Assembly (NCBI GenBank): GCA_027019175.1
Contig: JALUXB010000032.1
Span: forward strand, 1-63,300
Reading direction: 5' to 3'
Origin: Sulfurovum sp.
GTDB taxonomy: Bacteria > Campylobacterota > Campylobacteria > Campylobacterales > Sulfurovaceae
Length of the DNA: 63,300 bases
A model generated the notes under the pieces. The model did no database searches and had not been told where the DNA came from. It was given only the letters and a program-made list of their open reading frames with translations. Of the stretch, positions 1 to 63,300 are shown piece after piece. Each line of letters starts with the position of its first letter. Within the stretch, counting starts at the first letter, position 1. Both the position numbers and the translations under genes were made by a program.

Positions 1-92
1 GCACGTTTCCCATTCTTTTTTATGTGTGTAGAATTACAATTTGGACATCTTTTTTACAACCCATCTGTAGATAATCCCTTTTTAACTCCCAT
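1..92 (-). pseudogene. Transposase N-terminal remnant (zinc ribbon), broken by a stop
   Basis: On the minus strand an ATG at 92-90 opens a frame that hits TAA at 56-54 and then continues in the same frame as KRCPNCNSTHIKKNGKR to the window edge. The C-P-N-C followed by the K-N-G-K-R pattern is typical of the zinc-ribbon N-terminus of IS transposases (IS1/IS1595-like). The in-frame stop, or loss of a proper start, suggests a decayed copy. The remainder lies outside the window, so the family is uncertain. Confidence 0.4.
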
Positions 93-154
93 AGTATCGG
101 GCTTTGCTTAGGTTTTCAGCAACCCATTTCTTTACTTTAACTCTCAAACTAAAA

Positions 155-223
155 CTTTAACAAATCATTGGAGAGAAATATTTGACCCTGCGGCTCAAAT
201 ATTTCTCAACTCAGTCGTTATAC
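155..223 (+). repeat. attC recombination site 1
   Basis: R'' is CTTTAAC (155-161) and R' is GTTATAC (217-223). Between them lies a perfect 13-bp inverted repeat, GAGAAATATTTGA and TCAAATATTTCTC, with loop CCCTGCGGC. TTG before the left arm pairs with CAA after the right arm, leaving two bases (GA) unpaired, as extrahelical bases do in folded attC sites. This site would close a preceding cassette whose gene is no longer recognisable. Confidence 0.8.
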
Positions 224-235
224 CAAAGGAGCAAT

Positions 236-610
236 ATGTCAAATAATAATGAAATAGTTACAGCTTTTATTAACTCATGGAGTTCTATGGATATTGATAA
301 AATCATGAACTTTTTTACAGATGATGCAATTTACATCAATACACCTATGAGACCACATAATAGAGGTAAAAAAGCAATAAGAAGATTTACAAAAAGATTT
401 TTTACAATGGTTGATAATGTTGATTTTATTATACATCATCAAGTTGAAAACTCAAATGGAATAGTAATGAATGAGAGAACTGATTATTTAAATTTTCATG
501 AAAAACAAGTAGAATTACCTGTTATGGGTATTTTTGAATTAACCGATGGAAAGATTAAAGCTTGGCGTGATTATTTTGATATGGAAAAGTTAAAAGGTAT
601 AATGGTATAA
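236..610 (+). CDS. Limonene-1,2-epoxide hydrolase-like (SnoaL/NTF2-fold) protein
   Basis: This 124-aa protein starts at ATG 236, preceded by a strong AAAGGAG at 225-231; the longer frame from 182 would read through attC1. It matches the limonene-epoxide-hydrolase type of the NTF2 fold. Residues equivalent to that enzyme's catalytic set are visible: Tyr33 and Asn35 in YINTP, Arg81 and Asp83 in ERTDY, and Asp112 in WRDYFD. The family adds water to an epoxide; the substrate here is unknown. It has no signal peptide and should be cytosolic. The stop codon lies inside attC2, so this is a complete one-gene cassette. Confidence 0.75.
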   Translation: MSNNNEIVTAFINSWSSMDIDKIMNFFTDDAIYINTPMRPHNRGKKAIRRFTKRFFTMVDNVDFIIHHQVENSNGIVMNERTDYLNFHEKQVELPVMGIFELTDGKIKAWRDYFDMEKLKGIMV

Positions 611-673
611 CAAATCATTGGAGAGAAATATTTGACCCTGCGGCTCAAATATTTCTCAACTCAACCGTTATAG
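605..673 (+). repeat. attC recombination site 2
   Basis: R'' GTATAAC (605-611) overlaps the stop codon of the preceding gene and R' is GTTATAG (667-673). The internal 13-bp inverted repeat and loop are identical to site 1, and the differences lie near R'. It separates the epoxide-hydrolase-like cassette from the membrane-protein cassette. Confidence 0.85.
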
Positions 674-687
674 CATAGAGGATAAAA

Positions 688-1053
688 ATGGATACATTAT
701 TAGAAATTTTCAAATTATATGGAACACAAATTTCTGCATTGGGTGCAGCTGTTGTTTTTATTTTTGGTATTTACAAATTTTTAGTCGAAAGAAAAGAAAG
801 CCATTTTTGGAAAGAGTTTGAAACATATCATACGCTTGTTAAAGAGCTTGTCGAACCTCCATCAGAAAATGGGCCATTATATCTTGATCGACAAACAGCT
901 ATCCTGTATGAACTTCGGTTTTACAAACGATATTTTCCACATACGTTTAGAATGTTAAAAGCTCTTAAAGAAAAGTGGGATACTCCTGATCAGCATACAA
1001 GATTGATTGAAGAACTAAATTTAACCATTGACTATGTGAAGAAAAAACTATAA
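688..1053 (+). CDS. Small single-pass membrane protein of unknown function (cassette gene)
   Basis: A 121-aa protein starts at ATG 688 with AGAGGAT upstream. One hydrophobic segment at about residues 14-33 is followed by a positively charged stretch (VERKES) and a soluble, mostly helical region of about 85 residues rich in charged and aromatic residues. I do not recognise a family. The predicted layout is a membrane anchor with a cytosolic domain. It is a one-gene cassette bounded by attC2 and attC3, and its stop overlaps the R'' box of attC3. No promoter of its own is obvious. Confidence 0.65.
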   Translation: MDTLLEIFKLYGTQISALGAAVVFIFGIYKFLVERKESHFWKEFETYHTLVKELVEPPSENGPLYLDRQTAILYELRFYKRYFPHTFRMLKALKEKWDTPDQHTRLIEELNLTIDYVKKKL

Positions 1054-1116
1054 CAAATCATTGGAGAGAAATATTTGACCCTGCGGCTCAAATATTTCTC
1101 AATTCAACCGTTATAT
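1048..1116 (+). repeat. attC recombination site 3
   Basis: R'' is CTATAAC (1048-1054) and R' is GTTATAT (1110-1116). The core inverted repeat is identical to sites 1 and 2, with one C-to-T change just after the right arm. The stop codon of the preceding gene lies within R''. Confidence 0.85.
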
Positions 1117-1134
1117 AGCCACAAAAAAATCAAA

Positions 1135-1163
1135 TTTTACATCTCATACAAATATGGTATAAT
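1135..1163 (+). promoter_or_regulatory. Promoter of the brnT-brnA cassette, probably leaderless
   Basis: A perfect TATAAT at 1158-1163 ends 6 bases before the brnT ATG at 1170. A weak TTTTAC lies 17 bases upstream of it. Transcription would start at or beside the ATG, and there is no Shine-Dalgarno sequence, so a leaderless mRNA is predicted. The promoter lies inside the cassette, so the pair does not depend on an integron promoter. Confidence 0.6.
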
Positions 1164-1169
1164 TTCAGC

Positions 1170-1445
1170 ATGACATTTGAGTATGATGAAAACAAGAGTA
1201 AAAGCAACAAATCAAAACACGGTATCAGTTTTGATGAAGCTAAAGAGTTGTGGAAAGACCCATATGCTTTTGAAATACCATCTTCCCAAAGTGAAGATGA
1301 AGAAAGATTTTTGGTATTGGGTCAAATCGGAAACAAAAATTGGACAGCTATTATAACCTATAGAGGATCCAATATAAGAATCATATCCGTAAGAAGATCA
1401 CGACAAAAGGAGGTAGCATTCTATGAAAGCATCAGAAATAGATAA
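1170..1445 (+). CDS. brnT: BrnT family toxin
   Basis: This 91-aa protein has the BrnT pattern: an N-terminal FEYDENKSKSNKSKHGISF block, then DEAKELWKD, a central strand region and the closing ISVRRSRQKEVAFYE. BrnT toxins have a RelE-like ribonuclease fold that cleaves RNA and blocks translation; BrnA neutralises them and represses the operon. Toxin-before-antitoxin order is normal for this system. The 3' end overlaps brnA by 23 bases, which suggests translational coupling. The gene appears to be translated from a leaderless start. Confidence 0.85.
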   Translation: MTFEYDENKSKSNKSKHGISFDEAKELWKDPYAFEIPSSQSEDEERFLVLGQIGNKNWTAIITYRGSNIRIISVRRSRQKEVAFYESIRNR

Positions 1446-1656
1446 AAAATTTGACGAAAACCAAGAGGACATTTTGGAATACTTTGATACATCAAAAATC
1501 AGAATGATTAACGAAGAGCCAAAAAGAGTCAATATCGATTTTCCTGCATGGATGGTTGATTCGTTAGATAGAGAAGCTAAACATATCGGAGTAAGCAGAC
1601 AAGCTGTTATCAAGATGTGGTTAGCTGAAAAATTGCAAAGGTTGGCGGCTATATAA
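1423..1656 (+). CDS. brnA: BrnA-like ribbon-helix-helix antitoxin
   Basis: A 77-aa protein with an excellent Shine-Dalgarno AAAGGAGGT (1406-1414) inside the brnT coding region. The N-terminus is acidic and probably toxin-binding (DENQEDILEYFDTSK). Residues about 45-77 form a ribbon-helix-helix type DNA-binding segment (VNIDFPAWMVDSL, then a helix with GVSRQAVIKMWL). BrnA proteins form a tight complex with BrnT and bind the operon promoter. The stop codon lies in the R'' box of attC4, completing a two-gene cassette. Confidence 0.85.
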   Translation: MKASEIDKKFDENQEDILEYFDTSKIRMINEEPKRVNIDFPAWMVDSLDREAKHIGVSRQAVIKMWLAEKLQRLAAI

Positions 1657-1719
1657 CAAATCATTGGATAGAAATATTTGACCCTACGGCTCAAATATTT
1701 CTCAACTCAGTCGTTAGCA
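1651..1719 (+). repeat. attC recombination site 4
   Basis: R'' is ATATAAC (1651-1657) and R' is GTTAGCA (1713-1719). The same 13-bp inverted repeat is present. It carries two substitutions relative to sites 1-3: GGATAG for GGAGAG on the left shoulder, and CCCTACGGC for the loop. The R' box fits the attC consensus GTTRRRY less exactly than might be expected at its last base. Confidence 0.85.
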
Positions 1720-1725
1720 TCACAT

Positions 1726-1754
1726 TTGCATATCAAGTCTTAATTTGGTACAAT
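1726..1754 (+). promoter_or_regulatory. Promoter of the Phd/ParE cassette
   Basis: TTGCAT at 1726-1731 and TACAAT at 1749-1754 are spaced by 17 bases, a good sigma-70 arrangement. The expected start point is near 1761, followed by AAGGAG (1765-1770) and ATG at 1776. As in the BrnT cassette, the TA pair brings its own promoter. Confidence 0.65.
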
Positions 1755-1775
1755 AAAAGGACTGAAGGAGATTTT

Positions 1776-2048
1776 ATGCAAATTGTAAATGATATAAAAC
1801 CAATTACCTACCTCAAAAGTAGAGCAGCTGATGTTCTAAAATATATCAATGAAACGCATAGACCTATGATAATCACACAAAATGGTGAAGCAAAAGCGGT
1901 GATTCAAGATCCGAAAAGTTATGAAGATATGAAAAATGCTCTTGCAATTATGAAGCTTCTTTCGTTTGCAGAAGAAGATATCAGAAGAGGAAATCTTCAT
2001 AGTGAAGAAGAAGTTTTCGAATCTGTTGAAGCGCTTCTCAATAAATGA
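1776..2048 (+). CDS. Phd/YefM family antitoxin
   Basis: A 90-aa protein with the Phd/YefM N-terminal fold: ITYLKSRAADVLKYINE, then RPMIITQNGEAKAVIQ, then SYEDMKNALAI. The N-terminal half is expected to dimerise and bind the operator. The acidic C-terminal tail (SFAEEDIRRGN to SVEALLNK) would wrap the toxin. It has a strong Shine-Dalgarno and its own promoter. The last codons overlap the toxin start by 4 bases (ATGA), so the two are translationally coupled. Confidence 0.85.
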   Translation: MQIVNDIKPITYLKSRAADVLKYINETHRPMIITQNGEAKAVIQDPKSYEDMKNALAIMKLLSFAEEDIRRGNLHSEEEVFESVEALLNK

Positions 2049-2401
2049 GCAAAACATATAAAGTTCAATGGACTTCAAACGCAAAAGAAGATCTTTTAAA
2101 TATCGTTGACTATATCAAACAAGATAGTGTAGAAAATGCAAGAAAAGTGTATGCACAAATAAGAGAAAAAGCACATTCTAGCAATTTCTTTCCCTTAAGA
2201 GGCAGAGTTGTCCCTGAACTTCAAAAAGAGGGTATAACCATCTATAGAAAACTGATTACACAACCGTGGAGAGTAATGTATAAAATTGAAAATGACACTG
2301 TTTATATTATGGCTATTTTTGATTCAAGACAAAATGTAGAAGAATTGTTATTGCAAAAACTATTAAAAGGGCATATGCCAACAAATCAGAGTACCCAATA
2401 A
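2045..2401 (+). CDS. RelE/ParE family toxin
   Basis: A 118-aa protein with the ParE/RelE plan: YKVQWTSNAKEDLLNIVDYI, a helical section with ENARKVYAQIREKA, then RGRVVPEL, ITIYRKLITQPWRVMYKI and VYIMAIFDSRQNVEELL. Members poison gyrase or cleave mRNA; the sequence alone does not say which. The start overlaps the antitoxin stop by 4 bases. The last about ten residues (GHMPTNQSTQ) are encoded inside the degenerate attC5, so the C-terminus may have been altered when that site decayed. Confidence 0.8.
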   Translation: MSKTYKVQWTSNAKEDLLNIVDYIKQDSVENARKVYAQIREKAHSSNFFPLRGRVVPELQKEGITIYRKLITQPWRVMYKIENDTVYIMAIFDSRQNVEELLLQKLLKGHMPTNQSTQ

Positions 2402-2425
2402 ATTACCTATCTTCAACCGTTATCA
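2376..2425 (+). repeat. Degenerate attC site 5 (right end of array)
   Basis: AACAAATCA (2380-2388) and TTCAACCGTTATCA (2412-2425) match the outer parts of the other attC sites, including R' GTTATCA (2419-2425). The central 13-bp inverted repeat is missing and the element is about 20 bases shorter. It appears to be a decayed or different terminal attC. After it the sequence changes to ordinary chromosomal composition. Confidence 0.55.
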
Positions 2426-2457
2426 TTCATTTTTGATCTTCAAATATTGTAGCCAGA

Positions 2458-2596
2458 TCAGAAGCGAATGAGAACCCCTGACGAGTTTTTCATTCGCTCA
2501 CGATAGCAGTCATCACAACCCGCCTCATACGCACCAATATCCCACAGACACATACCTGTTTCATTGGCGCTCCTGTTCTTAAAGTCTATCATAAAT
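2458..2596 (-). pseudogene. C-terminal remnant of a choice-of-anchor-Q / beta-helix surface protein
   Basis: The minus-strand frame ending at 2458 reads IDFKNRSANETGMCLWDIGA, then YEAGC, and closes about 20 residues later. The DIGAYE ending preceded by R/N-rich residues is the usual close of choice-of-anchor-Q (right-handed beta-helix) extracellular proteins. No matching beta-helix coding sequence lies upstream; the frame simply runs antisense through the next gene. I read this as a leftover 3' fragment at the edge of the integron block. The match is short. Confidence 0.3.
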
Positions 2597-2601
2597 TCAG
2601 C

Positions 2602-2607
2602 TATAAT
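2602..2607 (+). promoter_or_regulatory. -10 box of the GH114 gene, leaderless arrangement
   Basis: TATAAT at 2602-2607 is followed by 6 bases and then ATG at 2614. No Shine-Dalgarno sequence can fit between them. Transcription would start at about the first codon. Confidence 0.55.
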
Positions 2608-2613
2608 ACAAAA

Positions 2614-4044
2614 ATGATGAAAAGACTCACGTTTAGACTCACTGTGATGTTGATGATAGGCTGCAACAGCAGCAGCGCCTACACCCTGCATGAAAACATC
2701 TCCACCACCGTCTTCTGGGCAGGAGAGAAAGGCTCTGAAGCGAACCACAACATCCCCAATATTGCAAGTGCATGGGATGATATGTGGATGATGCACTACA
2801 ACGGCATTGACAACCCGGATCATAGAGAGGGGTGGCATCCGGCAGGGTTTACCCCAAAAGAAAATCCATTCTACTTCGCTTTGCCCTTTAACGACTTTGA
2901 TGAGAATGGAGAGAAGAAAGCAAACCTGACAGACTATATCCCCTGGGCAACTTCCAGTGATGCGAACAACACCTCCATATGCAAAAACAGGTGGATCAAG
3001 ATCACAAAAGGGACCGAGACCGCCTATGCGCAGTGGGAAGATGTCGGCCCGTTTGGTGAAGATGACAAGGCGTATGTCTTTGGTACAAGCCAACCGCAGA
3101 ACACCGTTAATGACAATGCAGGGCTCGATGTCTCTCCGGCAGTGAGAGACTACCTCAGTTTGAACGATATCGATAAAACAGACTGGCAATTTGTCGATGA
3201 GGAAGATGTGCCAAACGGCCCTTGGAAGGAGATCATCACAACAGGCAATGTCAAGTGGGTCGAGTGGTACAGACCAAAAGTCGATACAACATGGCAGTGG
3301 CAGCTTCAGGGAGACATCAACACAAGCTACAATGTAGAAGTGTACGACATTGACCTCTTCGACACCAACACTTCTGTCATAGCATCACTGCACCAAAAGG
3401 GCAAAAAGGTGATCTGCTACTTCAGTGCCGGAAGCTGGGAGGATTGGAGAGACGACAAAGACGACTTCCCCTCAAGTGTGATTGGCAACGATATGGACGG
3501 GTGGGAAGGTGAAAAGTGGCTCGATATCTCCAATGAAGCGTTGCATCCCATCATGGAAGCAAGGCTGGATCTGGCGGTACAAAAGGGGTGTGACGGCGTG
3601 GAGCCGGACAATGTGGACGGGTATACCAACAATACGGGGTTTGACCTAAACGCTTCCGATCAGCTTGAATACAACAAATTCATCGCCACCCAGGCACATG
3701 AGAGAGGACTGAGTGTCGGGCTGAAAAACGACCTGGATCAGGTGGCTACCCTTGAGCCGTTTTTTGACTTCAGTGTCAATGAACAGTGCCATGTCTATAG
3801 CGAATGTGACAAGCTGCAGCCCTTCATCGATGCAAACAAGCCTGTTTTCAATGCCGAATATGCACAAAAGTATGTCGACAATACCAATGGGCAAAGGGAC
3901 GAACTCTGTGCACAAAGCAACAATATGAAAATGAAAACACTCGTTTTGCCTTTGGATCTAGACGACAGTTTCCGATACAGCTGCTTTGATAATGAACATA
4001 GGTGGGGACAATTTTGTAACGCACTCTTTTATCTTATTAACTAA
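2614..4044 (+). CDS. Exported GH114 endo-alpha-1,4-polygalactosaminidase-like protein with an N-terminal DPBB-like domain
   Basis: A 476-aa protein. The N-terminus is a signal sequence with a possible lipobox ending at Cys17 (MIGC). Residues about 24-215 form an extra domain with ENPFYFALPFND, WEDVGPF (Asp143) and AGLDVSPAVRDYL (Asp172), resembling the double-psi beta-barrel of RlpA/expansin-like proteins. Residues about 225-475 are a GH114 TIM-barrel: WQWQLQG, VICYFSAGSWEDWR, DGVEPDNVDGY (Glu330, Asp332) and GLKNDLDQ. GH114 enzymes cleave galactosaminogalactan-type polysaccharides. A role in wall or matrix glycan cleavage outside the cytoplasm is inferred. No operon partner is obvious. Confidence 0.7.
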   Translation: MMKRLTFRLTVMLMIGCNSSSAYTLHENISTTVFWAGEKGSEANHNIPNIASAWDDMWMMHYNGIDNPDHREGWHPAGFTPKENPFYFALPFNDFDENGEKKANLTDYIPWATSSDANNTSICKNRWIKITKGTETAYAQWEDVGPFGEDDKAYVFGTSQPQNTVNDNAGLDVSPAVRDYLSLNDIDKTDWQFVDEEDVPNGPWKEIITTGNVKWVEWYRPKVDTTWQWQLQGDINTSYNVEVYDIDLFDTNTSVIASLHQKGKKVICYFSAGSWEDWRDDKDDFPSSVIGNDMDGWEGEKWLDISNEALHPIMEARLDLAVQKGCDGVEPDNVDGYTNNTGFDLNASDQLEYNKFIATQAHERGLSVGLKNDLDQVATLEPFFDFSVNEQCHVYSECDKLQPFIDANKPVFNAEYAQKYVDNTNGQRDELCAQSNNMKMKTLVLPLDLDDSFRYSCFDNEHRWGQFCNALFYLIN

Positions 4045-4133
4045 TAAAAAAAGAACTATTAGGGAACTTTTAACCTTATTGGAATACTATTTTGATATAA
4101 AATCTCTCAAATGCAACAAAAAGGACTTAAAAC

Positions 4134-5507
4134 ATGAGTATGAAGCATCAAATAGTAAAAGGGAGTATGGCACTTGTTGCTGCACTTTTAATAGGTGGGC
4201 TTTCAAGCGTAAGTGCACAGGAGAAGCTGCTGGTACCGCTGAGCAGTATCAATCCGGAAATCTACCATCCTACTGAAGCAAGTCGAAAGATCGATCCTAA
4301 CGATAAAATTTTGCAGGCATTTCGTGAGCGCAAGATAAAAGATATGGCTGACCCCAGCATGCCAAGACCATTTTCCATCAGTGACTACGCACGGGCGGAG
4401 ACAAGAGATGTGGATGTGGTATGGGAAGATCTGAGCAAGATATTCAAGTATAACTGGAAAATACTTGAGTTCGAAGCGCCCAAGAAAGCTGCCCAGCTGA
4501 AAAAGGCTGTCAGGGCACGGGTCATTTTCAGTACACCTGATGTCAAGATTGTTGAACTTGCCATTGCCCCTGGCGGTATTTTACCTGCTTTTTCGCAGGC
4601 TGCCCCCTCTGCCTACCATGTGCTTGAAGGGAGTGCCAAGTTCACTTCGGGTACAAAAACGGCAGAAGTTTTTGTCGGCACGTCTGTCAAAGTTGAACCC
4701 GGGGACAATACACGTATAGAGGCAACATCCAAAACTCCTCTAAAACTGTTGTGGTTCAGCTGGGCACCCGGCGGAGATGAACGTTATCTCTCGGCAGGCT
4801 ATTACCTGACCGGGTCCAATTTCCAGGTGCAGCCGCAAGAAGCGGAGATCCCAAAAAACTTTGCAGTGTGGGGTGTGAACAAAAGATTCAAGATTCTCAG
4901 TGATACATCGGACAAACAATCTGCAAGGAAAGAGCTCTACCCTGACGTACCTACATTCAGAAGCAAAGTAGATGACAACTGGCTTGATTTCAGGTCGCTT
5001 ACCGATGGCGGCTTCTTCTGGGCGGCCGACCTGAAACGTATGGGGTCACTGATGGGTGTCATCCAGAAGATCGTTCGTATGACGGGTGTTTTCAGAGCAT
5101 CGGTACCGGGCAAGCAGTATGACTTCAACTTCTCTTACATTGTCTGGGGTCCACACTCGAAATATATCATGCACAGCCATGCAACACCGGAGTTTTACTA
5201 CATCCTTTCAGGGAAAACCGAGTGGATGCTGGGAGGAAAAAAAGGCCATACCTACACAGCGACACCGGGCAATATCTATTTCCATCCTCCCTATGTCGAG
5301 CATGAGATGCTTGGACTGGGAAGTGACCCGCTCATTGCCATTACCGGATCATGGGCACCGTACGGTGACAGAAGTGTTTTCTCTAAACCTTTTGAGCTCA
5401 ACGAGCCGTTGCCTGTACAGAAAGCGTCAGCCCGATTCCCGAAAGATTTCAGGTTCAACCACTTCAATGCCTTGAAAAAAGGCTTGAAGTACGGAGTAGA
5501 ACAGTAG
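4134..5507 (+). CDS. Periplasmic tandem-cupin (bicupin) protein, function unknown
   Basis: A 457-aa protein with a Sec signal peptide (residues about 1-29, cleavage after VSA). Two cupin barrels follow. The first (about 150-215) has lost the metal-binding histidines (FSQAAPSAYHVLEG). The second (about 335-410) keeps them: H347-S-H349, E353, Y355 in HSHATPEFYYILSG and H390 in PYVEHEM. The HxHxxxE spacing recalls DMSP-lyase-type cupins, but the family assignment is not secure. It probably binds a divalent metal in the periplasm. The small lipoprotein gene 8 bases downstream looks co-transcribed. Confidence 0.6.
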   Translation: MSMKHQIVKGSMALVAALLIGGLSSVSAQEKLLVPLSSINPEIYHPTEASRKIDPNDKILQAFRERKIKDMADPSMPRPFSISDYARAETRDVDVVWEDLSKIFKYNWKILEFEAPKKAAQLKKAVRARVIFSTPDVKIVELAIAPGGILPAFSQAAPSAYHVLEGSAKFTSGTKTAEVFVGTSVKVEPGDNTRIEATSKTPLKLLWFSWAPGGDERYLSAGYYLTGSNFQVQPQEAEIPKNFAVWGVNKRFKILSDTSDKQSARKELYPDVPTFRSKVDDNWLDFRSLTDGGFFWAADLKRMGSLMGVIQKIVRMTGVFRASVPGKQYDFNFSYIVWGPHSKYIMHSHATPEFYYILSGKTEWMLGGKKGHTYTATPGNIYFHPPYVEHEMLGLGSDPLIAITGSWAPYGDRSVFSKPFELNEPLPVQKASARFPKDFRFNHFNALKKGLKYGVEQ

Positions 5508-5515
5508 TATCACTT

Positions 5516-5962
5516 ATGCAGATTATCAATACATACAGGGTGAAAAGTGCTGTTGCCGCAGGGCTTGTAACAGTGCTTTTGCTCACAGGCTGCCAACGCA
5601 AAGCGGAGATAACTTTTTACGATAAAAACATTACCAACCAGACCATTCCATGCATGAAACTGGCGGTAACACCGCCCAACAGACAGATGGAGCAGACCAT
5701 GAGGCAGCTCTACCGTTTTACACAAAGCTGCCCTTACACCCTGACATTGAGCTACAAAAGCGGTATTGTCTGCAACAGCCACTACAATGCACAGACAAAA
5801 GCGCTTGGCAAAATGCCCAACAGTTACATGAACCTGGAGCTGAGACGGGGGTTCAAACTGCTCTACAGCTACTACATCGACCTTGACCATGCGCCAAACA
5901 GCGGAGACATGGATACAGGCTTTTCACAAATGAAACAGGATTTGACGCTTGAAAAACAGTGA
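5516..5962 (+). CDS. Small lipoprotein of unknown function
   Basis: A 148-aa protein with an N-terminal signal ending in the lipobox LLTGC (Cys26), so it should be lipid-anchored after export. The mature part is basic and Tyr-rich with three more cysteines (IPCMKL, QSCPYT, IVCNSH) that could form a disulfide in the periplasm. I recognise no family. It starts 8 bases after the bicupin stop with no clear Shine-Dalgarno sequence, so coupled translation is likely. Confidence 0.6.
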   Translation: MQIINTYRVKSAVAAGLVTVLLLTGCQRKAEITFYDKNITNQTIPCMKLAVTPPNRQMEQTMRQLYRFTQSCPYTLTLSYKSGIVCNSHYNAQTKALGKMPNSYMNLELRRGFKLLYSYYIDLDHAPNSGDMDTGFSQMKQDLTLEKQ

Positions 5963-6017
5963 TGTTAACCATTCTTCCCTATAATTTCCAAAATCATACA
6001 TAACAAGGAGTTTTACA

Positions 6018-6584
6018 ATGAAAAAAAGTTTGGTCACAGCAACGGTGCTTGCCGCGTTTACCATGACACTGCACGCAGCTGATATGGACACCACAAAAGC
6101 CGAAGGCATCAAGTACATCAAGATGCTCGGAAAAGCACTTAAAACGGAGATGAAAGCACATATGAAGCAAGACCCTTCCGGTCTGGAAGCACTGGCATTC
6201 TGTTCGGGAAGTGCCGACACCATTACCAAAGAGGTCAATGCCAAGCTTCCCGCCTATGCAAAGGTAAGACGTACGGCACTGAGAGTAAGAAACGACAAGG
6301 TCAACGCTCCCGATGCTACCGACAAAAAGGTCATGGCAGAGTTTGAAAAAGAGATTGCGGCAAAGAAACTGACACCAAAAAGCATTGAAGTGGTCAAAGT
6401 AGGGGATACAACGCGTATTTACAAGCCGCTGGTAACCAAAAAGATGTGCCTGAAGTGTCACGGCAGCGATCTTTCTCCAAAAATTGCAGATGCGATCAAA
6501 AGTGCCTACCCCAACGACAAAGCAACCGGATTCAAAGAGGGAAGCCTCAGAGGCGTGATTGTCGCAGAGATCAAGAAACACTGA
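6018..6584 (+). CDS. Periplasmic monoheme protein of the DUF3365 (Tll0287-like) family
   Basis: A 188-aa protein with a Sec signal peptide (residues 1-20, cleavage after LHA) and Shine-Dalgarno AAGGAG. It has the DUF3365 pattern: FCSGSAD, VRRTALRVRN, and a single c-type heme site C144-L-K-C147-H148 followed by GSDLSP. The closing region ends GSLRGVIVAEI. Members of this family bind one heme in a PAS-like fold and are thought to be redox or gas sensors or electron carriers. It stands alone between two unrelated genes. Confidence 0.75.
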   Translation: MKKSLVTATVLAAFTMTLHAADMDTTKAEGIKYIKMLGKALKTEMKAHMKQDPSGLEALAFCSGSADTITKEVNAKLPAYAKVRRTALRVRNDKVNAPDATDKKVMAEFEKEIAAKKLTPKSIEVVKVGDTTRIYKPLVTKKMCLKCHGSDLSPKIADAIKSAYPNDKATGFKEGSLRGVIVAEIKKH

Positions 6585-6588
6585 AAAA

Positions 6589-6604
6589 GGCTGCGCTTGC
6601 AGCC
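6589..6604 (+). terminator. Possible terminator hairpin after the DUF3365 gene
   Basis: GGCTGC and GCAGCC form a 6-bp GC-rich stem with a GCTT loop directly after the stop codon. The T-rich tail that follows is weak (GTTCTCATCT), so termination may be inefficient. Confidence 0.35.
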
Positions 6605-6682
6605 GTTCTCATCTGTCATTCTGACATATTTTCTACCCCTTTTTCCATAACACGCTATACTTGGCAAAAAAAGGGCTGCCGC

Positions 6683-7951
6683 GTGTTTCTTCACATAGAT
6701 ATCGACAGTTTTTTCGCTTCTGCCGAACGGACAGTAGACCCTTCGCTCGATGGCATTCCCATGGCTGTGGGAAGCCGCAGCAACCTGGAAATCTTTGAAA
6801 AAGAGCGCATCGGGGTAAGGTTGATGGATAACAACAGCGGTGCTTTTGTTGCGCCTGTTTTCTATTCGCAGCGTGAAAAGACATTTGAAGAGTATTTTGT
6901 CGACCATGTTGATGGTGCACGGACAATCAGGGGTATCATCACTTCGGCAAGCTATGAGGCAAGGGCATGCGGGGTAAAAACAGCTATGCCCATCGCGCAG
7001 GCGCTGAAGCTTTGCCCCAAAATGATCGTCATTCCCTCACATTACCGCCTTTACCATACACTCTCACAAAGACTCTACGGCTATATGCAGCGAAACATGC
7101 CACAGGTTGAACAGTTCAGCATCGATGAGTTTTTCGGTGATGTAAGCGGCTGGGTTGCCGATGGAAATGTAACGGAGTTTGCCAAAACACTTCAGGCAGA
7201 GATAAAGGCGGAGTTCGGACTTCCCGTCTCCATTGGCATCGCAAAAGCGAAATGGATCGCCAAACTTGCTACGGAGTCTGCAAAACCTTACGGCGTCTTT
7301 CGTGTCGAAGACATCGATGCCTATATAGAACATATACCTGTCGAAGCTTTCCCAGGCATTGGTAAAGGATTTCAACGCCGTCTTAAAGAACACTACATCA
7401 CTACTCTCGGAGAGGTAAAACGCAACCGGAGTCTGCTATACCGATGGAAGAAACCCGGCATTCAGCTTTACAAACGGGTCACGGGCACAGACGGGGAGGG
7501 GATAGCACAGCGTCCTGCGCGTAAATCCATAGGAATCAGCCGCACCTTTGATGCTATTTATGATGCCAGGGAAGTACGCAGACGCATCATGATCATGGCG
7601 CGGCATATTGCGCATATGGTGATGGAGAAGGAGGTAAATCCTACAAGCTACTACCTGAAAATCAATTATGCAGAGGGGATGAAAGTCAAGCGCACAGAGA
7701 GTGTAAACCGGATTTTCAGTGAAACACTCTTTAAGGATGTATTGACCGGGATGTACGGGAGCATATCGGTACCCCATGCCGGAGCCGTGAAGTTGAGTAT
7801 CAATGTATCCAACTTTTCAGAAATCCAACATAAAACACTCTCTCTGCTCTCTTACAATGCAGACACAGATGCGAAACATCTCAGTGTAGAAGTATGTAAA
7901 CTACGGGAAAAGTTCGGACTGGACATCATTAAAACAGCCAATGAACTTTAA
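6683..7951 (+). CDS. Y-family (DinB/UmuC-like) translesion DNA polymerase
   Basis: The start is most likely GTG 6683, giving a 422-aa protein that begins MFLHIDIDSFFASAERT; the longer open frame overlaps the heme-protein gene. Catalytic acidic residues are in HIDIDSFF near the N-terminus and in QFSIDEFFG. SASYEARACGVKTAMP, SIGIAKAKWIAKLA and FPGIGKGF (helix-hairpin-helix) follow the family. Compared with E. coli DinB there are about 40 extra residues between IPMAVGS and GIITSASYEARA, as in the Campylobacterota version of the family. It should perform error-prone bypass of DNA lesions. No SOS box was recognised. Confidence 0.85.
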   Translation: MFLHIDIDSFFASAERTVDPSLDGIPMAVGSRSNLEIFEKERIGVRLMDNNSGAFVAPVFYSQREKTFEEYFVDHVDGARTIRGIITSASYEARACGVKTAMPIAQALKLCPKMIVIPSHYRLYHTLSQRLYGYMQRNMPQVEQFSIDEFFGDVSGWVADGNVTEFAKTLQAEIKAEFGLPVSIGIAKAKWIAKLATESAKPYGVFRVEDIDAYIEHIPVEAFPGIGKGFQRRLKEHYITTLGEVKRNRSLLYRWKKPGIQLYKRVTGTDGEGIAQRPARKSIGISRTFDAIYDAREVRRRIMIMARHIAHMVMEKEVNPTSYYLKINYAEGMKVKRTESVNRIFSETLFKDVLTGMYGSISVPHAGAVKLSINVSNFSEIQHKTLSLLSYNADTDAKHLSVEVCKLREKFGLDIIKTANEL

Positions 7952-7961
7952 AGTTTTTAAG

Positions 7962-7967
7962 TATAAT
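7962..7967 (+). promoter_or_regulatory. -10 box of the GGDEF-EAL gene, leaderless arrangement
   Basis: TATAAT at 7962-7967 is followed by exactly 6 bases and ATG at 7974. The frame has an earlier ATG at 7941, but this -10 box and the overlap with the upstream gene favour the later start. Confidence 0.55.
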
Positions 7968-7973
7968 AGCCCC

Positions 7974-10283
7974 ATGAATACATTTATTTCAACCCTATGC
8001 GATATTTTTCTTTCCAAAAGCCTTAGAGATGAAAGTCTTGTTGACCGGCTCTATTATCACTCGCGTAGAAGTATGCTTGCATTAAGTGCCTTTACTATCG
8101 GTGTGACCTACTATCTTTACAAAACAATGGGTATACCTATTGTTGTATGGGGAGTTTTTTTGGTCCTGCTCGCATCAGGAAGATGGATGCTTGTAGGGTA
8201 TTATGACAAACACAAACATGACAAGTCGCTTGCACAATGGCACAGGCTCTTCTCCCGTCTGACGATCATTACCGCACTGGCAGTATCTTTATTGGGGTGG
8301 TACTTCATTCCCCATGCTGACACTGTCGACAGGCTGTTTATTATTGCTGCGCTGATGGGAGTTACCGGCGGTGCGATGAATTTACTGTTTCCTGACATTC
8401 GCATGATGCTTGTCTATGTCAGTATTGTACTTTTACCTTTGATCGTTACACTTTTTCTTATGGGAGGTGAACTCAATATATTATTGATGATCCTGCTGAT
8501 TCTTTATTATGTCACGCAACTTATCATTGGGTATAACACCTACCGGCAAAATATGGATGTTATTGCCCATCAGCGGGCTGTCGATAAGGCAAAAAACCAA
8601 CTCTATAAAGAGAGGGAAGCCCTTGAATATTTCTACAAACAGGCACCCATTGGGATCTATTTTTATGATGTGAACCTTGTTGTCACGGACTGTAACGATG
8701 CTTTTTTGGAACTTTTCCATTTAAGAAAAGAGGAGATTGTCGGTGTTGATCTGCATATTCTTCCTGATAACAGCCCCTTACATATTATGACAGATGCTCT
8801 TACCAAAGGGGTACAGCACTATGTCGGCCCCTACCATTCCCTAAAAGGGCTGCACTACTGGATTGATGCACAGGTGTTTCCGCTCCATGACAATAATAAC
8901 AATGTTGTCGGCGGTGTTGTAATGATCGAGAACAAAACCAAAGAGCATGAAGCCAAAAGGATGCTTGAATACCTTGCCATGCATGATCCTCTCACAGGCC
9001 TTTCCAACCGGTATGGGTTCAAAGAGTATATGAAATCGGTCATCAAAGATAAAAAGCATCAAAACACCTGTTCAATGCTTTTCTATCTTGATCTTGACCG
9101 TTTCAAACAGATCAACGATTCCCTTGGACATACCTTTGGCGACCATTTGCTCAAAGCCATTGCCAAACGGTTGAAAGAGATTGTACCACCCGAAGCAAAC
9201 CTGACACGGCTTGGGGGTGATGAATTTGTCATTGTACTGCCCTTTATCTCAGCAAACCCGAATGAGGCAAAAAGAAAAGCAAAAGCGTTTGCGGAAACGA
9301 TACATGAAATATTTGAAACCCCATTCCACCTTGATGGCGTACGTCTTTACATCAAAAGCAGTATCGGTATTGTTCTCATAGAACCGGGGTTTGACAATGT
9401 CGATGAGATCGTCAGGCATGCCGATATCTCTATGTATCAGGCTAAAAAGAAAGGTGAGGATCACATCTCCTTTTACAATAATGAACTGGACAGGGAACGC
9501 AAAGAGGTCTTCGCACTCCAGCAGGATCTTATTCATGCACTTGAGCACGATACATTCGAACTCTATCTCCAGCCGATTGTCACCATTAATGACAATACGG
9601 TAAAAGCAGCAGAAGCACTGATACGATGGCGTCACCCTGAACATGGATTAATGCAGCCGATCGAATTCATTCCTCTTGCCATTGAGCTTGGTGTCATTGG
9701 TGAAATAGGGTGGTGGGTACTGGAGCAGGTCTGTCAAACCATCGATGCATGGAAAAAAAGCGGGGACTGGGATCTTGAATATATCTCTATCAACTTCAAT
9801 GCCAAACAGCTGATTACGGAAGATTTTATTGACCATTTCTTTGCTAAGCTGGAAAAGTACAATGTAGATCCGGAAGATATCAAAATGGAAATTACAGAAA
9901 CCTCTCTTATTGATAATTTTGCTTTGACACAGGAAGTGATCAGAGAGATGCAAAACCGCGGTATCAAGTGTGTCATTGACGATTTCGGCACCGGATACTC
10001 ATCACTCTCCTATCTGAAAAAACTCTCCTTCTCTGTACTCAAGATCGATAAAGAGTTCATTTTCGATCTAGAAAACGATGAAGGTAACAAAACGCTGATT
10101 CGAACGATTGTTGAAATCGCCAGACAGTTTAACTATACCGTTGTTGTAGAAGGCATTGAAAAAGAGGAGCAGCGGGATATCATACGAAAGATAGATGACC
10201 GTCTCAGCTATCAGGGGTATCTGGTCAGTAAACCGATTCCGATAGAAACATTTAAAGAAGAATTTATTAAAAAGAAGAAATAA
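7974..10283 (+). CDS. Membrane-bound PAS-GGDEF-EAL c-di-GMP turnover protein
   Basis: A 769-aa protein. Residues about 37-195 hold five or six hydrophobic membrane segments; a PAS domain follows at about 210-325. The GGDEF domain (about 335-500) has an intact G414-G-D-E-F418 site. The EAL domain (about 515-765) has E547-A-L549 in AEALIRWRHP, plus MEITETSLI and DDFGTGYSS. Both cyclase and phosphodiesterase motifs look intact, so it may make or break c-di-GMP depending on PAS or membrane input. It should sit in the inner membrane. Leaderless translation from 7974 is likely. Confidence 0.9.
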   Translation: MNTFISTLCDIFLSKSLRDESLVDRLYYHSRRSMLALSAFTIGVTYYLYKTMGIPIVVWGVFLVLLASGRWMLVGYYDKHKHDKSLAQWHRLFSRLTIITALAVSLLGWYFIPHADTVDRLFIIAALMGVTGGAMNLLFPDIRMMLVYVSIVLLPLIVTLFLMGGELNILLMILLILYYVTQLIIGYNTYRQNMDVIAHQRAVDKAKNQLYKEREALEYFYKQAPIGIYFYDVNLVVTDCNDAFLELFHLRKEEIVGVDLHILPDNSPLHIMTDALTKGVQHYVGPYHSLKGLHYWIDAQVFPLHDNNNNVVGGVVMIENKTKEHEAKRMLEYLAMHDPLTGLSNRYGFKEYMKSVIKDKKHQNTCSMLFYLDLDRFKQINDSLGHTFGDHLLKAIAKRLKEIVPPEANLTRLGGDEFVIVLPFISANPNEAKRKAKAFAETIHEIFETPFHLDGVRLYIKSSIGIVLIEPGFDNVDEIVRHADISMYQAKKKGEDHISFYNNELDRERKEVFALQQDLIHALEHDTFELYLQPIVTINDNTVKAAEALIRWRHPEHGLMQPIEFIPLAIELGVIGEIGWWVLEQVCQTIDAWKKSGDWDLEYISINFNAKQLITEDFIDHFFAKLEKYNVDPEDIKMEITETSLIDNFALTQEVIREMQNRGIKCVIDDFGTGYSSLSYLKKLSFSVLKIDKEFIFDLENDEGNKTLIRTIVEIARQFNYTVVVEGIEKEEQRDIIRKIDDRLSYQGYLVSKPIPIETFKEEFIKKKK

Positions 10284-10336
10284 AAGAATGCAGCATGTCG
10301 ATCAGAATACGATCTGACCGTCCTGCTGCCTACTTT
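10283..10336. repeat. 54-base repeat, copy 1
   Basis: Starts at the GGDEF-EAL stop codon and matches 10421-10474 over 54 bases with few differences. The right arm of the hairpin is mutated here (TGCTGCCTACTTT). On the minus strand it still encodes the last residues of the Sel1 protein (QQDGQIVF and stop). Between the copies, 10337-10420 carries further inverted repeats such as AAGTCC (10357-10362) with GGACTT (10384-10389). Confidence 0.75.
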
Positions 10337-10420
10337 GATGGGACGCCGCATGAACTAAGTCCATACGGCTACGCTCCGCTGAGGGACTTCTGCAGTCGGC
10401 TCACGCAGCTTTGCTGCTTT

Positions 10421-10474
10421 AAAGAATGCAGCATACCGATCAGAATACGATCTGACCGTCCTGCTGCATTCTTT
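10421..10474. repeat. 54-base repeat, copy 2, with a perfect 13-bp hairpin
   Basis: AAAGAATGCAGCA (10421-10433) pairs perfectly with TGCTGCATTCTTT (10462-10474). A short inner stem TCAGA/TCTGA lies in the loop. The copy contains the 3' end and stop codon of the minus-strand Sel1 gene. It could act as a terminator for that gene or for the convergent GGDEF-EAL gene, or be a dispersed repetitive palindrome. Confidence 0.75.
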
Positions 10475-11024
10475 GGATAATCCCCTTGGCTTTTTCGTGG
10501 CCCTGGTAGGCGGCTTTTCGGCACCACTCAATGGCTTTTTCTTTGTCCTCTTCACAACCGAGCCCAAGGTCGTAAAGCGCACCAAGGTTGAACTGTGCAG
10601 AGGCATTGCCTGCTTCAGCAGCCTTTTTGAAAAGAATAAAGGCTTTTCTTGGATCTTGTTCTACACCCCGTCCCTCTTTGTACATGGCGCCAAGGTTGTT
10701 GAACGCTTCAATGTTGCCGCGTTTGGCCGCTTCTTCATACCAGAAGGCTGCTTCGGAAAAGTTCTGTTCACAGCCGTCACCGTTTTCGAGCATCAGCGCC
10801 ACTTCAAACTGTGCCAGAGGCACTTCACGGGTTGCTGCTTCAAGGTAGTTCGCAAAGGCTTTCTTATCATCCTTTTCCACACCCAAACCTCTGAAGTAAA
10901 GAAACCCGAGATAGTAGAAACTTGTCGGCTCTTTCTGCTCGGCCAGGGCAGAGTAGAGCACAAAGGCTTTGTCGTATTCTTTTGCCAATAGTGTGTTGTA
11001 GGCTTCCTGTACTTGTGCTTGCAT
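10440..11024 (-). CDS. Sel1-like tetratricopeptide repeat protein
   Basis: A 194-aa protein starting at ATG 11024, one base after the valS stop (TAAGATG). It consists of about five Sel1 repeats with the consensus A...LG.LY..G.GVE.D..KA: ALMLENGDGCEQNFSEA, LGAMYKEGRGVEQDPRKA and LGALYDLGLGCEEDKEKA are the clearest. Sel1 proteins are solenoid scaffolds for protein-protein contact. No signal peptide is visible. It is co-transcribed downstream of valS. Its last residues lie inside a duplicated 54-base palindromic repeat. Confidence 0.85.
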   Translation of the reverse strand: MQAQVQEAYNTLLAKEYDKAFVLYSALAEQKEPTSFYYLGFLYFRGLGVEKDDKKAFANYLEAATREVPLAQFEVALMLENGDGCEQNFSEAAFWYEEAAKRGNIEAFNNLGAMYKEGRGVEQDPRKAFILFKKAAEAGNASAQFNLGALYDLGLGCEEDKEKAIEWCRKAAYQGHEKAKGIIQRMQQDGQIVF

Positions 11025-11025
11025 C

Positions 11026-13659
11026 TTAGGCACCAAACCCTTTCAGCTCACTCTCGACTTTCTCGAGTTTCGCCTGCGCTTCTTCCAGCGCTTTTTTGTT
11101 TTCGGAAATGACCTTTTCGGGTGCATTGGCAACGAATTTTTCATTGTTTAGCATACCGCTTAGTTTTGCTATCTCTTTTTCAAGTTTCTCTTTCTGCTTT
11201 GTCAGCTTGCTGATGATGGCACTCATATCGATGTCATCGGTAGAGATCATACTCTCCAGTGAATCTGAAACGTCAGTCACACAGTTTGGCAGCTTCTCTT
11301 CGACAAATTCAACTTCATCGACTTTTGCCAGTTTTTCGATAAACGGTTTAAGCAGTGCAGTATCTACCGGTTTGTTGAACTTCACTGCCGCTTTTTCAAT
11401 ACGCTGGTTGCCTTTCTCGATGAGTGTCTTACAGCGTCTCAGAGAAACAATGGCTTCAATAGCAAGATTGAACTGCTCTGCGATATTTTCATCTATCTTG
11501 GTTACTTTCGGGTAGGACTTGACCATAATGGAAGTGCTCTCCTCAAGTTCCGTACCCGAGAGTCTCTGGTAGAGGTTTTCGGTAATGAACGGCATAAAAG
11601 GGTGCAGCAGTTTAAGTGACTCTTTGAAGATACTACCGAGCTCACCGACGCTCTCTTTGCTTGCTTTGCTTAGCTCGATACCCCAGTCACAGAACTCTCC
11701 CCACATGAAGCGGTAGAGTGTCGTTGCCGCGTCATTGAAGCGGTAGACATCCATGAACTCACGGGTCTCTTTGACAGCAAGGTTGAAGCGTGAGAGCATG
11801 TAGCGTCCCAGCGGTGTTTTGATGTTCTCCTGTGTCAGGTCTTCGAACGTATCCTGGTTCATCTGTAAGTAATTGGCTGCATTGAAAAGCTTGTTGGTGA
11901 AGTTACGGCTCTGCTCAAGCTTCTCTTCACTCAGCTTAATGTCACGCCCCTGAACGGCAAGGACAGCCAGCGTAAAGCGCAGTGCATCGGCAGAATACTT
12001 CTCTATCATTACGAGCGGATCGATGACATTGCCCTTGGACTTGCTCATCTTCTCGCCCTTTTCATCTTTGACGAGTGCATGCAGATAAATGTCTTTAAAC
12101 GGCAGTTCACCGGTAATGTTGTCACCCATCATCAGCATACGTGCCACCCAGAAGAAGAGGATGTCAAACCCGGTAATGAGCAGCTGGTTGGGGTAAAACT
12201 CTTCCATATCGCTCTCGAACCACTTGAGATTTTTGAACGCTTCTCCATTGCCCCAGCCAAGGGTTGAGAACGGCCAGAGTCCGGAGCTGAACCATGTGTC
12301 AAGCACATCCTGATCCTGATGTATATTGCTCGAACCGCATTTGATACACTGGGTCGGCGTCTCACCCTCAAAGGCGAACTCTGCCCCACAGTCGTCACAG
12401 TACATGACAGGGATCTGATGTCCCCACCAGAGCTGTCTGGAGATACACCAGTCACGCAGGTCGTTCATCCATGCGTTATAGGAGTTGATCCAGTGGCTTG
12501 GGAAGAATTTCGCCTCGCCTGCGTTTACCTTTTCGATGGAGGACTTGGCAAACTCTTTTTTGACAAACCACTGCTTGGAGATGTAGGGCTCGACAACATT
12601 CTTACAGCGGTAGCAGTGGCCCACCTGATGCTGGTGATCCTCCACCTTTTCCACAAAGCCTTCGGCCTCGAGTTTCTCCATGATCTTCTCACGTGCCTCA
12701 AGGCGCTCCATCCCCTCAAACTCACCGCAGTGCTCGTTGAGGATACCGTTCTCATCAAAGATCGTGATGAATTCAAGATTATGACGCTTACCCACTTCGT
12801 AGTCATTGGGGTCGTGTGCCGGGGTGACTTTAACAAATCCGGTACCAAACTCCATATCGACATGCTCATCGGCAATGATCTCCACTTCACGGTCAATGAG
12901 CGGGAGTTTGACCTTTTTGCCAATGAGATGCTTGTAGCGTTCATCAGCAGGGTTGACCATGACTGCCGTATCACCAAAGTAGGTCTCAGGACGCGTCGTC
13001 GCTACGACCACCACGCCTGAACCGTCTGTCAGCGGATAGCGGATGTGGTAGAGTTTGCCCGCATGGTCTTCATACTCCACTTCGATGTCAGAGAGTGCGC
13101 CGTCATGGGTACACCAGTTGATCATGTAGTTGCCACGGACAATGTAGCCGTTGTCGTACATCTGTTTGAAGGCTTTCTTGACCGCATTGGCAAGCCCCTC
13201 ATCCATCGTAAAGCGTTCACGGCTCCAGGCAGGGGAGACACCAAGCTTTCGCAACTGCTTGGTAATGGCATTGCCGGAGCTGTCTTTCTGCTGCCAGGCC
13301 CGTTCAAGGAATGCCTCACGTCCTATCTCTTCTTTGGTCGTCCCTTCCGCAAGCAGCTGCTTTTCAACAACATTCTGTGTCGCGATACCGGCATGGTCGG
13401 TTCCCGGCTGCCAGAGGGTTTTGTAACCGTCCATACGCTTGTAGCGGACAATAACATCTTGCAGGGTAAAGGTCAGCCCGTGCCCAATGTGCAAATGTCC
13501 GGTAACATTGGGAGGCGGCATCATGATACAGAAGTTCTTTCCCTCTTCCTGAATGGCTTCGTTGCCGCCTACTTCAAAATAGCCACGCTCTTCCCAGAGC
13601 TTGTAGTATTTTTCTTCTATCTCTTTGGGGTTGTATACGTTCTTCTTTGTTTCGCTCAC
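11026..13659 (-). CDS. valS: Valyl-tRNA synthetase
   Basis: An 877-aa protein starting at GTG 13659 with AAGGA just upstream; the frame is open further but the extra N-terminus is not enzyme-like. It charges tRNA-Val. Class I signatures are present: PPPNVTGHLHIGHGL (HIGH) and GEKMSKSKGN (KMSKS), with the editing domain between (TTRPETYFGDTAV). Zinc-type cysteines are seen in CYRCKN and CDDCGAEF. The C-terminus is the usual valyl coiled coil. Length is normal. The Sel1 gene follows 1 base downstream. Confidence 0.95.
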   Translation of the reverse strand: MSETKKNVYNPKEIEEKYYKLWEERGYFEVGGNEAIQEEGKNFCIMMPPPNVTGHLHIGHGLTFTLQDVIVRYKRMDGYKTLWQPGTDHAGIATQNVVEKQLLAEGTTKEEIGREAFLERAWQQKDSSGNAITKQLRKLGVSPAWSRERFTMDEGLANAVKKAFKQMYDNGYIVRGNYMINWCTHDGALSDIEVEYEDHAGKLYHIRYPLTDGSGVVVVATTRPETYFGDTAVMVNPADERYKHLIGKKVKLPLIDREVEIIADEHVDMEFGTGFVKVTPAHDPNDYEVGKRHNLEFITIFDENGILNEHCGEFEGMERLEAREKIMEKLEAEGFVEKVEDHQHQVGHCYRCKNVVEPYISKQWFVKKEFAKSSIEKVNAGEAKFFPSHWINSYNAWMNDLRDWCISRQLWWGHQIPVMYCDDCGAEFAFEGETPTQCIKCGSSNIHQDQDVLDTWFSSGLWPFSTLGWGNGEAFKNLKWFESDMEEFYPNQLLITGFDILFFWVARMLMMGDNITGELPFKDIYLHALVKDEKGEKMSKSKGNVIDPLVMIEKYSADALRFTLAVLAVQGRDIKLSEEKLEQSRNFTNKLFNAANYLQMNQDTFEDLTQENIKTPLGRYMLSRFNLAVKETREFMDVYRFNDAATTLYRFMWGEFCDWGIELSKASKESVGELGSIFKESLKLLHPFMPFITENLYQRLSGTELEESTSIMVKSYPKVTKIDENIAEQFNLAIEAIVSLRRCKTLIEKGNQRIEKAAVKFNKPVDTALLKPFIEKLAKVDEVEFVEEKLPNCVTDVSDSLESMISTDDIDMSAIISKLTKQKEKLEKEIAKLSGMLNNEKFVANAPEKVISENKKALEEAQAKLEKVESELKGFGA

Positions 13660-13828
13660 AAATGATCCTTCTAAATCCGTACAATAGCGTAGCGGACGCA
13701 TATAATTGTCGCGATTATACCCAAAGGGGACTAAAAGCCGGAATAGTTGGAGAAATCTTCTATCTAAAAATAAAATTCTGGAATTGTGGAATGCGGAACT
13801 ACGCACTATTATATAAATGGATTCAAAA

Positions 13829-13846
13829 GGTGCGTGATTACGCACC
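13829..13846 (-). terminator. Palindrome downstream of nhaA, likely terminator
   Basis: GGTGCGT and ACGCACC form a perfect 7-bp stem with a 4-base loop. Read on the minus strand it follows the nhaA stop and is followed by CTTTTG, so it can act as a terminator. The same GTAGGGTGCGT...ACGCACC motif recurs at 38263-38286, so it is also a member of a dispersed palindrome family. Confidence 0.5.
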
Positions 13847-13851
13847 CTACC

Positions 13852-15039
13852 TTATTTGGTATGCACTTGTTTAGATGCTACCTTCAACACAACATACCCC
13901 GCTATCCCAGAAAAGAGCGAGCCCAGCAGGATGGCGAGTTTGTCCGCGTAGGCAAAGAGGTCGGTATCACCAAAGGCGAGGGTGTCAACAAAGAGGCTCA
14001 TGGTAAAGCCGATGCCTGTCAGGAGCGCTACACCGTAGAGCTGGAGCCAGGTACTGTCTTTGGGGAGTTTGGCAATACCTGCTTTTATGGCAATAAAAGA
14101 GAATGTGAACACGCCAAGCTGCTTACCGATGAAGAGTCCAGCCATGATGCCAAGGGGTACTGTCTCTTTCATGCCTCCCGGAGAGATGCCGCCAAGGTCG
14201 ACACCGGCGTTGACAAAGGCAAAGAGCGGCAGGATGAGCAGGGCTACCCAGTAGTGCAGGTCATGTTCGAGCTGATGGGCGATGGAGAAGGTGTTCCCCT
14301 CTTTGTCTTTGGAACGAAGCGGAATAAAGAAGGCAAGTGCCACACCCGCAAGGGTTGCGTGCACACCCGACTTGAGCACACTCACCCATAGAATGACACC
14401 TACCATCATATAGGCGGCTTTGCGCACCACCCCCATACGGTTCATGATGAAGAGTACTACCAATGAGGCTGCAGCAACAGCGATGGAAAGCGTAGAAAGC
14501 TCCTGTGTATAGAAGAGGGCAATAATGACAATGGCACCCAGGTCATCGATGATCGCCAGTGCCATGAGAAAGATCTTCAGTGATACAGGTACACGTTTCC
14601 CAAGCAGGGAGAGGATGCCAAGGGCAAACGCAATATCTGTTGCCGTAGGGATCGCCCAGCCCTGCATGGCAAACGCATCGCCGCGGTTAAAAGCGATGAA
14701 TACCAGTGCCGGTACCAGCATACCCCCGACAGCGGCAATGCCCGGCAGAGCTATCTGGGAAAGCGATGAAAGATGTCCTTCCATCACTTCACGTTTGATC
14801 TCCAGTCCTACAAGCAGGAAGAAGATGGCCATCAGTCCGTCGTTAACCCAGAGGAGAAGGGGTTTTGCAATGTGCAATGCCCCAATACGGATTTCCACAG
14901 GCGTATGTAGAAATCCCATATAGTAATGGGAAAGGGGACTGTTCTGTAAAATGAGAGCGGCAATGGTCACCACGATCAAAAGTATCCCGGGGAAAGCGTC
15001 TTTCTTGATAAAATCATGGATATAATGTGTCGTTGTCAT
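13852..15039 (-). CDS. nhaA: NhaA-type Na+/H+ antiporter
   Basis: A 395-aa inner-membrane protein of normal NhaA length with about twelve hydrophobic segments. It exchanges internal Na+ for external H+ for pH and salt control. The ion-binding Asp pair is seen in ALAIIDDLGAIVIIALFYT, and NDGLMAIFFLLVGLEIKRE and GWAIPTATDIAFALGIL are characteristic. It is transcribed alone, with a hairpin after the stop. A marine or saline habitat would fit, but NhaA is widespread. Confidence 0.95.
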   Translation of the reverse strand: MTTTHYIHDFIKKDAFPGILLIVVTIAALILQNSPLSHYYMGFLHTPVEIRIGALHIAKPLLLWVNDGLMAIFFLLVGLEIKREVMEGHLSSLSQIALPGIAAVGGMLVPALVFIAFNRGDAFAMQGWAIPTATDIAFALGILSLLGKRVPVSLKIFLMALAIIDDLGAIVIIALFYTQELSTLSIAVAAASLVVLFIMNRMGVVRKAAYMMVGVILWVSVLKSGVHATLAGVALAFFIPLRSKDKEGNTFSIAHQLEHDLHYWVALLILPLFAFVNAGVDLGGISPGGMKETVPLGIMAGLFIGKQLGVFTFSFIAIKAGIAKLPKDSTWLQLYGVALLTGIGFTMSLFVDTLAFGDTDLFAYADKLAILLGSLFSGIAGYVVLKVASKQVHTK

Positions 15040-15147
15040 AGTTACCTCTTTAGTAAGAATGGGTTATTGTAACAAAATTGCGTGTAAATGTTGACAAACG
15101 CAGCAGAATGAAATACAATATCTTCAAATTACCCTGAAGGAACAGAG

Positions 15148-15342
15148 ATGAAAGAAAAAATTGAAAAAGTGATTAAAAAGATTGAAGATTCAGACAAGAT
15201 CGATGCAGAGCAGAAACCTTTAATTATCCAAAAGATCAAAGAGTGGAAAGAGGAAGATGAAGCGATCAGTGAAATTGTACTGAAACTGGAAAACTGGTGG
15301 CTTGAGCTTGAACCGATCTTTGCGGAGATGGGACTTGTCTAA
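15148..15342 (+). CDS. Small charged helical protein of unknown function
   Basis: A 64-aa protein beginning MKEKIEKVIKKIEDSDKID with AAGGAAC upstream. It is very rich in Lys, Glu and Ile and probably folds as two helices; the end LENWWLELEPIFAEMGLV is more hydrophobic. No family is recognised. It overlaps the next small gene by 8 bases, so the two are probably a pair. Confidence 0.6.
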   Translation: MKEKIEKVIKKIEDSDKIDAEQKPLIIQKIKEWKEEDEAISEIVLKLENWWLELEPIFAEMGLV

Positions 15343-15544
15343 AGAGAAACCTGTCATTGAAACCCAATTTCTCAAAGAGAAGCACTGGGTACCCACCACA
15401 CGAAGCGAGGCATTGAAGATCATTCTTGACGAAATGCCCCAAACCGATGCCGAACCGACACTGAACTATCTTCTTTCAGAAACAAAAAAAGGCATTACCG
15501 TAACCCTCGGTGAGTGCCGTTTCAGAGCCCTTCAGACAGCATAA
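15335..15544 (+). CDS. Small protein of unknown function
   Basis: A 69-aa protein if it starts at TTG 15335, which overlaps the preceding stop and has GGAG at 15324-15327 at a good distance; the ATG at 15302 would need a 41-base overlap. It reads SKEKPVIETQFLKEKHWVPT, later LSETKKGITVTLGECRFRAL. A soluble cytosolic protein is likely, with no recognised domain. Its partner upstream is the Lys/Glu-rich 64-aa protein. Confidence 0.5.
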   Translation: MSKEKPVIETQFLKEKHWVPTTRSEALKIILDEMPQTDAEPTLNYLLSETKKGITVTLGECRFRALQTA

Positions 15545-15547
15545 ACC

Positions 15548-16444
15548 CTAAAGTGCCAAAAAGCGGTTGCCGTCATCGGCAAATTTGATTTTCCCCTTGT
15601 AATATTTCCTGATTTCAGAAATCGTTTCCAGTTCTTTGCCGAGTGTCCGCATCATACGGTGTGACAGAATGAGTGTCTTGGGCTTTGCCGCCGCAGCGAT
15701 CTTTCCAATGGTTTGGGGTGTCATATGCAGCTGTGCAGCCACACCTGTCGCCCCGTTGGGAACAGCATTGTGCATGACAAGTATGTTACTCTCTTTTGCC
15801 AGCTTCTCGAGAGTATGGTAGCTGCCGTTCATATCACCCGATATCGTGATACTCTTGTCTCCGATATTGATGCGGTAGGCAACAGCAGGGATCGGACCAT
15901 GGTGGACACTCACAGCCTCAACGCTGATATTGTTTTCCGAAAAGAGTGTCTGTGGTGTGCGGCTGTCGGGTATGTCATTGGGCTCGAGACTGAAAGCTGC
16001 ACGGCCATCAAGGAAATCCCCCATATACTCCCACGCACCTTTGCCGCTTTCAAAAAGTCTGAAAACAAAGGTAGAGGTGGCAGGCATCACATCATTGCCC
16101 TCGGGACCGTAAATAGGAAGGTTGCGTTTCCTGCTGCTGAAAAATGCCCCCTTTATCAGTGCCGGAAGATCGGAAGTGTGATCGATGTGCAAATGCGTCA
16201 GAAGTATGGCATCGAGGTCTTCGACAGACGCACCACTCTCTTCAAAACGCAGTGACGCACCACCGCCAAAATCGATCAGAAAGCGTGCCTTTCCATCCAC
16301 CCATACCAAATAGGAAGCCGAAGCACGCTTGTCTGTAAGTTCAGGGCCGCCGGAGCCGAGTACCTGAAGGGTCACTTTTTTTGCCGGTTGCCCCATAAGC
16401 ATCATCGGCAGCCATAAGAGTATCAGTAAAAGTCGGTATTGCAT
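15548..16444 (-). CDS. Exported metallo-beta-lactamase-fold hydrolase
   Basis: A 298-aa protein with a signal peptide (MQYRLLLILLWLPMMLMG). The MBL metal site is in LLTHLHIDHTSDLP (HxHxDH); further ligands lie in VSVHHG, ISGDMNG and a late LILSHRM. It resembles RNase Z/arylsulfatase-like MBL proteins of periplasmic type. The substrate is unknown. It is convergent with the two small genes and divergent from the DoxX gene. Confidence 0.8.
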   Translation of the reverse strand: MQYRLLLILLWLPMMLMGQPAKKVTLQVLGSGGPELTDKRASASYLVWVDGKARFLIDFGGGASLRFEESGASVEDLDAILLTHLHIDHTSDLPALIKGAFFSSRKRNLPIYGPEGNDVMPATSTFVFRLFESGKGAWEYMGDFLDGRAAFSLEPNDIPDSRTPQTLFSENNISVEAVSVHHGPIPAVAYRINIGDKSITISGDMNGSYHTLEKLAKESNILVMHNAVPNGATGVAAQLHMTPQTIGKIAAAAKPKTLILSHRMMRTLGKELETISEIRKYYKGKIKFADDGNRFLAL

Positions 16445-16527
16445 CGTCCATCCTCACTTTCCATACAGAGTACACATACCAAAGTATATACTATCCTTGT
16501 GAAAAGTTTGTGTAACAGGGAGTTGAT

Positions 16528-16968
16528 GTGAAAGATTTTATGGCTGAATTTGGTGTGCTTGTCTCCTATCCGGCCAATAGTGTGCTCTTTTTGGCACGTT
16601 TGGCTGTTGCGTACGGCTTTACGATGCCTGCAATGATGAAGATTGAACAGATAGAGGCCACACAGGCCTGGTTTGAAAGCATCGGCATTCCGTTTGCTGC
16701 GTTCATGGCACCGTTTGTCTCAGCAATTGAACTTGCCGGTATTGTCCTGTTGACACTGGGACTTTTTACCCGTTTCATTTCGCTGCTGCTCATGTGTGTA
16801 ATGGCAGGCGCTATTGTATTTGTACATTTGCAGCATGGATTTTCAACAGCAAACAATGGTTTTGAAATTCCACTCTACTACTTTTTGTTTCTCTTCATTT
16901 TTGCCACATTCGGCCCGGGAAAATACAGCATAGACTGTCTGATTATCAAGGAGGAGTGTCATGCCTAA
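16528..16968 (+). CDS. DoxX family membrane protein
   Basis: A 146-aa protein starting at GTG 16528 with CAGGGAG upstream. Four hydrophobic segments fit the DoxX/SURF4 fold; LFLARLAVAYGFTMPAMMKI and GLFTRFISLLLMCVMAGAIV are characteristic. DoxX-type proteins are quinone-related or redox-stress membrane subunits, and the precise role is unknown. It overlaps the next gene, the glutamate-synthase-like flavoprotein, by 8 bases, so the two probably act together at the membrane. Confidence 0.8.
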   Translation: MKDFMAEFGVLVSYPANSVLFLARLAVAYGFTMPAMMKIEQIEATQAWFESIGIPFAAFMAPFVSAIELAGIVLLTLGLFTRFISLLLMCVMAGAIVFVHLQHGFSTANNGFEIPLYYFLFLFIFATFGPGKYSIDCLIIKEECHA

Positions 16969-18664
16969 AGATGCTGTGCTTGCCTATTTTTCCAACTTCA
17001 GTATCAACTGGAGTACACTGTTTACACTCCTTGCCGTCATACTTTTGCTTCTCATGGCTGCTACCGCCTTTTATGACCGCTATGTGCAGCGGAACAATCA
17101 GCTGTTGATCAACTATCCGCTCATTGGCAGACTGCGTTACCTTTTCTATATGCTGCGTGCTCCCATGCGGCAGTACTTTGGGGATGAAACGTTTTATGAC
17201 TCTTTTGAAAAACTGCGTTGGATCAACAAAGTCGCAAGAAAAGAGAACCCCTATCTCTCCTTCTCACCCTCCAAACCCTATGCCAACATGCACACACTCT
17301 TCAAACATGCCAACACAGTACTGGAAACTGAAGAGGTTGACAGCCGTTTCAGTGTGACGTTTGGAAAAACACGTCCACATCCTTTCGTTAGCAGAAGCAT
17401 CATCGGTCGGTCAGCCATGAGTGACGGTGCCATATCGCCTGAAGGAACACGTGCCTTTGCAAGAGGGGCTGCACTGGCGGGATTTCCCATCAATACAGGG
17501 GAGGGTGGCCTTACTTCCAACTTTCTTGCGACACTCAAATGCAGCGACTGCAATGCTGCCTATCTTGAATTTAAAAGAGGAACGCTCTTTGCAAAAAGCG
17601 TGTTCCGCACTTTATGCTTTTTGACCAATGAAGAGGTTGCACAGCGGGTCTACCGAAAAATGGTTGTTCGCCAAAAAGACAGAGGTACGTTCATTTTCGA
17701 CCCGAACGGACTTGTGTTTTTCCGCATTGACTGGCGTGCACCTCTTTCGCTCTTCCCCGAAAAAGTTCCCGAAGGGCTGCCCGATATCGTTTTTCAGATA
17801 GGAAGCGGACTCTACGGTGTAAGAGACTCAAAAGGAGCATTCGATGAGGAACGCTACCAAAAAGTAATGCGTTTCTGTCAGATGACTGAAGTAAAGATCG
17901 CCCAGGGGGCGAAGCAGACAGGAGGCAAACTGCTCGCTGCCAAAGTCAGTGACGACATCGCCTACTACCGTGGCGTCAAGGCACATGAAGATCTCATCAG
18001 CCCCAACCGCTTTCCCTATGCGCCAAATGAAGAGGCACTTTTTGAGTTTACCCAACGGCTTCAGAAGCTCTCTGGAAAACCTGTCGGTATCAAAATCGTC
18101 ATCTCCGACCGTGCACATTTCAAGCGTTATGCCGAAGTGTTGTCCACACGAAAAAAGGAGGGAAAAACACTTCCTGACTTCATTACCATAGACGGCGGTG
18201 ACGGGGGTTCAGCTACGGCACCGCTTGAGATGATGAGCCGTATCGGACTTCCCGTCCAAGATGCTCTGCAGATTGCCGACAGCACACTTCATGCATATGG
18301 TTTGAGAAGTGACATACGCCTTGTCGCGGCAGAAAAGGTACTCACTGCCGACGATGTCATCGAACTGCTTTGCTGCGGGGCGGACTTTGTCAACATTGCA
18401 AGAGGGTTTATGATCTCTGCAGGCTGCATCAGGGCACGTGAGTGTTCGGGTGCGGGAGGGCGCAACTGTCCGGTTGGGCTTGCCACCATGGATGAGGGAA
18501 AACGCAGCAAGTTTTTGGTGATGGAGAAGTCCCGTCATATTGCCAATTATCACAACGCACTGATAGAGAGTATGCGTTCGCTGCTTGCCATTATGGGGAA
18601 ACATTCTATTGACACACTTTCCATGGATGATCTCCAACCTTTACACACAAGGACTAAAGCTTAA
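16961..18664 (+). CDS. Membrane-anchored FMN-binding glutamate-synthase-like protein
   Basis: A 567-aa protein with Shine-Dalgarno AAGGAGGAG. Residues about 17-38 form one membrane segment, followed by the FMN/GOGAT barrel of large glutamate synthase subunits. Seen are ISPEGTRAFARGAALAGFPI, TGEGGLT, ITIDGGDGGSATAP, and the iron-sulfur region CIRARECSGAGGRNCPVGLA. It lacks the amidotransferase domain, so it is the stand-alone glutamate-synthase-related type; glutamate synthesis is not established for these. The overlapping DoxX gene suggests a membrane redox pair. Confidence 0.8.
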   Translation: MPKDAVLAYFSNFSINWSTLFTLLAVILLLLMAATAFYDRYVQRNNQLLINYPLIGRLRYLFYMLRAPMRQYFGDETFYDSFEKLRWINKVARKENPYLSFSPSKPYANMHTLFKHANTVLETEEVDSRFSVTFGKTRPHPFVSRSIIGRSAMSDGAISPEGTRAFARGAALAGFPINTGEGGLTSNFLATLKCSDCNAAYLEFKRGTLFAKSVFRTLCFLTNEEVAQRVYRKMVVRQKDRGTFIFDPNGLVFFRIDWRAPLSLFPEKVPEGLPDIVFQIGSGLYGVRDSKGAFDEERYQKVMRFCQMTEVKIAQGAKQTGGKLLAAKVSDDIAYYRGVKAHEDLISPNRFPYAPNEEALFEFTQRLQKLSGKPVGIKIVISDRAHFKRYAEVLSTRKKEGKTLPDFITIDGGDGGSATAPLEMMSRIGLPVQDALQIADSTLHAYGLRSDIRLVAAEKVLTADDVIELLCCGADFVNIARGFMISAGCIRARECSGAGGRNCPVGLATMDEGKRSKFLVMEKSRHIANYHNALIESMRSLLAIMGKHSIDTLSMDDLQPLHTRTKA

Positions 18665-18740
18665 TTAGCATAATGATTTAACTTTAGTTAAACTTTTACT
18701 TCTATAATATGTACAATAAAACAGTAAAAAGGAGCAAATG

Positions 18741-19466
18741 ATGCTAAAGAAAAAACTTACCCTCCTGGCACTTCCCCTTGTGGCAGCCGTATCACTTCAG
18801 GCACAAAGCCCGGTGAACGATCCGTTTAATGATCCTTTCTTTCAGGATCCGTTTGGAGATGACATTTTTAAAGAGATGAGTCAGATGCAGCAGAAAATGG
18901 ATGAAATGTTCAGAAAAATGCAGCAGCGTATTAACCAGCGTTCGGCAAGACTGGTACACCCGGGCATGGGAATGTACAAACTCTCTGCGCAAAGCGAATT
19001 TACGGACAAAGGCGACCATTACGAACTGGTAACCAACATTCCTGAAAGCAAAGAGAACCATATCAACATCCGTACGGAAAACGGTATGCTCTCCATTACA
19101 GCAAAAATCGTCCATGAAGAACAGCAGAAAACCAATGGCATGGTCAGTACGTCAAAATCCATTCAGTCATTCCAGCAGGCGACATCACTGCCGGCAGATG
19201 CGGATGATTCAAAGATCAAAAGTGAATTTGTCAACGGTCGGCTGGTGATCATTATCGGGAAAAAAACCAAGGGCAATGCAGCTCATATCACACCGCTTCA
19301 ATCTGCATCGTCCACACCGAAAGCAGTACCGGCTCAGCCGGCGGCTCCCAAAAGTGAAAAAATAGATGTAAGCAAACTCAAAAGAGAAGTACCCAAAGTT
19401 GATGAGAAGCTGAAAACCATTCAGCCTGCTGCAGCGGCACAGCCTGCCAAAAATGCCGCCAAATAA
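18741..19466 (+). CDS. Hsp20/alpha-crystallin-type chaperone with an export signal
   Basis: About 241 aa. ATG 18741 lies 6 bases after GGAG; ATG 18738 is only 3 away. Residues 1-20 are a clear Sec signal (KKKLTLLALPLVAAVSLQAQ). A DPF-repeat section (NDPFNDPFFQDPFGDD) and a Met/Gln-rich helix follow. The alpha-crystallin domain spans about 78-180 (MYKLSAQSEFTDKGDHYELV to VNGRLVIIIGKK), then an Ala/Pro/Lys tail. Small heat-shock proteins are normally cytosolic holdases; this one should work in the periplasm. Confidence 0.8.
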   Translation: MLKKKLTLLALPLVAAVSLQAQSPVNDPFNDPFFQDPFGDDIFKEMSQMQQKMDEMFRKMQQRINQRSARLVHPGMGMYKLSAQSEFTDKGDHYELVTNIPESKENHINIRTENGMLSITAKIVHEEQQKTNGMVSTSKSIQSFQQATSLPADADDSKIKSEFVNGRLVIIIGKKTKGNAAHITPLQSASSTPKAVPAQPAAPKSEKIDVSKLKREVPKVDEKLKTIQPAAAAQPAKNAAK

Positions 19467-19489
19467 GGGTCTGTAAGGCAGACAAACCG

Positions 19490-20308
19490 TTAGGAGAAGA
19501 GCGGTTTTCCTCTCTTCTCGTACCATCCGGTAACTGCTTCCCACGCCTCCTCGGCATTTTCCGCATACACAAAGAGTCCTTTGTCTTCAGGGGCAATGGT
19601 TCCTTCTTCTACAAGAAAATCAAAATTAAGTATATTGTCCCAATGGTACCGAGAAACCAGGACAATAGGAATATGCGGGTTTTTCCCTGTCTGTACCAGT
19701 GTCAAAATGTCGAAGAGTTCATCGAGTGTACCGAATCCTCCAGGGAAAACCACCAATGCTTTGGCACGCTGCATAAAATGCAGTTTACGGATACCGAAGT
19801 AGTAGAAATTGAATGAAAGCTCAGGTGTAATGTAGGGGTTCGGTTTCTGCTCATGGGGCAGTTTGATGTTGAGTCCGATCGACTTGGCACCTACATCATG
19901 CGCACCGCGGTTCGCCGCTTCCATAATGCCGGGGCCTCCGCCTGTACAAAGTGTCACCTTGCAGTCATCGGGCCCTTTGCCGCTTTTGCCCACAAGCTGT
20001 CCGAACCGGCGTGCCTCTTCATAGTAGAGACTCTGACGCAGGGCAACCTGTGCCTTGTTGAGCTCTTTAAGAAGCTTCTCATTGACAGCATCTTCTTTGA
20101 GTGCTTTTTCAATGCGGTCGATCTCTTTTTGCGCTTCGCTGGTCGGTTTAATGCGGGCGCTCCCAAAAACAACCACGGTATGCTCGATGCCTGCTTTTTT
20201 GATTTTGACTTCAGCCTTTTCATAGTCAAACTGTAAACGGATACCCCGGGCTTCGTCCGATGTAAAAAAATCAGCCGATTCTTCAAAAAAACCATATTTG
20301 TCCTGCAT
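19490..20308 (-). CDS. LOG-family (TIGR00730-type) nucleotide phosphoribohydrolase
   Basis: A 272-aa protein; ATG 20308 is favoured because AAAGGA lies about 8 bases upstream, while ATG 20317 abuts it. The Rossmann-like LOG motifs are present: VVFGSARI, CTGGGPGIMEAANRGAHDVG and VVFPGGFGTLDELFDIL (PGGxGTxxE). Family members hydrolyse nucleoside 5'-monophosphates to base and ribose phosphate. The roughly 60-residue helical insert after the first strand marks the longer bacterial subgroup. It is convergent with the Hsp20 gene. Confidence 0.85.
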   Translation of the reverse strand: MQDKYGFFEESADFFTSDEARGIRLQFDYEKAEVKIKKAGIEHTVVVFGSARIKPTSEAQKEIDRIEKALKEDAVNEKLLKELNKAQVALRQSLYYEEARRFGQLVGKSGKGPDDCKVTLCTGGGPGIMEAANRGAHDVGAKSIGLNIKLPHEQKPNPYITPELSFNFYYFGIRKLHFMQRAKALVVFPGGFGTLDELFDILTLVQTGKNPHIPIVLVSRYHWDNILNFDFLVEEGTIAPEDKGLFVYAENAEEAWEAVTGWYEKRGKPLFS

Positions 20309-20445
20309 TGTTTTCATCCTTTATAGTATTGATTTTCGGCTTAATTGTAACGTATTTGCATAAAAGCACTATGTTATCCAACTGACACTTTTGATGAAAA
20401 AAACGTGATATAATAAGCCTAATTGACGGAGACAAGGAGCAGCAG

Positions 20446-21846
20446 ATGGCAAAAGTAGTATCCTACGGGGCAGCAGAAGTAGTGACCGGTTCATGTCACA
20501 TACTGCAAATTGAAAATGGATCGACAGTCATGATCGACTGCGGCATGTTTCAGGGGAAAGAGGAAGATCGCAACTTTAATCCGTTCGATTTTGACCCTAA
20601 AACCATTGATATACTGCTTGTAACCCATGCACACCTCGATCATGTCGGGCGAATTCCAAAACTCATCAAAGAGGGGTTTATAGGAAAGATCTATGCCACT
20701 GCCCCAACGCGTGATCTTGCCGAAGTGATCTTGCTCGACAGTGCAAAGATCATGGAGGAAGATTACCAGACCCGTTACAAGAAGGCACAGCGCCGGGGTG
20801 AAGAAGAGGATGAGAGAGTACCGCTTTACAGTGAAGAGGATGTCAAGCATACGTTTGAACACGCCTGGCATATTGTTGAGTACGATACAACACTCAAACT
20901 TAACGATACCATCAAAGTGACCTACCGCAATGCCGGGCATATTCTTGGTTCGGCTTTCATCGAAGTTGACTACCATGAAAACGGTGTATGGCAGCGGGTG
21001 GTTTTTTCCGGTGACATCGGTAACGATACCGATATGGTCATGCCGCCGCTTCACCCCTGCAAACAGGCCGACTATCTCTATGTCGAATCGACCTACGGTG
21101 ACAGAAACCACCAGAGCATCGATGAAAGTATCGATGAGTTCAAGCGTGTCATTATTGAGACCATGCAGCAGTGGGGGAATGTGATCATCCCTTCTTTTGC
21201 GGTGGAACGTACGCAGGAGATCCTCTGCATTCTCAAGCAGATGCATGACCGCAAAGAGCTGCCGCAATGCAAGATTTTTCTCGATTCCCCCATGGCGATG
21301 AAAGCCACCGATATTTACCGGAAATATGCCGAAGAGCTTGGAGAACACTGTCAGGAGTTCAAAAAAGAGACAGGAACGATCTTCGACTTCGAGGGGCTTA
21401 CCTACACACTCGATGTCGAAGCTTCCAAAAAGATCAACGATTACGATCGCCGTACCATCATCATCGCCGGAAGCGGTATGTGTACCGGAGGGCGTATTCT
21501 TCACCACTTTAAAAACCGTCTGTGGAACCGTAAAAATGCCGTCATTTTCGTAGGCTATCAGGCTGTCGGCACCCTTGGTCGTGACATTGTTGACGGTGCA
21601 CGATGGGTAAAAATATATAATGAAGACATCCTGGTGCGTGCTTCGGTACATACCATCAACGGTTTTTCTGCCCATGCCGACCAGCGCTCCATTCTACGGT
21701 GGGTTTCGGGCATTGACGGACTGCGAAGCATCCACCTGATACACGGAGAAGAGGACAAGGAGGTAATCTTGCGCAGTGTACTGACCAATGCGCTGAACAT
21801 CAAAACCCATATCGTCGAACCGGAAGAGACGGTCTATCTTGGATAA
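20446..21846 (+). CDS. Beta-CASP metallo-beta-lactamase ribonuclease-like protein
   Basis: A 466-aa protein with Shine-Dalgarno AAGGAG. The MBL part has VTHAHLDHVGRIP, a histidine in NAGHILGSAF and SGDIGN. The beta-CASP part has VESTYGDR, VIIPSFAVERTQEIL, IIAGSGMCTGGR and TINGFSAHADQ. This is the CPSF73-like bacterial family, expected to be an endo- and/or exoribonuclease in RNA processing. It leads a tight three-gene run with DedA and gpmA. Confidence 0.88.
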   Translation: MAKVVSYGAAEVVTGSCHILQIENGSTVMIDCGMFQGKEEDRNFNPFDFDPKTIDILLVTHAHLDHVGRIPKLIKEGFIGKIYATAPTRDLAEVILLDSAKIMEEDYQTRYKKAQRRGEEEDERVPLYSEEDVKHTFEHAWHIVEYDTTLKLNDTIKVTYRNAGHILGSAFIEVDYHENGVWQRVVFSGDIGNDTDMVMPPLHPCKQADYLYVESTYGDRNHQSIDESIDEFKRVIIETMQQWGNVIIPSFAVERTQEILCILKQMHDRKELPQCKIFLDSPMAMKATDIYRKYAEELGEHCQEFKKETGTIFDFEGLTYTLDVEASKKINDYDRRTIIIAGSGMCTGGRILHHFKNRLWNRKNAVIFVGYQAVGTLGRDIVDGARWVKIYNEDILVRASVHTINGFSAHADQRSILRWVSGIDGLRSIHLIHGEEDKEVILRSVLTNALNIKTHIVEPEETVYLG

Positions 21847-21852
21847 TACACA

Positions 21853-22407
21853 ATGATTGAATACCTGATATCCCATTTTTCTTATACGATTCTTTTCTTT
21901 TGGAGTTTCCTCGAAGGAGAGATCGGCCTGGCACTGGCCGGATTTATGATCGAAAAGGGGAAGTTTGACTTTCCTACCGTTTTTATGATCACGTTCAGCG
22001 GTGCCATGATTGGTGACCTTCTGCTCTTTACGACCGGACGGCTTTTTAAAAAGAAAACCGAAGCACTGCTTCACCGTTACGACAAAAAACTGCAACGGGT
22101 AGAGAAGTGGTTTCGCCGTTTCGGCAGCTGGATTGTCGTCTTCGAGCGTTTTATTTACGGTACACATATCCCGGCACTGCTGATGCTCGGTGTTTCCGGA
22201 TTTAACTTCTGGAAATTTTTACTGCTTGAGATCATCGGTGTAGCACTCTGGTCCGTAACCTTCACCTCACTGGGGTACTATTTCGGCCAGACCGTCATCG
22301 ATCTGCTCAGCTTTACACAGCGCCACCTGACCATCGCATTTCTGGCGCTGCTGTTTTTCTATGGTATATATCTGTTACAAAAAGATGAAGAGGAGGAAGA
22401 AGCATGA
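21853..22407 (+). CDS. DedA family membrane protein
   Basis: A 184-aa protein. DedA motifs are visible: FFWSFLEGEIGLALAG, ISFSGAMIGDLLLFTTGR-like sequence and FERFIYGTHIPALLMLGVSG. Five or so hydrophobic segments place it in the inner membrane. DedA proteins are implicated in lipid flipping (undecaprenyl phosphate and phospholipids). It starts 6 bases after the beta-CASP stop and overlaps gpmA by 4 bases. The C-terminal tail is strongly acidic (KDEEEEEA). Confidence 0.85.
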   Translation: MIEYLISHFSYTILFFWSFLEGEIGLALAGFMIEKGKFDFPTVFMITFSGAMIGDLLLFTTGRLFKKKTEALLHRYDKKLQRVEKWFRRFGSWIVVFERFIYGTHIPALLMLGVSGFNFWKFLLLEIIGVALWSVTFTSLGYYFGQTVIDLLSFTQRHLTIAFLALLFFYGIYLLQKDEEEEEA

Positions 22408-23102
22408 ACCCCTATGCAACCCTGATACTGCTGCGACACGGACAGAGTGTCTACAACAAACAGAACCTTTTTACCGGTTGGACGGATGTTGAGCTCAGTG
22501 AAGAGGGGAAACAGGAGGCAGAGCATGCCGGAGAAATATTAAAACGTATGGCACTCTTCCCCGATATTGTCTTTACCTCCTGGCTCAAACGTGCCATTCA
22601 TACGCAGCAAATTGCACTTGCTGCAATGGCGTGGGAACATATTGACGCTGTAAGAAGCTGGCGCCTCAATGAGCGCCATTACGGAGCCTGGCAGCAACGC
22701 AACAAAGATACGGTCAAAGCAGAAGTAGGGGAAGCACACTTTCTTGCAGTAAGAAGAGGATATGACACGCCGCCACCGCCCCTGCCGGAAGATGACCCGA
22801 GAGCGGTACAGTTTGATCCCAAATATACCGGTATCGATCCTTCACTGTTGCCGAGGAGTGAATCTCTCAAAGATACCCATGCCCGGGTTAAACCCTATTT
22901 TGATTCAAAAATTCTCCCCTGTCTGAATGAGGGAAAAACAGTACTGGTCAGTGCACACGGAAACTCGCTTCGCGCACTGGTAAAAGAGATTGAACAACTC
23001 AGTGACGATGCAGTTGTATCGCTGGAGATCCCTACAGGGAAACCGCTTGTTTACCATTACAACGAACATCTTGAAATGATTGCCAAAATGAAACCTGATT
23101 GA
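22404..23102 (+). CDS. gpmA: 2,3-bisphosphoglycerate-dependent phosphoglycerate mutase
   Basis: A 232-aa protein of normal length that interconverts 3- and 2-phosphoglycerate in glycolysis and gluconeogenesis. The phosphohistidine site is LLRHGQSVYN, followed by LFTGWTDVELSEEG; RLNERHYGAWQQ and VSAHGNSLRALVKEIE complete the active site. Its start overlaps the DedA stop. It is cytosolic. Confidence 0.93.
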   Translation: MNPYATLILLRHGQSVYNKQNLFTGWTDVELSEEGKQEAEHAGEILKRMALFPDIVFTSWLKRAIHTQQIALAAMAWEHIDAVRSWRLNERHYGAWQQRNKDTVKAEVGEAHFLAVRRGYDTPPPPLPEDDPRAVQFDPKYTGIDPSLLPRSESLKDTHARVKPYFDSKILPCLNEGKTVLVSAHGNSLRALVKEIEQLSDDAVVSLEIPTGKPLVYHYNEHLEMIAKMKPD

Positions 23103-23133
23103 TCTATGTTAACTTTTTTGTAAAATGATAAAG

Positions 23134-23139
23134 TATAAT
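23134..23139 (+). promoter_or_regulatory. -10 box of the H+-ATPase operon
   Basis: TATAAT at 23134-23139 predicts a start near 23146. That is upstream of the ATG at 23202, which has AAAGGAA at 23190-23196. The ATG at 23157 has no Shine-Dalgarno sequence. Confidence 0.5.
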
Positions 23140-23201
23140 AATTTATATGGTTTTGCATGCCAAATTACCGGCAGCCACTTAGATTTATGAAAGGAAACAA
23201 A

Positions 23202-25841
23202 ATGCCTGAAACACCAAAAACCACAGAACAGACACCGGAAACAAACACGCAGACGGAAAAAACTTCCGATGCACCGGCTTCTGTCGCTGCGCTACAAGGT
23301 CTGAGCAGCGAAGAAGCCAAGAAGCGTCTTGAAAAATATGGTCCCAATGCAATTGAAGAGAAAGAAGAGAGCTGGCTGCACCGTCTCTTTAGACGTTTCT
23401 GGGGGCCGATCCCATGGATGATCGAAGTTGCCGCCATTCTCTCCGCAATGGTTAAACACTGGGAAGATTTTACCATCATTACCATTTTACTTCTGGTCAA
23501 TGCCATTGTAGACTTTTATCAGGAGTCCAAAGCGCTCAGTGCCCTCAAAGTACTCAAAAACAAATTGGCACGTAAAGCACTTGTACTGCGTGACGGCAAG
23601 TGGCAGCAGATCGATGCCAAAGAGATCGTACCCGGCGATATTGTCAAAATAAAAATTGGAGACATTGTTCCAGCAGACATCAAATTGCTTCCCGGCGGTG
23701 ATTTCCTTCAGGTAGACCAGTCAGCATTGACAGGTGAATCACTGCCCGTTACCCGAAAAACAGACGATACGGTGTATGCTAACGCCATTATCAAAAAAGG
23801 TGAAAACACCGGTATTGTACTTGAAACAGGTGAAAATACCTACTTTGGAAAGACTGTCAAGCTTGTTGCAAAAGCGGAAAGTGAACAGCGCAGCCACTTT
23901 CAGGAGATGGTCATTAAAGTAGGGAACTTCCTTATTGCGGTAACACTGGTAATGGTCTCCATCATTATCTATTTGGGTATCAGCCGCGGTCAAAACATTC
24001 TTGACCTTCTTGAGTATGCACTGATTCTGACAGTTGCAGCCATTCCTGTTGCACTGCCGGCCGTATTGACTGTCACCATGGCTGCCGGTGCAAAACTTTT
24101 GGCAAATATGCAGGCTATTGTCAGCCGTCTTTCCGCCATTGAAGAACTGGCAGGTATGGATGTACTCTGTTCGGACAAAACCGGAACACTGACACAAAAC
24201 AAGATGACCATCAACGACCCCTATACCGTCGGGGATATCAGCAACGATGACATTATCTTTTATGCAGCGCTGGCCTCCAAAGAGGAGAATAACGATCCCA
24301 TCGAAGTCCCCATCTATACCTATCTTAAAGAGCACAATCTGTATGAGAAACTGAAAAGCTATACACTTGAAAAATTTACACCGTTCGATCCGGTAAGCAA
24401 ACGTACCGAGAGTGTGCTCATTCATGACAAACAGACCATTCAGGTGACCAAAGGTGCACCACAGGTGATTATTGAAATGTGTGATGAGACAGCCTTTGAC
24501 AAGAAAGCCGCATATGCACAGGTTGAATCGTTTGCACAGAAAGGCTTCCGTACGCTGGGTGTCGCATGGAAGGAGGTCACAGAAGAGAAGTGGCACTTTA
24601 TGGGGCTTGTACCGCTTTATGATCCGCCAAGAGAAGATTCCAAGGAAGTCGTTGCTGATGTGAAGGCACACGGAGTAGCAGTAAAAATGGTTACGGGAGA
24701 CAATGTCGCCGTTGCCAAATATATTGCAGGGCTCCTCGATATCGGGGATGATATCCGGGATATCAAAGCGCTTAAAGGGGAGAGTACAGAAGAGTACGTT
24801 TTCCTTGCAGAGGTGATTGCCGAAGCACTTTACAAAAAGCTTGAACCTGAAAAAGTTACTGACGAAGCGGTAAAACAGTTTGGCGAAGAGATCAGCAAAG
24901 AGGTACAAAAACTGCTGATGAACCGTCCGTTGCCAAAAGGTAGCATCAAAGAACATGAATCAGACATCATCAAAGCCATTGAAGAAGCAAACGGCTTTGC
25001 ACAGGTCTTCCCGGAAGACAAATACTTCATTGTCGACAAGCTCCAGAAAGCAGACCATATTGTCGGTATGACCGGAGACGGGGTCAACGATGCGCCGGCG
25101 CTGAAAAAAGCAGACTGTGGTATTGCTGTAAGCGGTGCGACCGATGCGGCACGTGCTTCAGCAGACCTTGTACTGCTTGCACCTGGTCTGAATGTCATCA
25201 ACAATGCTATCAAGATCGCACGTATCACATTTGAGCGTATGCAGAGCTATACGATCTACCGTATCGCTGAAACGATCCGCGTCATTCTGCTCTTTACACT
25301 GACCATTTCGATCTTTGACTTTTATCCCATCACAGCTATAGAGATCATCCTCCTTGCACTCTTTAACGACCTGCCGATACTTGCTATCGCATACGACAAT
25401 ACAAAACTGCGAAAATATCCGGTACGGTGGGACATGAAAGAGGTACTGGTACTTTCAAGCTGGCTTGGGATTGCGGGTGTACTTTCATCGTTCCTGCTCT
25501 TCTGGCTGGTCTATTATGTCTGGCAGGTCAATGCAGAACTGACACAGACGATCTTCTTTGCGAAACTGATCATCGCAGGGCACGGTACACTTTACAACAC
25601 AAGACGTGACGACTGGTTCTGGAAACGTCCATGGCCAAACCCCATACTTTGGAACGCTTCGCTTTGGTCTGCAGTAGCGGCCGTGATCATTGCTGTCTAC
25701 GGTTTTGGGCTTATCTATCCGATGGGATGGGGCTGGGCACTCTTCCTCGTAGGCTACCTCTTTGCATGGTTCCTCTTCAATGACGTAGTCAAGATGCTGG
25801 TACTCAACTATTACCGTAAACGCGGAAAACTGGATATTTAG
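23202..25841 (+). CDS. Plasma-membrane H+-transporting P-type ATPase (type IIIA-like)
   Basis: An 879-aa protein starting at ATG 23202 (MPETPKTTEQTPE). After a Thr/Glu-rich tail come the cation-ATPase N domain (GLSSEEAKKRLEKYGPNAIE), the TGES actuator loop, the phosphorylation site D325 in CSDKTGTLTQNK, and the hinge MTGDGVNDAPALKKADCG. About ten membrane segments are visible. It resembles fungal/plant-type proton pumps, also found in archaea and bacteria, and should expel H+ using ATP. Three genes follow closely: a Tat-exported flavoprotein, PPK2 and DUF4010. Confidence 0.9.
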   Translation: MPETPKTTEQTPETNTQTEKTSDAPASVAALQGLSSEEAKKRLEKYGPNAIEEKEESWLHRLFRRFWGPIPWMIEVAAILSAMVKHWEDFTIITILLLVNAIVDFYQESKALSALKVLKNKLARKALVLRDGKWQQIDAKEIVPGDIVKIKIGDIVPADIKLLPGGDFLQVDQSALTGESLPVTRKTDDTVYANAIIKKGENTGIVLETGENTYFGKTVKLVAKAESEQRSHFQEMVIKVGNFLIAVTLVMVSIIIYLGISRGQNILDLLEYALILTVAAIPVALPAVLTVTMAAGAKLLANMQAIVSRLSAIEELAGMDVLCSDKTGTLTQNKMTINDPYTVGDISNDDIIFYAALASKEENNDPIEVPIYTYLKEHNLYEKLKSYTLEKFTPFDPVSKRTESVLIHDKQTIQVTKGAPQVIIEMCDETAFDKKAAYAQVESFAQKGFRTLGVAWKEVTEEKWHFMGLVPLYDPPREDSKEVVADVKAHGVAVKMVTGDNVAVAKYIAGLLDIGDDIRDIKALKGESTEEYVFLAEVIAEALYKKLEPEKVTDEAVKQFGEEISKEVQKLLMNRPLPKGSIKEHESDIIKAIEEANGFAQVFPEDKYFIVDKLQKADHIVGMTGDGVNDAPALKKADCGIAVSGATDAARASADLVLLAPGLNVINNAIKIARITFERMQSYTIYRIAETIRVILLFTLTISIFDFYPITAIEIILLALFNDLPILAIAYDNTKLRKYPVRWDMKEVLVLSSWLGIAGVLSSFLLFWLVYYVWQVNAELTQTIFFAKLIIAGHGTLYNTRRDDWFWKRPWPNPILWNASLWSAVAAVIIAVYGFGLIYPMGWGWALFLVGYLFAWFLFNDVVKMLVLNYYRKRGKLDI

Positions 25842-25851
25842 GGAGATAGAA

Positions 25852-27234
25852 ATGAAAAAAGAAACCAAACAGATGAACCGACGCCAGATGCTCAAACTGA
25901 CTGCCGCTGCCGGAGCAGGAGTGGTACTGATGGGGAGTGAGGCAAGCGCCAATGCTCCCAAGGCAAACAGTAAAGATGCCATCAGTAAAAAAAACCCGCT
26001 GCACATTGCCATTATCGGCGGCGGTATGGCAGGAACAGCGCTCTCATACCGTTTGAGCCGCGCCATTACCTACCCTGTCATTACGCTCTATGAACCCCAG
26101 GAACGCAGCTGCTGGTACCAACCCGGACTCACGATGCTTGGTACCGGATTGTGGCCGATCGCTGACCTCTCCTACGAGCGTGACAATTATATTCCAATGC
26201 ATGTCACCCTCAAAAAAGAAGCGGTCAGTGCTATTGATCCTGAAAAACTGCGTGTTACAGAAGCTAACGGCAAAGAGGTGCACTATGACTACATTATTAT
26301 TGCTACCGGACTGCAGCTTGATTTTGATGCCATAGAGGGTCTGGGAAGCAACATTACTTCCCTTGAACGCATGGACACGCTGCCGGCATGGATGAATGAC
26401 GAAGCTATTGGCAGTGTCTACTACCTGCATGGTGCTTTTCGCCTTTCACTTCAACTTGACAAAGTTGTACAAAAAGCGCAAAAAGCTTCCAAAAAGGAGA
26501 AACTGCACGTTTACTTCACCCAGCCGAACGCCCGAACCAAATCGCCGGCTGCGGCCAAAAGTATTCTTTTGACCCTTACACAGCGGCTTGAAAAAGCAAA
26601 TCTCCGTGACCGTGTAGCAATCAGCTTTGTAACAGAAGACGGGAAACTTTCTGAAAATAAACACTATAACAAACGCTACCGTACACTTATGAAGAAAGAA
26701 GGGATTAGTGTTATCACTGACAGACTGATAGCCATTGATGCAGCCAATCAAAAAGCAACGTTTGAAAAAGAGGGAACACTGCCCTATGACTTCATACACA
26801 TTACCCCACCGATGAAAGCAGCCGACTTCCTCGAAACTGCCGGTCTGCTCGATGAAAACGGTCTGGTCAATGTCGACAAAAATACACTGGAACACAAAGC
26901 GTACCCAAAACTCTTCGCCATCGGTGACGTTGCAGGATGCGATACCCTCAAAAGTGCTTCTGCCATCAATGAGCAGGTCAAGATCATCACTGATACGGTT
27001 CGTGCGATTGATGAGGGTGAAAAACCCAAGGCTCACTATGACGGATACGGTTCAGACACAATGCTGTGTTCGGAAAAAAAGGCAGCCATGATAGAAGCGT
27101 GGAACTACAAAGGAAACCCCCTTTCACCCCTGATAAGCCTCGATCCGATGCAGTGCCACGGTATCTACTGGTACACTGCACTCTATCTTTCCAAAAGTTA
27201 CATCATGCAGGGTGTCCTGCGCGGCTGGGCATAG
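25852..27234 (+). CDS. Tat-exported sulfide:quinone-oxidoreductase-like FAD protein
   Basis: A 460-aa protein. A twin-arginine signal is visible (NRRQMLKLTAAAGAG), so it should be folded before export to the periplasm. FAD motifs are IAIIGGGMAGTALSYRL, DYIIIATGLQL and LFAIGDVAGC. It resembles SQR and flavocytochrome c sulfide dehydrogenase flavoproteins. Cysteines occur in RSCWYQPG and DVAGCDTLKS, but the central redox-active cysteine of SQR is not seen (the region reads YLHGAFRLSLQ), so sulfide oxidation is uncertain. It is the second gene of the H+-ATPase operon, 10 bases behind it. Confidence 0.75.
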   Translation: MKKETKQMNRRQMLKLTAAAGAGVVLMGSEASANAPKANSKDAISKKNPLHIAIIGGGMAGTALSYRLSRAITYPVITLYEPQERSCWYQPGLTMLGTGLWPIADLSYERDNYIPMHVTLKKEAVSAIDPEKLRVTEANGKEVHYDYIIIATGLQLDFDAIEGLGSNITSLERMDTLPAWMNDEAIGSVYYLHGAFRLSLQLDKVVQKAQKASKKEKLHVYFTQPNARTKSPAAAKSILLTLTQRLEKANLRDRVAISFVTEDGKLSENKHYNKRYRTLMKKEGISVITDRLIAIDAANQKATFEKEGTLPYDFIHITPPMKAADFLETAGLLDENGLVNVDKNTLEHKAYPKLFAIGDVAGCDTLKSASAINEQVKIITDTVRAIDEGEKPKAHYDGYGSDTMLCSEKKAAMIEAWNYKGNPLSPLISLDPMQCHGIYWYTALYLSKSYIMQGVLRGWA

Positions 27235-27243
27235 GAAAATAAA

Positions 27244-28002
27244 ATGAAAAAATCGATTTACAAAAAAGAGCTCTATGAACTACAGGTGGAACTGGTAAAG
27301 TTTCAAAAGTATGTCATTGAAAAGGAGATTGCCGTCTGCCTCCTCTTTGAGGGGCGTGATACCGCAGGAAAAGACGGTACTATCAAGCGCTTTACAGAAC
27401 ACCTCAGCCCCAGGGAAGCACGTACCGTCGCCCTTGGGAAACCCAGCGACAAAGAGACGAAGTCGTGGTATTTTCAGCGCTATGTGCCGCATCTGCCGAG
27501 TGAAGGTGAAATTGTCTTTTTCAACCGCAGCTGGTACAACCGGGCCGGGGTAGAGAAAGTCATGGGATTTTGTACAGCCAAACAGTACAAAACCTTTATG
27601 GAAGAGGTAGGCAGTTTTGAACAGATGCTGACACATTCTGGTATCCGGTTTTTCAAATACTACCTCGATATTTCCAAAAAGGAGCAGAAAAAACGTCTTG
27701 AGGCACGCAAGACCGACCCGCTCAAACAGTGGAAACTCAGCCCTATTGATGCAAAGGCTCAGGAGAAATGGAAAGCCTACTCCAAAGCCAGGGACGCGAT
27801 GTTCAACAAAACCTCGTTTGTCTACGCCCCCTGGTATGTTGTCCATACCGATGACAAAAAAGAAGCACGTATCAATGTGATGAAACATTTTCTCAGCCAG
27901 AACAACTATCCTGACAAGCGTGAAGAACTGCTTCTTTACGACCATAATATTGTCTGCAAGTTTGACCCGGTCTGCTACGATAAAGGGATGATAGCACCAT
28001 GA
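27244..28002 (+). CDS. ppk2: Polyphosphate kinase 2
   Basis: A 252-aa single-domain protein that transfers phosphate between polyphosphate and nucleotides. The Walker A region is FEGRDTAGKDGTIKR and the Walker B/lid region is FFNRSWYNRAGVEKVMGFC; HLSPREARTVALGKPSDKE is also typical. Length fits the one-domain class. It lies between the SQR-like flavoprotein and DUF4010 in the H+-ATPase operon and overlaps the latter by 4 bases. A supply of nucleotide from polyphosphate to the pump is a possible reason for linkage (inference). Confidence 0.92.
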   Translation: MKKSIYKKELYELQVELVKFQKYVIEKEIAVCLLFEGRDTAGKDGTIKRFTEHLSPREARTVALGKPSDKETKSWYFQRYVPHLPSEGEIVFFNRSWYNRAGVEKVMGFCTAKQYKTFMEEVGSFEQMLTHSGIRFFKYYLDISKKEQKKRLEARKTDPLKQWKLSPIDAKAQEKWKAYSKARDAMFNKTSFVYAPWYVVHTDDKKEARINVMKHFLSQNNYPDKREELLLYDHNIVCKFDPVCYDKGMIAP

Positions 28003-29252
28003 GTCTTTCTCCCGACCTTATCCATCTGACAGTAACAATTGTTTTCAGTTTTCTGGTCGGTATGGAGCTTCGTACCTACCGGGAGCAATACCATGCCAAA
28101 GAAGAAAATCTCTATTTCGGTACGGCACGCACCTATACCTTCATCGGTATTCTCGGCTATCTTTTCTACAAACTCGACCCTTCCGGCCTGAGTGTCTATA
28201 TAGCCGTAATGATGGGACTTTCGGTACTCTTTGCCATGCTTTACTGGCACAAACTGGGGAAGGGCAAGTCAAGTATTCTGCCCTATGTAGTGATGCTCTC
28301 GGTATATAGCTTTGGTCCTCTGACCGAACGCTTCCCTCTTTGGATGCCTTCACTGCTGTTCGTACTCATTATCTTTCTGCTCAACGCCAAACAGTCTCTC
28401 CACCACTGGGGAGAAACAATCAATATGCATGAGTTTGAAACACTGGGAAAGATGGTACTGCTCTCTGCTGTTATCCTTCCTTTGCTCCCCAATACCAATA
28501 CCATTCCCTATCTGCCTATTTCACCTTTTAAAATATGGCTGGCGGTAGTGGTTATTTCAGGCATAAGCTATGGCGGCTACCTGGTGCAAAAATACCTTTT
28601 CCCCTCCAAAGGCTATTTTCTGACTGGCATTTTCGGCGGTACCTACTCTTCGACAGCAACAACCGTTGTCCTTGCACGAAAAGCAAAGTCAGGGGGAGAC
28701 AATCCGGTCATCGATGCTGCCATTATTGCCGCAACATCCATGATGTACCTTCGGTTAATTGTTGTAGCCGGTGTCTTTAACTTCACCGTCGCCAAAATAT
28801 TGATTCTTCCCTTTGTCACCTTGTCACTGGCGGGGCTCTTATTTTCCCTTTTCTACTTGAGACAAAAAAAACAAGAAACCAAACATGCTGAATTTGCAGA
28901 TAAAAACCCGCTGGAGCTGGGTACCGCCTTTCTCTTTGCCGGTCTTTTTGTACTCATGATGATTATTACCCATTTTGTCATCAGCCACTACGGGAACAAT
29001 GGATTGCAGGTACTCTCATTTGTGGTCGGGTTTACAGACATTGACCCTTTTATTCTGTCTCTTCTGACAGGGAAATATGCCGTTGGCCAGCATGAACTGG
29101 TTGCGGCCATTATGATAGCCGCAGGCAGTAACAACCTCCTCAAAGCACTGTATGCTGTCTGGTTCGGCGGCATCAAGGGCGGCATCCGTTCTGCTGTCTG
29201 GGTTTCACTACTGGGAGTCGCTACCATCATTTGGGCACTGTACGGTATGTAG
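27999..29252 (+). CDS. MgtC/SapB-DUF4010 membrane protein
   Basis: A 417-aa protein with about twelve hydrophobic segments. The N-terminal MgtC-like part has FSFLVGMELRTYRE, and the DUF4010 part has GIFGGTYSSTATTVVLARKA and GFTDIDPFILSLL. Its transport or regulatory role is unknown; MgtC domains are linked to Mg2+ limitation and ATPase control. It overlaps ppk2 by 4 bases and ends the H+-ATPase operon. In this setting a link to ion or phosphate balance is reasonable but unproven. Confidence 0.82.
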   Translation: MSLSPDLIHLTVTIVFSFLVGMELRTYREQYHAKEENLYFGTARTYTFIGILGYLFYKLDPSGLSVYIAVMMGLSVLFAMLYWHKLGKGKSSILPYVVMLSVYSFGPLTERFPLWMPSLLFVLIIFLLNAKQSLHHWGETINMHEFETLGKMVLLSAVILPLLPNTNTIPYLPISPFKIWLAVVVISGISYGGYLVQKYLFPSKGYFLTGIFGGTYSSTATTVVLARKAKSGGDNPVIDAAIIAATSMMYLRLIVVAGVFNFTVAKILILPFVTLSLAGLLFSLFYLRQKKQETKHAEFADKNPLELGTAFLFAGLFVLMMIITHFVISHYGNNGLQVLSFVVGFTDIDPFILSLLTGKYAVGQHELVAAIMIAAGSNNLLKALYAVWFGGIKGGIRSAVWVSLLGVATIIWALYGM

Positions 29253-29304
29253 TGTTCTCCACTACACCGTTCAGTTGAAAAGAAACCTTGGCAAGCGTGC
29301 CGGA

Positions 29305-30399
29305 CTATATCTCCCCTTGCAGAAAATGCTCAAATACCTGTGTAACCAGCGCAATGCGCTCCTCAAAACTCTTTTTACTCGCTCTCTCATGCACCGTGTG
29401 ATCGCCGTCACCGTAAGGGCCCCAGCCGTCAAGGGTAGGAACGCCCTCTGACGCGATGATGTTCGCATCGCTTACACCACCGCGTTTTTCGGTAGGAAGG
29501 GCAGTGTTGCAAAGGGTTTCTATCTTTTTTACAAAAGCTGCCTGCTCGGGAGTAGGCTGCATCACATCACGCTGGATGCCGCCGGAGAGTTTGGACTCTG
29601 TTCCCTCGACATAAGAGGTATTGACGATCTCATCGATGGCTTCAAGAACCCTGTCTCGCTCGTCGGTGGTGGTATAGCGCAGTTCGAAGGTAAGTTTCGC
29701 TTTGGGCGAGATGGTGTTGGCACCGATGCCACCCTCTATTTTGCCGACATTGACGGTGGTCTGCTTTTCAAGGTCGGTCAGGGCAACAAGTTTTTGCAGT
29801 TTAATCGCCGCTTCGAGATTGGCATCTGCCCCCTTGTCGTAGTGGTTTCCCGCATGCGCAGCGATGCCCTCAATATCGATGAAGAAGGTACCTACCCCCT
29901 TGCGCCCGATGACTACTTCATCGTGTATACCTGCCGCTTCAAACACCATGCAGTAGTCATACGCCTTTGCCAGTTTGGCCGAGAGGTGTTTGCTGTCATC
30001 ACTGCCGGTCTCTTCATCGCTGACAAGCAGGAAGTCGATGTTGTGGATTGCTCCAAGCTTTTTATGGACGTTGCGGAGTGCCTGGAGAGCAACGTAGTTG
30101 CCCCCTTTCATATCACACACCCCCGGACCGTATATCCATTCGTCATCCTCTTTGAATGTTTCGAAAGTACCCGGAGGGAAAACGGTATCCAGATGTCCGA
30201 GCAGCAGCAGCTTTTTACCCTCTTTTTGGGAAGCAGCAAGGTGCAGGTGGTCTCCAATCTCTTCTCTGGGATATCGTGTAAGTGTATAATCAAGTTCTTC
30301 TAACCAATAGGCAAAAATTTCGCCGTTTTCATCGACACCTTCCTTATTTTTTGTCCATGAGTTGATCTCGATGATCTTTTTAAGTTCGTTAAAGTCCAT
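29305..30399 (-). CDS. M20-family zinc peptidase (carboxypeptidase G2-like)
   Basis: A 364-aa protein without a signal peptide. Metal ligands are visible in LLLGHLDTVFP, GPGVCDMKGGN and VSDEETGSDDS, with a late histidine in GDGDHTVHERA; the lid domain has IEGIAAHAGNHYDKGADAN. The CPG2 subgroup removes C-terminal glutamate from folates or peptides, and related enzymes process other N-acyl amino acids. It is divergent from the two ATP-grasp ligases. An amidohydrolase opposite two amide ligases is suggestive of a shared substrate. Confidence 0.85.
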   Translation of the reverse strand: MDFNELKKIIEINSWTKNKEGVDENGEIFAYWLEELDYTLTRYPREEIGDHLHLAASQKEGKKLLLLGHLDTVFPPGTFETFKEDDEWIYGPGVCDMKGGNYVALQALRNVHKKLGAIHNIDFLLVSDEETGSDDSKHLSAKLAKAYDYCMVFEAAGIHDEVVIGRKGVGTFFIDIEGIAAHAGNHYDKGADANLEAAIKLQKLVALTDLEKQTTVNVGKIEGGIGANTISPKAKLTFELRYTTTDERDRVLEAIDEIVNTSYVEGTESKLSGGIQRDVMQPTPEQAAFVKKIETLCNTALPTEKRGGVSDANIIASEGVPTLDGWGPYGDGDHTVHERASKKSFEERIALVTQVFEHFLQGEI

Positions 30400-30502
30400 A
30401 CTGCCGCTGCCTTCTCTTAAATGTTGTGATTTTGTTATGATTCTCTGAAGATATTTTAATAAAATATAGTAAAATAAGAGATTAAATTACAAGGATGGTC
30501 GA

Positions 30503-31414
30503 ATGGGTAGAAAGATCGGAATGTGGATGTATAAAAACGGCGGCGGTGACAAGATAGAGCAAAAAATGGTAAAAAAGCTCAAAGAGCGCGGTATCGAAAC
30601 GGTAACCGATCTCAATCTGCGTCATGCTGTAGCCAAGAAGGGGCATATTTATCACGGCAAACGCAAAGTCGACAAACTCGATCTATTCTTCTCCTACAAC
30701 GCCGGCGAACAGACACAGTACCAGGTCTTTTTGTACCAGGCACTTGCACGCGTTATCCCGACTGTCAACTCTTACGAAGCGTTCGCGTTGACCGAAGACA
30801 AATTCCAGACCTCCTATCTGCTGCAGCAAAACGGTGTAGCCACACCGGAGTTTCAACTCTGCCACAGAGACGATACAGAGCATCTTCAGCGTATTATGAA
30901 AAAATGGAAAAAAATGGTCTATAAGCCGACCGACGGCTGGGGCGGTGTAGGGCTTACAAAAATAGAGAATGAAGAAACACTCAATATGCTGCTTCCCTTC
31001 CTCAACCAGACCGACCTGCGCTTCTTCTACGTCGAAAAGTTCGTCGAGTATGACAATACCGACTTCCGTGTCGATATTGTAGACGGAAAGTTTGTCGGAT
31101 GCTACGGCAGAAAAGCGAGCAAAAGCGACTGGCGCACCAACGTCACAAGCGGCGGTTCGGTCTTCAAACGCGAGCCAAACGACGAGATTATCGAACTTGC
31201 GATCAAGGCAGCCAAGGTGTGCGGTACGGACATTGCCGGAGTGGACATCATCTACGATCTTGAACGAGAGAAGTATGTGGTACTGGAAGTCAATGGCATT
31301 CCGGCCTTTGCAACACCGGAGCAGGAGAAGATGGGACTGGACTTCAACGATCTCAAGATCGACCTTATTGTTGACCTGATCGACCGCAAGACAAAGAAGA
31401 AAAAGAAAAAGTAG
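30503..31414 (+). CDS. RimK-type ATP-grasp ligase
   Basis: A 303-aa protein with AAGGA upstream. The pre-ATP-grasp half (residues 1-100) is followed by the ATP-grasp fold: K141 in VYKPTDGWGGVGL, DFRVDIVDGKFVGCYGRKAS, and E262-V-N264 in VLEVNGIPAF, the usual Mg2+ ligand pair. These enzymes join a carboxylate to an amine via acyl-phosphate; RimK relatives add glutamate to peptides or proteins. Substrate is unknown. The C-terminus is a run of lysines. A second ATP-grasp gene follows 60 bases downstream. Confidence 0.82.
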   Translation: MGRKIGMWMYKNGGGDKIEQKMVKKLKERGIETVTDLNLRHAVAKKGHIYHGKRKVDKLDLFFSYNAGEQTQYQVFLYQALARVIPTVNSYEAFALTEDKFQTSYLLQQNGVATPEFQLCHRDDTEHLQRIMKKWKKMVYKPTDGWGGVGLTKIENEETLNMLLPFLNQTDLRFFYVEKFVEYDNTDFRVDIVDGKFVGCYGRKASKSDWRTNVTSGGSVFKREPNDEIIELAIKAAKVCGTDIAGVDIIYDLEREKYVVLEVNGIPAFATPEQEKMGLDFNDLKIDLIVDLIDRKTKKKKKK

Positions 31415-31474
31415 ACGTCTAACAGCTGCAAAGAGACGTCAGGAACAAAAAACACTAAACAAAAAGGGGACACC

Positions 31475-32905
31475 ATGGCAAAAAAGAACAAACAGCAAAA
31501 ACTACCAAAACTCGGATTGCTCTATCTTGACCACGTATTGAGATTTTTCGACAAAAGTAACTTCAGAGGCTGGCCTGACAAAATAGAGACTGTCGTCTAC
31601 CATTGGAAGAACGACAAAGACCGCTTCATCAGAGAAGTCAAACGCAAAAAAATCGACGTACTCATCGGAAACATTCCCGCTACTGCATATGAAACGTTCC
31701 GTGAAATTGCAAGAGAACTGCCGCATGTACAGTTCATTCCGTCACTCGATACGCAGTTTGCCAACAAATCCAAAGAAAATGTAACCCGTTTTGCCTGGAA
31801 ATATAACATCCCTGTGCCCAAAACCTATATTTTCTACGACAGAGAAAAGGGAATGAAATTCATCGAAGAGACAACGTACCCAAAAATCATCAAAAAAAGT
31901 TACGGTCCCTCCAACTACGGCGGATACTTTGTCCACAAGGTAGACTCTGCCAAAGAGGCCAAAGAGCTGCTTGAGAAGAAAAAGTACAACCCCATCTATA
32001 TGCAGGACTTCGTCCCTATGGAAGCGGATGTGCGCGTAATGCTCATTGGCCACAAACCGGTGTGTGCCTTCTGGAGACGTCCGCCCAAGGGTGAGTGGCT
32101 GACCAATACAAGCCAGGGCGGGAGCATGGACTATATGGATGTGCCAAAAGAGCTGCTTGACCTTGCTGTCAAAGTTTCCAAAGCAGCCAATGCCGAGTAC
32201 TGGGCATGTGACGTAGCAGTAGGCGAAGACGGCAAATACCGCATTCTCGAATGTGCAACGGCATTTGCGGCATTTCCGTATATTCGTGACTGGATCGGGC
32301 AGTACCTGATGTGGAAATTCTCCAACGGACGTTTCCCTCTGCCGAACATTCCACTTTACAACTGGGAAGAGCTTGGCAAGATGGATGCAAGTGTGCTGCG
32401 TACTCTTCGCTACATTACCTTTGGGCGATACACACCAAGCTACGACGGTGCTTTCTTCCTTGACAAGAAGACCAAAGAGACGGAAGAGGGTGAAATGTAC
32501 CTGCATGAGCTTGACAGCCTTTACCCCATGCTCAACACTTATACCAGAACCAAAGAAGAGTGGCCAAGCGAAAAGTGGAATTTCCAGGACAATTACGGCA
32601 AAACCATTGAGAAGGTAAGTGCAAAGAAAAACCCCAAATATGACGATGACGATGAGGGGGCTCAGAGTGAAGCACAGGAGAACATTATTGAACTTTCCGA
32701 GAAAAAGGTGAAAAAACTGCTTACATCCGTCGAGGGAATCGGAGAGAAGAAGGCAGAAAAGATCATGAAAAAATTCGACACCGCTGAACTCGTACATGCC
32801 CTTGAAACTGCTCCTGAAAAAATTGGGGAAGAGTTCTCCTGGTTCAAGGAAAAATTCACCAAAAGACTGCTTAAAGAGTGGAAATCATTCAAAGATAAGC
32901 TCTAA
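31475..32905 (+). CDS. ATP-grasp ligase fused to a C-terminal helix-hairpin-helix domain
   Basis: A 476-aa protein with AAAAGGGGA upstream. ATP-grasp landmarks are IIKKSYGPSNYGGYFV, ADVRVMLIGHKPVCAFWRR and ILECATAFAAF. The last keeps Glu259, but Cys-Ala replaces the usual hydrophobic-Asn pair, so metal binding may differ. After about 75 residues and an acidic linker (DDDDEGAQSEAQ), residues about 405-455 form a helix-hairpin-helix (SVEGIGEKKAEKIMKKF). HhH domains normally bind DNA backbone, rare on an ATP-grasp enzyme. It probably works with the ATP-grasp protein encoded upstream. Confidence 0.78.
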   Translation: MAKKNKQQKLPKLGLLYLDHVLRFFDKSNFRGWPDKIETVVYHWKNDKDRFIREVKRKKIDVLIGNIPATAYETFREIARELPHVQFIPSLDTQFANKSKENVTRFAWKYNIPVPKTYIFYDREKGMKFIEETTYPKIIKKSYGPSNYGGYFVHKVDSAKEAKELLEKKKYNPIYMQDFVPMEADVRVMLIGHKPVCAFWRRPPKGEWLTNTSQGGSMDYMDVPKELLDLAVKVSKAANAEYWACDVAVGEDGKYRILECATAFAAFPYIRDWIGQYLMWKFSNGRFPLPNIPLYNWEELGKMDASVLRTLRYITFGRYTPSYDGAFFLDKKTKETEEGEMYLHELDSLYPMLNTYTRTKEEWPSEKWNFQDNYGKTIEKVSAKKNPKYDDDDEGAQSEAQENIIELSEKKVKKLLTSVEGIGEKKAEKIMKKFDTAELVHALETAPEKIGEEFSWFKEKFTKRLLKEWKSFKDKL

Positions 32906-32930
32906 AGGTGTACACTTCGCCGATTTTTTC

Positions 32931-32973
32931 TTCTGCAACCCAGCTTCCGGGTGCAGAGAAAGAACCCTTTTTT
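32931..32973 (+). terminator. Possible terminator between the ATP-grasp and M14 genes
   Basis: TTCTGCAACCC (32931-32941) pairs with GGGTGCAGAGAA (32949-32960) with a small bulge, around a 7-base loop, and a run of six T follows at 32968-32973. The T run is 7 bases away from the stem, so it may only attenuate transcription into the M14 gene. Confidence 0.45.
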
Positions 32974-33005
32974 ATTCCAAACCACTACCGTAAAGGCTGC
33001 TAACG

Positions 33006-35585
33006 ATGAAGAACCAGTATATGTCTTATCAGGAGAGTCTTGACTTTCTGCACAGAATGGAAAAAGAGTATCCTGACCTGATAGAAGTCATCAAGATCGG
33101 TACGACATACGAGGGGCGTGACATTGTCCTGGCCAAAATCTCCAAAGAGGTTGAAAAGGCAGATGAGAAACCGGCACTGCTCTACACCGGTACGATCCAT
33201 GCCCGAGAATGGATCGGTCATGAACTTGCACTGGAGTTCATTAAACATGTGGCTGAAAACCAGGATGTCAACCCCGTACTTGAAAAGGCACTTCAAGAGT
33301 CGACACTCTACATGGTACCCTGTCTCAACCCGGACGGATATGAATATTCCCGAAAACACTTCTCTTTCTGGCGTAAAAACCGTAGAAAGAACCATGACGG
33401 TACTGTTGGTGTCGACTTGAACCGCAACTTTTCCATCGGATTTAAAAAGATCAGTAACACATCCTCCAATGTCTACGGGGGCGAAGAGCCCTTTTCCGAA
33501 GCCGAAACACGCGCTATCAAAACGTTTGTCGATGCACATGAAAATATCACCATTGCGCTGGACTACCACTCTCAGGGGAACGTTTTTTTCCCGGCACACA
33601 AGTTCAAACATGAAGCGGAAATCGACGGGACAGATATGAATGTCATTGCTGCAAACATGAATGATGAGATCGAAAAGATTACCGGACGCCGCTACGGTAT
33701 CCACCGCGGCAAACCGCCTGCGGCACTCATCAGCGGAAGCGGACGGGAGTACTATTATTCCCGAGGCATCAAGGCACTGGTGGTGGAAGTAGGGACAAAG
33801 AATATCCCAGACTATATGAAAAGTATGAGCAGCAGTGTACACGAAAATATTCCCGCACTCATCCGCACCTTCTCCGAAGTGGTCAACTTTTCAGAGTATG
33901 CACCGCGCCGTGTAGATGAATTCAGTGTAGAGTCAGTCTCCGATACAAGCGTAACACTGGTGTGGAAATATGAAAAACGTGACGATATTTTCTTTGAAAT
34001 TTACCGCAGCACCAAGGACAAAGATGCCTGTGACGAGCGTACAAGAGTAGGGATCGCGGGGGATCACACGTTTACCGACACCGACCTGGAGAGTTCAACG
34101 AACTACAATTACACCATTCGTGCCGTCAGCAAAAAAAGTGGTTACAAATCGGCATTTGCTCCCGTTGTCAAAGCGCGTACAGCATTGGCTGAAGATGAGT
34201 TCTTCCGTTTTCTCTTTGCAACCAAAGAGGGTACAGGCTATGTGGGGCAATACACACAGGAGACCAACCGCGCACACTTTGGGAACAACTCACTCTTTGT
34301 GGGCATTAACAAGTCCAAAGGTATCTGCGACTCGGTTGTCAGTTTCGACCTCAGCTCCATTCCGGACAATGCCGTCATCAAATCGGCACGCTTCTATCTC
34401 TACCCGATGAACCGTGTGGGCGCAAAAATCGAAAAGTTCGGGCAGTGGGACCTCAGTCTGCTTGAACACGGCAGTTTTAGTGAGATCAGCGACTTCAACG
34501 AGATAGAAAACGCCAAAGCAAAGGGAATCATCGGCCAGGCGATCAAGTCGCGTCAGCTGACACAGGGCATCTGGAACTTTTGGGAGTTTTCGCAGCGTGA
34601 GTGCCAGCTGCTTGAAGAGGAGATCGCCAGTAAGCAGGCTGTATTCCGCATCGACGGCCCAAAGTACCTCCCTGACGGTGAAGATAGCCAGATGATGCAG
34701 TTTGATATTGGATATGGCAAGTTTGGCGGCGGCATCCACTACCGCCCGATGCTTGATATCAAGTACACCATCGAAAATGAAAAAATCAAGCTGCCGACTC
34801 AGGAGAGAGCGACCATCGCGCGAGAGGGTGTAGAGGAAAATGTGCTCAAAAGCGGCTTCGACAGTGAGGGCAACAAGGTCTACGGCTATCTGAATTTCGA
34901 CCTTTCCAAACTTCCCGAGCATGAGAAGACGATGATCATCCAGTGTGCGCTGCGAATTCGCAATAAAAATACGTTCAAAAAGAAGTCCGATGTACGTTTC
35001 TATGTCGAGCTGGTCGAGCTTGACGAGGTAGGCACCTACGAAGATATCAAAAACCGTGAAAAGATCGAATACATCGGTTACGAAGTGGCCGAAAGCGATC
35101 TTAATGCCAAAGAGTATCAGTATTTCAATTTTGATACGCTCTCCAAACAGGTGCTCGACCAAATGCACCAGGAGGGCAAAACCCTCAAGCTGGTCATCAA
35201 ACCAACCTCTGCACTGGGGGCTAAAAACCGTATTACCGAATGGGCAGATGATGCCGAACTGGTGGTCAAGTACATTCCAAAACGCCGTCATCCGGTCGCA
35301 CCTGTCGAGCATGTTCAGATAAGCAAAGAGAAAAAAATGATCAAATTGACCTGGAACAAAGTTGATGACGAAGCACTCAAAGGCTACTATGTCGTACGTA
35401 ACAGTTTCCATCCTCCACGCCACTTTATGGACGGGGTGAAACTCTATGGAGGCAAAGATACCTGGACATACGACAACTTCGGATCGTTCGACAAAGAAAA
35501 ATACTATGCAGTATTTACCTATGACGATGTACCCAACTTCTCAGAAGCAACTGTGGTACGTTACGATCCTCTGGAGAAGTATTGA
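33006..35585 (+). CDS. M14 zinc carboxypeptidase with FN3 and DNRLRE-like domains, no signal peptide
   Basis: An 859-aa protein starting MKNQYMSYQESLDFLHRME. The M14 catalytic domain spans about 1-298: H65 and E68 in IHAREWIGHE, VDLNRNF, H188 in DYHSQG and the general base E261 in VVEVGT. A fibronectin-III-like domain (about 303-390), two DNRLRE-type beta domains (about 392-770) and a second FN3-like domain follow. Such modules are usually extracellular, but no signal peptide is visible, so localisation is unclear. It should release C-terminal amino acids. It is the third gene after two ATP-grasp ligases. Confidence 0.8.
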   Translation: MKNQYMSYQESLDFLHRMEKEYPDLIEVIKIGTTYEGRDIVLAKISKEVEKADEKPALLYTGTIHAREWIGHELALEFIKHVAENQDVNPVLEKALQESTLYMVPCLNPDGYEYSRKHFSFWRKNRRKNHDGTVGVDLNRNFSIGFKKISNTSSNVYGGEEPFSEAETRAIKTFVDAHENITIALDYHSQGNVFFPAHKFKHEAEIDGTDMNVIAANMNDEIEKITGRRYGIHRGKPPAALISGSGREYYYSRGIKALVVEVGTKNIPDYMKSMSSSVHENIPALIRTFSEVVNFSEYAPRRVDEFSVESVSDTSVTLVWKYEKRDDIFFEIYRSTKDKDACDERTRVGIAGDHTFTDTDLESSTNYNYTIRAVSKKSGYKSAFAPVVKARTALAEDEFFRFLFATKEGTGYVGQYTQETNRAHFGNNSLFVGINKSKGICDSVVSFDLSSIPDNAVIKSARFYLYPMNRVGAKIEKFGQWDLSLLEHGSFSEISDFNEIENAKAKGIIGQAIKSRQLTQGIWNFWEFSQRECQLLEEEIASKQAVFRIDGPKYLPDGEDSQMMQFDIGYGKFGGGIHYRPMLDIKYTIENEKIKLPTQERATIAREGVEENVLKSGFDSEGNKVYGYLNFDLSKLPEHEKTMIIQCALRIRNKNTFKKKSDVRFYVELVELDEVGTYEDIKNREKIEYIGYEVAESDLNAKEYQYFNFDTLSKQVLDQMHQEGKTLKLVIKPTSALGAKNRITEWADDAELVVKYIPKRRHPVAPVEHVQISKEKKMIKLTWNKVDDEALKGYYVVRNSFHPPRHFMDGVKLYGGKDTWTYDNFGSFDKEKYYAVFTYDDVPNFSEATVVRYDPLEKY

Positions 35586-35722
35586 CACTTTCTTTGTAGA
35601 GCGTACTGCTTTTCCCTCTCCTTTTAATTTTTAATATAATTATTTTATAAAATAAATTTATTTTATTTTAAAGTTCTCAACTGTACACTTGGGTATCAAG
35701 CTATTGTGAAAGGTGGTACCCA

Positions 35723-36769
35723 ATGCAGACACAGAGCTACGAAAGCCTTTTGGCAGAAAATGAACATTTAAAACATTTGATCTTTCAGTTTAAAAACCTG
35801 CTTGATTCCATCCCTGATCCTGTTTTTATGAAAGATGAACATTTGCGATGGATCTATGGAAACCCTGTTATTTTAAACCTATACAACATTGACAAAGACA
35901 ATTATGTCGGCAAAACCGAAGACCAGCTTCTTCCAGAAGAGTTTGCCGAATCCTGTATGGAGAGCGACAGGAAGGCGGTTGCAAAAGGAAGTATCAGCAA
36001 ATCCGAAGAGTGTGCACGTGATCCTGAAGGCAAACTTCATTTTTATGAAGTATTCAAAGTGCCCTCCTATCATCATGAGACCGGCGCATTTACCGGACTG
36101 ATCGGTGTGGGAAGGGATATTACCGAACGCAAGGAAGCGCAGGAGGCACTTGAAGCAGAAAACAAAAAACGCAGAGCGAATGAAATACAGCTTGCCCACT
36201 TGACAAAAACACTTGAGGAACAGGTACACAAACGTACAGCGGAACTTGAGGCAGAAAAGGCCAGTGCGCTTAACCTGTCCTACATAGATACGCTGACAGG
36301 ACTCAATAACCGACGTGCCTTTTTTGAAAAAAGCTATGTCATTGACATCAATGCACGCAACCGCAATTGCGGCTATGCGGTTATCATTTTTGACATTGAC
36401 TATTTCAAACAGGTCAATGATACCTATGGACATGCCGTAGGCGATGTTGTGCTGAAGCAAAGTGCAAATGTTATCAAAGCAAATTTAAGGGCTACCGATA
36501 TTGAGGGACGTATCGGCGGGGAAGAGTTTGCAGTCACACTCGTGGATACTTCGCTGGAGCAGGCAATGAAGATAGGCAAAAAGATCTGTGAAAAGATTGC
36601 ACAAACCCCCATGGGCACACATGCCATCAATGTCACATGCAGCTGCGGAGCAAGTACCTATCACCCAGAGGCAGAAACATTTGAGGCAGTCCTTGCCAAA
36701 GCGGATGAAGCACTGTATTCGGCAAAAGCATCCGGAAGGAACCAGGTTTCCGGTAAAGCATTTATTTAA
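35723..36769 (+). CDS. PAS-GGDEF diguanylate cyclase
   Basis: A 348-aa soluble protein with AAAGGTGG upstream. A PAS domain (about 20-135: SIPDPVFMKDEHLRWIYGNP to GVGRDITERKEAQ) is followed by a coiled-coil linker (about 136-185) and a GGDEF domain with G265-G-E-E-F269. FDIDYFKQVNDTYGHAVGD is intact. It should make c-di-GMP in response to a PAS signal. It lies alone downstream of a very AT-rich intergenic stretch (35625-35672) and is followed by a strong terminator. Confidence 0.9.
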   Translation: MQTQSYESLLAENEHLKHLIFQFKNLLDSIPDPVFMKDEHLRWIYGNPVILNLYNIDKDNYVGKTEDQLLPEEFAESCMESDRKAVAKGSISKSEECARDPEGKLHFYEVFKVPSYHHETGAFTGLIGVGRDITERKEAQEALEAENKKRRANEIQLAHLTKTLEEQVHKRTAELEAEKASALNLSYIDTLTGLNNRRAFFEKSYVIDINARNRNCGYAVIIFDIDYFKQVNDTYGHAVGDVVLKQSANVIKANLRATDIEGRIGGEEFAVTLVDTSLEQAMKIGKKICEKIAQTPMGTHAINVTCSCGASTYHPEAETFEAVLAKADEALYSAKASGRNQVSGKAFI

Positions 36770-36790
36770 TAGGAGTTTTTAACTCCTATT
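36768..36790 (+). terminator. Strong hairpin terminator after the PAS-GGDEF gene
   Basis: AATAGGAGTT (36768-36777) and AACTCCTATT (36781-36790) form a perfect 10-bp stem with loop TTT. The stem overlaps the stop codon. No long T run follows, only TTAAAA. Confidence 0.6.
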
Positions 36791-36805
36791 TAAAAGCCGC
36801 TATGC

Positions 36806-36811
36806 TATACT
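36806..36811 (+). promoter_or_regulatory. -10 box of the repeat-protein gene, leaderless arrangement
   Basis: TATACT at 36806-36811 is followed by exactly 6 bases and ATG at 36818. There is no Shine-Dalgarno sequence before the ATG. Confidence 0.5.
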
Positions 36812-36817
36812 CACTCT

Positions 36818-38224
36818 ATGATGAACGAAAAACCGACACTCAAATCGCTGCTTGAAACTTCTGCAGGCAAAAAGCTGCTGCTGCTTGGCAAAGAACAGAT
36901 ATTTACCCAAAAAGAGATTGCCCGTTTTTTAAAACGTTTTAAAGTCACACCGGTGAAATACCTTGAAGAGGGAGTCGTCGGCGTGATTGAAAACCACCGG
37001 CTCAACCCTGTTGAAGAGGATATTTCCAACGAGGCATATGAACAGAAACTGCCTATTTACAAACTGAGTGTGTTCGAACAGCTTCTTTCAGAAGAGATAG
37101 ACGACGATGCACTCCTAATGGCGATCAAACTTGGCAACGACCAGGAACGCATAGTGCGGCTGCTTGGCAACGAACATCTCAGCAATGCACTCTTTGTACG
37201 CCTATTGAAACTCTACACCTTTCATACTGAGGAGGAGGACAACAGGCAGGACAGAGATGTCATTATGTTTACGCTGCGCCGCTACATCGATATCAAACCC
37301 AATGAAGAGGATTTGCTCTACAGCTACCTGACACTGCGCCGCCTCGCCACTGAAGCGACTGACCCGGAACTGCTCAAAGCGCTGTTGTATTTTCCCAATT
37401 TCGAATTTCTCATCCGTGGCAGAGAGAAGGTTACCCTGCAGAAGACAATTGCCCGAAACCCGTTTATTGACGAAGAGACGGTACGCAAACTTCTTGCAAC
37501 ACGCAAAGTTGCCGTTGCACGTGCACTGGCAGGAAACAGTGTCATCAGCAATGAAGTGCAGAAATATCTTCTTTCTCAAGATGACGAAGCTATCGATATG
37601 GCGCTTGCTGTCAACAACACCATTGACAAAACAATATTCGATGCGCTCCTGACGCGTGGCAATGAAGCAGTATCGCTTCTTCTCATACATCAGCCCATCG
37701 ATGCCTCACGCTTTGAAAAAGTACGAAAATCCGGCATCGATGCGGAACAGTATGCACTGCTGGGCGCGAATGAAATGCTTGACACAGATGTCATTGAATC
37801 GTTAGCCGCGATGGAAAACAAAGCACTTTGGCAGATGCTTGCCGGCAACAAAACGATTCCTGTTCAAGTACTTGCATCACTGTACGAAAAAGGCGGAAGG
37901 GAAGTGTATCTGGCACTTGCAAAAAATCCGGCTGTGCCGGAAGCCATCCTTGAAAGTCTCTATGAGCGTGCAGCGGATGACACAGAGATGCTTGCCGCAC
38001 TGGCACACAACCCCTCTCTGCCCGAAGCAAAACTGCGTGCGCTTTTTGAACGTGACAATTTCGAGATCAACCGCGGTCTTGCCACCAATGCCGCTCTGCC
38101 GCCTGAGCTGCTCGACGTTCTTAAAATTGACACGCGCCTGCAGAACGAACTGGCACAGAATGAGCAGCTTGCCAAATCTTATGAGGCGGTACTAAAACAA
38201 AACAAAGCAATGATGAATGTCTAA
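36818..38224 (+). CDS. LRV/HEAT-like solenoid repeat protein
   Basis: A 468-aa soluble protein. After an N-terminal alpha/beta part (residues about 1-110) it is a helical solenoid of about 24-residue repeats resembling leucine-rich repeat variant (LRV): the consensus LA.NP..P...L..L is visible in LAKNPAVPEAILESLYERA, LAHNPSLPEAKLRALFERD and LATNAALPPELLDVL. These repeats bind proteins. The next gene is a MoxR-type AAA+ ATPase, so this may be its substrate adaptor or partner. It probably has a leaderless mRNA. Confidence 0.65.
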   Translation: MMNEKPTLKSLLETSAGKKLLLLGKEQIFTQKEIARFLKRFKVTPVKYLEEGVVGVIENHRLNPVEEDISNEAYEQKLPIYKLSVFEQLLSEEIDDDALLMAIKLGNDQERIVRLLGNEHLSNALFVRLLKLYTFHTEEEDNRQDRDVIMFTLRRYIDIKPNEEDLLYSYLTLRRLATEATDPELLKALLYFPNFEFLIRGREKVTLQKTIARNPFIDEETVRKLLATRKVAVARALAGNSVISNEVQKYLLSQDDEAIDMALAVNNTIDKTIFDALLTRGNEAVSLLLIHQPIDASRFEKVRKSGIDAEQYALLGANEMLDTDVIESLAAMENKALWQMLAGNKTIPVQVLASLYEKGGREVYLALAKNPAVPEAILESLYERAADDTEMLAALAHNPSLPEAKLRALFERDNFEINRGLATNAALPPELLDVLKIDTRLQNELAQNEQLAKSYEAVLKQNKAMMNV

Positions 38225-38262
38225 TGAATGAGGAACGTGCAATGAATAACCGAATGAGTAAT

Positions 38263-38286
38263 GTAGGGTGCGTAGCCACGCACCAC
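38263..38286. repeat. GTAGGGTG-type palindrome between the repeat-protein and MoxR genes
   Basis: GGTGCGT (38267-38273) and ACGCACC (38278-38284) form a perfect 7-bp stem within GTAGGGTGCGT...ACGCACCAC. The same motif in the opposite orientation lies after nhaA (13829-13850). It ends just before the MoxR Shine-Dalgarno AAAAGG. Confidence 0.65.
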
Positions 38287-38300
38287 AAAAGGTATACAGA

Positions 38301-39305
38301 ATGAAAGCAAGCAATATTACCAAAGTCATAGACAAACTCATAGAGCGCAAACTGCCGGTATTTGTATGGGGCGCGCCGGGTATCGGAAAGTCCTCTATTG
38401 TCAAGCAGATCGCCGAAAAGAAGAATCTGGATTTTCTTGATCTTCGCCTCTCTCTGCTCGACCCTACTGACCTGAAAGGAATCCCATTCTTCAATGCCGA
38501 AACAAAAGAGGGAGTCTGGGCGAAACCAAGCTTTCTCCCCGGTGATACTGACTCCAGAGGTATTCTTTTTCTTGACGAGATCAACACAGCACCTCCGGCG
38601 GTACAGGCATCTGCCTACCAGCTTATCCTCGATCGCAAAGTAGGGGAGTATGAACTGCCCGAAGGATGGAGCATTGTTGCAGCAGGTAACCGTGAAAATG
38701 ACCGTGGTGTGGTCTACAAGATGCCCCCGCCGCTTGCTAACCGGTTTGTACACTTCGAAATGGAAGTCAATTTTGACGACTGGAAAGCATGGGCCTACCG
38801 CAGCGGCATAGACCACAGCATCATTGGATACCTTGCCTATGACAAAGCAATGCTCTTTACATTTGACCCAACATCCAACGAAAAAGCATTTGCCACCCCA
38901 AGAAGCTGGGAGTATGTCGACAGTATTGTAAAATCGGGTATAGATTCTGATTTAATATTAGATAGTATTAGCGGTGCTGTAGGACGTGAAGCAGCTGTAG
39001 GCTACAGCAGTTTTGTCAAAGTCATGCAACAGTTGCCAGACCTTGCAACAATACTTGACGGCACAATGGACAGATTTGACGAAGAAGATCCGCGCGTATT
39101 GATGGCACTGGCGATTGGGCTCGTCAATGCACTGAGGGAAACCCCCGATGATGATGCTGTTGAGAATGTGCTTGATTTTTCCCAGCAGCTTCCCGGAGAA
39201 TTTGCCATTATGCTTGTCAAAGACTTGCAGCAAAACGGTATCGATGTGGAAGGTTCTGCGGCATGGAGCGACTGGGTACGGAAATTCGCATATCTTCTGG
39301 GGTAA
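38301..39305 (+). CDS. MoxR-type AAA+ ATPase
   Basis: A 334-aa protein starting at ATG 38301 with AAAAGG upstream. Walker A is WGAPGIGKSS and Walker B is ILFLDEIN; sensor region AAGNRENDRG and LANRFVHFEM follow. MoxR ATPases act as chaperones that assemble or activate metalloenzymes and are usually encoded next to a VWA protein. No VWA gene is adjacent; the neighbour is the LRV-like repeat protein. A palindrome sits between the two genes but they may still be co-transcribed. Confidence 0.85.
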   Translation: MKASNITKVIDKLIERKLPVFVWGAPGIGKSSIVKQIAEKKNLDFLDLRLSLLDPTDLKGIPFFNAETKEGVWAKPSFLPGDTDSRGILFLDEINTAPPAVQASAYQLILDRKVGEYELPEGWSIVAAGNRENDRGVVYKMPPPLANRFVHFEMEVNFDDWKAWAYRSGIDHSIIGYLAYDKAMLFTFDPTSNEKAFATPRSWEYVDSIVKSGIDSDLILDSISGAVGREAAVGYSSFVKVMQQLPDLATILDGTMDRFDEEDPRVLMALAIGLVNALRETPDDDAVENVLDFSQQLPGEFAIMLVKDLQQNGIDVEGSAAWSDWVRKFAYLLG

Positions 39306-39348
39306 TCACAGACCGGAAGTAGATTTAGACACGGGTAGAATAATCATG

Positions 39349-39354
39349 TATAAT
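39349..39354 (+). promoter_or_regulatory. -10 box of the Kef-type antiporter gene
   Basis: TATAAT at 39349-39354 predicts a start near 39361. GGAG at 39371-39374 and ATG at 39381 follow. Confidence 0.5.
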
Positions 39355-39380
39355 ACCCAAAAGCCTTTTTGGAGCCATCA

Positions 39381-41012
39381 ATGGATCACGCCCTTTATAT
39401 TCTTATTATTACCGTAGCCATTGCCACGGTACTTAACGTCGTACTCAAACGCTTCGATATCCCTACGATCATCGGCTATGTACTTGCAGGGTTTTTCATT
39501 ACATCCATTTTCGATTTTGCCAAAGAATCGACAGAATTTTTAATGCATCTTGCAGAATTTGGCATCGTCTTTTTGATGTTTACTATAGGATTGGAGTTCT
39601 CTGTAACACACCTTAAAAGCATGAAACGTGAAGTTTTTCTCTATGGCGGACTGCAAGTCGGTGTCACAGGGCTTTTCTTTACTGCACTGGCCTACTGGAT
39701 CTTTGGTTTGGAGAGTACAGCATCCATTGTCATCGGCTTTGCCCTCGCACTCTCTTCCACAGCCATCGTACTGAAAATTCTCAACGAAAATAACGAAATA
39801 TACTCAGGATACGGACGCCTGACTCTCGGCATACTGCTCTTTCAGGATCTTGCTGTCATTCCTATTTTGCTGATGGTCTCCTTTTTTACCTCTTCAAACA
39901 ATTCTCTTTCAACAATGCTGCTGGAGACGCTTGGGGGCGCGGTACTCATTTTTATTGTTCTTTTCATTCTCAGCCGCTATTTCATTGAACGTTTCTTTGA
40001 CTGGATCGTTTCGAGTGACTCGGAAGAGATCTTTCTTGTCGCGGTACTCCTTGGGGTACTGAGTGCCTCTGTCTTTGCACAGGCGGTAGGGTTCACTTAC
40101 TCCCTGGGTGCTTTTTTGGCTGGGATGGTACTGTCGGAAACAAAGTACCGCTACCGTATCGAAGCCGACCTTGTACCTTTCCGGGATATTCTTCTCGGTG
40201 TCTTTTTTGTCACCATCGGTATGCTTATCGACTGGCATTCCATTGTCGACTACATCTTCTACATTTTGGGGCTGCTTGTCGGTATTATGCTTCTCAAAGC
40301 ATTGATCATCTTTGCCATTCTACGCATCTGGGTACAGAAACGTACTGCCATCAAAACCTCACTGGCACTCTTCCAGGTGGGGGAGTTTGCACTGGCAGTC
40401 TTTGCACTGGCACGCTCCAACGGTCTTATTTCTCCCGAAGTCAATCAGATTCTTATCATTACCGTCGTACTTTCCATGATTGTAACACCTTTTGTGCTTA
40501 AACATATCAAATACCTCACCGACAGGATGATCAAAGAACCTGAAACCCTGCGTGAGCGCGCCATGCAACATACAGGGTTTGAAAATCATGTCATCGTCTG
40601 CGGATACGGCCCCATTGGAGAACGGGTGGTCGAAACCCTAAAACAGCATAACATGCTTTATGTGATTCTTGAACATGATGTCAAAATTGTCGACAGTGTG
40701 CTTGCAAAAGGGGAAGAGGCAATTTACCTGGCCAATGCAGCACAGAAAATGGTGCTTTCACATTTTAATATAGAGCGTTCCGCTGCCGTAGTCGTCACGG
40801 TTGAAAATGAACTGCAACGGTACCTCATTTGTGAAAACATCGCTTCATTCAATTACAAAGTAAAGAGTGTAGTGAAAGTCAACAATGCCCAGGAAGAAAA
40901 GATTTATAAACAGATGGGTATTACTTCTGTCATCAATGCCAGAGATACCATCGCCGACATGCTTTCCCAGGAAGTGCTGGTGTGTCACCTGCCTGAAAAG
41001 GTGACACACTAA
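39381..41012 (+). CDS. KefB-type monovalent cation:proton antiporter with TrkA-N domain
   Basis: A 543-aa protein starting at ATG 39381, 6 bases after GGAG. About twelve hydrophobic segments form the CPA2 antiporter (residues about 1-380; FGIVFLMFTIGLEFS, ALALSSTAIVLKIL, FQDLAVIPILL). A cytosolic Rossmann TrkA-N/RCK domain follows (HVIVCGYGPIGERVVETL). It should exchange K+ or Na+ for H+ under nucleotide control. Its 3' end overlaps the convergent CZB gene by 4 bases, with a 10-bp hairpin in the shared end. Confidence 0.88.
   Translation: MDHALYILIITVAIATVLNVVLKRFDIPTIIGYVLAGFFITSIFDFAKESTEFLMHLAEFGIVFLMFTIGLEFSVTHLKSMKREVFLYGGLQVGVTGLFFTALAYWIFGLESTASIVIGFALALSSTAIVLKILNENNEIYSGYGRLTLGILLFQDLAVIPILLMVSFFTSSNNSLSTMLLETLGGAVLIFIVLFILSRYFIERFFDWIVSSDSEEIFLVAVLLGVLSASVFAQAVGFTYSLGAFLAGMVLSETKYRYRIEADLVPFRDILLGVFFVTIGMLIDWHSIVDYIFYILGLLVGIMLLKALIIFAILRIWVQKRTAIKTSLALFQVGEFALAVFALARSNGLISPEVNQILIITVVLSMIVTPFVLKHIKYLTDRMIKEPETLRERAMQHTGFENHVIVCGYGPIGERVVETLKQHNMLYVILEHDVKIVDSVLAKGEEAIYLANAAQKMVLSHFNIERSAAVVVTVENELQRYLICENIASFNYKVKSVVKVNNAQEEKIYKQMGITSVINARDTIADMLSQEVLVCHLPEKVTH
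40980..41009. terminator. Hairpin embedded in the antiporter coding end, possible bidirectional terminator
   Basis: GTGTGTCACC (40980-40989) pairs perfectly with GGTGACACAC (41000-41009) around the loop TGCCTGAAAA. The right arm reaches the overlapping stop codons of the two convergent genes. It is coding sequence and hairpin at once. No T run follows on either side. Confidence 0.45.
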
Positions 41013-41470
41013 AGGGCATCAAGATCTTTTTCCGGAAGTGCTACAATACGCCGCTCCATAAGATTGATCTGATCGATAAGCTTTTTCGAAACTTCTTGCA
41101 TAGAGGTAAAATACTCCTTGGCAAGTTTCGAAGCATCTTCACTGATTTTCTTCTTCTTGCCAAAAAGCTTGCTGAAGAAACCTTGAGATTCCATATCATA
41201 GTAAATCTTGTAAATATTCAAATAGATATCATGCAGTTCAAAATGCAGTTTTTCAACCTCAGACATGCAGTCAAAGGTATTATTCGGTAATGCATTGAGT
41301 TTTTGGGCATCAGAATAAAACCACTTGCCAAACTGACACTGGGTTGAATTGACAGGAATAGCATCTTCTTCAACCTTAAGACCGGAAATCAGCATTTTTG
41401 CACGCTGTACCCAGTTTATATGTGCCGCTTTTGCTGCTCTCAGCTGTTCCAATATAATATTTTTTTCCAT
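41009..41470 (-). CDS. Stand-alone CZB (chemoreceptor zinc-binding) domain protein
   Basis: A 153-aa protein with GGAG before ATG 41470. The four zinc ligands of a CZB domain are visible: H17, C45 in CQFGKWF, and H76 and H80 in LHFELHDI. CZB domains sense zinc or oxidants such as hypochlorous acid in chemoreceptors and diguanylate cyclases. Here it stands alone without a signalling domain. A helical C-terminal part (about 95-150) could contact a partner protein. It is cytosolic. Confidence 0.85.
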   Translation of the reverse strand: MEKNIILEQLRAAKAAHINWVQRAKMLISGLKVEEDAIPVNSTQCQFGKWFYSDAQKLNALPNNTFDCMSEVEKLHFELHDIYLNIYKIYYDMESQGFFSKLFGKKKKISEDASKLAKEYFTSMQEVSKKLIDQINLMERRIVALPEKDLDAL

Positions 41471-41702
41471 TGATTAGTCTCCATTATGATCATTTATAGT
41501 GTAAACACATCATAAAGTAACAAAAATATCATAAAAATCTCTTTATTATATCTTCTCTAATGTAATCTTTCCGAAAAATATACACGCATTATACACGTCC
41601 AGACCGTTGTATATAACCCAACTGTCATTTTAATGATGCCCATAAGATTCAGAAAAACCGTAAATATGGTATGATACCCTTTATTCACAAAGGAGTGTAC
41701 AC

Positions 41703-42647
41703 ATGCAGTTGATTGTCATTGTTTTTTTGGGTGCGGCACTGGGGTTTCTCTACGGCAGCTATACAGACGGATTTATCTTCAGCACCAACATCTGTCTTTT
41801 TGCAGGGCTGACACTCATTATGCCCTCACTCTTCAAATTCAAACTCAACGAGATTACACTAATATGGGAGCATCGGAAACTGATGCTCAAAGGTGCACTT
41901 GTAAACTATCTTTTACTTCCGCTTTTTGCCGTGGGCATAGGGCTTGTAAGCAAAGATTTCGGTGTAGCGGCAGGCCTCTTTCTCATATCGGTACTCAGTG
42001 GCGGAGGGATGGTTATGCATTGGATTAAACGCTCACATGGCGACACATCACTTGGTTTTCTGCTGCTTTTTCTAAATCTTCTGGGCGTATCGCTTTCCCT
42101 CCTGATGCTGCACCTTTTTGCCAAATACACTGCCGGCTACTTCGATATAACGTATGATCAGGAAGTAACCATCAGACGTTTTGCACAGCCTGTCATCATG
42201 TTGCTGATTGTCATTCCGTTTCTTGCAAGCAGGGTGCTTTTGTGGTTCAAACCAGTCGTCACTTTCATTGAGAAGTATAAAAAGTTTATCAGTCAGGGGA
42301 GTATTTTTCTTATTCTCTTTTACCTCTTCGGGCTTCAGAGCTCGCAGCAGCTGGTAGAGGTGTACGACTTCGAGCCGGAACTTTTCTTTGTTGCACTCAT
42401 TGCAGTAGTAGGATTTTACGCGCTGGTAGCAGCAGCTTCCATGTTCATTTACAATCTCGATTCACCCCAGGAGCGCGCAGCCTTCTGGCACAGCGTCACA
42501 CGCTACATCACCCTGGCATTGGTTATCAGTACCTTTTCAGCGGGTACTTTCGGTATATCCATGCTGCTGCCGATCATGTTCGCCTATCTTGTACAAATAC
42601 CGCTGTCAGTCATTATTGCCAACCGGTATATGCCAAAGTTGGATTGA
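41703..42647 (+). CDS. BASS-type (bile acid/arsenite permease-like) membrane transporter
   Basis: A 314-aa protein with AAAGGAG upstream and a -10-like TATGAT near 41669. Nine or ten hydrophobic segments and the pattern ISVLSGGGMVMHWIKRSHGD suggest the bile acid:sodium symporter/ACR3 superfamily. ACR3-specific cysteine signatures are not seen, so arsenite export should not be assumed. No ars genes are nearby. It stands alone, with two palindromes downstream. Confidence 0.65.
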   Translation: MQLIVIVFLGAALGFLYGSYTDGFIFSTNICLFAGLTLIMPSLFKFKLNEITLIWEHRKLMLKGALVNYLLLPLFAVGIGLVSKDFGVAAGLFLISVLSGGGMVMHWIKRSHGDTSLGFLLLFLNLLGVSLSLLMLHLFAKYTAGYFDITYDQEVTIRRFAQPVIMLLIVIPFLASRVLLWFKPVVTFIEKYKKFISQGSIFLILFYLFGLQSSQQLVEVYDFEPELFFVALIAVVGFYALVAAASMFIYNLDSPQERAAFWHSVTRYITLALVISTFSAGTFGISMLLPIMFAYLVQIPLSVIIANRYMPKLD

Positions 42648-42669
42648 GAAATATGTGTACATGGTTGTT

Positions 42670-42696
42670 GTAGGGTGTTGTCCCCGACAACACCAC
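42670..42696. repeat. GTAGGGTG-type palindrome
   Basis: GGTGTTGTC (42674-42682) and GACAACACC (42686-42694) form a perfect 9-bp stem with loop CCC. The flanks GTAGGGTG...CACCAC match the palindromes at 13829-13850 and 38263-38286, though the stem interior differs. It lies 23 bases after the transporter stop. Confidence 0.65.
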
Positions 42697-42797
42697 TGGC
42701 TTTCATGTATGAACCAATTGATTATATGGTTTGAAATATTTAGACATTGTGTCATCAAGAAATTTAGAGTAGTTGTATTGCCAATGTTTAGGTATGT

Positions 42798-42820
42798 GTT
42801 ACCACGCAGAGCGTGGTAAC
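42798..42820. repeat. Perfect 10-bp hairpin downstream of trpB
   Basis: GTTACCACGC (42798-42807) and GCGTGGTAAC (42811-42820) with loop AGA. It lies between convergent genes, 25 bases past the trpB stop on the minus strand. It could terminate trpB but has no clear T run. Confidence 0.6.
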
Positions 42821-42844
42821 GAGTGAGGAGGGGATGAGCGAAGA

Positions 42845-44074
42845 CTACGCAAACTGCTCTGCCAGAATATCCTTCGCCTGCATCATATCTTTATCCCCGC
42901 GTCCGGAGAGGTTTACAAGAATAAGTTTGTCTTTTATCTCTTCGGGCTTCATTTTTTTGAGGTAGGCTACGGCATGTGAACTCTCAAATGCCGGGATGAT
43001 GCCCTCTTTTTGGCTCAGCCATACAAAGGCATCAAGTGCTTCATCATCGGTGATGTGATTATAGGAAACGATGCCTTCATCTTTGAGGTAGGCGTGTTCG
43101 GGCCCGATACCGGGGTAGTCCAGACCGGCAGAGATGGAATGTGCTTCCTGTATCTGTCCGTCTTCATCCTGAAGCAGGTAGCTCAGCTGTCCGTGAAGCA
43201 CACCCGGGCTGCCTTTTTCCAGGGAACAGCCGTGTTTGCAATCGAGGCCTTCACCCCCCGCTTCAATACCGATGCACTCAACCTCTTTGTCTTCAAGGAA
43301 GTGGTTGAAAACCCCCAGCGCATTAGAACCACCGCCAATACAGGCAATGACCTTGTCAGGCAGTCGGCCTTCAGCTTCCTGAAGCTGCTGTTTGGCTTCC
43401 CAGCCGATAATGCTCTGGATATCGCGTACCATCATGGGGTAGGGGTGTGGGCCTGCGACGGTGCCTATGAGGTAGTAGGTATCACGGGCATGGGTCACCC
43501 AGTGGCGGATGGCGTCGTTCATGGCATCTTTAAGCGTTTTGGAACCACTCTGTACGGCATGTACTTTGGCTCCCAGCAGCTTCATCCTAAAAACATTCAG
43601 CTCCTGACGTGCCACATCTTTGGCACCCATAAAGACTTCACACTCCAGCCCAAAGAGTGCTGCAACGGTTGCCGTAGCGACCCCATGCTGTCCTGCACCG
43701 GTCTCGGCAATAATCTTTTTCTTGCCAAGACGCTTTGCCAGTACCGCCTGTGCAACACAGTGGTTGATCTTATGTGCACCTGTATGGTTAAGGTCTTCGC
43801 GTTTGAGGTAGACTTTTGCACCGATCTCTTCAGATATATTGGCCGCATGGTAAAGTGCCGAAGGACGTCCGACATAGTGCTTGTAGTAATAATCGACCTC
43901 TTTCCAGAAATCTTCATCGAAGCGTACTGCTTCGTAGTCTTTGCGAAGCTGTTCAAGGGCAGGCATCAGGGTTTCAGGAACGAAACGGCCGCCAAATTTG
44001 CCAAAATGTCCTAATTCGTCAGGGTCAAAAGGGCTTGGCTTGGGTATATAAATTGCTTTATGTAAATCCATCAT
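42845..44074 (-). CDS. trpB: Tryptophan synthase beta subunit
   Basis: A 409-aa protein that condenses indole with serine using PLP. The PLP lysine lies in [10 protein letters not shown], and the glycine-rich phosphate loop is [32 protein letters not shown] and HAVAYLK are typical. Length is normal for TrpB. No trpA, trpC or other trp genes are adjacent; the neighbour on the same strand is apt, 93 bases upstream. A second ATG 3 bases downstream of the first is equally possible as start. Confidence 0.94.
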
Positions 44075-44167
44075 TGTCTCTTTTTAAATAAGTGCTCAGA
44101 TTATACCGCAGAGCAGGTTAGGAGCAGGATAGCCGGAAGGAAATCATCTCCGTTCCCAATCACAAAT

Positions 44168-44725
44168 TTAATCTACCTGGAGTACCGAGTAGACCGGCAT
44201 CTCAAATGCTTCACGCCCTTTAAGGAAGGTCAGCTCCATAATGAAGCATGCCTCCACACAGTCTGCCCCGACTTTGTCTATGAGGTTTGCCGCCGCTTTT
44301 GCCGTACCGCCCGTTGCCATCAGGTCATCAATAAGCAGCACCTTTGCAGGCGTGCCGTTACACTGTCCGCTTTCGCCAAAGGCATCAATGTGTATCTCCA
44401 CTTCGTCAAACCCGTACTCGAGCGAATACTTCTCGGCAACAGTCGTATAGGGAAGCTTGCCTTTCTTTCTGACAGGCACAAAACCTACTCCGAGTCTGTC
44501 AGCCAATGCTGCACCAAAGATGAAGCCGCGCGCATCGATACCTGCAACATAATCAAGATGATACGTCTTGTAGCGGCTTTCAAGATGATCCATCAACGTT
44601 CTGAATGCTTCCGGATTGGAGAGCAGGGTGGTAATGTCTTTAAAAACAATGCCGGGTTTGGGGAAGTCCGGAATATCCCGGATGCTGTTTTCAATAATTT
44701 TTTTTGCTTCGGGTGTGAGTGTCAT
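44168..44725 (-). CDS. apt: Adenine phosphoribosyltransferase
   Basis: A 185-aa protein with AAGGAACC upstream of ATG 44725. It converts adenine and PRPP to AMP. The PRPP loop is [17 protein letters not shown], with [16 protein letters not shown] and [14 protein letters not shown] typical of Apt. It is cytosolic and lies divergent from the thioredoxin gene. Confidence 0.93.
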
Positions 44726-44848
44726 AATGGTTCCTTGTTTTTCGGGATTGATACGATAATTGTAACATACAGAGAACTAAAAAGGGTTTGGTTAGTTTTA
44801 TCTCAATATGTCATAATGGTGGCCACTAAACTTTATAAGGATATACAT

Positions 44849-45223
44849 ATGGCATTAGAAAACCTGACCGCAGCGAACTTCGAAGAGAGAGTACTCGCAA
44901 GCGACATCGCGATTTTGGACTTTTGGGCACCATGGTGCGGCCCTTGTAAACAGTTCGCACCCATTTTTGAAAAAGTAGCGGCAGAAAACCCTGACATTCT
45001 TTTTGGAAAGGTCAACACAGAAGAAGAGCAGGCGCTTGCAGGCCAGTTCCAGATCCGTTCCATCCCTACCATTATGATCTTGAGAGAAGGCATCGGAATA
45101 TTCCAGCAGGCGGGTATGCTCCCCGAAGAAGCACTTAAAGATCTCATTGAGCAGGTACGAAAGCTTGATATGGATGAAGTAAGAAAAGAAGTCGCAAAAC
45201 AGCAGGCTGAACAGCAGCAGTAG
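44849..45223 (+). CDS. Thioredoxin
   Basis: A 124-aa protein starting at ATG 44849, with AAGGATATACAT upstream. The active site is FWAPWCGPCKQF, and the cis-proline is in RSIPTIMIL. It reduces protein disulfides in the cytosol. Compared with standard thioredoxin (about 105 residues) it has a Gln/Lys-rich C-terminal tail of about 18 residues (DEVRKEVAKQQAEQQQ). A two-hairpin repeat follows the stop. Confidence 0.92.
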   Translation: MALENLTAANFEERVLASDIAILDFWAPWCGPCKQFAPIFEKVAAENPDILFGKVNTEEEQALAGQFQIRSIPTIMILREGIGIFQQAGMLPEEALKDLIEQVRKLDMDEVRKEVAKQQAEQQQ

Positions 45224-45232
45224 TACTTTGTT

Positions 45233-45303
45233 ATCCCGTATGTAATACGGGATCCTGACGTATATCGTCTGATTGATATAAAGATTCCTGCTTACGCAGG
45301 AAT
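45233..45303. repeat. Two-hairpin repeat element, copy A
   Basis: Hairpin 1 is ATCCCGTAT/ATACGGGAT (45233-45253, 9 bp). Hairpin 2 is ATTCCTGC/GCAGGAAT (45284-45303, 8 bp). They are separated by about 30 bases including CTGACG and ATATAAAG. The same order and similar sequence recur at 55097-55176. It fills the gap between the convergent thioredoxin and rpiB genes. Confidence 0.7.
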
Positions 45304-45310
45304 GGCAGCT

Positions 45311-45772
45311 TTACCCCAAATCCGCACCGAAACTACATCCTTCCTCGATTTTACCAATACGGGTTGCATGTCTTCCGCCTTCAAATTCAGTATTGAGAAA
45401 TGCTTCAACCATATCTTCTATGACGCCTTTGCCTACCACACGTTCCCCAAAACAGAGAATGTTCGCATCGTTGTGCTGACGGGTAAGTTTTGCAGTGTAG
45501 TGGTCATGGCAGAGGCCTGCACGTATACCTGAAACCTTGTTTGCCGCAATGCTCATTCCGATGCCTGTTCCGCAGATAAGGATACCGTAACTTCCGGCAT
45601 CGGAGGTTACCGCTTCCGTACATTTTTTGGCAAAGTCCGGATAGTCCACACGGTCGGCAGAGTCCGGCCCGAGATCGACAATCTCATGTCCAAGGTTTGT
45701 CACAATATCTTTGACATAGGCTTTGACAGCATAGCCGGCATGGTCAGTTGCAATATAGATTTTTTTAGCCAT
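45311..45772 (-). CDS. rpiB: Ribose-5-phosphate isomerase B
   Basis: A 153-aa protein with AAAAGGAA upstream. It interconverts ribose-5-phosphate and ribulose-5-phosphate. RpiB motifs are IYIATDHAGYAVKAYV, DLGPDSADRVDYPDFA, ILICGTGIGMSIAANK and LCHDHYTAKLTRQHNDAN. Its stop lies 7 bases from the two-hairpin element. Lower-strand neighbours include the site-2 protease. Confidence 0.93.
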   Translation of the reverse strand: MAKKIYIATDHAGYAVKAYVKDIVTNLGHEIVDLGPDSADRVDYPDFAKKCTEAVTSDAGSYGILICGTGIGMSIAANKVSGIRAGLCHDHYTAKLTRQHNDANILCFGERVVGKGVIEDMVEAFLNTEFEGGRHATRIGKIEEGCSFGADLG

Positions 45773-45796
45773 AAATATTCCTTTTAGGTAGTGTTG

Positions 45797-46441
45797 TTAA
45801 AGTAACCAGTTCACAATCCATTCAACCGGTGTGAAAAGGTAGGTTGAGAGCGGTGTGAAAAGCACCGCAACAAGAATCAGCATTCCGTATGGGTATATTT
45901 TATCATACCAAAGCGCAAAGTTTCGCCAGTGCATCCCTTCTGCAAGGTAGCGCAGCGCCTGAGCACCATCAAGCGGCGGAATAGGCCAGAGGTTAAAGAC
46001 ACCAAGCAGTACGTTGATGAGTACACTCTGGTAGAGCAACAAGGCCATAAAAGCGCCCACTGCAGAACCAGGGTGCAGGAAGAAAGGCAGAATCGCTGCA
46101 CAGAATGCCGCAAGCAGAAAGTTATAAGTGATCCCGGCAAGCGATACAGCCACTGCCGCCTTTTCCCCGCCGTTTCGCATGACGGTATTGATATTAATAG
46201 GTACAGGTTTTGCCCAGCCGAATATAAAGGGCGCTCCTGAAAAAAAGAGTACGGCAGGTACCAAAATGGTGCCTACCGGATCGATGTGCACCAAAGGGTT
46301 GATCTTGAGTCTACCCATACTTTTGGCAGTCATGTCACCATATTTGTAGGCAACCCAGCCATGCATGATCTCATGTCCTATGATCGCTACAGCAAGGGCA
46401 ATGACCATTGCCGTGATTTTGAGGATTTCTACTTCGCTCAT
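45797..46441 (-). CDS. Site-2 protease (M50) family membrane metalloprotease
   Basis: A 214-aa protein with about six hydrophobic segments. The zinc motif is IGHEIMHGWVAYKYGD (HExxH) and the third ligand is in NLWPIPPLDGAQAL. This is the small, PDZ-less subgroup. M50 proteases cut inside membranes; its substrate is unknown. It overlaps lepB by 4 bases on the same strand, so folD-lepB-S2P form a run, with rpiB 24 bases further on. Confidence 0.88.
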   Translation of the reverse strand: MSEVEILKITAMVIALAVAIIGHEIMHGWVAYKYGDMTAKSMGRLKINPLVHIDPVGTILVPAVLFFSGAPFIFGWAKPVPININTVMRNGGEKAAVAVSLAGITYNFLLAAFCAAILPFFLHPGSAVGAFMALLLYQSVLINVLLGVFNLWPIPPLDGAQALRYLAEGMHWRNFALWYDKIYPYGMLILVAVLFTPLSTYLFTPVEWIVNWLL

Positions 46442-47409
46442 TGAATAGGCTGCTGCAGTTCAAGGGTATCGATACGTCTGCCTACGCGTCCCCATCTGAC
46501 AGTGTAACGCTGCTTGTTCCACAGCTTTTCACATGCTTTCGACTTGATGGGAATGTCTCCACAGACACGCTTGAGACCGGCATGATCACGCCCGCCGCCA
46601 AACTTGTCACCGTTGAGAACCTGATCATAGGATCGATGTTCAATACTCATATAGATCAGCCAAGGCTTGCCGACGATGAGGCGGTAGGGTACCGGCCCCC
46701 AGAAACGGCTGTCATTGGAATTGTCACGGTTATCACCGATCATGTAAAAGTGGTCTTCAGGCACTTTGGTATAAAGCCCGTTGATCGCTTTGCCGTCAAG
46801 GTTGTAGATCGGTGCGTCAAGACCATCGATCATCATCGGAATCATATCGATCTTCTTATTGTATGCATAGTAGTTGAGCAGCGCCTCAAAAATGGTCATT
46901 CCCTCCGGTGCATACTGAATACCCGGATATTTATCCATATAAGGATTCTCAACCCACAGTTTGCCCCGTATCTTTCTGATCTTTGCAGCGGGGTAATGTT
47001 TTTGGATATATGCATCTCCCTCATGGAAGTGGATGAGCAGTTTTTTGTTGGCATAGATCAACTCGTCGCCACCTACGGCAACACAGCGTTTGACGTAGTG
47101 TATTTTTTCATTTCCGGGGTAGCGGAAGATGACAATATCTGTACGCTTCGGACGCGGTCCGTCAATCAGGTGTCCATCACCGTTAAAATCGGGTAACACC
47201 GGGATTTCAAGCCATGGCAGATGCGGTGTAGGGATACCGTAGGAGAACTTCTTGGCAAAAAGGAAATCGCCGATAAGCAGCGTACGCTTCATCGATCCGC
47301 TGGGAATGACAAAAGACTGCGCGACAAAGAAAATGAGAAAGAGAACGATAATGATCGTCCCCGTCCATGAGCTGGAAAAACGGTAGAGTCTGTCTGCAAA
47401 TTTTTTCAT
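46438..47409 (-). CDS. lepB: Signal peptidase I
   Basis: A 323-aa protein with one N-terminal membrane segment (about 16-34). The catalytic Ser is in IPSGSMKRTLLIGDF, the general-base Lys in YVKRCVAVGGDEL, and MIGDNRDNSNDSRFWG is typical. It removes signal peptides in the periplasm. A large insert between boxes D and E (about 120-215) is seen, and the C-terminal tail ends in a basic WGRVGRRIDTLEL. It starts directly after folD. Confidence 0.93.
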   Translation of the reverse strand: MKKFADRLYRFSSSWTGTIIIVLFLIFFVAQSFVIPSGSMKRTLLIGDFLFAKKFSYGIPTPHLPWLEIPVLPDFNGDGHLIDGPRPKRTDIVIFRYPGNEKIHYVKRCVAVGGDELIYANKKLLIHFHEGDAYIQKHYPAAKIRKIRGKLWVENPYMDKYPGIQYAPEGMTIFEALLNYYAYNKKIDMIPMMIDGLDAPIYNLDGKAINGLYTKVPEDHFYMIGDNRDNSNDSRFWGPVPYRLIVGKPWLIYMSIEHRSYDQVLNGDKFGGGRDHAGLKRVCGDIPIKSKACEKLWNKQRYTVRWGRVGRRIDTLELQQPIQ

Positions 47410-48255
47410 TTATGCTCTCGCCTTTGCTGCTTTGAGCGTATTGCTAAGCAGCATCGCAATGGTCATAGGTCCCACACCGCCGGGAACGGGCGTAATGTAA
47501 GAGCATTTTTTACTCACTTTCGGAAAATCCACATCACCGACAAGCGACCCGTCTTCGATGCGGTTAATACCGATATCGATAACGACAGCACCCTCCTTGA
47601 CCATATCTTCTTTAATAAGCCCCGGAACACCAACACCGACAACGACAATATCTGCCTTGGCGGTATGCGCTTTGAGGTCTTTGGTGTAGATGTGGGTAAC
47701 AGTCACCGTGGCATTGGCATTGAGCAGCAGTGCCGCCATCGGTTTTCCGACAATATTGCTCGCACCTACCACACAGACATCTTTACCCTCAAGATCAATA
47801 TCGTACGCTTCAAACATTTTCATGACACCAAGCGGAGTACAGGGGACAAAGCTGTCGAGGTTGGTAACCAGACGCCCGACATTGTAGGCATGGAAGCCAT
47901 CGACATCTTTTTTAGGGTCGATGACCTCCAGAATCTTATCTGTATCAATATGCTTTGGCAGCGGTAGCTGTACCAGAATACCGTCAATATGCGGGTTTGC
48001 ATTCATCATTTCAATGATTTGGATGATCTCGCTTTGAGAGATGGTGTCGGGCATATTGTGGGTAATAGAATAGAAGCCGACCTTTTCACACGCTTTTGCC
48101 TTCATTTTGACGTAGGCATGACTGGCCGGATCGTCACCGACGAGAATGACAGCCAGACCGGGAACGACATTCTTTTCCTGCTTGAGTCTTTCGACCTCTT
48201 CGGCCACTTCGGTCTGAACCTTGTTTGCCAGTGCTTTTCCGTCGATCAGTTGCAT
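47410..48255 (-). CDS. folD: Bifunctional methylene-THF dehydrogenase / methenyl-THF cyclohydrolase
   Basis: A 281-aa protein with AAGGTTCC upstream. It interconverts methylene-, methenyl- and formyl-tetrahydrofolate using NADP. Motifs are SHAYVKMKAKACEKVG (catalytic Lys), GILVQLPLPKHID, VVGASNIVGKPMAALLLN and TPVPGGVGPMTIAML. It is the first gene of the folD-lepB-S2P run, divergent from a cytochrome gene. Confidence 0.94.
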   Translation of the reverse strand: MQLIDGKALANKVQTEVAEEVERLKQEKNVVPGLAVILVGDDPASHAYVKMKAKACEKVGFYSITHNMPDTISQSEIIQIIEMMNANPHIDGILVQLPLPKHIDTDKILEVIDPKKDVDGFHAYNVGRLVTNLDSFVPCTPLGVMKMFEAYDIDLEGKDVCVVGASNIVGKPMAALLLNANATVTVTHIYTKDLKAHTAKADIVVVGVGVPGLIKEDMVKEGAVVIDIGINRIEDGSLVGDVDFPKVSKKCSYITPVPGGVGPMTIAMLLSNTLKAAKARA

Positions 48256-48343
48256 GGTGGAACCTTATAATAATGATTTGAACCTTGTTGAACTCAGGTT
48301 TTTAGGGTAGTATTATAGCCAAATTAGTTTAGGAAATTATCGG

Positions 48344-48721
48344 ATGTGGAAACGACTGCTATTGACTCTGCCGCTGCTGCTTGGAGCTGATGAGGACTTT
48401 ATTTCGCACTATGAGTACGGGCAGATGCTCTACAACAACCCCCGGGGGGTCAGCTGTGCCCAGTGCCACGGCAAAAGCGGGGAGGGGTGTACCATTGTCG
48501 AGTTCCGCGACATTCACGGCAAACAGGCACTCCGCGGCCCCGATATCCGTATGGAAAACCTGAAGCGTATGATCGACAGTGTCAACAGCTATCACCCCGT
48601 CATGCCCCGCTACTATCTGACCGATGAAGAGGTCAAAGCCATTTATGATTTTCTCCAGCAGAAAAATGCCAACTACATCCGTACACACAAAGATACCCCC
48701 GATACCAACCGTTCACAATAG
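48344..48721 (+). CDS. Monoheme c-type cytochrome
   Basis: A 125-aa protein with a short signal (MWKRLLLTLPLLLGA) and one heme site, CAQCH, in VSCAQCHGKSGEG. A methionine in HPVMPRYYLTDEE is a plausible sixth ligand, and the last helix is VKAIYDFLQQ. This is the small soluble cytochrome c type, working in periplasmic electron transfer. The DUF4139 gene follows 43 bases downstream. Confidence 0.85.
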   Translation: MWKRLLLTLPLLLGADEDFISHYEYGQMLYNNPRGVSCAQCHGKSGEGCTIVEFRDIHGKQALRGPDIRMENLKRMIDSVNSYHPVMPRYYLTDEEVKAIYDFLQQKNANYIRTHKDTPDTNRSQ

Positions 48722-48764
48722 TACGCTATACTAAGCCATATTTCACATCGTAAGGATTGAAGTC

Positions 48765-50162
48765 ATGAAAACGCGTATGTTACTTTCTGTTCTCTCTCTG
48801 GCACCGTCCCTTTTGCTTGCATCTCAGCTTTCCGTCTATCAGGATAAAACACTCTATAGCTATACGCCGGACGATACCTTTATCGGTCTTACCAAAAATG
48901 TAAAAGCCCAATGTGGCCGTCAACGCGTCGCCGTGCAAAACAGTATTGACTGCCCGACAGACCAACGTCTGTGCTCGCTTTACCAAGAAGCCGAAAAGCT
49001 CAATACACACATCCGAGCCAATACAGAGAACAGCCAGATACTCGACAAACTCGTGACACTGCCGCAGCCTGACAGCATCGATGCCAAATCGTGGATAGCA
49101 GCAGCCAGAAGTGTTGCAAAAGAGAAGGCGGCACTGCTGACAGAAAAAGAGAAACTTGCATACCAAAACAAAGTGCTCAAACAGCGTTTTGCCAGAGAGA
49201 CACGCAGTACACTCCCGTTAGTACTTGAGAAGCCCTGTAAAAAAGCGCTGACGCTGACACTTCCTTACGGATATATTACCTTTCAGCCGCTTTACGAAGC
49301 CAACCTGCCAGGCAATGGAGAGATAGAGGTAACCCAAAAGCTTACTCTGCGCAACCGAAGCGGTGTAGACATCAAAGCAGACAAGGCGCATTTTTATAAT
49401 ACCGTAGCCAGTCAGCCTCTCTACCCGGTACACTTCAACCCCTGGATTGTCTCGGAGACCAAAACCTATATGCCAAGGAAAGCGCTTATGATGAATGATG
49501 CGATGGTTCAATCCAAGGCAATGGTAAAAGGGACACCTTCTGCTGCACCAAAAGCGAACTATTTGCAAAGCAGAGAGTATGCCGTTACCGATCTTGTGCT
49601 TCCCTCGACCGGTGAGCCGAAAGAAGTACCTGTTATGACATGGAAGGTACCGGTCAATTGTGGACGTGAAAGCTATCCCTACCGGAGGCATGGCGTCTTT
49701 GAGGTATGCCGATTTACACCGAAATTTCAAATAGAACAGCACCGGTGGAAGTACTTCGAAAAAGGAAAACTTGCCAATGAAAAAGCCGTAGGAGAGTATG
49801 ACGGCAATTTCTATACACTCTATACAAAACTCGACCAGGACATCAAAATAGTCAGAAAACCCATTGTCCGACATGAGAAAGAGAGTGGCATCTTCGGTTC
49901 GACCGTAAGAAAAAAAGACGGTTTCCGGCTGGAAATAACCAACAAATCAAATAGAGTCAAAAAGCTGCGTATCATCGAACGTATTCCCGTTTCAACTACA
50001 GAGAAAATCAACGTAAAACTGCTGACAGTCAAAGGGGCAAAATATACGTTGAAAAAAGAGGGGAAAATCATAATGCCGCTGATATTGCAGCCCCATGAGC
50101 ATAAGGAGATAGAAGTATTGTTTGAACTATCCTATGACAAGGATCTTAAAGTTTCTTACTGA
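48765..50162 (+). CDS. Exported DUF4139-type protein
   Basis: A 465-aa protein with a signal peptide (residues 1-19, cleavage after LLA) and GTAAGGA upstream. A helical segment at about 75-155 precedes beta-rich sequence. The C-terminal region (about 365-460: LEITNKSNRVKKLRIIERIP, MPLILQPHEHKEIEVLFELS) matches the DUF4139 close. The family is exported and of unknown function. It has about seven cysteines, some likely in disulfides. It may be co-transcribed with the cytochrome upstream. Confidence 0.7.
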   Translation: MKTRMLLSVLSLAPSLLLASQLSVYQDKTLYSYTPDDTFIGLTKNVKAQCGRQRVAVQNSIDCPTDQRLCSLYQEAEKLNTHIRANTENSQILDKLVTLPQPDSIDAKSWIAAARSVAKEKAALLTEKEKLAYQNKVLKQRFARETRSTLPLVLEKPCKKALTLTLPYGYITFQPLYEANLPGNGEIEVTQKLTLRNRSGVDIKADKAHFYNTVASQPLYPVHFNPWIVSETKTYMPRKALMMNDAMVQSKAMVKGTPSAAPKANYLQSREYAVTDLVLPSTGEPKEVPVMTWKVPVNCGRESYPYRRHGVFEVCRFTPKFQIEQHRWKYFEKGKLANEKAVGEYDGNFYTLYTKLDQDIKIVRKPIVRHEKESGIFGSTVRKKDGFRLEITNKSNRVKKLRIIERIPVSTTEKINVKLLTVKGAKYTLKKEGKIIMPLILQPHEHKEIEVLFELSYDKDLKVSY

Positions 50163-50240
50163 CTTTAGTGACAACGATAATATGGAAAGTGGAAATTTTG
50201 TGTGGAAGTATGAAGTTCCCGGCAAGTGCCGAGAGAGGTT

Positions 50241-50459
50241 TTAGAGTGCTGTAACGTTTTCAGCCTGAGGACCTTTTTGTCCTTCGCCGATTTCGAAAGT
50301 AACTGCCTGACCCTCTGCGAGTGTTACACGTCCACCTTCAGGGTTGTTAACCTGGCGGAAGTGTACAAATACATCGCTTCCTCCGTTTTCCTGCTGAATA
50401 AATCCGTAACCTTTTTCATCGTTGAACCATTTTACTGTTCCATTTACCAATTCTGCCAT
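50241..50459 (-). CDS. CspA-type cold shock protein
   Basis: A 72-aa protein with the nucleic-acid-binding motifs [12 protein letters not shown] (RNP1) and DVFVHF (RNP2) and the end [11 protein letters not shown]. It binds single-stranded RNA and DNA and melts RNA structure. AAAGG lies before the ATG. A -10 box about 130 bases upstream predicts a long leader. Some Campylobacterota lack Csp genes, so its presence is of some note. Confidence 0.93.
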
Positions 50460-50592
50460 TGTATAGCCTTTATATAATTTAAATTTGTGAAAACATTTAA
50501 ACAGAGAGTCTTTCGGGGGTCTTGCAGGGTTTTACACGTACATAACACTCAAAAGATGAACTCGATCCTCATCTTTCATCGGAACTATTGTA
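50460..50592 (-). promoter_or_regulatory. Promoter and long 5' leader of the cold shock gene
   Basis: TACAAT (minus strand, 50592-50587) predicts a start near 50580 and a leader of about 120 bases to the csp ATG at 50459. The leader ends AT-rich (AAATTTAAATTATATAAAGG), so the Shine-Dalgarno may be controlled by folding, as in cspA leaders. No gene was found in 50460-50699. Confidence 0.4.
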
Positions 50593-50699
50593 GCTGTTTT
50601 TTAGATACTTACGCTTAGTTTTGTTATATTTTTCAAAAAAAAGACACTTTTCTGCGAAAATCAGTGAAAAATGGATGATTATCATCCTGTTCTTTATGT

Positions 50700-51308
50700 T
50701 TAAAGGCCGTTGAACGGTCTTGGAACACGTCCCACCAACGGGTAGAAACGGACTTTGATAACATCCCATTTCGTAAGAATGGCATTGTCAGGATGATGCA
50801 GTACGATAACATCTTTTTCTATCAGCGATGCAATCTTCGTATGCAGCGGGATGAGCATCTCTTTCAGTTGGGCATTACTCATACCGTAAAGCAGGGTAAG
50901 ATTAAAAATGCCTTTCTCCTGCACCAGGACATTGAGCACCCCACGCTTTGGCAAAACAACCTGATAGGCTTCAATACCGCCAACAGAAGCAACAGCTCTT
51001 TTCTGAAAACTCTCAAACACAATATCCAGTGTTCTTGCCACAGTCTGACGGAACTCATAGTTACTGTCAAGTTCCGCATTTTCATACACCAACAGGTTAT
51101 CGGATTTTGTTTTCAGGATGGTCTGTGTCAGATAGAGAGAAATGAAGCTAATACGTTTTTGCCTGAGAGGCACAGCTTCAAGGCGGCTTTGTACCGTTTC
51201 AAGCGCTAATACTACAGCATTGTTCTCCATCTGCATCTGTGCGTAAGGGACACATCCGCCTAACAGAAAAAGGGAAGCACACACAGTTGGCAGAAGATGC
51301 CGACGCAC
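50700..51308 (-). CDS. Lipoprotein of unknown function
   Basis: A 202-aa protein starting at GTG 51308, which overlaps the upstream stop as TAGTG. The N-terminal signal ends in the lipobox LLGGC (Cys19), so it should be lipid-anchored outside the inner membrane. The mature protein is mixed alpha/beta with no cysteines; VARTLDIVFESFQKRAV and LPKRGVLNVLVQEKG are parts of it. I recognise no family. It is the last gene of the run that begins with DUF302. Confidence 0.6.
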   Translation of the reverse strand: MRRHLLPTVCASLFLLGGCVPYAQMQMENNAVVLALETVQSRLEAVPLRQKRISFISLYLTQTILKTKSDNLLVYENAELDSNYEFRQTVARTLDIVFESFQKRAVASVGGIEAYQVVLPKRGVLNVLVQEKGIFNLTLLYGMSNAQLKEMLIPLHTKIASLIEKDVIVLHHPDNAILTKWDVIKVRFYPLVGRVPRPFNGL

Positions 51309-51784
51309 TACACGATCTCACTGAGTTTCAAATAGATCTCGCTTAATTCATGCAGCGCTTTTTGCGAAAGCTTTTCTGCTTCCAGTTTCGACTTGGTATA
51401 GAGATGCTCAAACGCTTTCTCGTTCTCGTCCCATATCTCCTGAGCTTCAAGTTTTGCAAGGTGTGCCTTGAGTGCCAGAAGATCGAGTTCCTGCTCACCT
51501 CTGCGTTCCGCTTTCTGCAAGACCTTTTCAACATCTGTCCGGATTTCATCCATTCGGTCACGCGCCTCCATCAGCATCAGCTTCGATTTAAGTTCCGCTT
51601 TTTCTTCATAGGCTTCAACGGAAGATTCAAGTTTTTCTTCCACTTTTTCAAGATACGCTTTAAGATCGTTCCAGTAGTCTGCCGCCTCTTCACCAAGTTC
51701 TTCGGTATAGTGTGCAAACTTTGATTCAATGTGGCGGAGTGTCTGTTTGGATTTTTCAATCAGTGTTGTGAGGTTCTCTTCCAT
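51308..51784 (-). CDS. Coiled-coil protein of unknown function
   Basis: A 158-aa protein that is nearly all charged helix (Glu/Lys/Leu/Ala): TEELGEEAADYWNDLKAYL, KAELKSKLMLMEARDRMDEI and LKAHLAKLEAQEIWDE. CAGGAG lies upstream. It has no signal or membrane segment. Heptad spacing suggests a coiled coil. It lies between the monoheme cytochrome and the lipoprotein gene. Confidence 0.65.
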   Translation of the reverse strand: MEENLTTLIEKSKQTLRHIESKFAHYTEELGEEAADYWNDLKAYLEKVEEKLESSVEAYEEKAELKSKLMLMEARDRMDEIRTDVEKVLQKAERRGEQELDLLALKAHLAKLEAQEIWDENEKAFEHLYTKSKLEAEKLSQKALHELSEIYLKLSEIV

Positions 51785-51822
51785 AATTGCTCCTGTAGCG
51801 TAATGGAATATTATAGCACATT

Positions 51823-52320
51823 TCAGTGTTTACTGCGCAGATGTTCGAGAAGTTCTTTTCGCATCTCAATACCAAGCAGAGGACGGCGGGTGAGATCAGG
51901 ATAGCTGCCGTGCACCCCTTTGCCGTCGTTGCCGTGACATCCGGCACAGTTACTCGCATAAAGCAGCGATGCCTCTTTGGCGTAGTCACATTTTTCACCG
52001 GCAAGTGTCGACACGTAGCAGGCGACTTTGGGTGCATCCTGTTTGGAAACAAACCCTTTTTCCATCACTTCATTCTTTTTGAAGTGCAAACTTTCAGAGC
52101 CGTGATTGATAATATCGGTGATGTATTGTCGGGTATATTCCGGCGTATCGATGCGGGAAAGCGCCTCATCTACATGAGGTACCGTATGTGTTGCCACATG
52201 CTGTGCATAGCTTTTTGAAACCGTATGTACCGTTTTAGAGGAGTGTTTTTTGAAATAGGCATTAAAGATTGCATAAAAGAGCACTGTCAGTATTGCTATA
52301 TAGGGAATAATATGTTTCAT
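51823..52320 (-). CDS. Membrane-anchored monoheme cytochrome c
   Basis: A 165-aa protein with an uncleaved-looking N-terminal membrane segment (residues 4-22). The heme site is CAGCH in YASNCAGCHGNDGKGVHG, followed by YPDLTRRPLLG; the cytochrome c domain is about residues 105-165. Two extra cysteines (VACYVSTLAGEKCDY) precede it. It should carry electrons on the periplasmic face. No Shine-Dalgarno sequence is visible before ATG 52320 (TTTTTCCTTTTCCT). Confidence 0.78.
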   Translation of the reverse strand: MKHIIPYIAILTVLFYAIFNAYFKKHSSKTVHTVSKSYAQHVATHTVPHVDEALSRIDTPEYTRQYITDIINHGSESLHFKKNEVMEKGFVSKQDAPKVACYVSTLAGEKCDYAKEASLLYASNCAGCHGNDGKGVHGSYPDLTRRPLLGIEMRKELLEHLRSKH

Positions 52321-52400
52321 AGGAAAAGGAAAAATTTAAAAAAAGAAGTCATGAAAGGGGCAGAGAAGCTCACAGGAGCCTCTCTAAAAGGGAGGATGCA

Positions 52401-53012
52401 TTAATCATCTTCACCTTTTGCCGCTTTTTCGATCATTTCATACATACCGCTTCTCACTTCGTTAGCAAGGTCAAGCAGATCTTTAGGCAGTGGTTTTCCA
52501 CCATTGATCATCAGCTCCATACTCATAGTATAGATATAGATATCACCTTTGTCGTCTTCAACGAATCCAATTCTACAAGGCATAAAACCGATGAAATATG
52601 GAGAGTAGTTGAGGAACTTGTCTGCAATTGCAGGAGAACAGTAAGAACGGATGTGTGTCAGCTTTCCGCCATCTTTGAAAAGTTTTCCACCTCTTGGCAT
52701 TGTTTTGCTGTCAACCATTGCAAGCCCATGCTCACTGGCAACTTCGTCTGCAATTTCAATGGCATTCTCGAATGCTTCCTGCTTGGTCATACCTTCAGGA
52801 ATTTCCATCTTGACTCTACGTACCATACCTTTTGCAGGGTCACCTGTTTCAAGTACTTTGTCAAACATCTTCATGTACTCCGGCATTGCATGCGGATCAA
52901 GTGTCTTCACCTGTGCAATACGGGTACCCAGATCGAATTTCACGTACGCGAAAAGAAAGCCGATAACGACAATTGCGCCGATAAATGCGAGTAAACCTCT
53001 GATAAATTTCAT
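52401..53012 (-). CDS. Membrane-anchored DUF302 protein
   Basis: A 203-aa protein with AAAGGACC upstream and one N-terminal membrane segment (about 5-25). The DUF302 domain follows (about 85-185), with HIRSYCSPAIADKFLNY and FIGFMPCRIGFVEDDKGDIY. DUF302 proteins occur near sulfur- and heme-related genes, but their function is not settled. It heads a minus-strand run with the cytochrome, coiled-coil and lipoprotein genes. Confidence 0.75.
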   Translation of the reverse strand: MKFIRGLLAFIGAIVVIGFLFAYVKFDLGTRIAQVKTLDPHAMPEYMKMFDKVLETGDPAKGMVRRVKMEIPEGMTKQEAFENAIEIADEVASEHGLAMVDSKTMPRGGKLFKDGGKLTHIRSYCSPAIADKFLNYSPYFIGFMPCRIGFVEDDKGDIYIYTMSMELMINGGKPLPKDLLDLANEVRSGMYEMIEKAAKGEDD

Positions 53013-53123
53013 TGTGGTCCTTTGTGTGTAAATTGGGCTGTGATTATAGGCAAATAAGATTAAAAGAAACTAAGACAACGTGGCTCTCTTTGCCCAAAAA
53101 ACAGACAATGCAGAGCGAAATAG

Positions 53124-55019
53124 CTACTTCAGCATCTGCATCCAGGCTGCAACATCGGCATCACTCGGCATTTTCCAGTCTGCACGCGGACTAAGGGAAA
53201 TAGTCCCTACTTTGGGGCCATCCGGCATACAGCTGCGCTTGAACTGCTGGGTGAAGAAGCGTTTCAAAAAGAGCTTCAGCCATTTTGTTACAGTCGCTTC
53301 ATCATATTTGCCTTCAAAAGCCATCAGCGCCAAATGCCTTATCTTTGGCGGTGTTGCACCGTATTTGATAAAGTGGTACAAAAAGAAGTCGTGCAGCTCA
53401 TAGGGGCCTACGATTGCTTCAGTCTCCTGCACGATCTCATCATCGCTGTGGGGCAGGAGTTCGGGACTGATAGGGGTGTCGAGAATGTCATCGATGATCG
53501 GCGCAATCGCTTCATTATGTTTGAAATACCCAATGACATAGCGGATGAGCGTCTTTGGTATACCGCTGTTGAGTGCATACATACTCATGTGATCTCCATT
53601 ATAGGTACTCCACCCAAGTGCAATTTCACTCAAATCCCCCGTGCCAATAACGAGCCCGCCTTCCCTGTTTGCCATATTCATCAATATTGAAGTTCTTGCG
53701 CGTGCCTGCACATTCTCGTAAGTAACAGAATGTTCATCAGGGTCATGTCCAATGGCCTTGAACTCCTTGAGCGAAAGATCAGTAACATCAACTTCTTTCA
53801 ATGTCACGCCAAGTGCTTCACAGAGGGTTACAGCATTGTTCTTGGTACGGCTGGTGGTACCAAAGCCGGGCATCGTAACGGCAATGATGTTTTGTACATT
53901 CCACCCCATCCGTGTAAAGGCTTTGTGCGTCGAGAGGAGGGCAAGGGTCGAGTCGAGTCCGCCGCTGATGCCGATAACAGCCTTTTGGATGTGTGCGTGT
54001 GTCATCCGCTTGATCAACCCGTGTGCCTGTATGTGGACGATCTCTTCACAGCGCTGCTGCTTGTCGGAAAACTGTGAAGGCACAAAGGGTGTTGCATCGA
54101 TGTATCGGTCAATTTTACTGAGTATTGGAAGCGGTGCGAGAGTAATGGTACGTGTCTTCTTTCGTCTTCCGTCACCGTAACTTGTCTCGTTTAGGCGAAG
54201 CCAGCGCAGTTTTTCAAGGTCGACATCTGCAGTAATGAGATGGCTCTGCATCGCAAAGCGCTCGTTTTGCGCCAGCAGAGATCCGTATTCTGCAATGAGT
54301 GCCTGACCGCCGTAAACAGTGTCGGTCGTACTCTCACCTACACCTGCTGAAGCATAGACATAGGCAGCTACACAGCGTGCACTCTGCGTACGTACCAGCT
54401 CTTCACGGTATGCATGTTTGCCAATGAGTTCGTTGCTTGCGGAGAGGTTGAAAAGAAGGTTGGCACCGTTGCTTGCCATATGGTTGCTCGGCGGCGTGAC
54501 TGCCCAAAGGTCTTCACATATCTCCACACCAAAAGTCATATCTTTACCATCGGTAAAGAGCAGGTCGACACCGAAAGGTACCTCTTCACCAAGTATCTGT
54601 GCAGTCGTACGTACGATGTCGCGTCCACTGGTAAACTGCCGCTTGTCGTAGAACTCCTTTTTGTTGGGCAGGTACGATTTTGGCACAATACCAAGCACTT
54701 TGCCGTTTTGCAGCACCGCTGCGCAGTTGTAAAGTCTGTCAGCTTCAACCAGTGCAAGTCCAAGGATAATGACTGTATCTATTGTTTTGGTCTTTTCAAG
54801 AATCTCCGAAAGCGCTTCGTTCTGAGACTGCAGCAGTGTCTGGTTCAAAAAAAGGTCACTGGCGGTGTATCCGGTAAGGGTAAGCTCCGGGAATACGACG
54901 GCACTGACCTCTTTGTCTGCTGCTTTCTGAACAAGTACAAGTATCTCTTTGGCATTGGCCTGCGGGTTTGCTACAGTCGTATGGTTGACAGCAGCTGCGA
55001 CACGGTAAAATCCGTACAT
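53124..55019 (-). CDS. nadE: Glutamine-dependent NAD+ synthetase
   Basis: A 631-aa two-domain protein. The N-terminal nitrilase-type glutaminase has VVFPELTLTGYTASDLFL, KSYLPNKKEFYDKRQF and FGVEICEDLWAV (Glu, Lys, Cys triad). The C-terminal synthetase has the ATP loop GISGGLDSTLALL and NMANREGGLVIGTGDLSEIA. It amidates deamido-NAD to NAD using glutamine. Length fits the long form. A two-hairpin repeat lies upstream. Confidence 0.94.
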   Translation of the reverse strand: MYGFYRVAAAVNHTTVANPQANAKEILVLVQKAADKEVSAVVFPELTLTGYTASDLFLNQTLLQSQNEALSEILEKTKTIDTVIILGLALVEADRLYNCAAVLQNGKVLGIVPKSYLPNKKEFYDKRQFTSGRDIVRTTAQILGEEVPFGVDLLFTDGKDMTFGVEICEDLWAVTPPSNHMASNGANLLFNLSASNELIGKHAYREELVRTQSARCVAAYVYASAGVGESTTDTVYGGQALIAEYGSLLAQNERFAMQSHLITADVDLEKLRWLRLNETSYGDGRRKKTRTITLAPLPILSKIDRYIDATPFVPSQFSDKQQRCEEIVHIQAHGLIKRMTHAHIQKAVIGISGGLDSTLALLSTHKAFTRMGWNVQNIIAVTMPGFGTTSRTKNNAVTLCEALGVTLKEVDVTDLSLKEFKAIGHDPDEHSVTYENVQARARTSILMNMANREGGLVIGTGDLSEIALGWSTYNGDHMSMYALNSGIPKTLIRYVIGYFKHNEAIAPIIDDILDTPISPELLPHSDDEIVQETEAIVGPYELHDFFLYHFIKYGATPPKIRHLALMAFEGKYDEATVTKWLKLFLKRFFTQQFKRSCMPDGPKVGTISLSPRADWKMPSDADVAAWMQMLK

Positions 55020-55096
55020 TGCTTTTCCTTTTTAGTTAGCAGGTGGTAGGGTGCAGGGAGCTCCTGTCACTTTCCCTCTCAATTGCATTTGTTTTC

Positions 55097-55176
55097 CGTC
55101 ATCCCGCACTTGATGCGGGATCTTGACACTATTTGGTTCATTGACGCAAAGATTCCCGGTCAAGCCGGGAATGACG
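55097..55176. repeat. Two-hairpin repeat element, copy B
   Basis: Hairpin 1 is ATCCCGCA/TGCGGGAT (55101-55121). Hairpin 2 is ATTCCCGG/CCGGGAAT (55152-55172). The outer ends CGTCAT (55097-55102) and ATGACG (55171-55176) are also inverted repeats, so the whole element could fold as one cruciform. It corresponds to 45233-45303 in order and spacing. It lies between nadE and the cyclophilin gene, 10 bases after the latter's stop. Confidence 0.75.
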
Positions 55177-55185
55177 AAAGTTTCA

Positions 55186-55713
55186 TTACGCCCGTTTGTC
55201 GTGAATTTCGATGGTCTCGATCTCATCGTTCTGTTCGATCTTGTCAAGTACCATGAAACTCTCTGTATCATCTTCTTCGATGCCGCCAAAAACAGTGTGC
55301 ACGCCGTCAAGGTGCGGGCAGGGTACAAAACAGATGAAGAACTGGCTTCCACCGGTATTTGGTCCCGCGTGCGCCATGGAGAGTGAACCGCGTCTGTGCT
55401 TGTGGTGGCTGGTGTCAGTCTCACAGTCTATCTGCCAGTCCGGTCCGCCTGTACCTGCAAGTGCCGGGTTGCCTGTAGGACCTGAGTGCGGACAGCCGCC
55501 CTGTGCCATAAAACCGGGGATGACCCTGTGGAACTTAAGGTTGTTGTAGAAACCTTCATTGGCAAGGTGTGCGAAGTTCGCTACAGTGTTGGGCGCTTCT
55601 TCAGGGTAGAGTTTTACCCAGATGTCGCCTTTGCTCGTTTTGATCTTTGCGTAGTTGTATGTTTCCATGACATCCTGGGGAATGTCATAACGTTTTGTCT
55701 TTTTTCCAAACAT
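55186..55713 (-). CDS. Cyclophilin-type peptidyl-prolyl isomerase
   Basis: A 175-aa protein with the cyclophilin core: [53 protein letters not shown] and GVHTVFGGI. It speeds cis-trans proline isomerisation during folding. No signal peptide is present, so it is cytosolic. It lies divergent from pyrF. Confidence 0.92.
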
Positions 55714-55781
55714 GCTGTTTTAGTCCTTGATTAGTTATTTTAGGCTATGATTATACCAACTATTCTATTAGGGGTCATACC

Positions 55782-56474
55782 ATGCAGCTGTGTATTGCGC
55801 TCGATCTTCCCTCGGCAGAAGCAAATCTTGCCCTCGCCGAATCTCTCAAAGAACATAATGTTTGGATGAAAGTAGGCTTTCGAAGCTACATTCGTGACGG
55901 CAAAGCCTTCATTGAAGCCCTCAAATCTATCAATCCTGACTTCAATATTTTTCTCGATCTCAAACTCTATGACATTCCCAATACTATGGCCGATGCAGCC
56001 GAAGAGATAGCCAAAATGGGTGTGGAAATGTTCAACATTCATGCTTCTGCCGGCGCAAAAGCGATGCAGACAGTCATGCAGCGTCTTGAAACATTCGACA
56101 AACGTCCTCTCGTACTGGCAGTAACCGCGCTAACATCGTTTGATGAAGAAGGTTTCCGTGCCATTTATGGAAAGAGCATCGATGAGAAGGCCGAGGAATT
56201 TGCGAAATTGAGTTATGAGAATGGTCTTGACGGCGTCGTCTGCTCCGCCTATGAAAGCAGGGCAATCAAGAAAGCCACTTCTGAAGCGTTCCTGACGCTC
56301 TGTCCGGGTATCCGCCCCTTTGGGGAAGATGCAGGAGACCAGCAGCGTGTGGCCACACTTGAAGTCGCAGCAAAAGAACTGGTTGACTTTCCGGTAGTAG
56401 GCCGCCCCGTCTACAAAGATCCGGATCCCGCAGCGAAAGTAGCGAAAATTCTCGAAGTCATGGAGAAACTTTAA
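55782..56474 (+). CDS. pyrF: Orotidine-5'-phosphate decarboxylase
   Basis: A 230-aa protein with AGGGG upstream. It converts OMP to UMP. Motifs are LCIALDLPSAEANL, the catalytic DLKLYDIPNTMADA (DxKxxDI), and LCPGIRPFGEDAGDQQR. Length is normal. It is convergent with a 44-residue membrane protein gene whose stop is 4 bases away. Confidence 0.94.
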   Translation: MQLCIALDLPSAEANLALAESLKEHNVWMKVGFRSYIRDGKAFIEALKSINPDFNIFLDLKLYDIPNTMADAAEEIAKMGVEMFNIHASAGAKAMQTVMQRLETFDKRPLVLAVTALTSFDEEGFRAIYGKSIDEKAEEFAKLSYENGLDGVVCSAYESRAIKKATSEAFLTLCPGIRPFGEDAGDQQRVATLEVAAKELVDFPVVGRPVYKDPDPAAKVAKILEVMEKL

Positions 56475-56477
56475 CCG

Positions 56478-56612
56478 CTACTTGGCTATTTTAACCTTTT
56501 TTGCCGCTTTTGGATCGGCAAGTTTGGTCGCATGATGCATCCCCTTGACCATAAAATAGGCTCCGATGACAAAGAGTGCCAAAACAATAAGCGGTGCAAT
56601 TTTCTGAAACAT
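56478..56612 (-). CDS. 44-residue single-pass membrane protein
   Basis: A short gene, ATG 56612 to TAG 56478, with a strong Shine-Dalgarno AAGGAGTG. The peptide begins MFQKIAPLIVLALFVIGAYF, a clear membrane segment, then MVKGMHHATKLADPKAAKKV and ends KIAK. The basic C-terminal half would face the cytoplasm. Short proteins of this size often stabilise membrane complexes, but nothing here names a partner. Confidence 0.7.
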   Translation of the reverse strand: MFQKIAPLIVLALFVIGAYFMVKGMHHATKLADPKAAKKVKIAK

Positions 56613-56764
56613 AACACTCCTTTAAATGATTAGTCAGCAGATTCTATCTAAAAAGCATGAGAAAAAGTATAAATTACAGACTATTTTTAAAAGATTAAGT
56701 AAATAAAGTTACTTTTGTATATATAATATTTACAATAATTTTTTAACAATGAAGGATAGATACT

Positions 56765-57334
56765 ATGGCGGAAAAAAACATGAATAATGTCGACCAGATC
56801 AGGGAGTTGATCTTTGGCCCCCAAATGAAAGAGTTTGAAGAAAAGTTCGACACTCTTGGTAAGACAGTCAAAGAGATCGAAAAGCGCATACTCAGCACAT
56901 TCCGTGAAGCACACAGCAAGTTGCAAAAAGAGACCGAACGCTCTCTCGAGGCGCTTGAACAGAAAGTAGACAACCTCGCCACTGCAACACAGAAAGAGCG
57001 CACAAAACTCAAAGAACTTATCGATACCACCGATGAAACGCTGCAAACACAGATTCACAATCAGAAAAATGAACTTTTGACAAAAATAAAGATCATGAAA
57101 GAGAACATTGACGATGAAAACCTGAAGATGAATGAAAACCTCAGGGAGATGAAAGAAGAGCTTGAAACATCTCTGAATGAAGGGTTGGCAAACCTCGGTC
57201 ATGACAAACTTTCACGTGACGCGATGGCGGGGATGCTACTGGATGTTGCTATGAAAATCCAGGGGACAGACGCAGGATCGATTTTGGATGTAGGATCCAT
57301 TTTGACAGAGGAGTCAAAACCTGAAACAAAGTGA
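56765..57334 (+). CDS. Coiled-coil protein, first gene of the Ras-like GTPase operon
   Basis: A 189-aa protein with AAGGAT upstream. Residues about 12-150 are almost wholly charged helix with heptads (MKEFEEKFDTLGKTVKEIEK, LEALEQKVDNLATATQKERT). The last 40 residues are shorter and less charged (AGMLLDVAMKIQGTDAGSIL). No signal or membrane segment is seen. Its 3' end overlaps the next gene by 14 bases if that starts at CTG. A scaffold or tether role next to the GTPase is inferred. Confidence 0.7.
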   Translation: MAEKNMNNVDQIRELIFGPQMKEFEEKFDTLGKTVKEIEKRILSTFREAHSKLQKETERSLEALEQKVDNLATATQKERTKLKELIDTTDETLQTQIHNQKNELLTKIKIMKENIDDENLKMNENLREMKEELETSLNEGLANLGHDKLSRDAMAGMLLDVAMKIQGTDAGSILDVGSILTEESKPETK

Positions 57335-59258
57335 CACAGAGCTTGAACAGCTGAAGTCACTGCTTCTGTCTGATGAGCTTAAACTACTTCAAAAACTGGC
57401 ATCAAAGGTTGAGCACCTTGAGTTTGAAACACTCAATGAAGAAGCGATCAAAAACAAGCTTCTTCCGCTTTTTGACGATGTACTGCTGACACGATTGCAG
57501 GAAAAAGACGAAGAGACGATCAGTATACTCGCCCGCTATCTCGCACAAATCATTTCCAAAAGTGCAACGCAAGATCCAAATGGACTTGAACAGGCTCTGC
57601 AAAGCATCATCTCTCCGGTAATCGCCAAGGAGATCTCTGAAAACAAAGACAAAATGATCGATGCGCTTTACCCCATCATGGGTGGTATGATCTCCAAGTA
57701 TGTCGCTCAGGCCATCAAAGAACTGATGGAGACCATCAACAAAAAAATTGAACAGGGATTTTCGGTTGAACGTTACAAACGTAAGCTCAAAGCAAAACTC
57801 AGCGGTGTGAGCGAAACCGAACTGCTGCTTGAAGAGAGTGCCGATGCACATATTCTGGCAATGTTCATTATCCATAAAGAGAGTGGACTGCTTATCAGTG
57901 AAGCACATACGGAAGAGAGCAACATCGGTGACCCACACATGGTTGCCTCCATGGCAAGCGCTATCAAAGACTTCATCAATGACTGGATATCCAACAACAA
58001 AGCAGAAAAAGAAGAAGTCCAGATACTCAGTTACGGGAAAGAGACACTCTACATAGAAAGTGCCGGCTCGGTCTACCTGATCGCCTTCCTTGACAGTGAC
58101 CCGGACTATGAAATGCGCTCGGACATCAACGATTTTTTTGCCTCAATTGTAAAACGTTATGCCGACTTTTTTCAAAGCTTCAACGGCGATGATGCAGCCA
58201 AAGAGGTACATGAACTTTCAAAAAAAATGTATGCATACCTCATTTCCCATAATGACCGGCAGCCCGATGGCAATAATAAAAAATCATTCAACCCGGCAAA
58301 GTGGGGCTTGATATTCCTGCTGTCGGCTTTGCTGTTTTATGTCGGATATCGTCTGAAAATATACTATGATATGAACATGCTGGAAAACCGTGTAACCGAA
58401 CAAACAGGAGAAATCGTTACCATAAAAAACGAGGAGGGTCACTATATACTCAAAGGTATTCTCAAAGAACCTTCCCATTTCAAAGCCATTCAGAACATTC
58501 TTTCACAGAGCCCGTATGCCAAGGAGATCGGTGTGGATCTTTCTCTCTCCGTAGGAGGTGTCAAAAAACTGATTGCACAGCAGAAAAAACAGCTTGAAGC
58601 ACAAAAAGAAATGCTGCTTAGGCTTAATAATGCATATCAGAAGGATTTACAGACTTTAAAACACCAGGTAGTACCCGAACTGGATACTCTGAAAAAAGAA
58701 CAAACCCAACTGAAAAAGTTACTTGAAAGCTACAAAAACGAAAAACGTAAATTACAACAGCTTATGGAACTGGAAAAAAATCTGTATGCAGCACTCGATC
58801 ATGCTTTTGCAAACAATCCCTACTATATTAAAAAGACCCACAACCTGAATTTTGCACCACTGCATCTCTTTGAGGTGGGGAAAGTCGAACCTACAGGTAC
58901 GAAGCTTCCACTTGTTACCGCTTCATTTAAAAAGTATCTGCATGTGCTTTTGCCATACAAACCCTACATCAAACAGATTCTCATTCTTTCATTCAGTGAT
59001 ACAAAAGGAAATGCCGTACATAATCAATTATTGACAGAGAAAAGAGCAAAAAATATGCTGTCTTATTTTTTGAAAGATCCTGCAATTGCCCATTCGCCCA
59101 TGCGTTCCCTTATTCAAACCAGAGGAGAAGGGGAGAAATTTCCTGTTATGGTCAACGGGCAGGAAGATATGAATGCCTCAAGAAGGATCGAAATTCAATT
59201 CACACTGGATCACAACAAAATCAACAGTATGATCAACCATTATTTGGAGAAACAATGA
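57321..59258 (+). CDS. Membrane protein with predicted longin/Roadblock-like N-terminal region and periplasmic OmpA-like domain
   Basis: About 645 aa if CTG 57321 is the start, 7 bases behind GGAG; no ATG, GTG or TTG occurs in frame before TTG 57495, which would cut off about 58 residues. N-terminal helices (about 1-165) precede a region at about 170-285 (DAHILAMFIIHKESGLLISE to INDFFASIVKRYADFF) that resembles longin/Roadblock folds. One membrane segment (about 328-345), a coiled coil (about 415-480) and a C-terminal OmpA-like domain (about 505-640, LSFSDTKGNAVHNQLLTEKR) follow. It could link a cytosolic GTPase to peptidoglycan. Confidence 0.7.
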   Translation: MKQSDTELEQLKSLLLSDELKLLQKLASKVEHLEFETLNEEAIKNKLLPLFDDVLLTRLQEKDEETISILARYLAQIISKSATQDPNGLEQALQSIISPVIAKEISENKDKMIDALYPIMGGMISKYVAQAIKELMETINKKIEQGFSVERYKRKLKAKLSGVSETELLLEESADAHILAMFIIHKESGLLISEAHTEESNIGDPHMVASMASAIKDFINDWISNNKAEKEEVQILSYGKETLYIESAGSVYLIAFLDSDPDYEMRSDINDFFASIVKRYADFFQSFNGDDAAKEVHELSKKMYAYLISHNDRQPDGNNKKSFNPAKWGLIFLLSALLFYVGYRLKIYYDMNMLENRVTEQTGEIVTIKNEEGHYILKGILKEPSHFKAIQNILSQSPYAKEIGVDLSLSVGGVKKLIAQQKKQLEAQKEMLLRLNNAYQKDLQTLKHQVVPELDTLKKEQTQLKKLLESYKNEKRKLQQLMELEKNLYAALDHAFANNPYYIKKTHNLNFAPLHLFEVGKVEPTGTKLPLVTASFKKYLHVLLPYKPYIKQILILSFSDTKGNAVHNQLLTEKRAKNMLSYFLKDPAIAHSPMRSLIQTRGEGEKFPVMVNGQEDMNASRRIEIQFTLDHNKINSMINHYLEKQ

Positions 59259-59761
59259 TATCTCGTAAAATTGTGCTCATAGGCGATTTTGCCACAGGGA
59301 AAACCAGTCTTATCCGACGCTTTGTGGACAACCAGTTCAGCGATACCTACCTGAGTACCATCGGCGTCAAAATATCCAAAAAGATCATACCGCTGGAAAA
59401 AACTACACTACAGGGGATGATCTGGGATATTGAAGGCGGTACGGAAACCAAACCCGTCAACAAAACATACCTCATAGGGGCACATGGTGCCATTTTGGTT
59501 GCGGACGGTACACGCTATGAAACACTGGAGCACATTGAAATGTACCGTGCACTTCTGCACAAAAACAATGCAAAGATCCCCCTTGTGCTGGTCATCAACA
59601 AATGTGACTGCCTTTCTGATGAAGCCCGTCATGCTATGACAGAAAAGGCAAAAACAATGTATGGAGATGGAATAAAAAACATTTTCCTTACATCTGCAAA
59701 AACAGGCGAAGGGGTGGAAGAGATGTTCTTTGCCATCGCTTCGGAAATAGTGGGTTCATAA
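59255..59761 (+). CDS. Ras/Rab-like small GTPase
   Basis: A 168-aa protein with all five GTPase motifs: P-loop GDFATGKT (10-17), switch I Thr35 in STIGVK, WDIEGG (Asp58 to Gly62), NKCD (115-118) and SAK (147-149). It is as close in layout to Rab proteins as to MglA. The residue equivalent to Ras Gln61 is Gly62, so intrinsic hydrolysis may be slow and a partner may be needed. No C-terminal lipidation cysteine is present. It overlaps the OmpA-like gene by 4 bases and the kinase by 1. Confidence 0.9.
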   Translation: MISRKIVLIGDFATGKTSLIRRFVDNQFSDTYLSTIGVKISKKIIPLEKTTLQGMIWDIEGGTETKPVNKTYLIGAHGAILVADGTRYETLEHIEMYRALLHKNNAKIPLVLVINKCDCLSDEARHAMTEKAKTMYGDGIKNIFLTSAKTGEGVEEMFFAIASEIVGS

Positions 59762-60957
59762 TGCATGTACAGGAAATACTGAAAGCGATCTACGACAACC
59801 ACCATTACGAATATCTGATTATTGACAGCAATATGAATATTGTTGAGTTTTCAGACAAAGTATTTGATTTTTGTGAAACAGAAAACAAAAACTGTGAACA
59901 GGTACCACTCGAAGATGCGGTCTATGAATTATGCGGTATGCAGGAGGAGATACGCCAAATTTTCCTGGGAAAAGAAAAAAAATTCACCCTGCCATATGTC
60001 TTCAAGGCTCCCGACCGCTACGTGCATATCCATATCAGCCCGGGACGCAGGCACAGTGTACCTGATGCAAACGGGTACCTGTACGAAACCGTGATCATCC
60101 TTTTTGAAGACATTACCCAGTTGGCGAAAATGCAACAACAGATGGTGCAAGAGGGGAATGAAAAAGCACTACTGTTAAAAACCATTTCTGAACAGAACCA
60201 TCAGCTGCAGCTTTTCAACGAAGAGATGCAGCGCCTTGTAGATGAAGAGATCAGAAAAAATCTTGAGAAGCAGAAAATGCTGGAGCTTCAGGAAAGGCAT
60301 TCCCAGATGGGAGAGATGATAAGCATGATCATCCATCAATGGAAACAGCCGCTGAATGCCATACAGCTTATTGCTCAGGTATTAAAGATCAAAACCGAAA
60401 ACAATACCTGTACACCAGAATTTCTGCTTGAAAAACTTGACGGTATCTTCAAACAGGTAAAGTTTATGGATCAAACCATCTATGTCTTCCAGAACTTTTT
60501 CAAACCTGCCAAAGAAAAAGTAAAATTCAATGTCTATGAAACACTTGAGTCGCTTCTTGAGCTCGTACGTTATGAATATGAATATAAACATATCCAAATC
60601 GTTTTGGAAGGGGAAAAAGACGTTATCGGATTTGGCTACCCCAACGAATTTACCCAGGTCATACTGACCTTAATGAAAAATGCGAAAGATGCGTTTGAAG
60701 AACACCCTTCAGACAATATGCAGATTACCCTTGAAGTCCGGTCGGAAAAGGGGAAAGCATGTATTTGTGTACGTGACAATGCAGGCGGTATTCCTGACGA
60801 CTTGATAGATGATATTTTTGAACTCTATGTAACAACAAAAGAGGACGGCACAGGACTGGGGCTGAACATTGCCAAGCGGGTCATTGAAAACAATATGAAC
60901 GGACGTATTACAGTACAAAATACCGAAGAGGGTGCAGAGTTCAGAATTTTGTTTTAG
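59761..60957 (+). CDS. Soluble PAS-type sensor histidine kinase
   Basis: A 398-aa protein with no membrane segment. A PAS-like domain (about 10-125) and a coiled coil (about 130-180) lead to the H box with His192 in IIHQWKQPLNAIQLI. ATPase boxes are LMKNAKDAF (N), DNAGGIPDDLID (G1) and GTGLGLNIAKRVI (G2). It starts at the last base of the GTPase stop. No response regulator is in the operon, so its target is elsewhere or it modifies the GTPase module. Confidence 0.87.
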   Translation: MHVQEILKAIYDNHHYEYLIIDSNMNIVEFSDKVFDFCETENKNCEQVPLEDAVYELCGMQEEIRQIFLGKEKKFTLPYVFKAPDRYVHIHISPGRRHSVPDANGYLYETVIILFEDITQLAKMQQQMVQEGNEKALLLKTISEQNHQLQLFNEEMQRLVDEEIRKNLEKQKMLELQERHSQMGEMISMIIHQWKQPLNAIQLIAQVLKIKTENNTCTPEFLLEKLDGIFKQVKFMDQTIYVFQNFFKPAKEKVKFNVYETLESLLELVRYEYEYKHIQIVLEGEKDVIGFGYPNEFTQVILTLMKNAKDAFEEHPSDNMQITLEVRSEKGKACICVRDNAGGIPDDLIDDIFELYVTTKEDGTGLGLNIAKRVIENNMNGRITVQNTEEGAEFRILF

Positions 60958-60975
60958 AAGTAATGCTATAAAATA

Positions 60976-61647
60976 TCACTCTTTTGCCTGCATCAAAGCT
61001 TTCACTTTTTTAAGGTCTTCGAAGACATCTTTTTTTGCACTGGGGTTTCGCAGCAAAAAACTGGGATGATACGTCGGAATAAGTGCGTAACCGTTTTGCT
61101 GTACAATGCTGCCCCGCACTTTGCTTATCCCTGTTTCGTCACCTGTCAGGTAGTGATAGGCGGTTGCACCCAGTGTAACGATCAGTTTGGGCTTGACAAG
61201 GGCTATCTGCTTGAGAAGAAAAGGCTGGCAGGTATGCGCCTCGGTAGGGGTGGGGGCACGATTATTGGGCGGACGGCACTTGACAATATTGGCAATGTAG
61301 ACTTCTTTTCTTGGAACAAGCAGCACATTTTCGATCATTTTTGTCAGAAGTTCGCCCGAACGGCCTACAAAAGGACGTCCCATACTGTCTTCTGTCGCCC
61401 CGGGTCCCTCGCCGATAAACATAATCTCGGCATGGGGGTTGCCTTCTCCAAAGACTACATTGGTACGGCTTTTACTCAGATCGCAGAGGTGACACTTGAG
61501 TGCCTGTGCTTTAAGTGCTTCAAGATCATCAGGCAGGGTAAGCGCACTCTCGTCTTCCTTGAAGATAGAAGCATCGGTATAGCGGTAGCCCAGCTGTTTA
61601 AGCTGGTAGAGCTGTTTGAGAAGCAGGGCGTTTTTAAGGTTTTTCAT
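60976..61647 (-). CDS. Family 4 (iron-sulfur) uracil-DNA glycosylase
   Basis: A 223-aa protein. Four cysteines expected to hold a 4Fe-4S cluster occur in [15 protein letters not shown] and HTCQPF. Active-site motifs are [20 protein letters not shown] and [11 protein letters not shown]. It removes uracil from DNA. It starts 3 bases after the stop of the VWA-like gene on the same strand. Confidence 0.9.
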
Positions 61648-61650
61648 AGG

Positions 61651-62463
61651 CTATTGAATATCTTCAAGCAGCATCGGTGTACCGATCGCTTTGAGGTTGG
61701 CATGGGTGTTGAGGAAATAGTCTTTCCAAAATGCAGTGAGACGTTCAAGGCTTTTGGCATCACGATAGGCATTTTTGCTACCCGTCATTCCCACTGCCAT
61801 CATGTAGACACGGGCATTGTCGAAGTCTGCCAGGAAACCGCTGTTTGCGACTTTGTGAAGCTCCTTTTTACGGTCTATCTTTTTGATGCCCCCTTTGTGG
61901 TAGAAGGAGGTAATGGCAGAATGCTCCAGACCGTCAGAGACAATGAGTACAATCTTCTCGCTCGCTTTGGAAGGTTTGACAACACGTTTTGAGAGGTCAT
62001 GCAGAGAACGGAAGATGTCCGAATGCGGCAGTTTTTTGTTTGTACCTTTAAGCACGCGTACCAGTGCTTTGGTTGCCTTTTTCTTGGCATAGCGGTACTG
62101 TCCGTTCATACAGGCTTTGTATTTTCGAAGTTTCTTTTTCGAAATATCATATTCGGAACGTTTTGCCAGCAGCGGTTCGACAAAGCCCTCGTAGGCAACA
62201 TCGGCATACTTGCCGTTGGCATTGGCAGAGAAGGAGGCAATCGTGACCGCATTGCCGTTTTTGATAAACTTCATCATATTCTTGTAAATGTAGATCATCA
62301 TCTTTTTGTCCAGCGGCGTAGTCTGGTCGATAAAGATGAAGAGCTCTTTGGAGGGGATATTGTCTTCAAGTGCGATGTCGAGTGCCTTATAGCAGCTTGG
62401 TACATCGTTGCGTGCAGCAAGCAGCGTGCCGAGTGTCAGCAGCATCAAAAAAATACGTTTCAT
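61651..62463 (-). CDS. Exported von Willebrand A-like protein
   Basis: A 270-aa protein with a signal peptide (MKRIFLMLLTLGTLLAA). A VWA-like start is seen in ELFIFIDQTTPLDKK (the DxSxS metal motif reads DQTTP), with a later IVLIVSDGLEHSAI strand. Rossmann-type VWA domains bind proteins through a metal site. It begins directly after the stop of the membrane protein upstream (TAAATG), so the two form a pair. It should act in the periplasm. Confidence 0.65.
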   Translation of the reverse strand: MKRIFLMLLTLGTLLAARNDVPSCYKALDIALEDNIPSKELFIFIDQTTPLDKKMMIYIYKNMMKFIKNGNAVTIASFSANANGKYADVAYEGFVEPLLAKRSEYDISKKKLRKYKACMNGQYRYAKKKATKALVRVLKGTNKKLPHSDIFRSLHDLSKRVVKPSKASEKIVLIVSDGLEHSAITSFYHKGGIKKIDRKKELHKVANSGFLADFDNARVYMMAVGMTGSKNAYRDAKSLERLTAFWKDYFLNTHANLKAIGTPMLLEDIQ

Positions 62464-63300
62464 TTACTTATCCTCGAATTCAAGATATTTTTTAAAAGTT
62501 CTGTCTTTGTTGTTACGCAGCAGCAGTGTCGTTTCTGCATCGGTACCGGTATTGTCATTGATAATGTTCATTTTATGCTGCAACTTCTGAAGCTGTCTTT
62601 GTGCCACTCTTGCAATATGTGTTTTGGCACGCTCATAATAGGAGAGGAAAGCTTTTTTGGTGCTGAAACCGCGCAGCAGATCATACGCTTCACGTGATTC
62701 TCTTCCGGCAAAGTCGTAGTGCATCCCGAAAAAGATACCCAGAATCTGAATGAAAACAAAGAGCAGTCCCAAAATCATAAAGGTTGCGTCTCCGCCACGC
62801 TGGTTGGTTTCATCTTCTATGTTTGCATCCGTTTGTTTCGAAGCAGCCGGCGAAGCTTTGCTTTCTTCATCGCCAAAGAGTGAAGAGAGATCCTCTTTTG
62901 TATCATCGCTGCCGCTGTCGCCAAAGAGTGCTCCTACATCGTCATCTCCCTTGGCATTAGTATCTCCAAACGGTGAGGCATCATCATTGAAGATATTCAT
63001 GGCACTCTCATGTGAAGAAGCAATCTCCTGGACGAGTACCTGATGGCGGATGTAGGTTGCCCCTACCGCTACAGCAATAATGAACGCCAGCGTCAGAATG
63101 GTTTTGGTGTAAGTGGTCTTGACCTTGTCGTTAACATCGAGCCGGTTAAGCATACGAATGTAATTGGGAGAATCTTTGTCATCGAATGTATTGTCAATGG
63201 TAATAAGTTTTTCATCCGGCTTGAGATCACGCCAGTTGGTACCGCCCGCATTGTCATTTTTGTACCATCGTCTGATCTTTTTGATGAGGGTATTTTTGTG
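62464..63300 (-). CDS. Membrane protein with acidic FGD-repeat loop (5' end beyond the window)
   Basis: The frame is open to the window edge, so the N-terminus is missing; 278 residues are visible. Two membrane segments (TILTLAFIIAVAVGATYI and MILGLLFVFIQILGIFFG) flank an acidic loop of about 100 residues with three FGD motifs (SPFGDTN, ALFGDSG, SLFGDEE). The C-terminal part is basic and helical (RVAQRQLQKLQHKMN). The VWA-like gene follows with no gap. I recognise no family. Confidence 0.7.
   Translation of the reverse strand, partial: HKNTLIKKIRRWYKNDNAGGTNWRDLKPDEKLITIDNTFDDKDSPNYIRMLNRLDVNDKVKTTYTKTILTLAFIIAVAVGATYIRHQVLVQEIASSHESAMNIFNDDASPFGDTNAKGDDDVGALFGDSGSDDTKEDLSSLFGDEESKASPAASKQTDANIEDETNQRGGDATFMILGLLFVFIQILGIFFGMHYDFAGRESREAYDLLRGFSTKKAFLSYYERAKTHIARVAQRQLQKLQHKMNIINDNTGTDAETTLLLRNNKDRTFKKYLEFEDK

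Follow-up and report, generated by a model that had tools for sequence, protein, structure and literature searches.

We have found that 4 clustered genes in the Sulfurovum sp. DNA analyzed here (a 63,300-nucleotide stretch, referred to below as the window) constitute a conserved, uncharacterized module. The genes encode an M20 metallo-hydrolase, a RimK-type ATP-grasp ligase (AG1), a second and divergent ATP-grasp protein (AG2) and an M14 carboxypeptidase. We give about an even chance to the interpretation that they form a portable intracellular module, which adds acidic residues, most likely glutamate, reversibly to a carboxyl end. All 4 genes are full-length ORFs in the segment from 29305 to 35585, and the host genome is a 2.2-Mb member of the Campylobacterota. 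The gene arrangement recognized in a first-pass annotation of this DNA, with an M20 gene divergent from 2 RimK-type ATP-grasp genes that are followed by an M14 gene, was confirmed by the ORFs and by comparisons with Pfam, NCBIfam and the PDB. The features are collected in Table 1. A consensus scan for regulatory elements in the 103-bp intergenic region between the AG1 and M20 genes yielded nothing convincing, and none of the 4 genes matched the PADLOC anti-phage models at E 0.01.

Table 1. Positions in the window of the module genes and of selected features within them
Feature	Position	Strand	Evidence or remark
M20 metallo-hydrolase, carboxypeptidase G2-like	29305..30399	-	Pfam M20 81.9 bits; 1cg2 E 1.6e-29; adjoins the set in most fetched loci
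AG1, RimK-type ATP-grasp ligase, 303 aa	30503..31414	+	Pfam RimK 78.8 bits; invariant residues; alignment with E. coli RimK, LysX and MyfB
AG2, divergent RimK/ArgX-fold ATP-grasp protein, 476 aa	31475..32905	+	Pfam RimK 56.6 bits; model; own tree branch
AG2 codons 259-262 (E-C-A-T), replacing the ATP-grasp E-x-N metal motif	32249..32260	+	112/112 sequences
AG2 HhH / S13-H2TH-like module, residues 408-438	32696..32788	+	E 0.001, below cut-off in the window protein
M14 carboxypeptidase, 859 aa, without signal peptide	33006..35585	+	Pfam M14 193 bits, fn3, NCBIfam DNRLRE; fold comparison
M14 catalytic domain	33006-33896	+	Model secondary structure and profile matches
M14 fn3	33918-34139	+	Ahead of a pair of DNRLRE-like beta domains and a final fn3-like part
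M14 Arg247 codon (bovine CPA position 255), predicted specificity residue	33744..33746	+	Alignment to CPA4

Conservation of the neighborhood had been proposed as a check, and its absence as a reason to abandon the idea of a system. In a scan of species genomes, from which 80 of 215 loci were kept, we observed the 4-gene block again in nearly all of the 80, within surroundings that were otherwise unrelated. Among 397 Campylobacterota genomes, AG1 was present in 53, AG2 in 52 and M14 in 54; all 3 occurred together in 51, partial sets were seen in 4 (drafts), and 342 had none. The hypergeometric p for co-occurrence of AG1 and AG2 in these genomes is about 1e-60, by a statistic that ignores phylogeny; co-occurrence of M20 was judged from gene neighborhoods. 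AG2 has been retained in 5 Sulfurimonas-like genomes even though a distance of more than 0.7 Mb separates it from AG1 and M14. The M20 gene is divergent from AG1-AG2-M14 in the window; in several other lineages, all 4 genes point the same way and either abut or overlap (loci L115, L117 and L124, for example), which indicates an operon in those lineages. DUF2336 and MoxR genes were recurrent neighbors in Sulfurovum.

For phyla beyond the Campylobacterota, the analysis covered samples from plasmid, phage and viral collections. Photobacterium sp. DA100 (L126, 9714-16094) carries the cassette in full, with overlapping genes and an AG2 that is 72% identical, and unrelated genes lie on either side of it. 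Recurrence of the block, co-occurrence of its genes, retention of the unlinked AG2 and the Photobacterium copy together show the module to be a functional unit, one that has been transferred between phyla. A phage origin was considered and rejected, as viral contigs contained no relative of the module genes and phage records gave distant RimK-type matches only.

The M14 protein matched Peptidase_M14 (193 bits), fn3 and DNRLRE (47.2 bits, cut-off 34), and its catalytic domain, in a predicted model, has the fold of the CPA4/CPB/CPT/CPO group (Z 32-33). The zinc ligands and catalytic Glu (H65, E68, H188 and E261), together with R123, N139 and R140, were invariant in 71 sequences. Arg247, which corresponds to bovine CPA position 255 in the alignment to CPA4, was likewise Arg in 71 of 71; the corresponding residue is Ile, Thr and Thr in 3 M14 proteins that do not belong to the module. 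The invariant Arg, absent from these 3 outside proteins, is a new observation. In vertebrate M14 enzymes, carboxypeptidase O among them, Arg at position 255 confers specificity for acidic C-terminal residues (PMC9925722), and we predict the same selectivity for the module M14. It should be noted that CPA Tyr248 is not conserved in the module proteins and that the model has low confidence around the pocket, so that the predicted acidic specificity is founded on sequence alignment.

The first-pass annotation had also proposed that the M14 protein, being devoid of a signal peptide, might act inside the cell. This proposal gained strength from the homologs: a hydrophobic N-terminus was found in 0 of 70 module M14 proteins (maximum Kyte-Doolittle value, 1.23), and 2 outside M14 proteins with such an N-terminus, from Streptomyces and Rossellomorea, gave values of 2.25 and 2.56. 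The invariant Arg and the N-terminus taken together, the M14 protein resembles a cytoplasmic carboxypeptidase for Glu/Asp ends that is encoded beside a Glu-type ligase, and such a specificity fits the eraser partner of a glutamate ligase. The additional M14 domains are large and strongly conserved along their whole length.

AG1 and AG2 both belong to the Pfam RimK family (PF08443, cut-off 21), with scores of 78.8 and 56.6 bits, respectively, and both fall outside the RimK equivalog PRK10446 of NCBIfam (58.5 and 15.6 bits, cut-off 331). The best NCBIfam score of AG1 was to MptN, the tetrahydromethanopterin glutamate ligase, at 152 bits and under the cut-off of 350. All ATP-grasp catalytic residues that were checked, including E-x-N, are present in AG1 in 106 of 106 sequences, in which K141, D187, R189, N213, D248, E262 and N264 are invariant. 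In the alignment, AG1 Arg189 and Asn264 correspond to Arg189 and Asn262 of RimK, residues that in the Pseudomonas enzyme contact the terminal residue of the bound poly-Glu chain (PMC10092738). RimK residues Arg8 and Arg64, on the acceptor side, are absent from AG1, which has invariant Trp8, Tyr10, Asn12 and Ser64-Tyr65-Asn66 there instead; the acceptor of AG1 therefore probably differs from that of RimK.

AG2 departs further from RimK. In the alignment, RimK, LysX, MyfB and the phage ligase all show E-x-N where AG2 has E-C-A-T, and the metal-binding Asn of this motif was replaced in 112 of 112 AG2 sequences. The predicted model of AG2 comes nearest to ArgX/RimK/LysX (Z about 20), and the protein has a W-L/I-T-N motif similar to that of LysX; in the tree, AG2 forms a separate long, deep branch, in a region where the branching order is poorly supported. 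The core of the protein is extremely conserved and the linker is variable. Its C-terminus usually carries helix-hairpin-helix (HhH) modules, which vary in type, with HHH_5 in 21 of 30 homologs and ComEA-like HHH_3 in 7; an Arcobacter-type AG2 matched HHH_3 with E 7e-24, and the matches of the window protein were weak (E 0.001, under the Pfam cut-offs). Because the E-x-N Asn is missing and HhH modules are present, AG2 is no plain RimK, and because the metal-binding residue is replaced throughout, AG2 is possibly no second ordinary writer. AG2 may be either a ligase or a substrate-presenting partner.

The M20 protein contains both a catalytic domain (Peptidase_M20, 81.9 bits) and an M20_dimer domain, and its best solved relative is carboxypeptidase G2 (1cg2, E 1.6e-29), as expected of a CPG2-type enzyme; its scores do not reach the NCBIfam cut-offs for named M20 equivalogs. 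From these matches, it is predicted to remove the last amino acid or to hydrolyze a released peptide.

A look nearby for a small protein substrate whose C-terminus is conserved had been suggested as a check. We found no such protein in or near the cassette, and clustering of neighboring ORFs returned, apart from the DUF2336 and MoxR genes of Sulfurovum, only shadow ORFs of the 4 genes. Ribosomal protein S6 was rejected as a substrate, since its C-termini were alike in module-positive and module-negative genomes: the tails ended in -EA, in -KAN in one module-positive genome, or in -EE, the last of these only by chance, and no acidic S6 acceptor was specific to the ligase carriers. In Sulfurimonas-like genomes, AG2 sits 30-90 bp behind efp. 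EF-P was considered on account of this position and was rejected, as its sequence did not differ in any fixed way between genomes with the module and genomes without it. A LysW carrier was also rejected, as the window's own genome gave no TIGR01206 match at E 0.1. The substrate is thus not encoded in the cassette, which points to a widely conserved protein or to a small molecule or peptide. A metabolite or an acidic polymer would agree just as well with the lack of a substrate gene in a cassette that crosses phyla; the HhH modules favor a macromolecular target. The narrower proposal of the first-pass annotation, that proteins are tagged, as opposed to a peptide metabolite, a cofactor or poly-glutamate, was not supported by these results.

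Our best reading of the module is that metallo-carboxypeptidases stand in for RimB, the protease that erases RimK tails (PMC11957791), and that the substrate is cytoplasmic and unlinked. AG1 would activate a C-terminal carboxylate with ATP and ligate Glu to it, in the manner of RimK; AG2 would perform a second, different ligation or would present the substrate to AG1. The M14 protein, with its Arg255-type pocket, would trim the acidic residues back off in the cytoplasm, and the CPG2-like M20 protein would hydrolyze either the final residue or the peptide that is set free. What we infer is that glutamate is the residue added, which way the cycle runs and how the labor is divided. The proposal of an intracellular writer and eraser set was strengthened by the all-or-none co-occurrence pattern, transfer as a unit, the M14 protein without signal peptide and its invariant Arg255; AG1 R189/N264 and the CPG2-like M20 protein also speak for an acidic cycle. 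Against such a cycle are the M14 protein without Tyr248, its weak pocket model, AG2 without the E-x-N Asn, AG1 without the acceptor-side Arg residues, and the negative substrate searches (S6, LysW, EF-P and neighboring small ORFs). In a more specific form, which we regard as doubtful, a conserved nucleic-acid- or ribosome-associated protein would be reversibly glutamylated: AG2 would dock through its HhH modules, AG1 would write a short acidic tail, and the cytoplasmic M14 and M20 proteins would erase it.

Possible, if unlikely on balance, is an explanation that differs from our best one only by excluding a protein target: AG1 and AG2 would build a soluble peptide or cofactor tail in 2 ligations (a compatible solute, an antioxidant or a polyglutamylated cofactor, for example), with recycling by the M20 and M14 proteins. 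The spread of the cassette across phyla without a substrate gene, the MptN score of AG1 and the synthesis of the methylofuran polyglutamate tail by 2 ATP-grasps (PMC8141765) are in its favor, although the AG2 HhH modules and the large, conserved extra domains of M14 suggest a macromolecular partner, and no recurrent pathway genes were found nearby. We consider it improbable that the genes serve a storage-polymer cycle, in which AG1 and AG2 would make a poly-acidic or alternating polymer, with 2 ligase sites as in cyanophycin synthetase, the M14 protein would depolymerize it with its beta domains as binding modules, and the M20 protein would split the products. DNRLRE and fn3 domains, both carried by the M14 protein, are known from secreted polymer-active enzymes, and the gene count would fit 2 ligases, a depolymerase and a dipeptidase. 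Also, E. coli RimK makes poly-alpha-glutamate, according to Kino et al. (2011) as cited in PMC8141765. However, the extra M14 domains are strongly conserved from end to end, which is not typical of binding modules, the neighborhood holds no other gene related to storage, and AG2 is without the catalytic Asn. A graspetide-type RiPP cluster, with 2 ATP-grasps that cyclize a precursor peptide and peptidases that mature it, is very improbable: the AG2 model is also near the graspetide ligase PsnB (7drm), with a weak GRASP_SAV_5884 match (32.6 bits), and microviridin employs 2 paralogous ATP-grasps as well, but a RiPP precursor had to be rejected in that no small ORF recurs in or beside the block, the abutting or overlapping genes of Photobacterium and Arcobacter-type genomes leave no room for one, and MvdC/MvdD scores were far under the cut-offs.

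The module lies outside the RimK equivalog, LysX/LysW, graspetide and methylofuran families. Our literature search found no description of the exact 4-gene set, an earlier mention being possible in the amidoligase survey literature. Iyer et al. (2009, Mol BioSyst) reportedly described general links between amidoligases and peptidases, so the kind of system is known. Like LysX/ArgX-LysW-LysK, the module joins a RimK-fold ligase with an M20 hydrolase, and the AG2 model is nearest ArgX with a LysX-like motif; it differs in having no LysW in the window's own genome, scores under the LysX cut-off, and an M14 protein. MyfA/MyfB, in which 2 ATP-grasps build one polyglutamate chain (PMC8141765), resembles the module in using a pair of ATP-grasp proteins, one of them RimK-like, for a single chain, whereas the module has 2 hydrolases in addition and an AG2 without the E-x-N Asn; tetrahydromethanopterin and methylofuran genes were not among the recurrent neighbors of the module. 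Carboxypeptidase G2 and the M20 protein have the M20 dimerization domain in common, but the latter scores under the named-equivalog cut-offs and its activity on Glu is putative. Carboxypeptidase O has the same Arg at CPA position 255 and the same fold as the module M14, which by contrast is bacterial, predicted to be cytoplasmic, larger by about 560 residues and without CPA Tyr248.

RimK-RimB, through which RpsF is polyglutamylated in Pseudomonas, likewise links a RimK-type ligase to a remover of acidic residues, and is also intracellular, accessory and horizontally mobile. In the module, however, the linked hydrolases are the M14 and M20 metalloenzymes and no retropepsin-like gene, there are 2 ligase-fold proteins, the S6 tails give no support for S6 as the target, and the acceptor-side residues of AG1 differ. 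Very few bacterial examples are known in which amino-acid tails are written by RimK-type ligases and erased again, and the eraser described for them is a RimB-type protease. The module pairs 2 ligase-fold proteins with 2 metallo-carboxypeptidases. Dozens of Campylobacterota species, among them Sulfurimonas- and Arcobacter-type genomes, keep it as an almost strict unit, and it has spread to a relative of Vibrio. With the M14 enzyme predicted at the level of a single residue to be acid-specific, what the module writes and erases can be tested directly. Should a conserved nucleic-acid- or ribosome-associated protein prove to be the target, the module would parallel, in bacteria, the tubulin glutamylase/deglutamylase cycle (TTLL and the M14-type CCP).

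In Sulfurimonas-like genomes with a split module, in which AG2 (the divergent RimK/ArgX-fold ATP-grasp protein) lies far from the RimK-type ligase AG1 and the M14 carboxypeptidase, we observed that AG2 is immediately preceded at five loci by efp, the gene for EF-P, and that the two are three genes apart at L160. In a different lineage, efp is located ~1.2 kb from an M20-AG1-M14 block (L168 4048-9566). EF-P sequences from module-positive and module-negative genomes showed no fixed difference when compared.

Among Sulfurovum loci, the module is followed by genes for a DUF2336-like protein (14 loci) and a MoxR-type AAA ATPase (9 loci), neither of which was found behind it in other lineages. In the window, a PAS-GGDEF gene intervenes between M14 and the DUF2336 gene; it is absent from the near relative L034 (M14 end, 10685; DUF2336 match start, 10759), a difference that points to its recent gain or loss. 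The window's own assembly carries ribosomal protein S6 twice (C50:1322-1588 and C74:33740-34006), in agreement with its contamination estimate of 4.75%.

Nitratiruptor sp. SB155-2 NIS_RS04835, an 'ATP-grasp domain-containing protein' that may or may not be AG1 or AG2, is transcriptionally up, alongside chaperones, under Cd and under Cu stress (PMC10092412, table of differentially transcribed genes).

In one Arcobacter-type genome (G175; L166 5720-9676), argG is followed by an intact M14 gene, with M20, AG1 and AG2 absent between them, whereas G131, of the same genus, has all 4 module genes at that place (L116 4593-12174). This comparison argues for a natural deletion that left the presumed eraser M14 alone. 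The complete cassette in Photobacterium sp. DA100, located where the PLSDB replicon has no annotated genes, represents inter-phylum horizontal transfer.

Coordinates of module-associated features
Feature	Location	Remark
Complete four-gene cassette	L126 9714-16094	2.1-Mb replicon, Photobacterium sp. DA100
PAS-GGDEF gene	window 35723-36769	between M14 and DUF2336 gene
DUF2336-like protein and MoxR-type AAA ATPase	window 36818-39305	after module
AG2 directly behind efp	L157 6336-8418	
AG2 directly behind efp	L158 6020-8040	
AG2 directly behind efp	L159 6103-8180	
AG2 directly behind efp	L161 5810-7891	
AG2 directly behind efp	L109 7372-9422	
AG2 three genes from efp	L160 7073-12656

Follow-up and report, generated by a model that had tools for sequence, protein, structure and literature searches.

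A predicted longin domain in the membrane protein of a group 1 Rup GTPase operon from Sulfurovum

Which protein brings a bacterial Rab-like GTPase to the membrane and controls it, when the GTPase has neither a catalytic glutamine nor a lipidation tail? The question is raised by a locus in the window, the 63,300-nt stretch of DNA from a marine Sulfurovum sp. (Campylobacterota) analysed here. Four tightly packed genes at positions 56765–60957 of the forward strand encode a coiled-coil cytoplasmic protein (189 aa; 56765..57334), a one-TM protein with an OmpA domain (hereafter the anchor, 645 aa; 57321..59258), a small Rab-like GTPase (168 aa; 59255..59761), and a PAS-HisKA-HATPase histidine kinase as the output protein (398 aa; 59761..60957; HATPase_c, 3.5e-18 in the domain search). 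Successive genes overlap by 14 nt (coil/anchor), 4 nt (anchor/GTPase) and 1 nt (GTPase/kinase). Open reading frames and domain searches thus confirmed the cluster, motifs and overlaps described in an earlier note on this DNA. The flanking genes, pyrF upstream and a uracil-DNA glycosylase gene downstream on the opposite strand, do not belong to the four-gene unit; scanning for promoters and terminators revealed signals no more frequent than in shuffled sequences.

The GTPase (Pfam Ras, 1.4e-29; best PDB match Rab1, 3.5e-23) retains an intact P-loop, switch I, NKxD and SAK motif. Its G3 motif, WDIEGG (59423..59440, +), has the catalytic glutamine (Ras Q61) replaced, and the residue following DxxG was glutamine in none of the 28 GTPases aligned, so that the enzyme probably needs a partner for hydrolysis. 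Furthermore, the chain ends directly after the last helix and the lipidation tail is absent, from which, on the basis of Ras-family biology, we infer that a partner protein must bring it to the membrane.

These motifs and their neighbourhood make the operon a member of a published arrangement, and therefore not itself new. According to the survey by Wuichet and Sogaard-Andersen (2014, PMC4316618), no bacterial GTPases resemble Rab/Ran/Ras/Rho more closely than the Rup family, of which no member had been experimentally characterised at the time. Group 1 Rup is defined there as GTPases without the G3 glutamine, encoded beside a coiled-coil gene, a DUF-TM-OmpA gene, and an output gene for either a histidine kinase or a diguanylate cyclase/phosphodiesterase, whose product has an invariant N-terminal glutamine that was suggested to complete the Rup active site in trans. 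All of these features were found here: a Rab/Ras-like GTPase lacking the G3 glutamine, coil and DUF-TM-OmpA neighbours, and an output protein with an invariant N-terminal glutamine. The survey's passage on group 1 taxa does not name Campylobacterota, the phylum of the present operon, and our search of the open-access literature found no experimental work on group 1 Rup systems.

The anchor gene had been listed as opening at TTG 57495, which makes the membrane protein too short: homology with relatives reaches upstream to CTG 57321, and a Shine-Dalgarno sequence, AGGAG (57309..57313, +), precedes this codon with a 7-nt spacer. No in-frame ATG, GTG or TTG lies upstream of CTG 57321, which is most likely the start, judging from the sequence. 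In this frame, residues 1–147 (57321..57761, +) are helical and contain a highly conserved DALYPIMGxMISKYV segment (alignments, and AlphaFold2 secondary structure at low pLDDT), and a single transmembrane helix was assigned by eye to residues ~328–345 (58302..58355, +; hydrophobic stretch WGLIFLLSALLFYVGYRL). The OmpA-like peptidoglycan-binding domain at residues ~536–619 (58926..59177, +) was identified by domain matches (Pfam OmpA, E 1e-4; NCBIfam YiaD-type, 4e-8) and alignment, bearing out the one-TM, periplasmic OmpA-like architecture proposed previously. Its binding-loop Asp and Arg, 15 residues apart (D560 and R575), are invariant in 15 loci, and these conserved residues suggest that the anchor binds peptidoglycan. 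Distant anchor relatives carry an extra BON domain in the periplasmic part.

We then considered the cytoplasmic region between the N-terminal helices and the membrane segment, part of which (about residues 170–285) had been proposed to be a longin or Roadblock domain. An AlphaFold2 model of anchor residues 1–312 (alignment of 20 sequences) placed strands at 178–185, 191–196, 234–238, 241–248 and 251–257, and helices at 205–225, 263–279, 281–285 and 294–311. The resulting beta-beta-alpha-beta-beta-beta-alpha-alpha topology with an extra C-terminal helix is that of a longin domain, in a predicted model of modest confidence (mean pLDDT 59.6; 75–88 over residues 261–310; mostly below 55 over 200–245); two C-terminal helices set longin apart from Roadblock (PMC10933270). 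Foldseek against the PDB gave 29 matches at E ≤ 1e-3, and the best 50 listed were all longin or Roadblock, including the longins Vamp7, Sec22b, Ykt6 and AP subunits (AP sigma) and the Roadblock proteins MglB, LAMTOR and dynein light chain. By VIA-align, for which the tool quotes a background of Z 7–8, residues 177–311 of the model superimposed on Sec22b with Z 14.6 (rmsd 2.6 Å, 126 residues), on the Rab GEF longins of Mon1-Ccz1 and TRAPP with Z 10–11, and on MglB with Z 9.4. Conservation per column follows the longin fold, with hydrophobic strands and an invariant helix at 205–222. Sequence searches of this cytoplasmic domain against Pfam, NCBIfam and the PDB gave no match, and hhalign against a small Roadblock profile (seven sequences) aligned in register at a non-significant P of 0.015 (controls 0.11–0.59). 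Anchor residues ~177–311 (57849..58253, +) are therefore a predicted longin domain, strongly indicated by structure and without sequence support, and they correspond to the span first proposed.

Conservation of the gene order was examined in several genome sets, some of which may overlap. Scanning GTDB species genomes for the anchor returned 19 loci, all in Campylobacterota and mostly in Sulfurovum and its relatives, plus one unrelated OmpA match. Of the related loci, 16 are not truncated by a contig end, and every one of them has the order coil-anchor-GTPase-output, the coil homolog lying 5' of every anchor so placed, and the same four-gene order recurred in six further genomes and on a Nostoc plasmid. 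Coil-anchor-GTPase also occurs on one plasmid each of Mesorhizobium and Rhizobium, and the next gene in Mesorhizobium is annotated as a nucleotide cyclase; no relative was found in the viral contigs searched. The order is thus no chance arrangement; it is conserved among relatives and well beyond Campylobacterota, a distribution that outside this phylum rests on plasmid records and on PMC4316618.

Co-occurrence was close to complete. A query of the phylum with the whole anchor had drawn chiefly other OmpA proteins (through residues ~350–646), and later searches were made with its cytoplasmic part. In the phylum, 298 genomes were searched with profiles of Rup (E < 1e-25) and of the anchor, and both profiles matched the identical eight. 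Among 175 genomes of the family, the anchor was found in 38 and Rup in 39, with both in 35, the anchor only in three, Rup only in four and neither in 133 (Fisher p 8e-29, in a test that ignores phylogeny); most of the exceptions came from genomes whose assemblies are incomplete or highly fragmented. In five genomes Rup and output lie apart from coil and anchor, on another contig or at a distant site, and both pairs are kept, so that coil plus anchor and Rup plus PAS-output behave as two units inherited together. Wherever both are visible, Rup and the PAS-output gene are adjacent, often overlapping by 1–4 nt. These results support the proposal of the earlier note that the anchor is a partner of the GTPase, also where the two are unlinked. 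In one locus (L002) the genes run coil-anchor-Rup-kinase-Rup-cyclase in one row, and another genome is apparently arranged likewise. The genome from which the window comes also has, at an unlinked site, a second pair of Rup and diguanylate cyclase (G000:C54:5539-7190), and no second anchor was found in it. In a tree, the two cyclase-linked Rups group with each other and separately from the clade of kinase-linked ones. A single anchor may act for two switches whose outputs differ.

In the alignment, the coil protein itself has a conserved N-terminal motif, (V/I)(D/E)QIR(D/E)L(I/L)FG, and a C-terminal one, LSRxxMAxML. Its segment VDQIRELIFGPQ (56789..56824, +) is similar to LKSLLLSDEL at the anchor's start, with a score of 19.0 against the profile, whereas 200 column shuffles gave nothing above 15.7 and unrelated anchor stretches reached 16.8; the likeness is no more than suggestive of a possible docking motif common to the two proteins.

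The output protein opens with a predicted PAS domain (kinase residues 1–117; 59761..60111, +): the N-terminal ~117 residues were modelled by AlphaFold2 at pLDDT 78, and the Foldseek matches listed were all PAS-type folds. In most of the Campylobacterota relatives the same PAS N-terminus is followed by a GGDEF cyclase domain; in Nostoc the output is a hybrid kinase, and in Mesorhizobium an annotated adenylate/guanylate cyclase. The output position is thus interchangeable, with a kinase here, a diguanylate cyclase in most relatives and a nucleotide cyclase in rhizobia, and the identification of the fourth gene as a histidine kinase, correct for this clade, does not extend to most relatives. Gln130 (60148..60150, +) is invariant in 18–20 sequences spanning kinase and cyclase outputs and lies in the model on a long helix (residues 119–151) that follows the PAS core with its DIT-type end, a position that weakens the 2014 idea of active-site completion.

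Gene order, fold class, co-occurrence and exchange of outputs, all computed directly, are best read together as a group 1 Rup signalling system in which a wall-tethered longin platform recruits and regulates a lipid-free GTPase whose state sets the PAS output, a reading to which we assign a probability of roughly 60%. The anchor would be fixed to peptidoglycan through its OmpA domain and cross the inner membrane once, presenting its cytoplasmic longin domain as the platform on which the Rab-like GTPase docks and is regulated (GEF and/or GAP). The coiled-coil protein would be a co-subunit that is always present. The GTPase, translated together with the PAS-output protein, would in its GTP or GDP form switch that output, namely histidine autophosphorylation here and c-di-GMP synthesis in most relatives. 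Cell-wall position or tension would in this way be coupled to a cytoplasmic signal, the stimulus being some envelope property; in the alternative direction, the kinase could act on the GTPase. The interpretation offered in the earlier note, in which an envelope-anchored protein partners the GTPase and a kinase reports or controls its state, is as a whole partly supported. The two checks that the note set as able to refute it both came out in its favour, with a longin/Roadblock-type fold predicted and the gene order conserved; the note did not identify the operon as the published group 1 Rup arrangement.

Part of this evidence can be read otherwise. The PAS-output protein, rather than the anchor, could regulate the GTPase by supplying its invariant glutamine in trans, leaving the anchor only to position the complex; the conservation of Gln130 across both output classes, the missing catalytic glutamine in all 28 Rups and the adjacency of Rup and output even without an anchor alongside agree with this, whereas the modelled helix site of Gln130 would be typical of PAS-to-output transmission and not of a catalytic finger, an argument from geometry only, and we regard the proposal as unlikely. 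Somewhat less likely still is a longin domain that serves as a dimerisation or lipid-facing element and makes no contact with the GTPase, the operon being shared through a common pathway. Many longin domains, among them those of SNAREs and AP subunits, are neither GEF nor GAP. Those of SNAREs and coat proteins have other jobs (PMC10933270); against this account stand the almost complete co-occurrence with Rup, in unlinked cases as well, and the standing of the longin fold family as a classic small-GTPase platform (PMC10933270).

The fold class shared with MglB could instead point to an MglA-like polarity or motility system, with the GTPase as the marker of a cell pole and the anchor as its tie to the wall, and a wall-bound partner would indeed supply spatial information. 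This we consider improbable: the GTPase motifs are of the Rup and not the MglA type (PMC4316618), the outputs are kinases or cyclases, the genome has no PF03259 match, and the distribution in the family is patchy (38/175 genomes). The longin fold could also be spurious, produced by a low-confidence model of what is really another alpha/beta domain, for example a profilin-like one. Mean pLDDT and the non-significant profile comparison with Roadblock speak for such an error, but a single superfamily accounts for all the best matches, Z 14.6 clearly exceeds the background, and the conserved strands and helix follow the fold, making it very improbable.

Several known systems besides group 1 Rup resemble the arrangement. 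MglA/MglB of Myxococcus and Thermus likewise pair a Ras-like GTPase with a Roadblock/longin-fold partner, but MglB is a soluble Roadblock protein, whereas the partner here is predicted to be longin-type and membrane-spanning and would bind the wall. We rejected the label of an MglA/MglB system, given the Rup-type motifs and the lack of a separate Roadblock gene (PF03259) in the genome. Actinobacterial conservons (CvnA-D) are also operons of a small GTPase, a Roadblock-fold protein, an unknown protein and a histidine kinase; their GTPase, however, is MglA-type, the membrane part belongs to their kinase, and descriptions of them include no OmpA anchor. The present operon is not a conservon, as its GTPase is Rup-type and its kinase a soluble PAS protein ending ...GAEFRILF rather than membrane-bound with an LPxR tail; the conservon also has CvnC. 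In eukaryotes, Ragulator-Rag, TRAPP and Mon1-Ccz1 similarly provide membrane-positioned Roadblock/longin platforms for Rag and Rab GTPases, but these are multi-subunit organelle complexes, whereas here a single bacterial protein, predicted to be wall-anchored, stands beside a two-component or c-di-GMP output.

In the 2014 survey (PMC4316618), the domain of the group 1 membrane protein is of "unknown function" and the regulator of Rup is an open question, with no MglB-type partner and no catalytic glutamine; here that domain is a predicted longin, the output N-terminus is predicted to be PAS, and the two gene pairs can be told apart as modules that separate from each other. Within the open-access literature searched, no paper tied longin to Rup; the longin assignment appears to be new, as does the modular picture. 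Group 1 Rup gains its first concrete, testable candidate partner in the constant neighbour protein with its predicted longin domain. Further, at slightly less than even odds in our judgement, this may be a bacterial longin platform dedicated to a Rab-like GTPase, with one wall-tethered protein playing for Rup the role of Ragulator, TRAPP or Mon1-Ccz1 and carrying envelope state to interchangeable kinase or cyclic-nucleotide outputs. If true, the longin-Rab pairing would not be confined to archaea and eukaryotes, longin-small GTPase pairing would extend to bacteria, and the system would illustrate a route by which a wall-anchored protein could link a Ras-type switch to two-component and c-di-GMP signalling.

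In nearly all relatives within the Sulfurovum group, the gene for the anchor, a protein with a predicted longin domain, a transmembrane segment and an OmpA domain, starts with CTG (57321–57323 in the window; loci L001–L019 and L071–L094 in related genomes), and by our count no ATG, GTG or TTG lies in frame upstream of this codon in about 22 distinct genomes; the start codon in distant relatives is ATG. Such conservation of a CTG start that overlaps the gene upstream suggests that translation of the anchor is deliberately initiated weakly or in a coupled manner.

The coiled-coil protein encoded upstream and the anchor open with similar motifs (IRELIFGPQ, 56789–56824, and LKSLLLSDEL, 57345–57380, respectively), a likeness also present in Nostoc and rhizobia. 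The profile score between the two motifs exceeded those of 200 shuffles, yet other stretches score nearly as high.

We also observed variation in anchor length. At L012, L014 and L016 the N-terminal helical region is shorter by about 50 residues, with the conserved segment and the predicted longin domain retained; the rhizobial anchors comprise 1021 residues (L029:1924–4989; L030:1923–4988), with a long, apparently repeated periplasmic segment ahead of the OmpA domain.

Downstream of the operon lie two minus-strand genes (61651–63153), of which one gives a weak VWA-type match and the other has a predicted membrane region, and the same two genes adjoin the operon in L004 (5671–7843).

The window's own genome carries a second, unlinked pair of the Rab-like GTPase Rup and a PAS-diguanylate cyclase (L067; G000:C54:5539–7190), without adjoining coiled-coil or anchor genes. 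At four other loci, unlinked Rup–kinase pairs adjoin further known or putative kinase genes. L105 and L107 each have a membrane histidine kinase at this place (nearest match in the window's own genome, G000:C74:18770–20098), L107 and L109 each have a hybrid kinase-receiver, and L113 has two ORFs of comparable length that are putative kinase genes. These adjoining kinases are possible phosphorelay partners.
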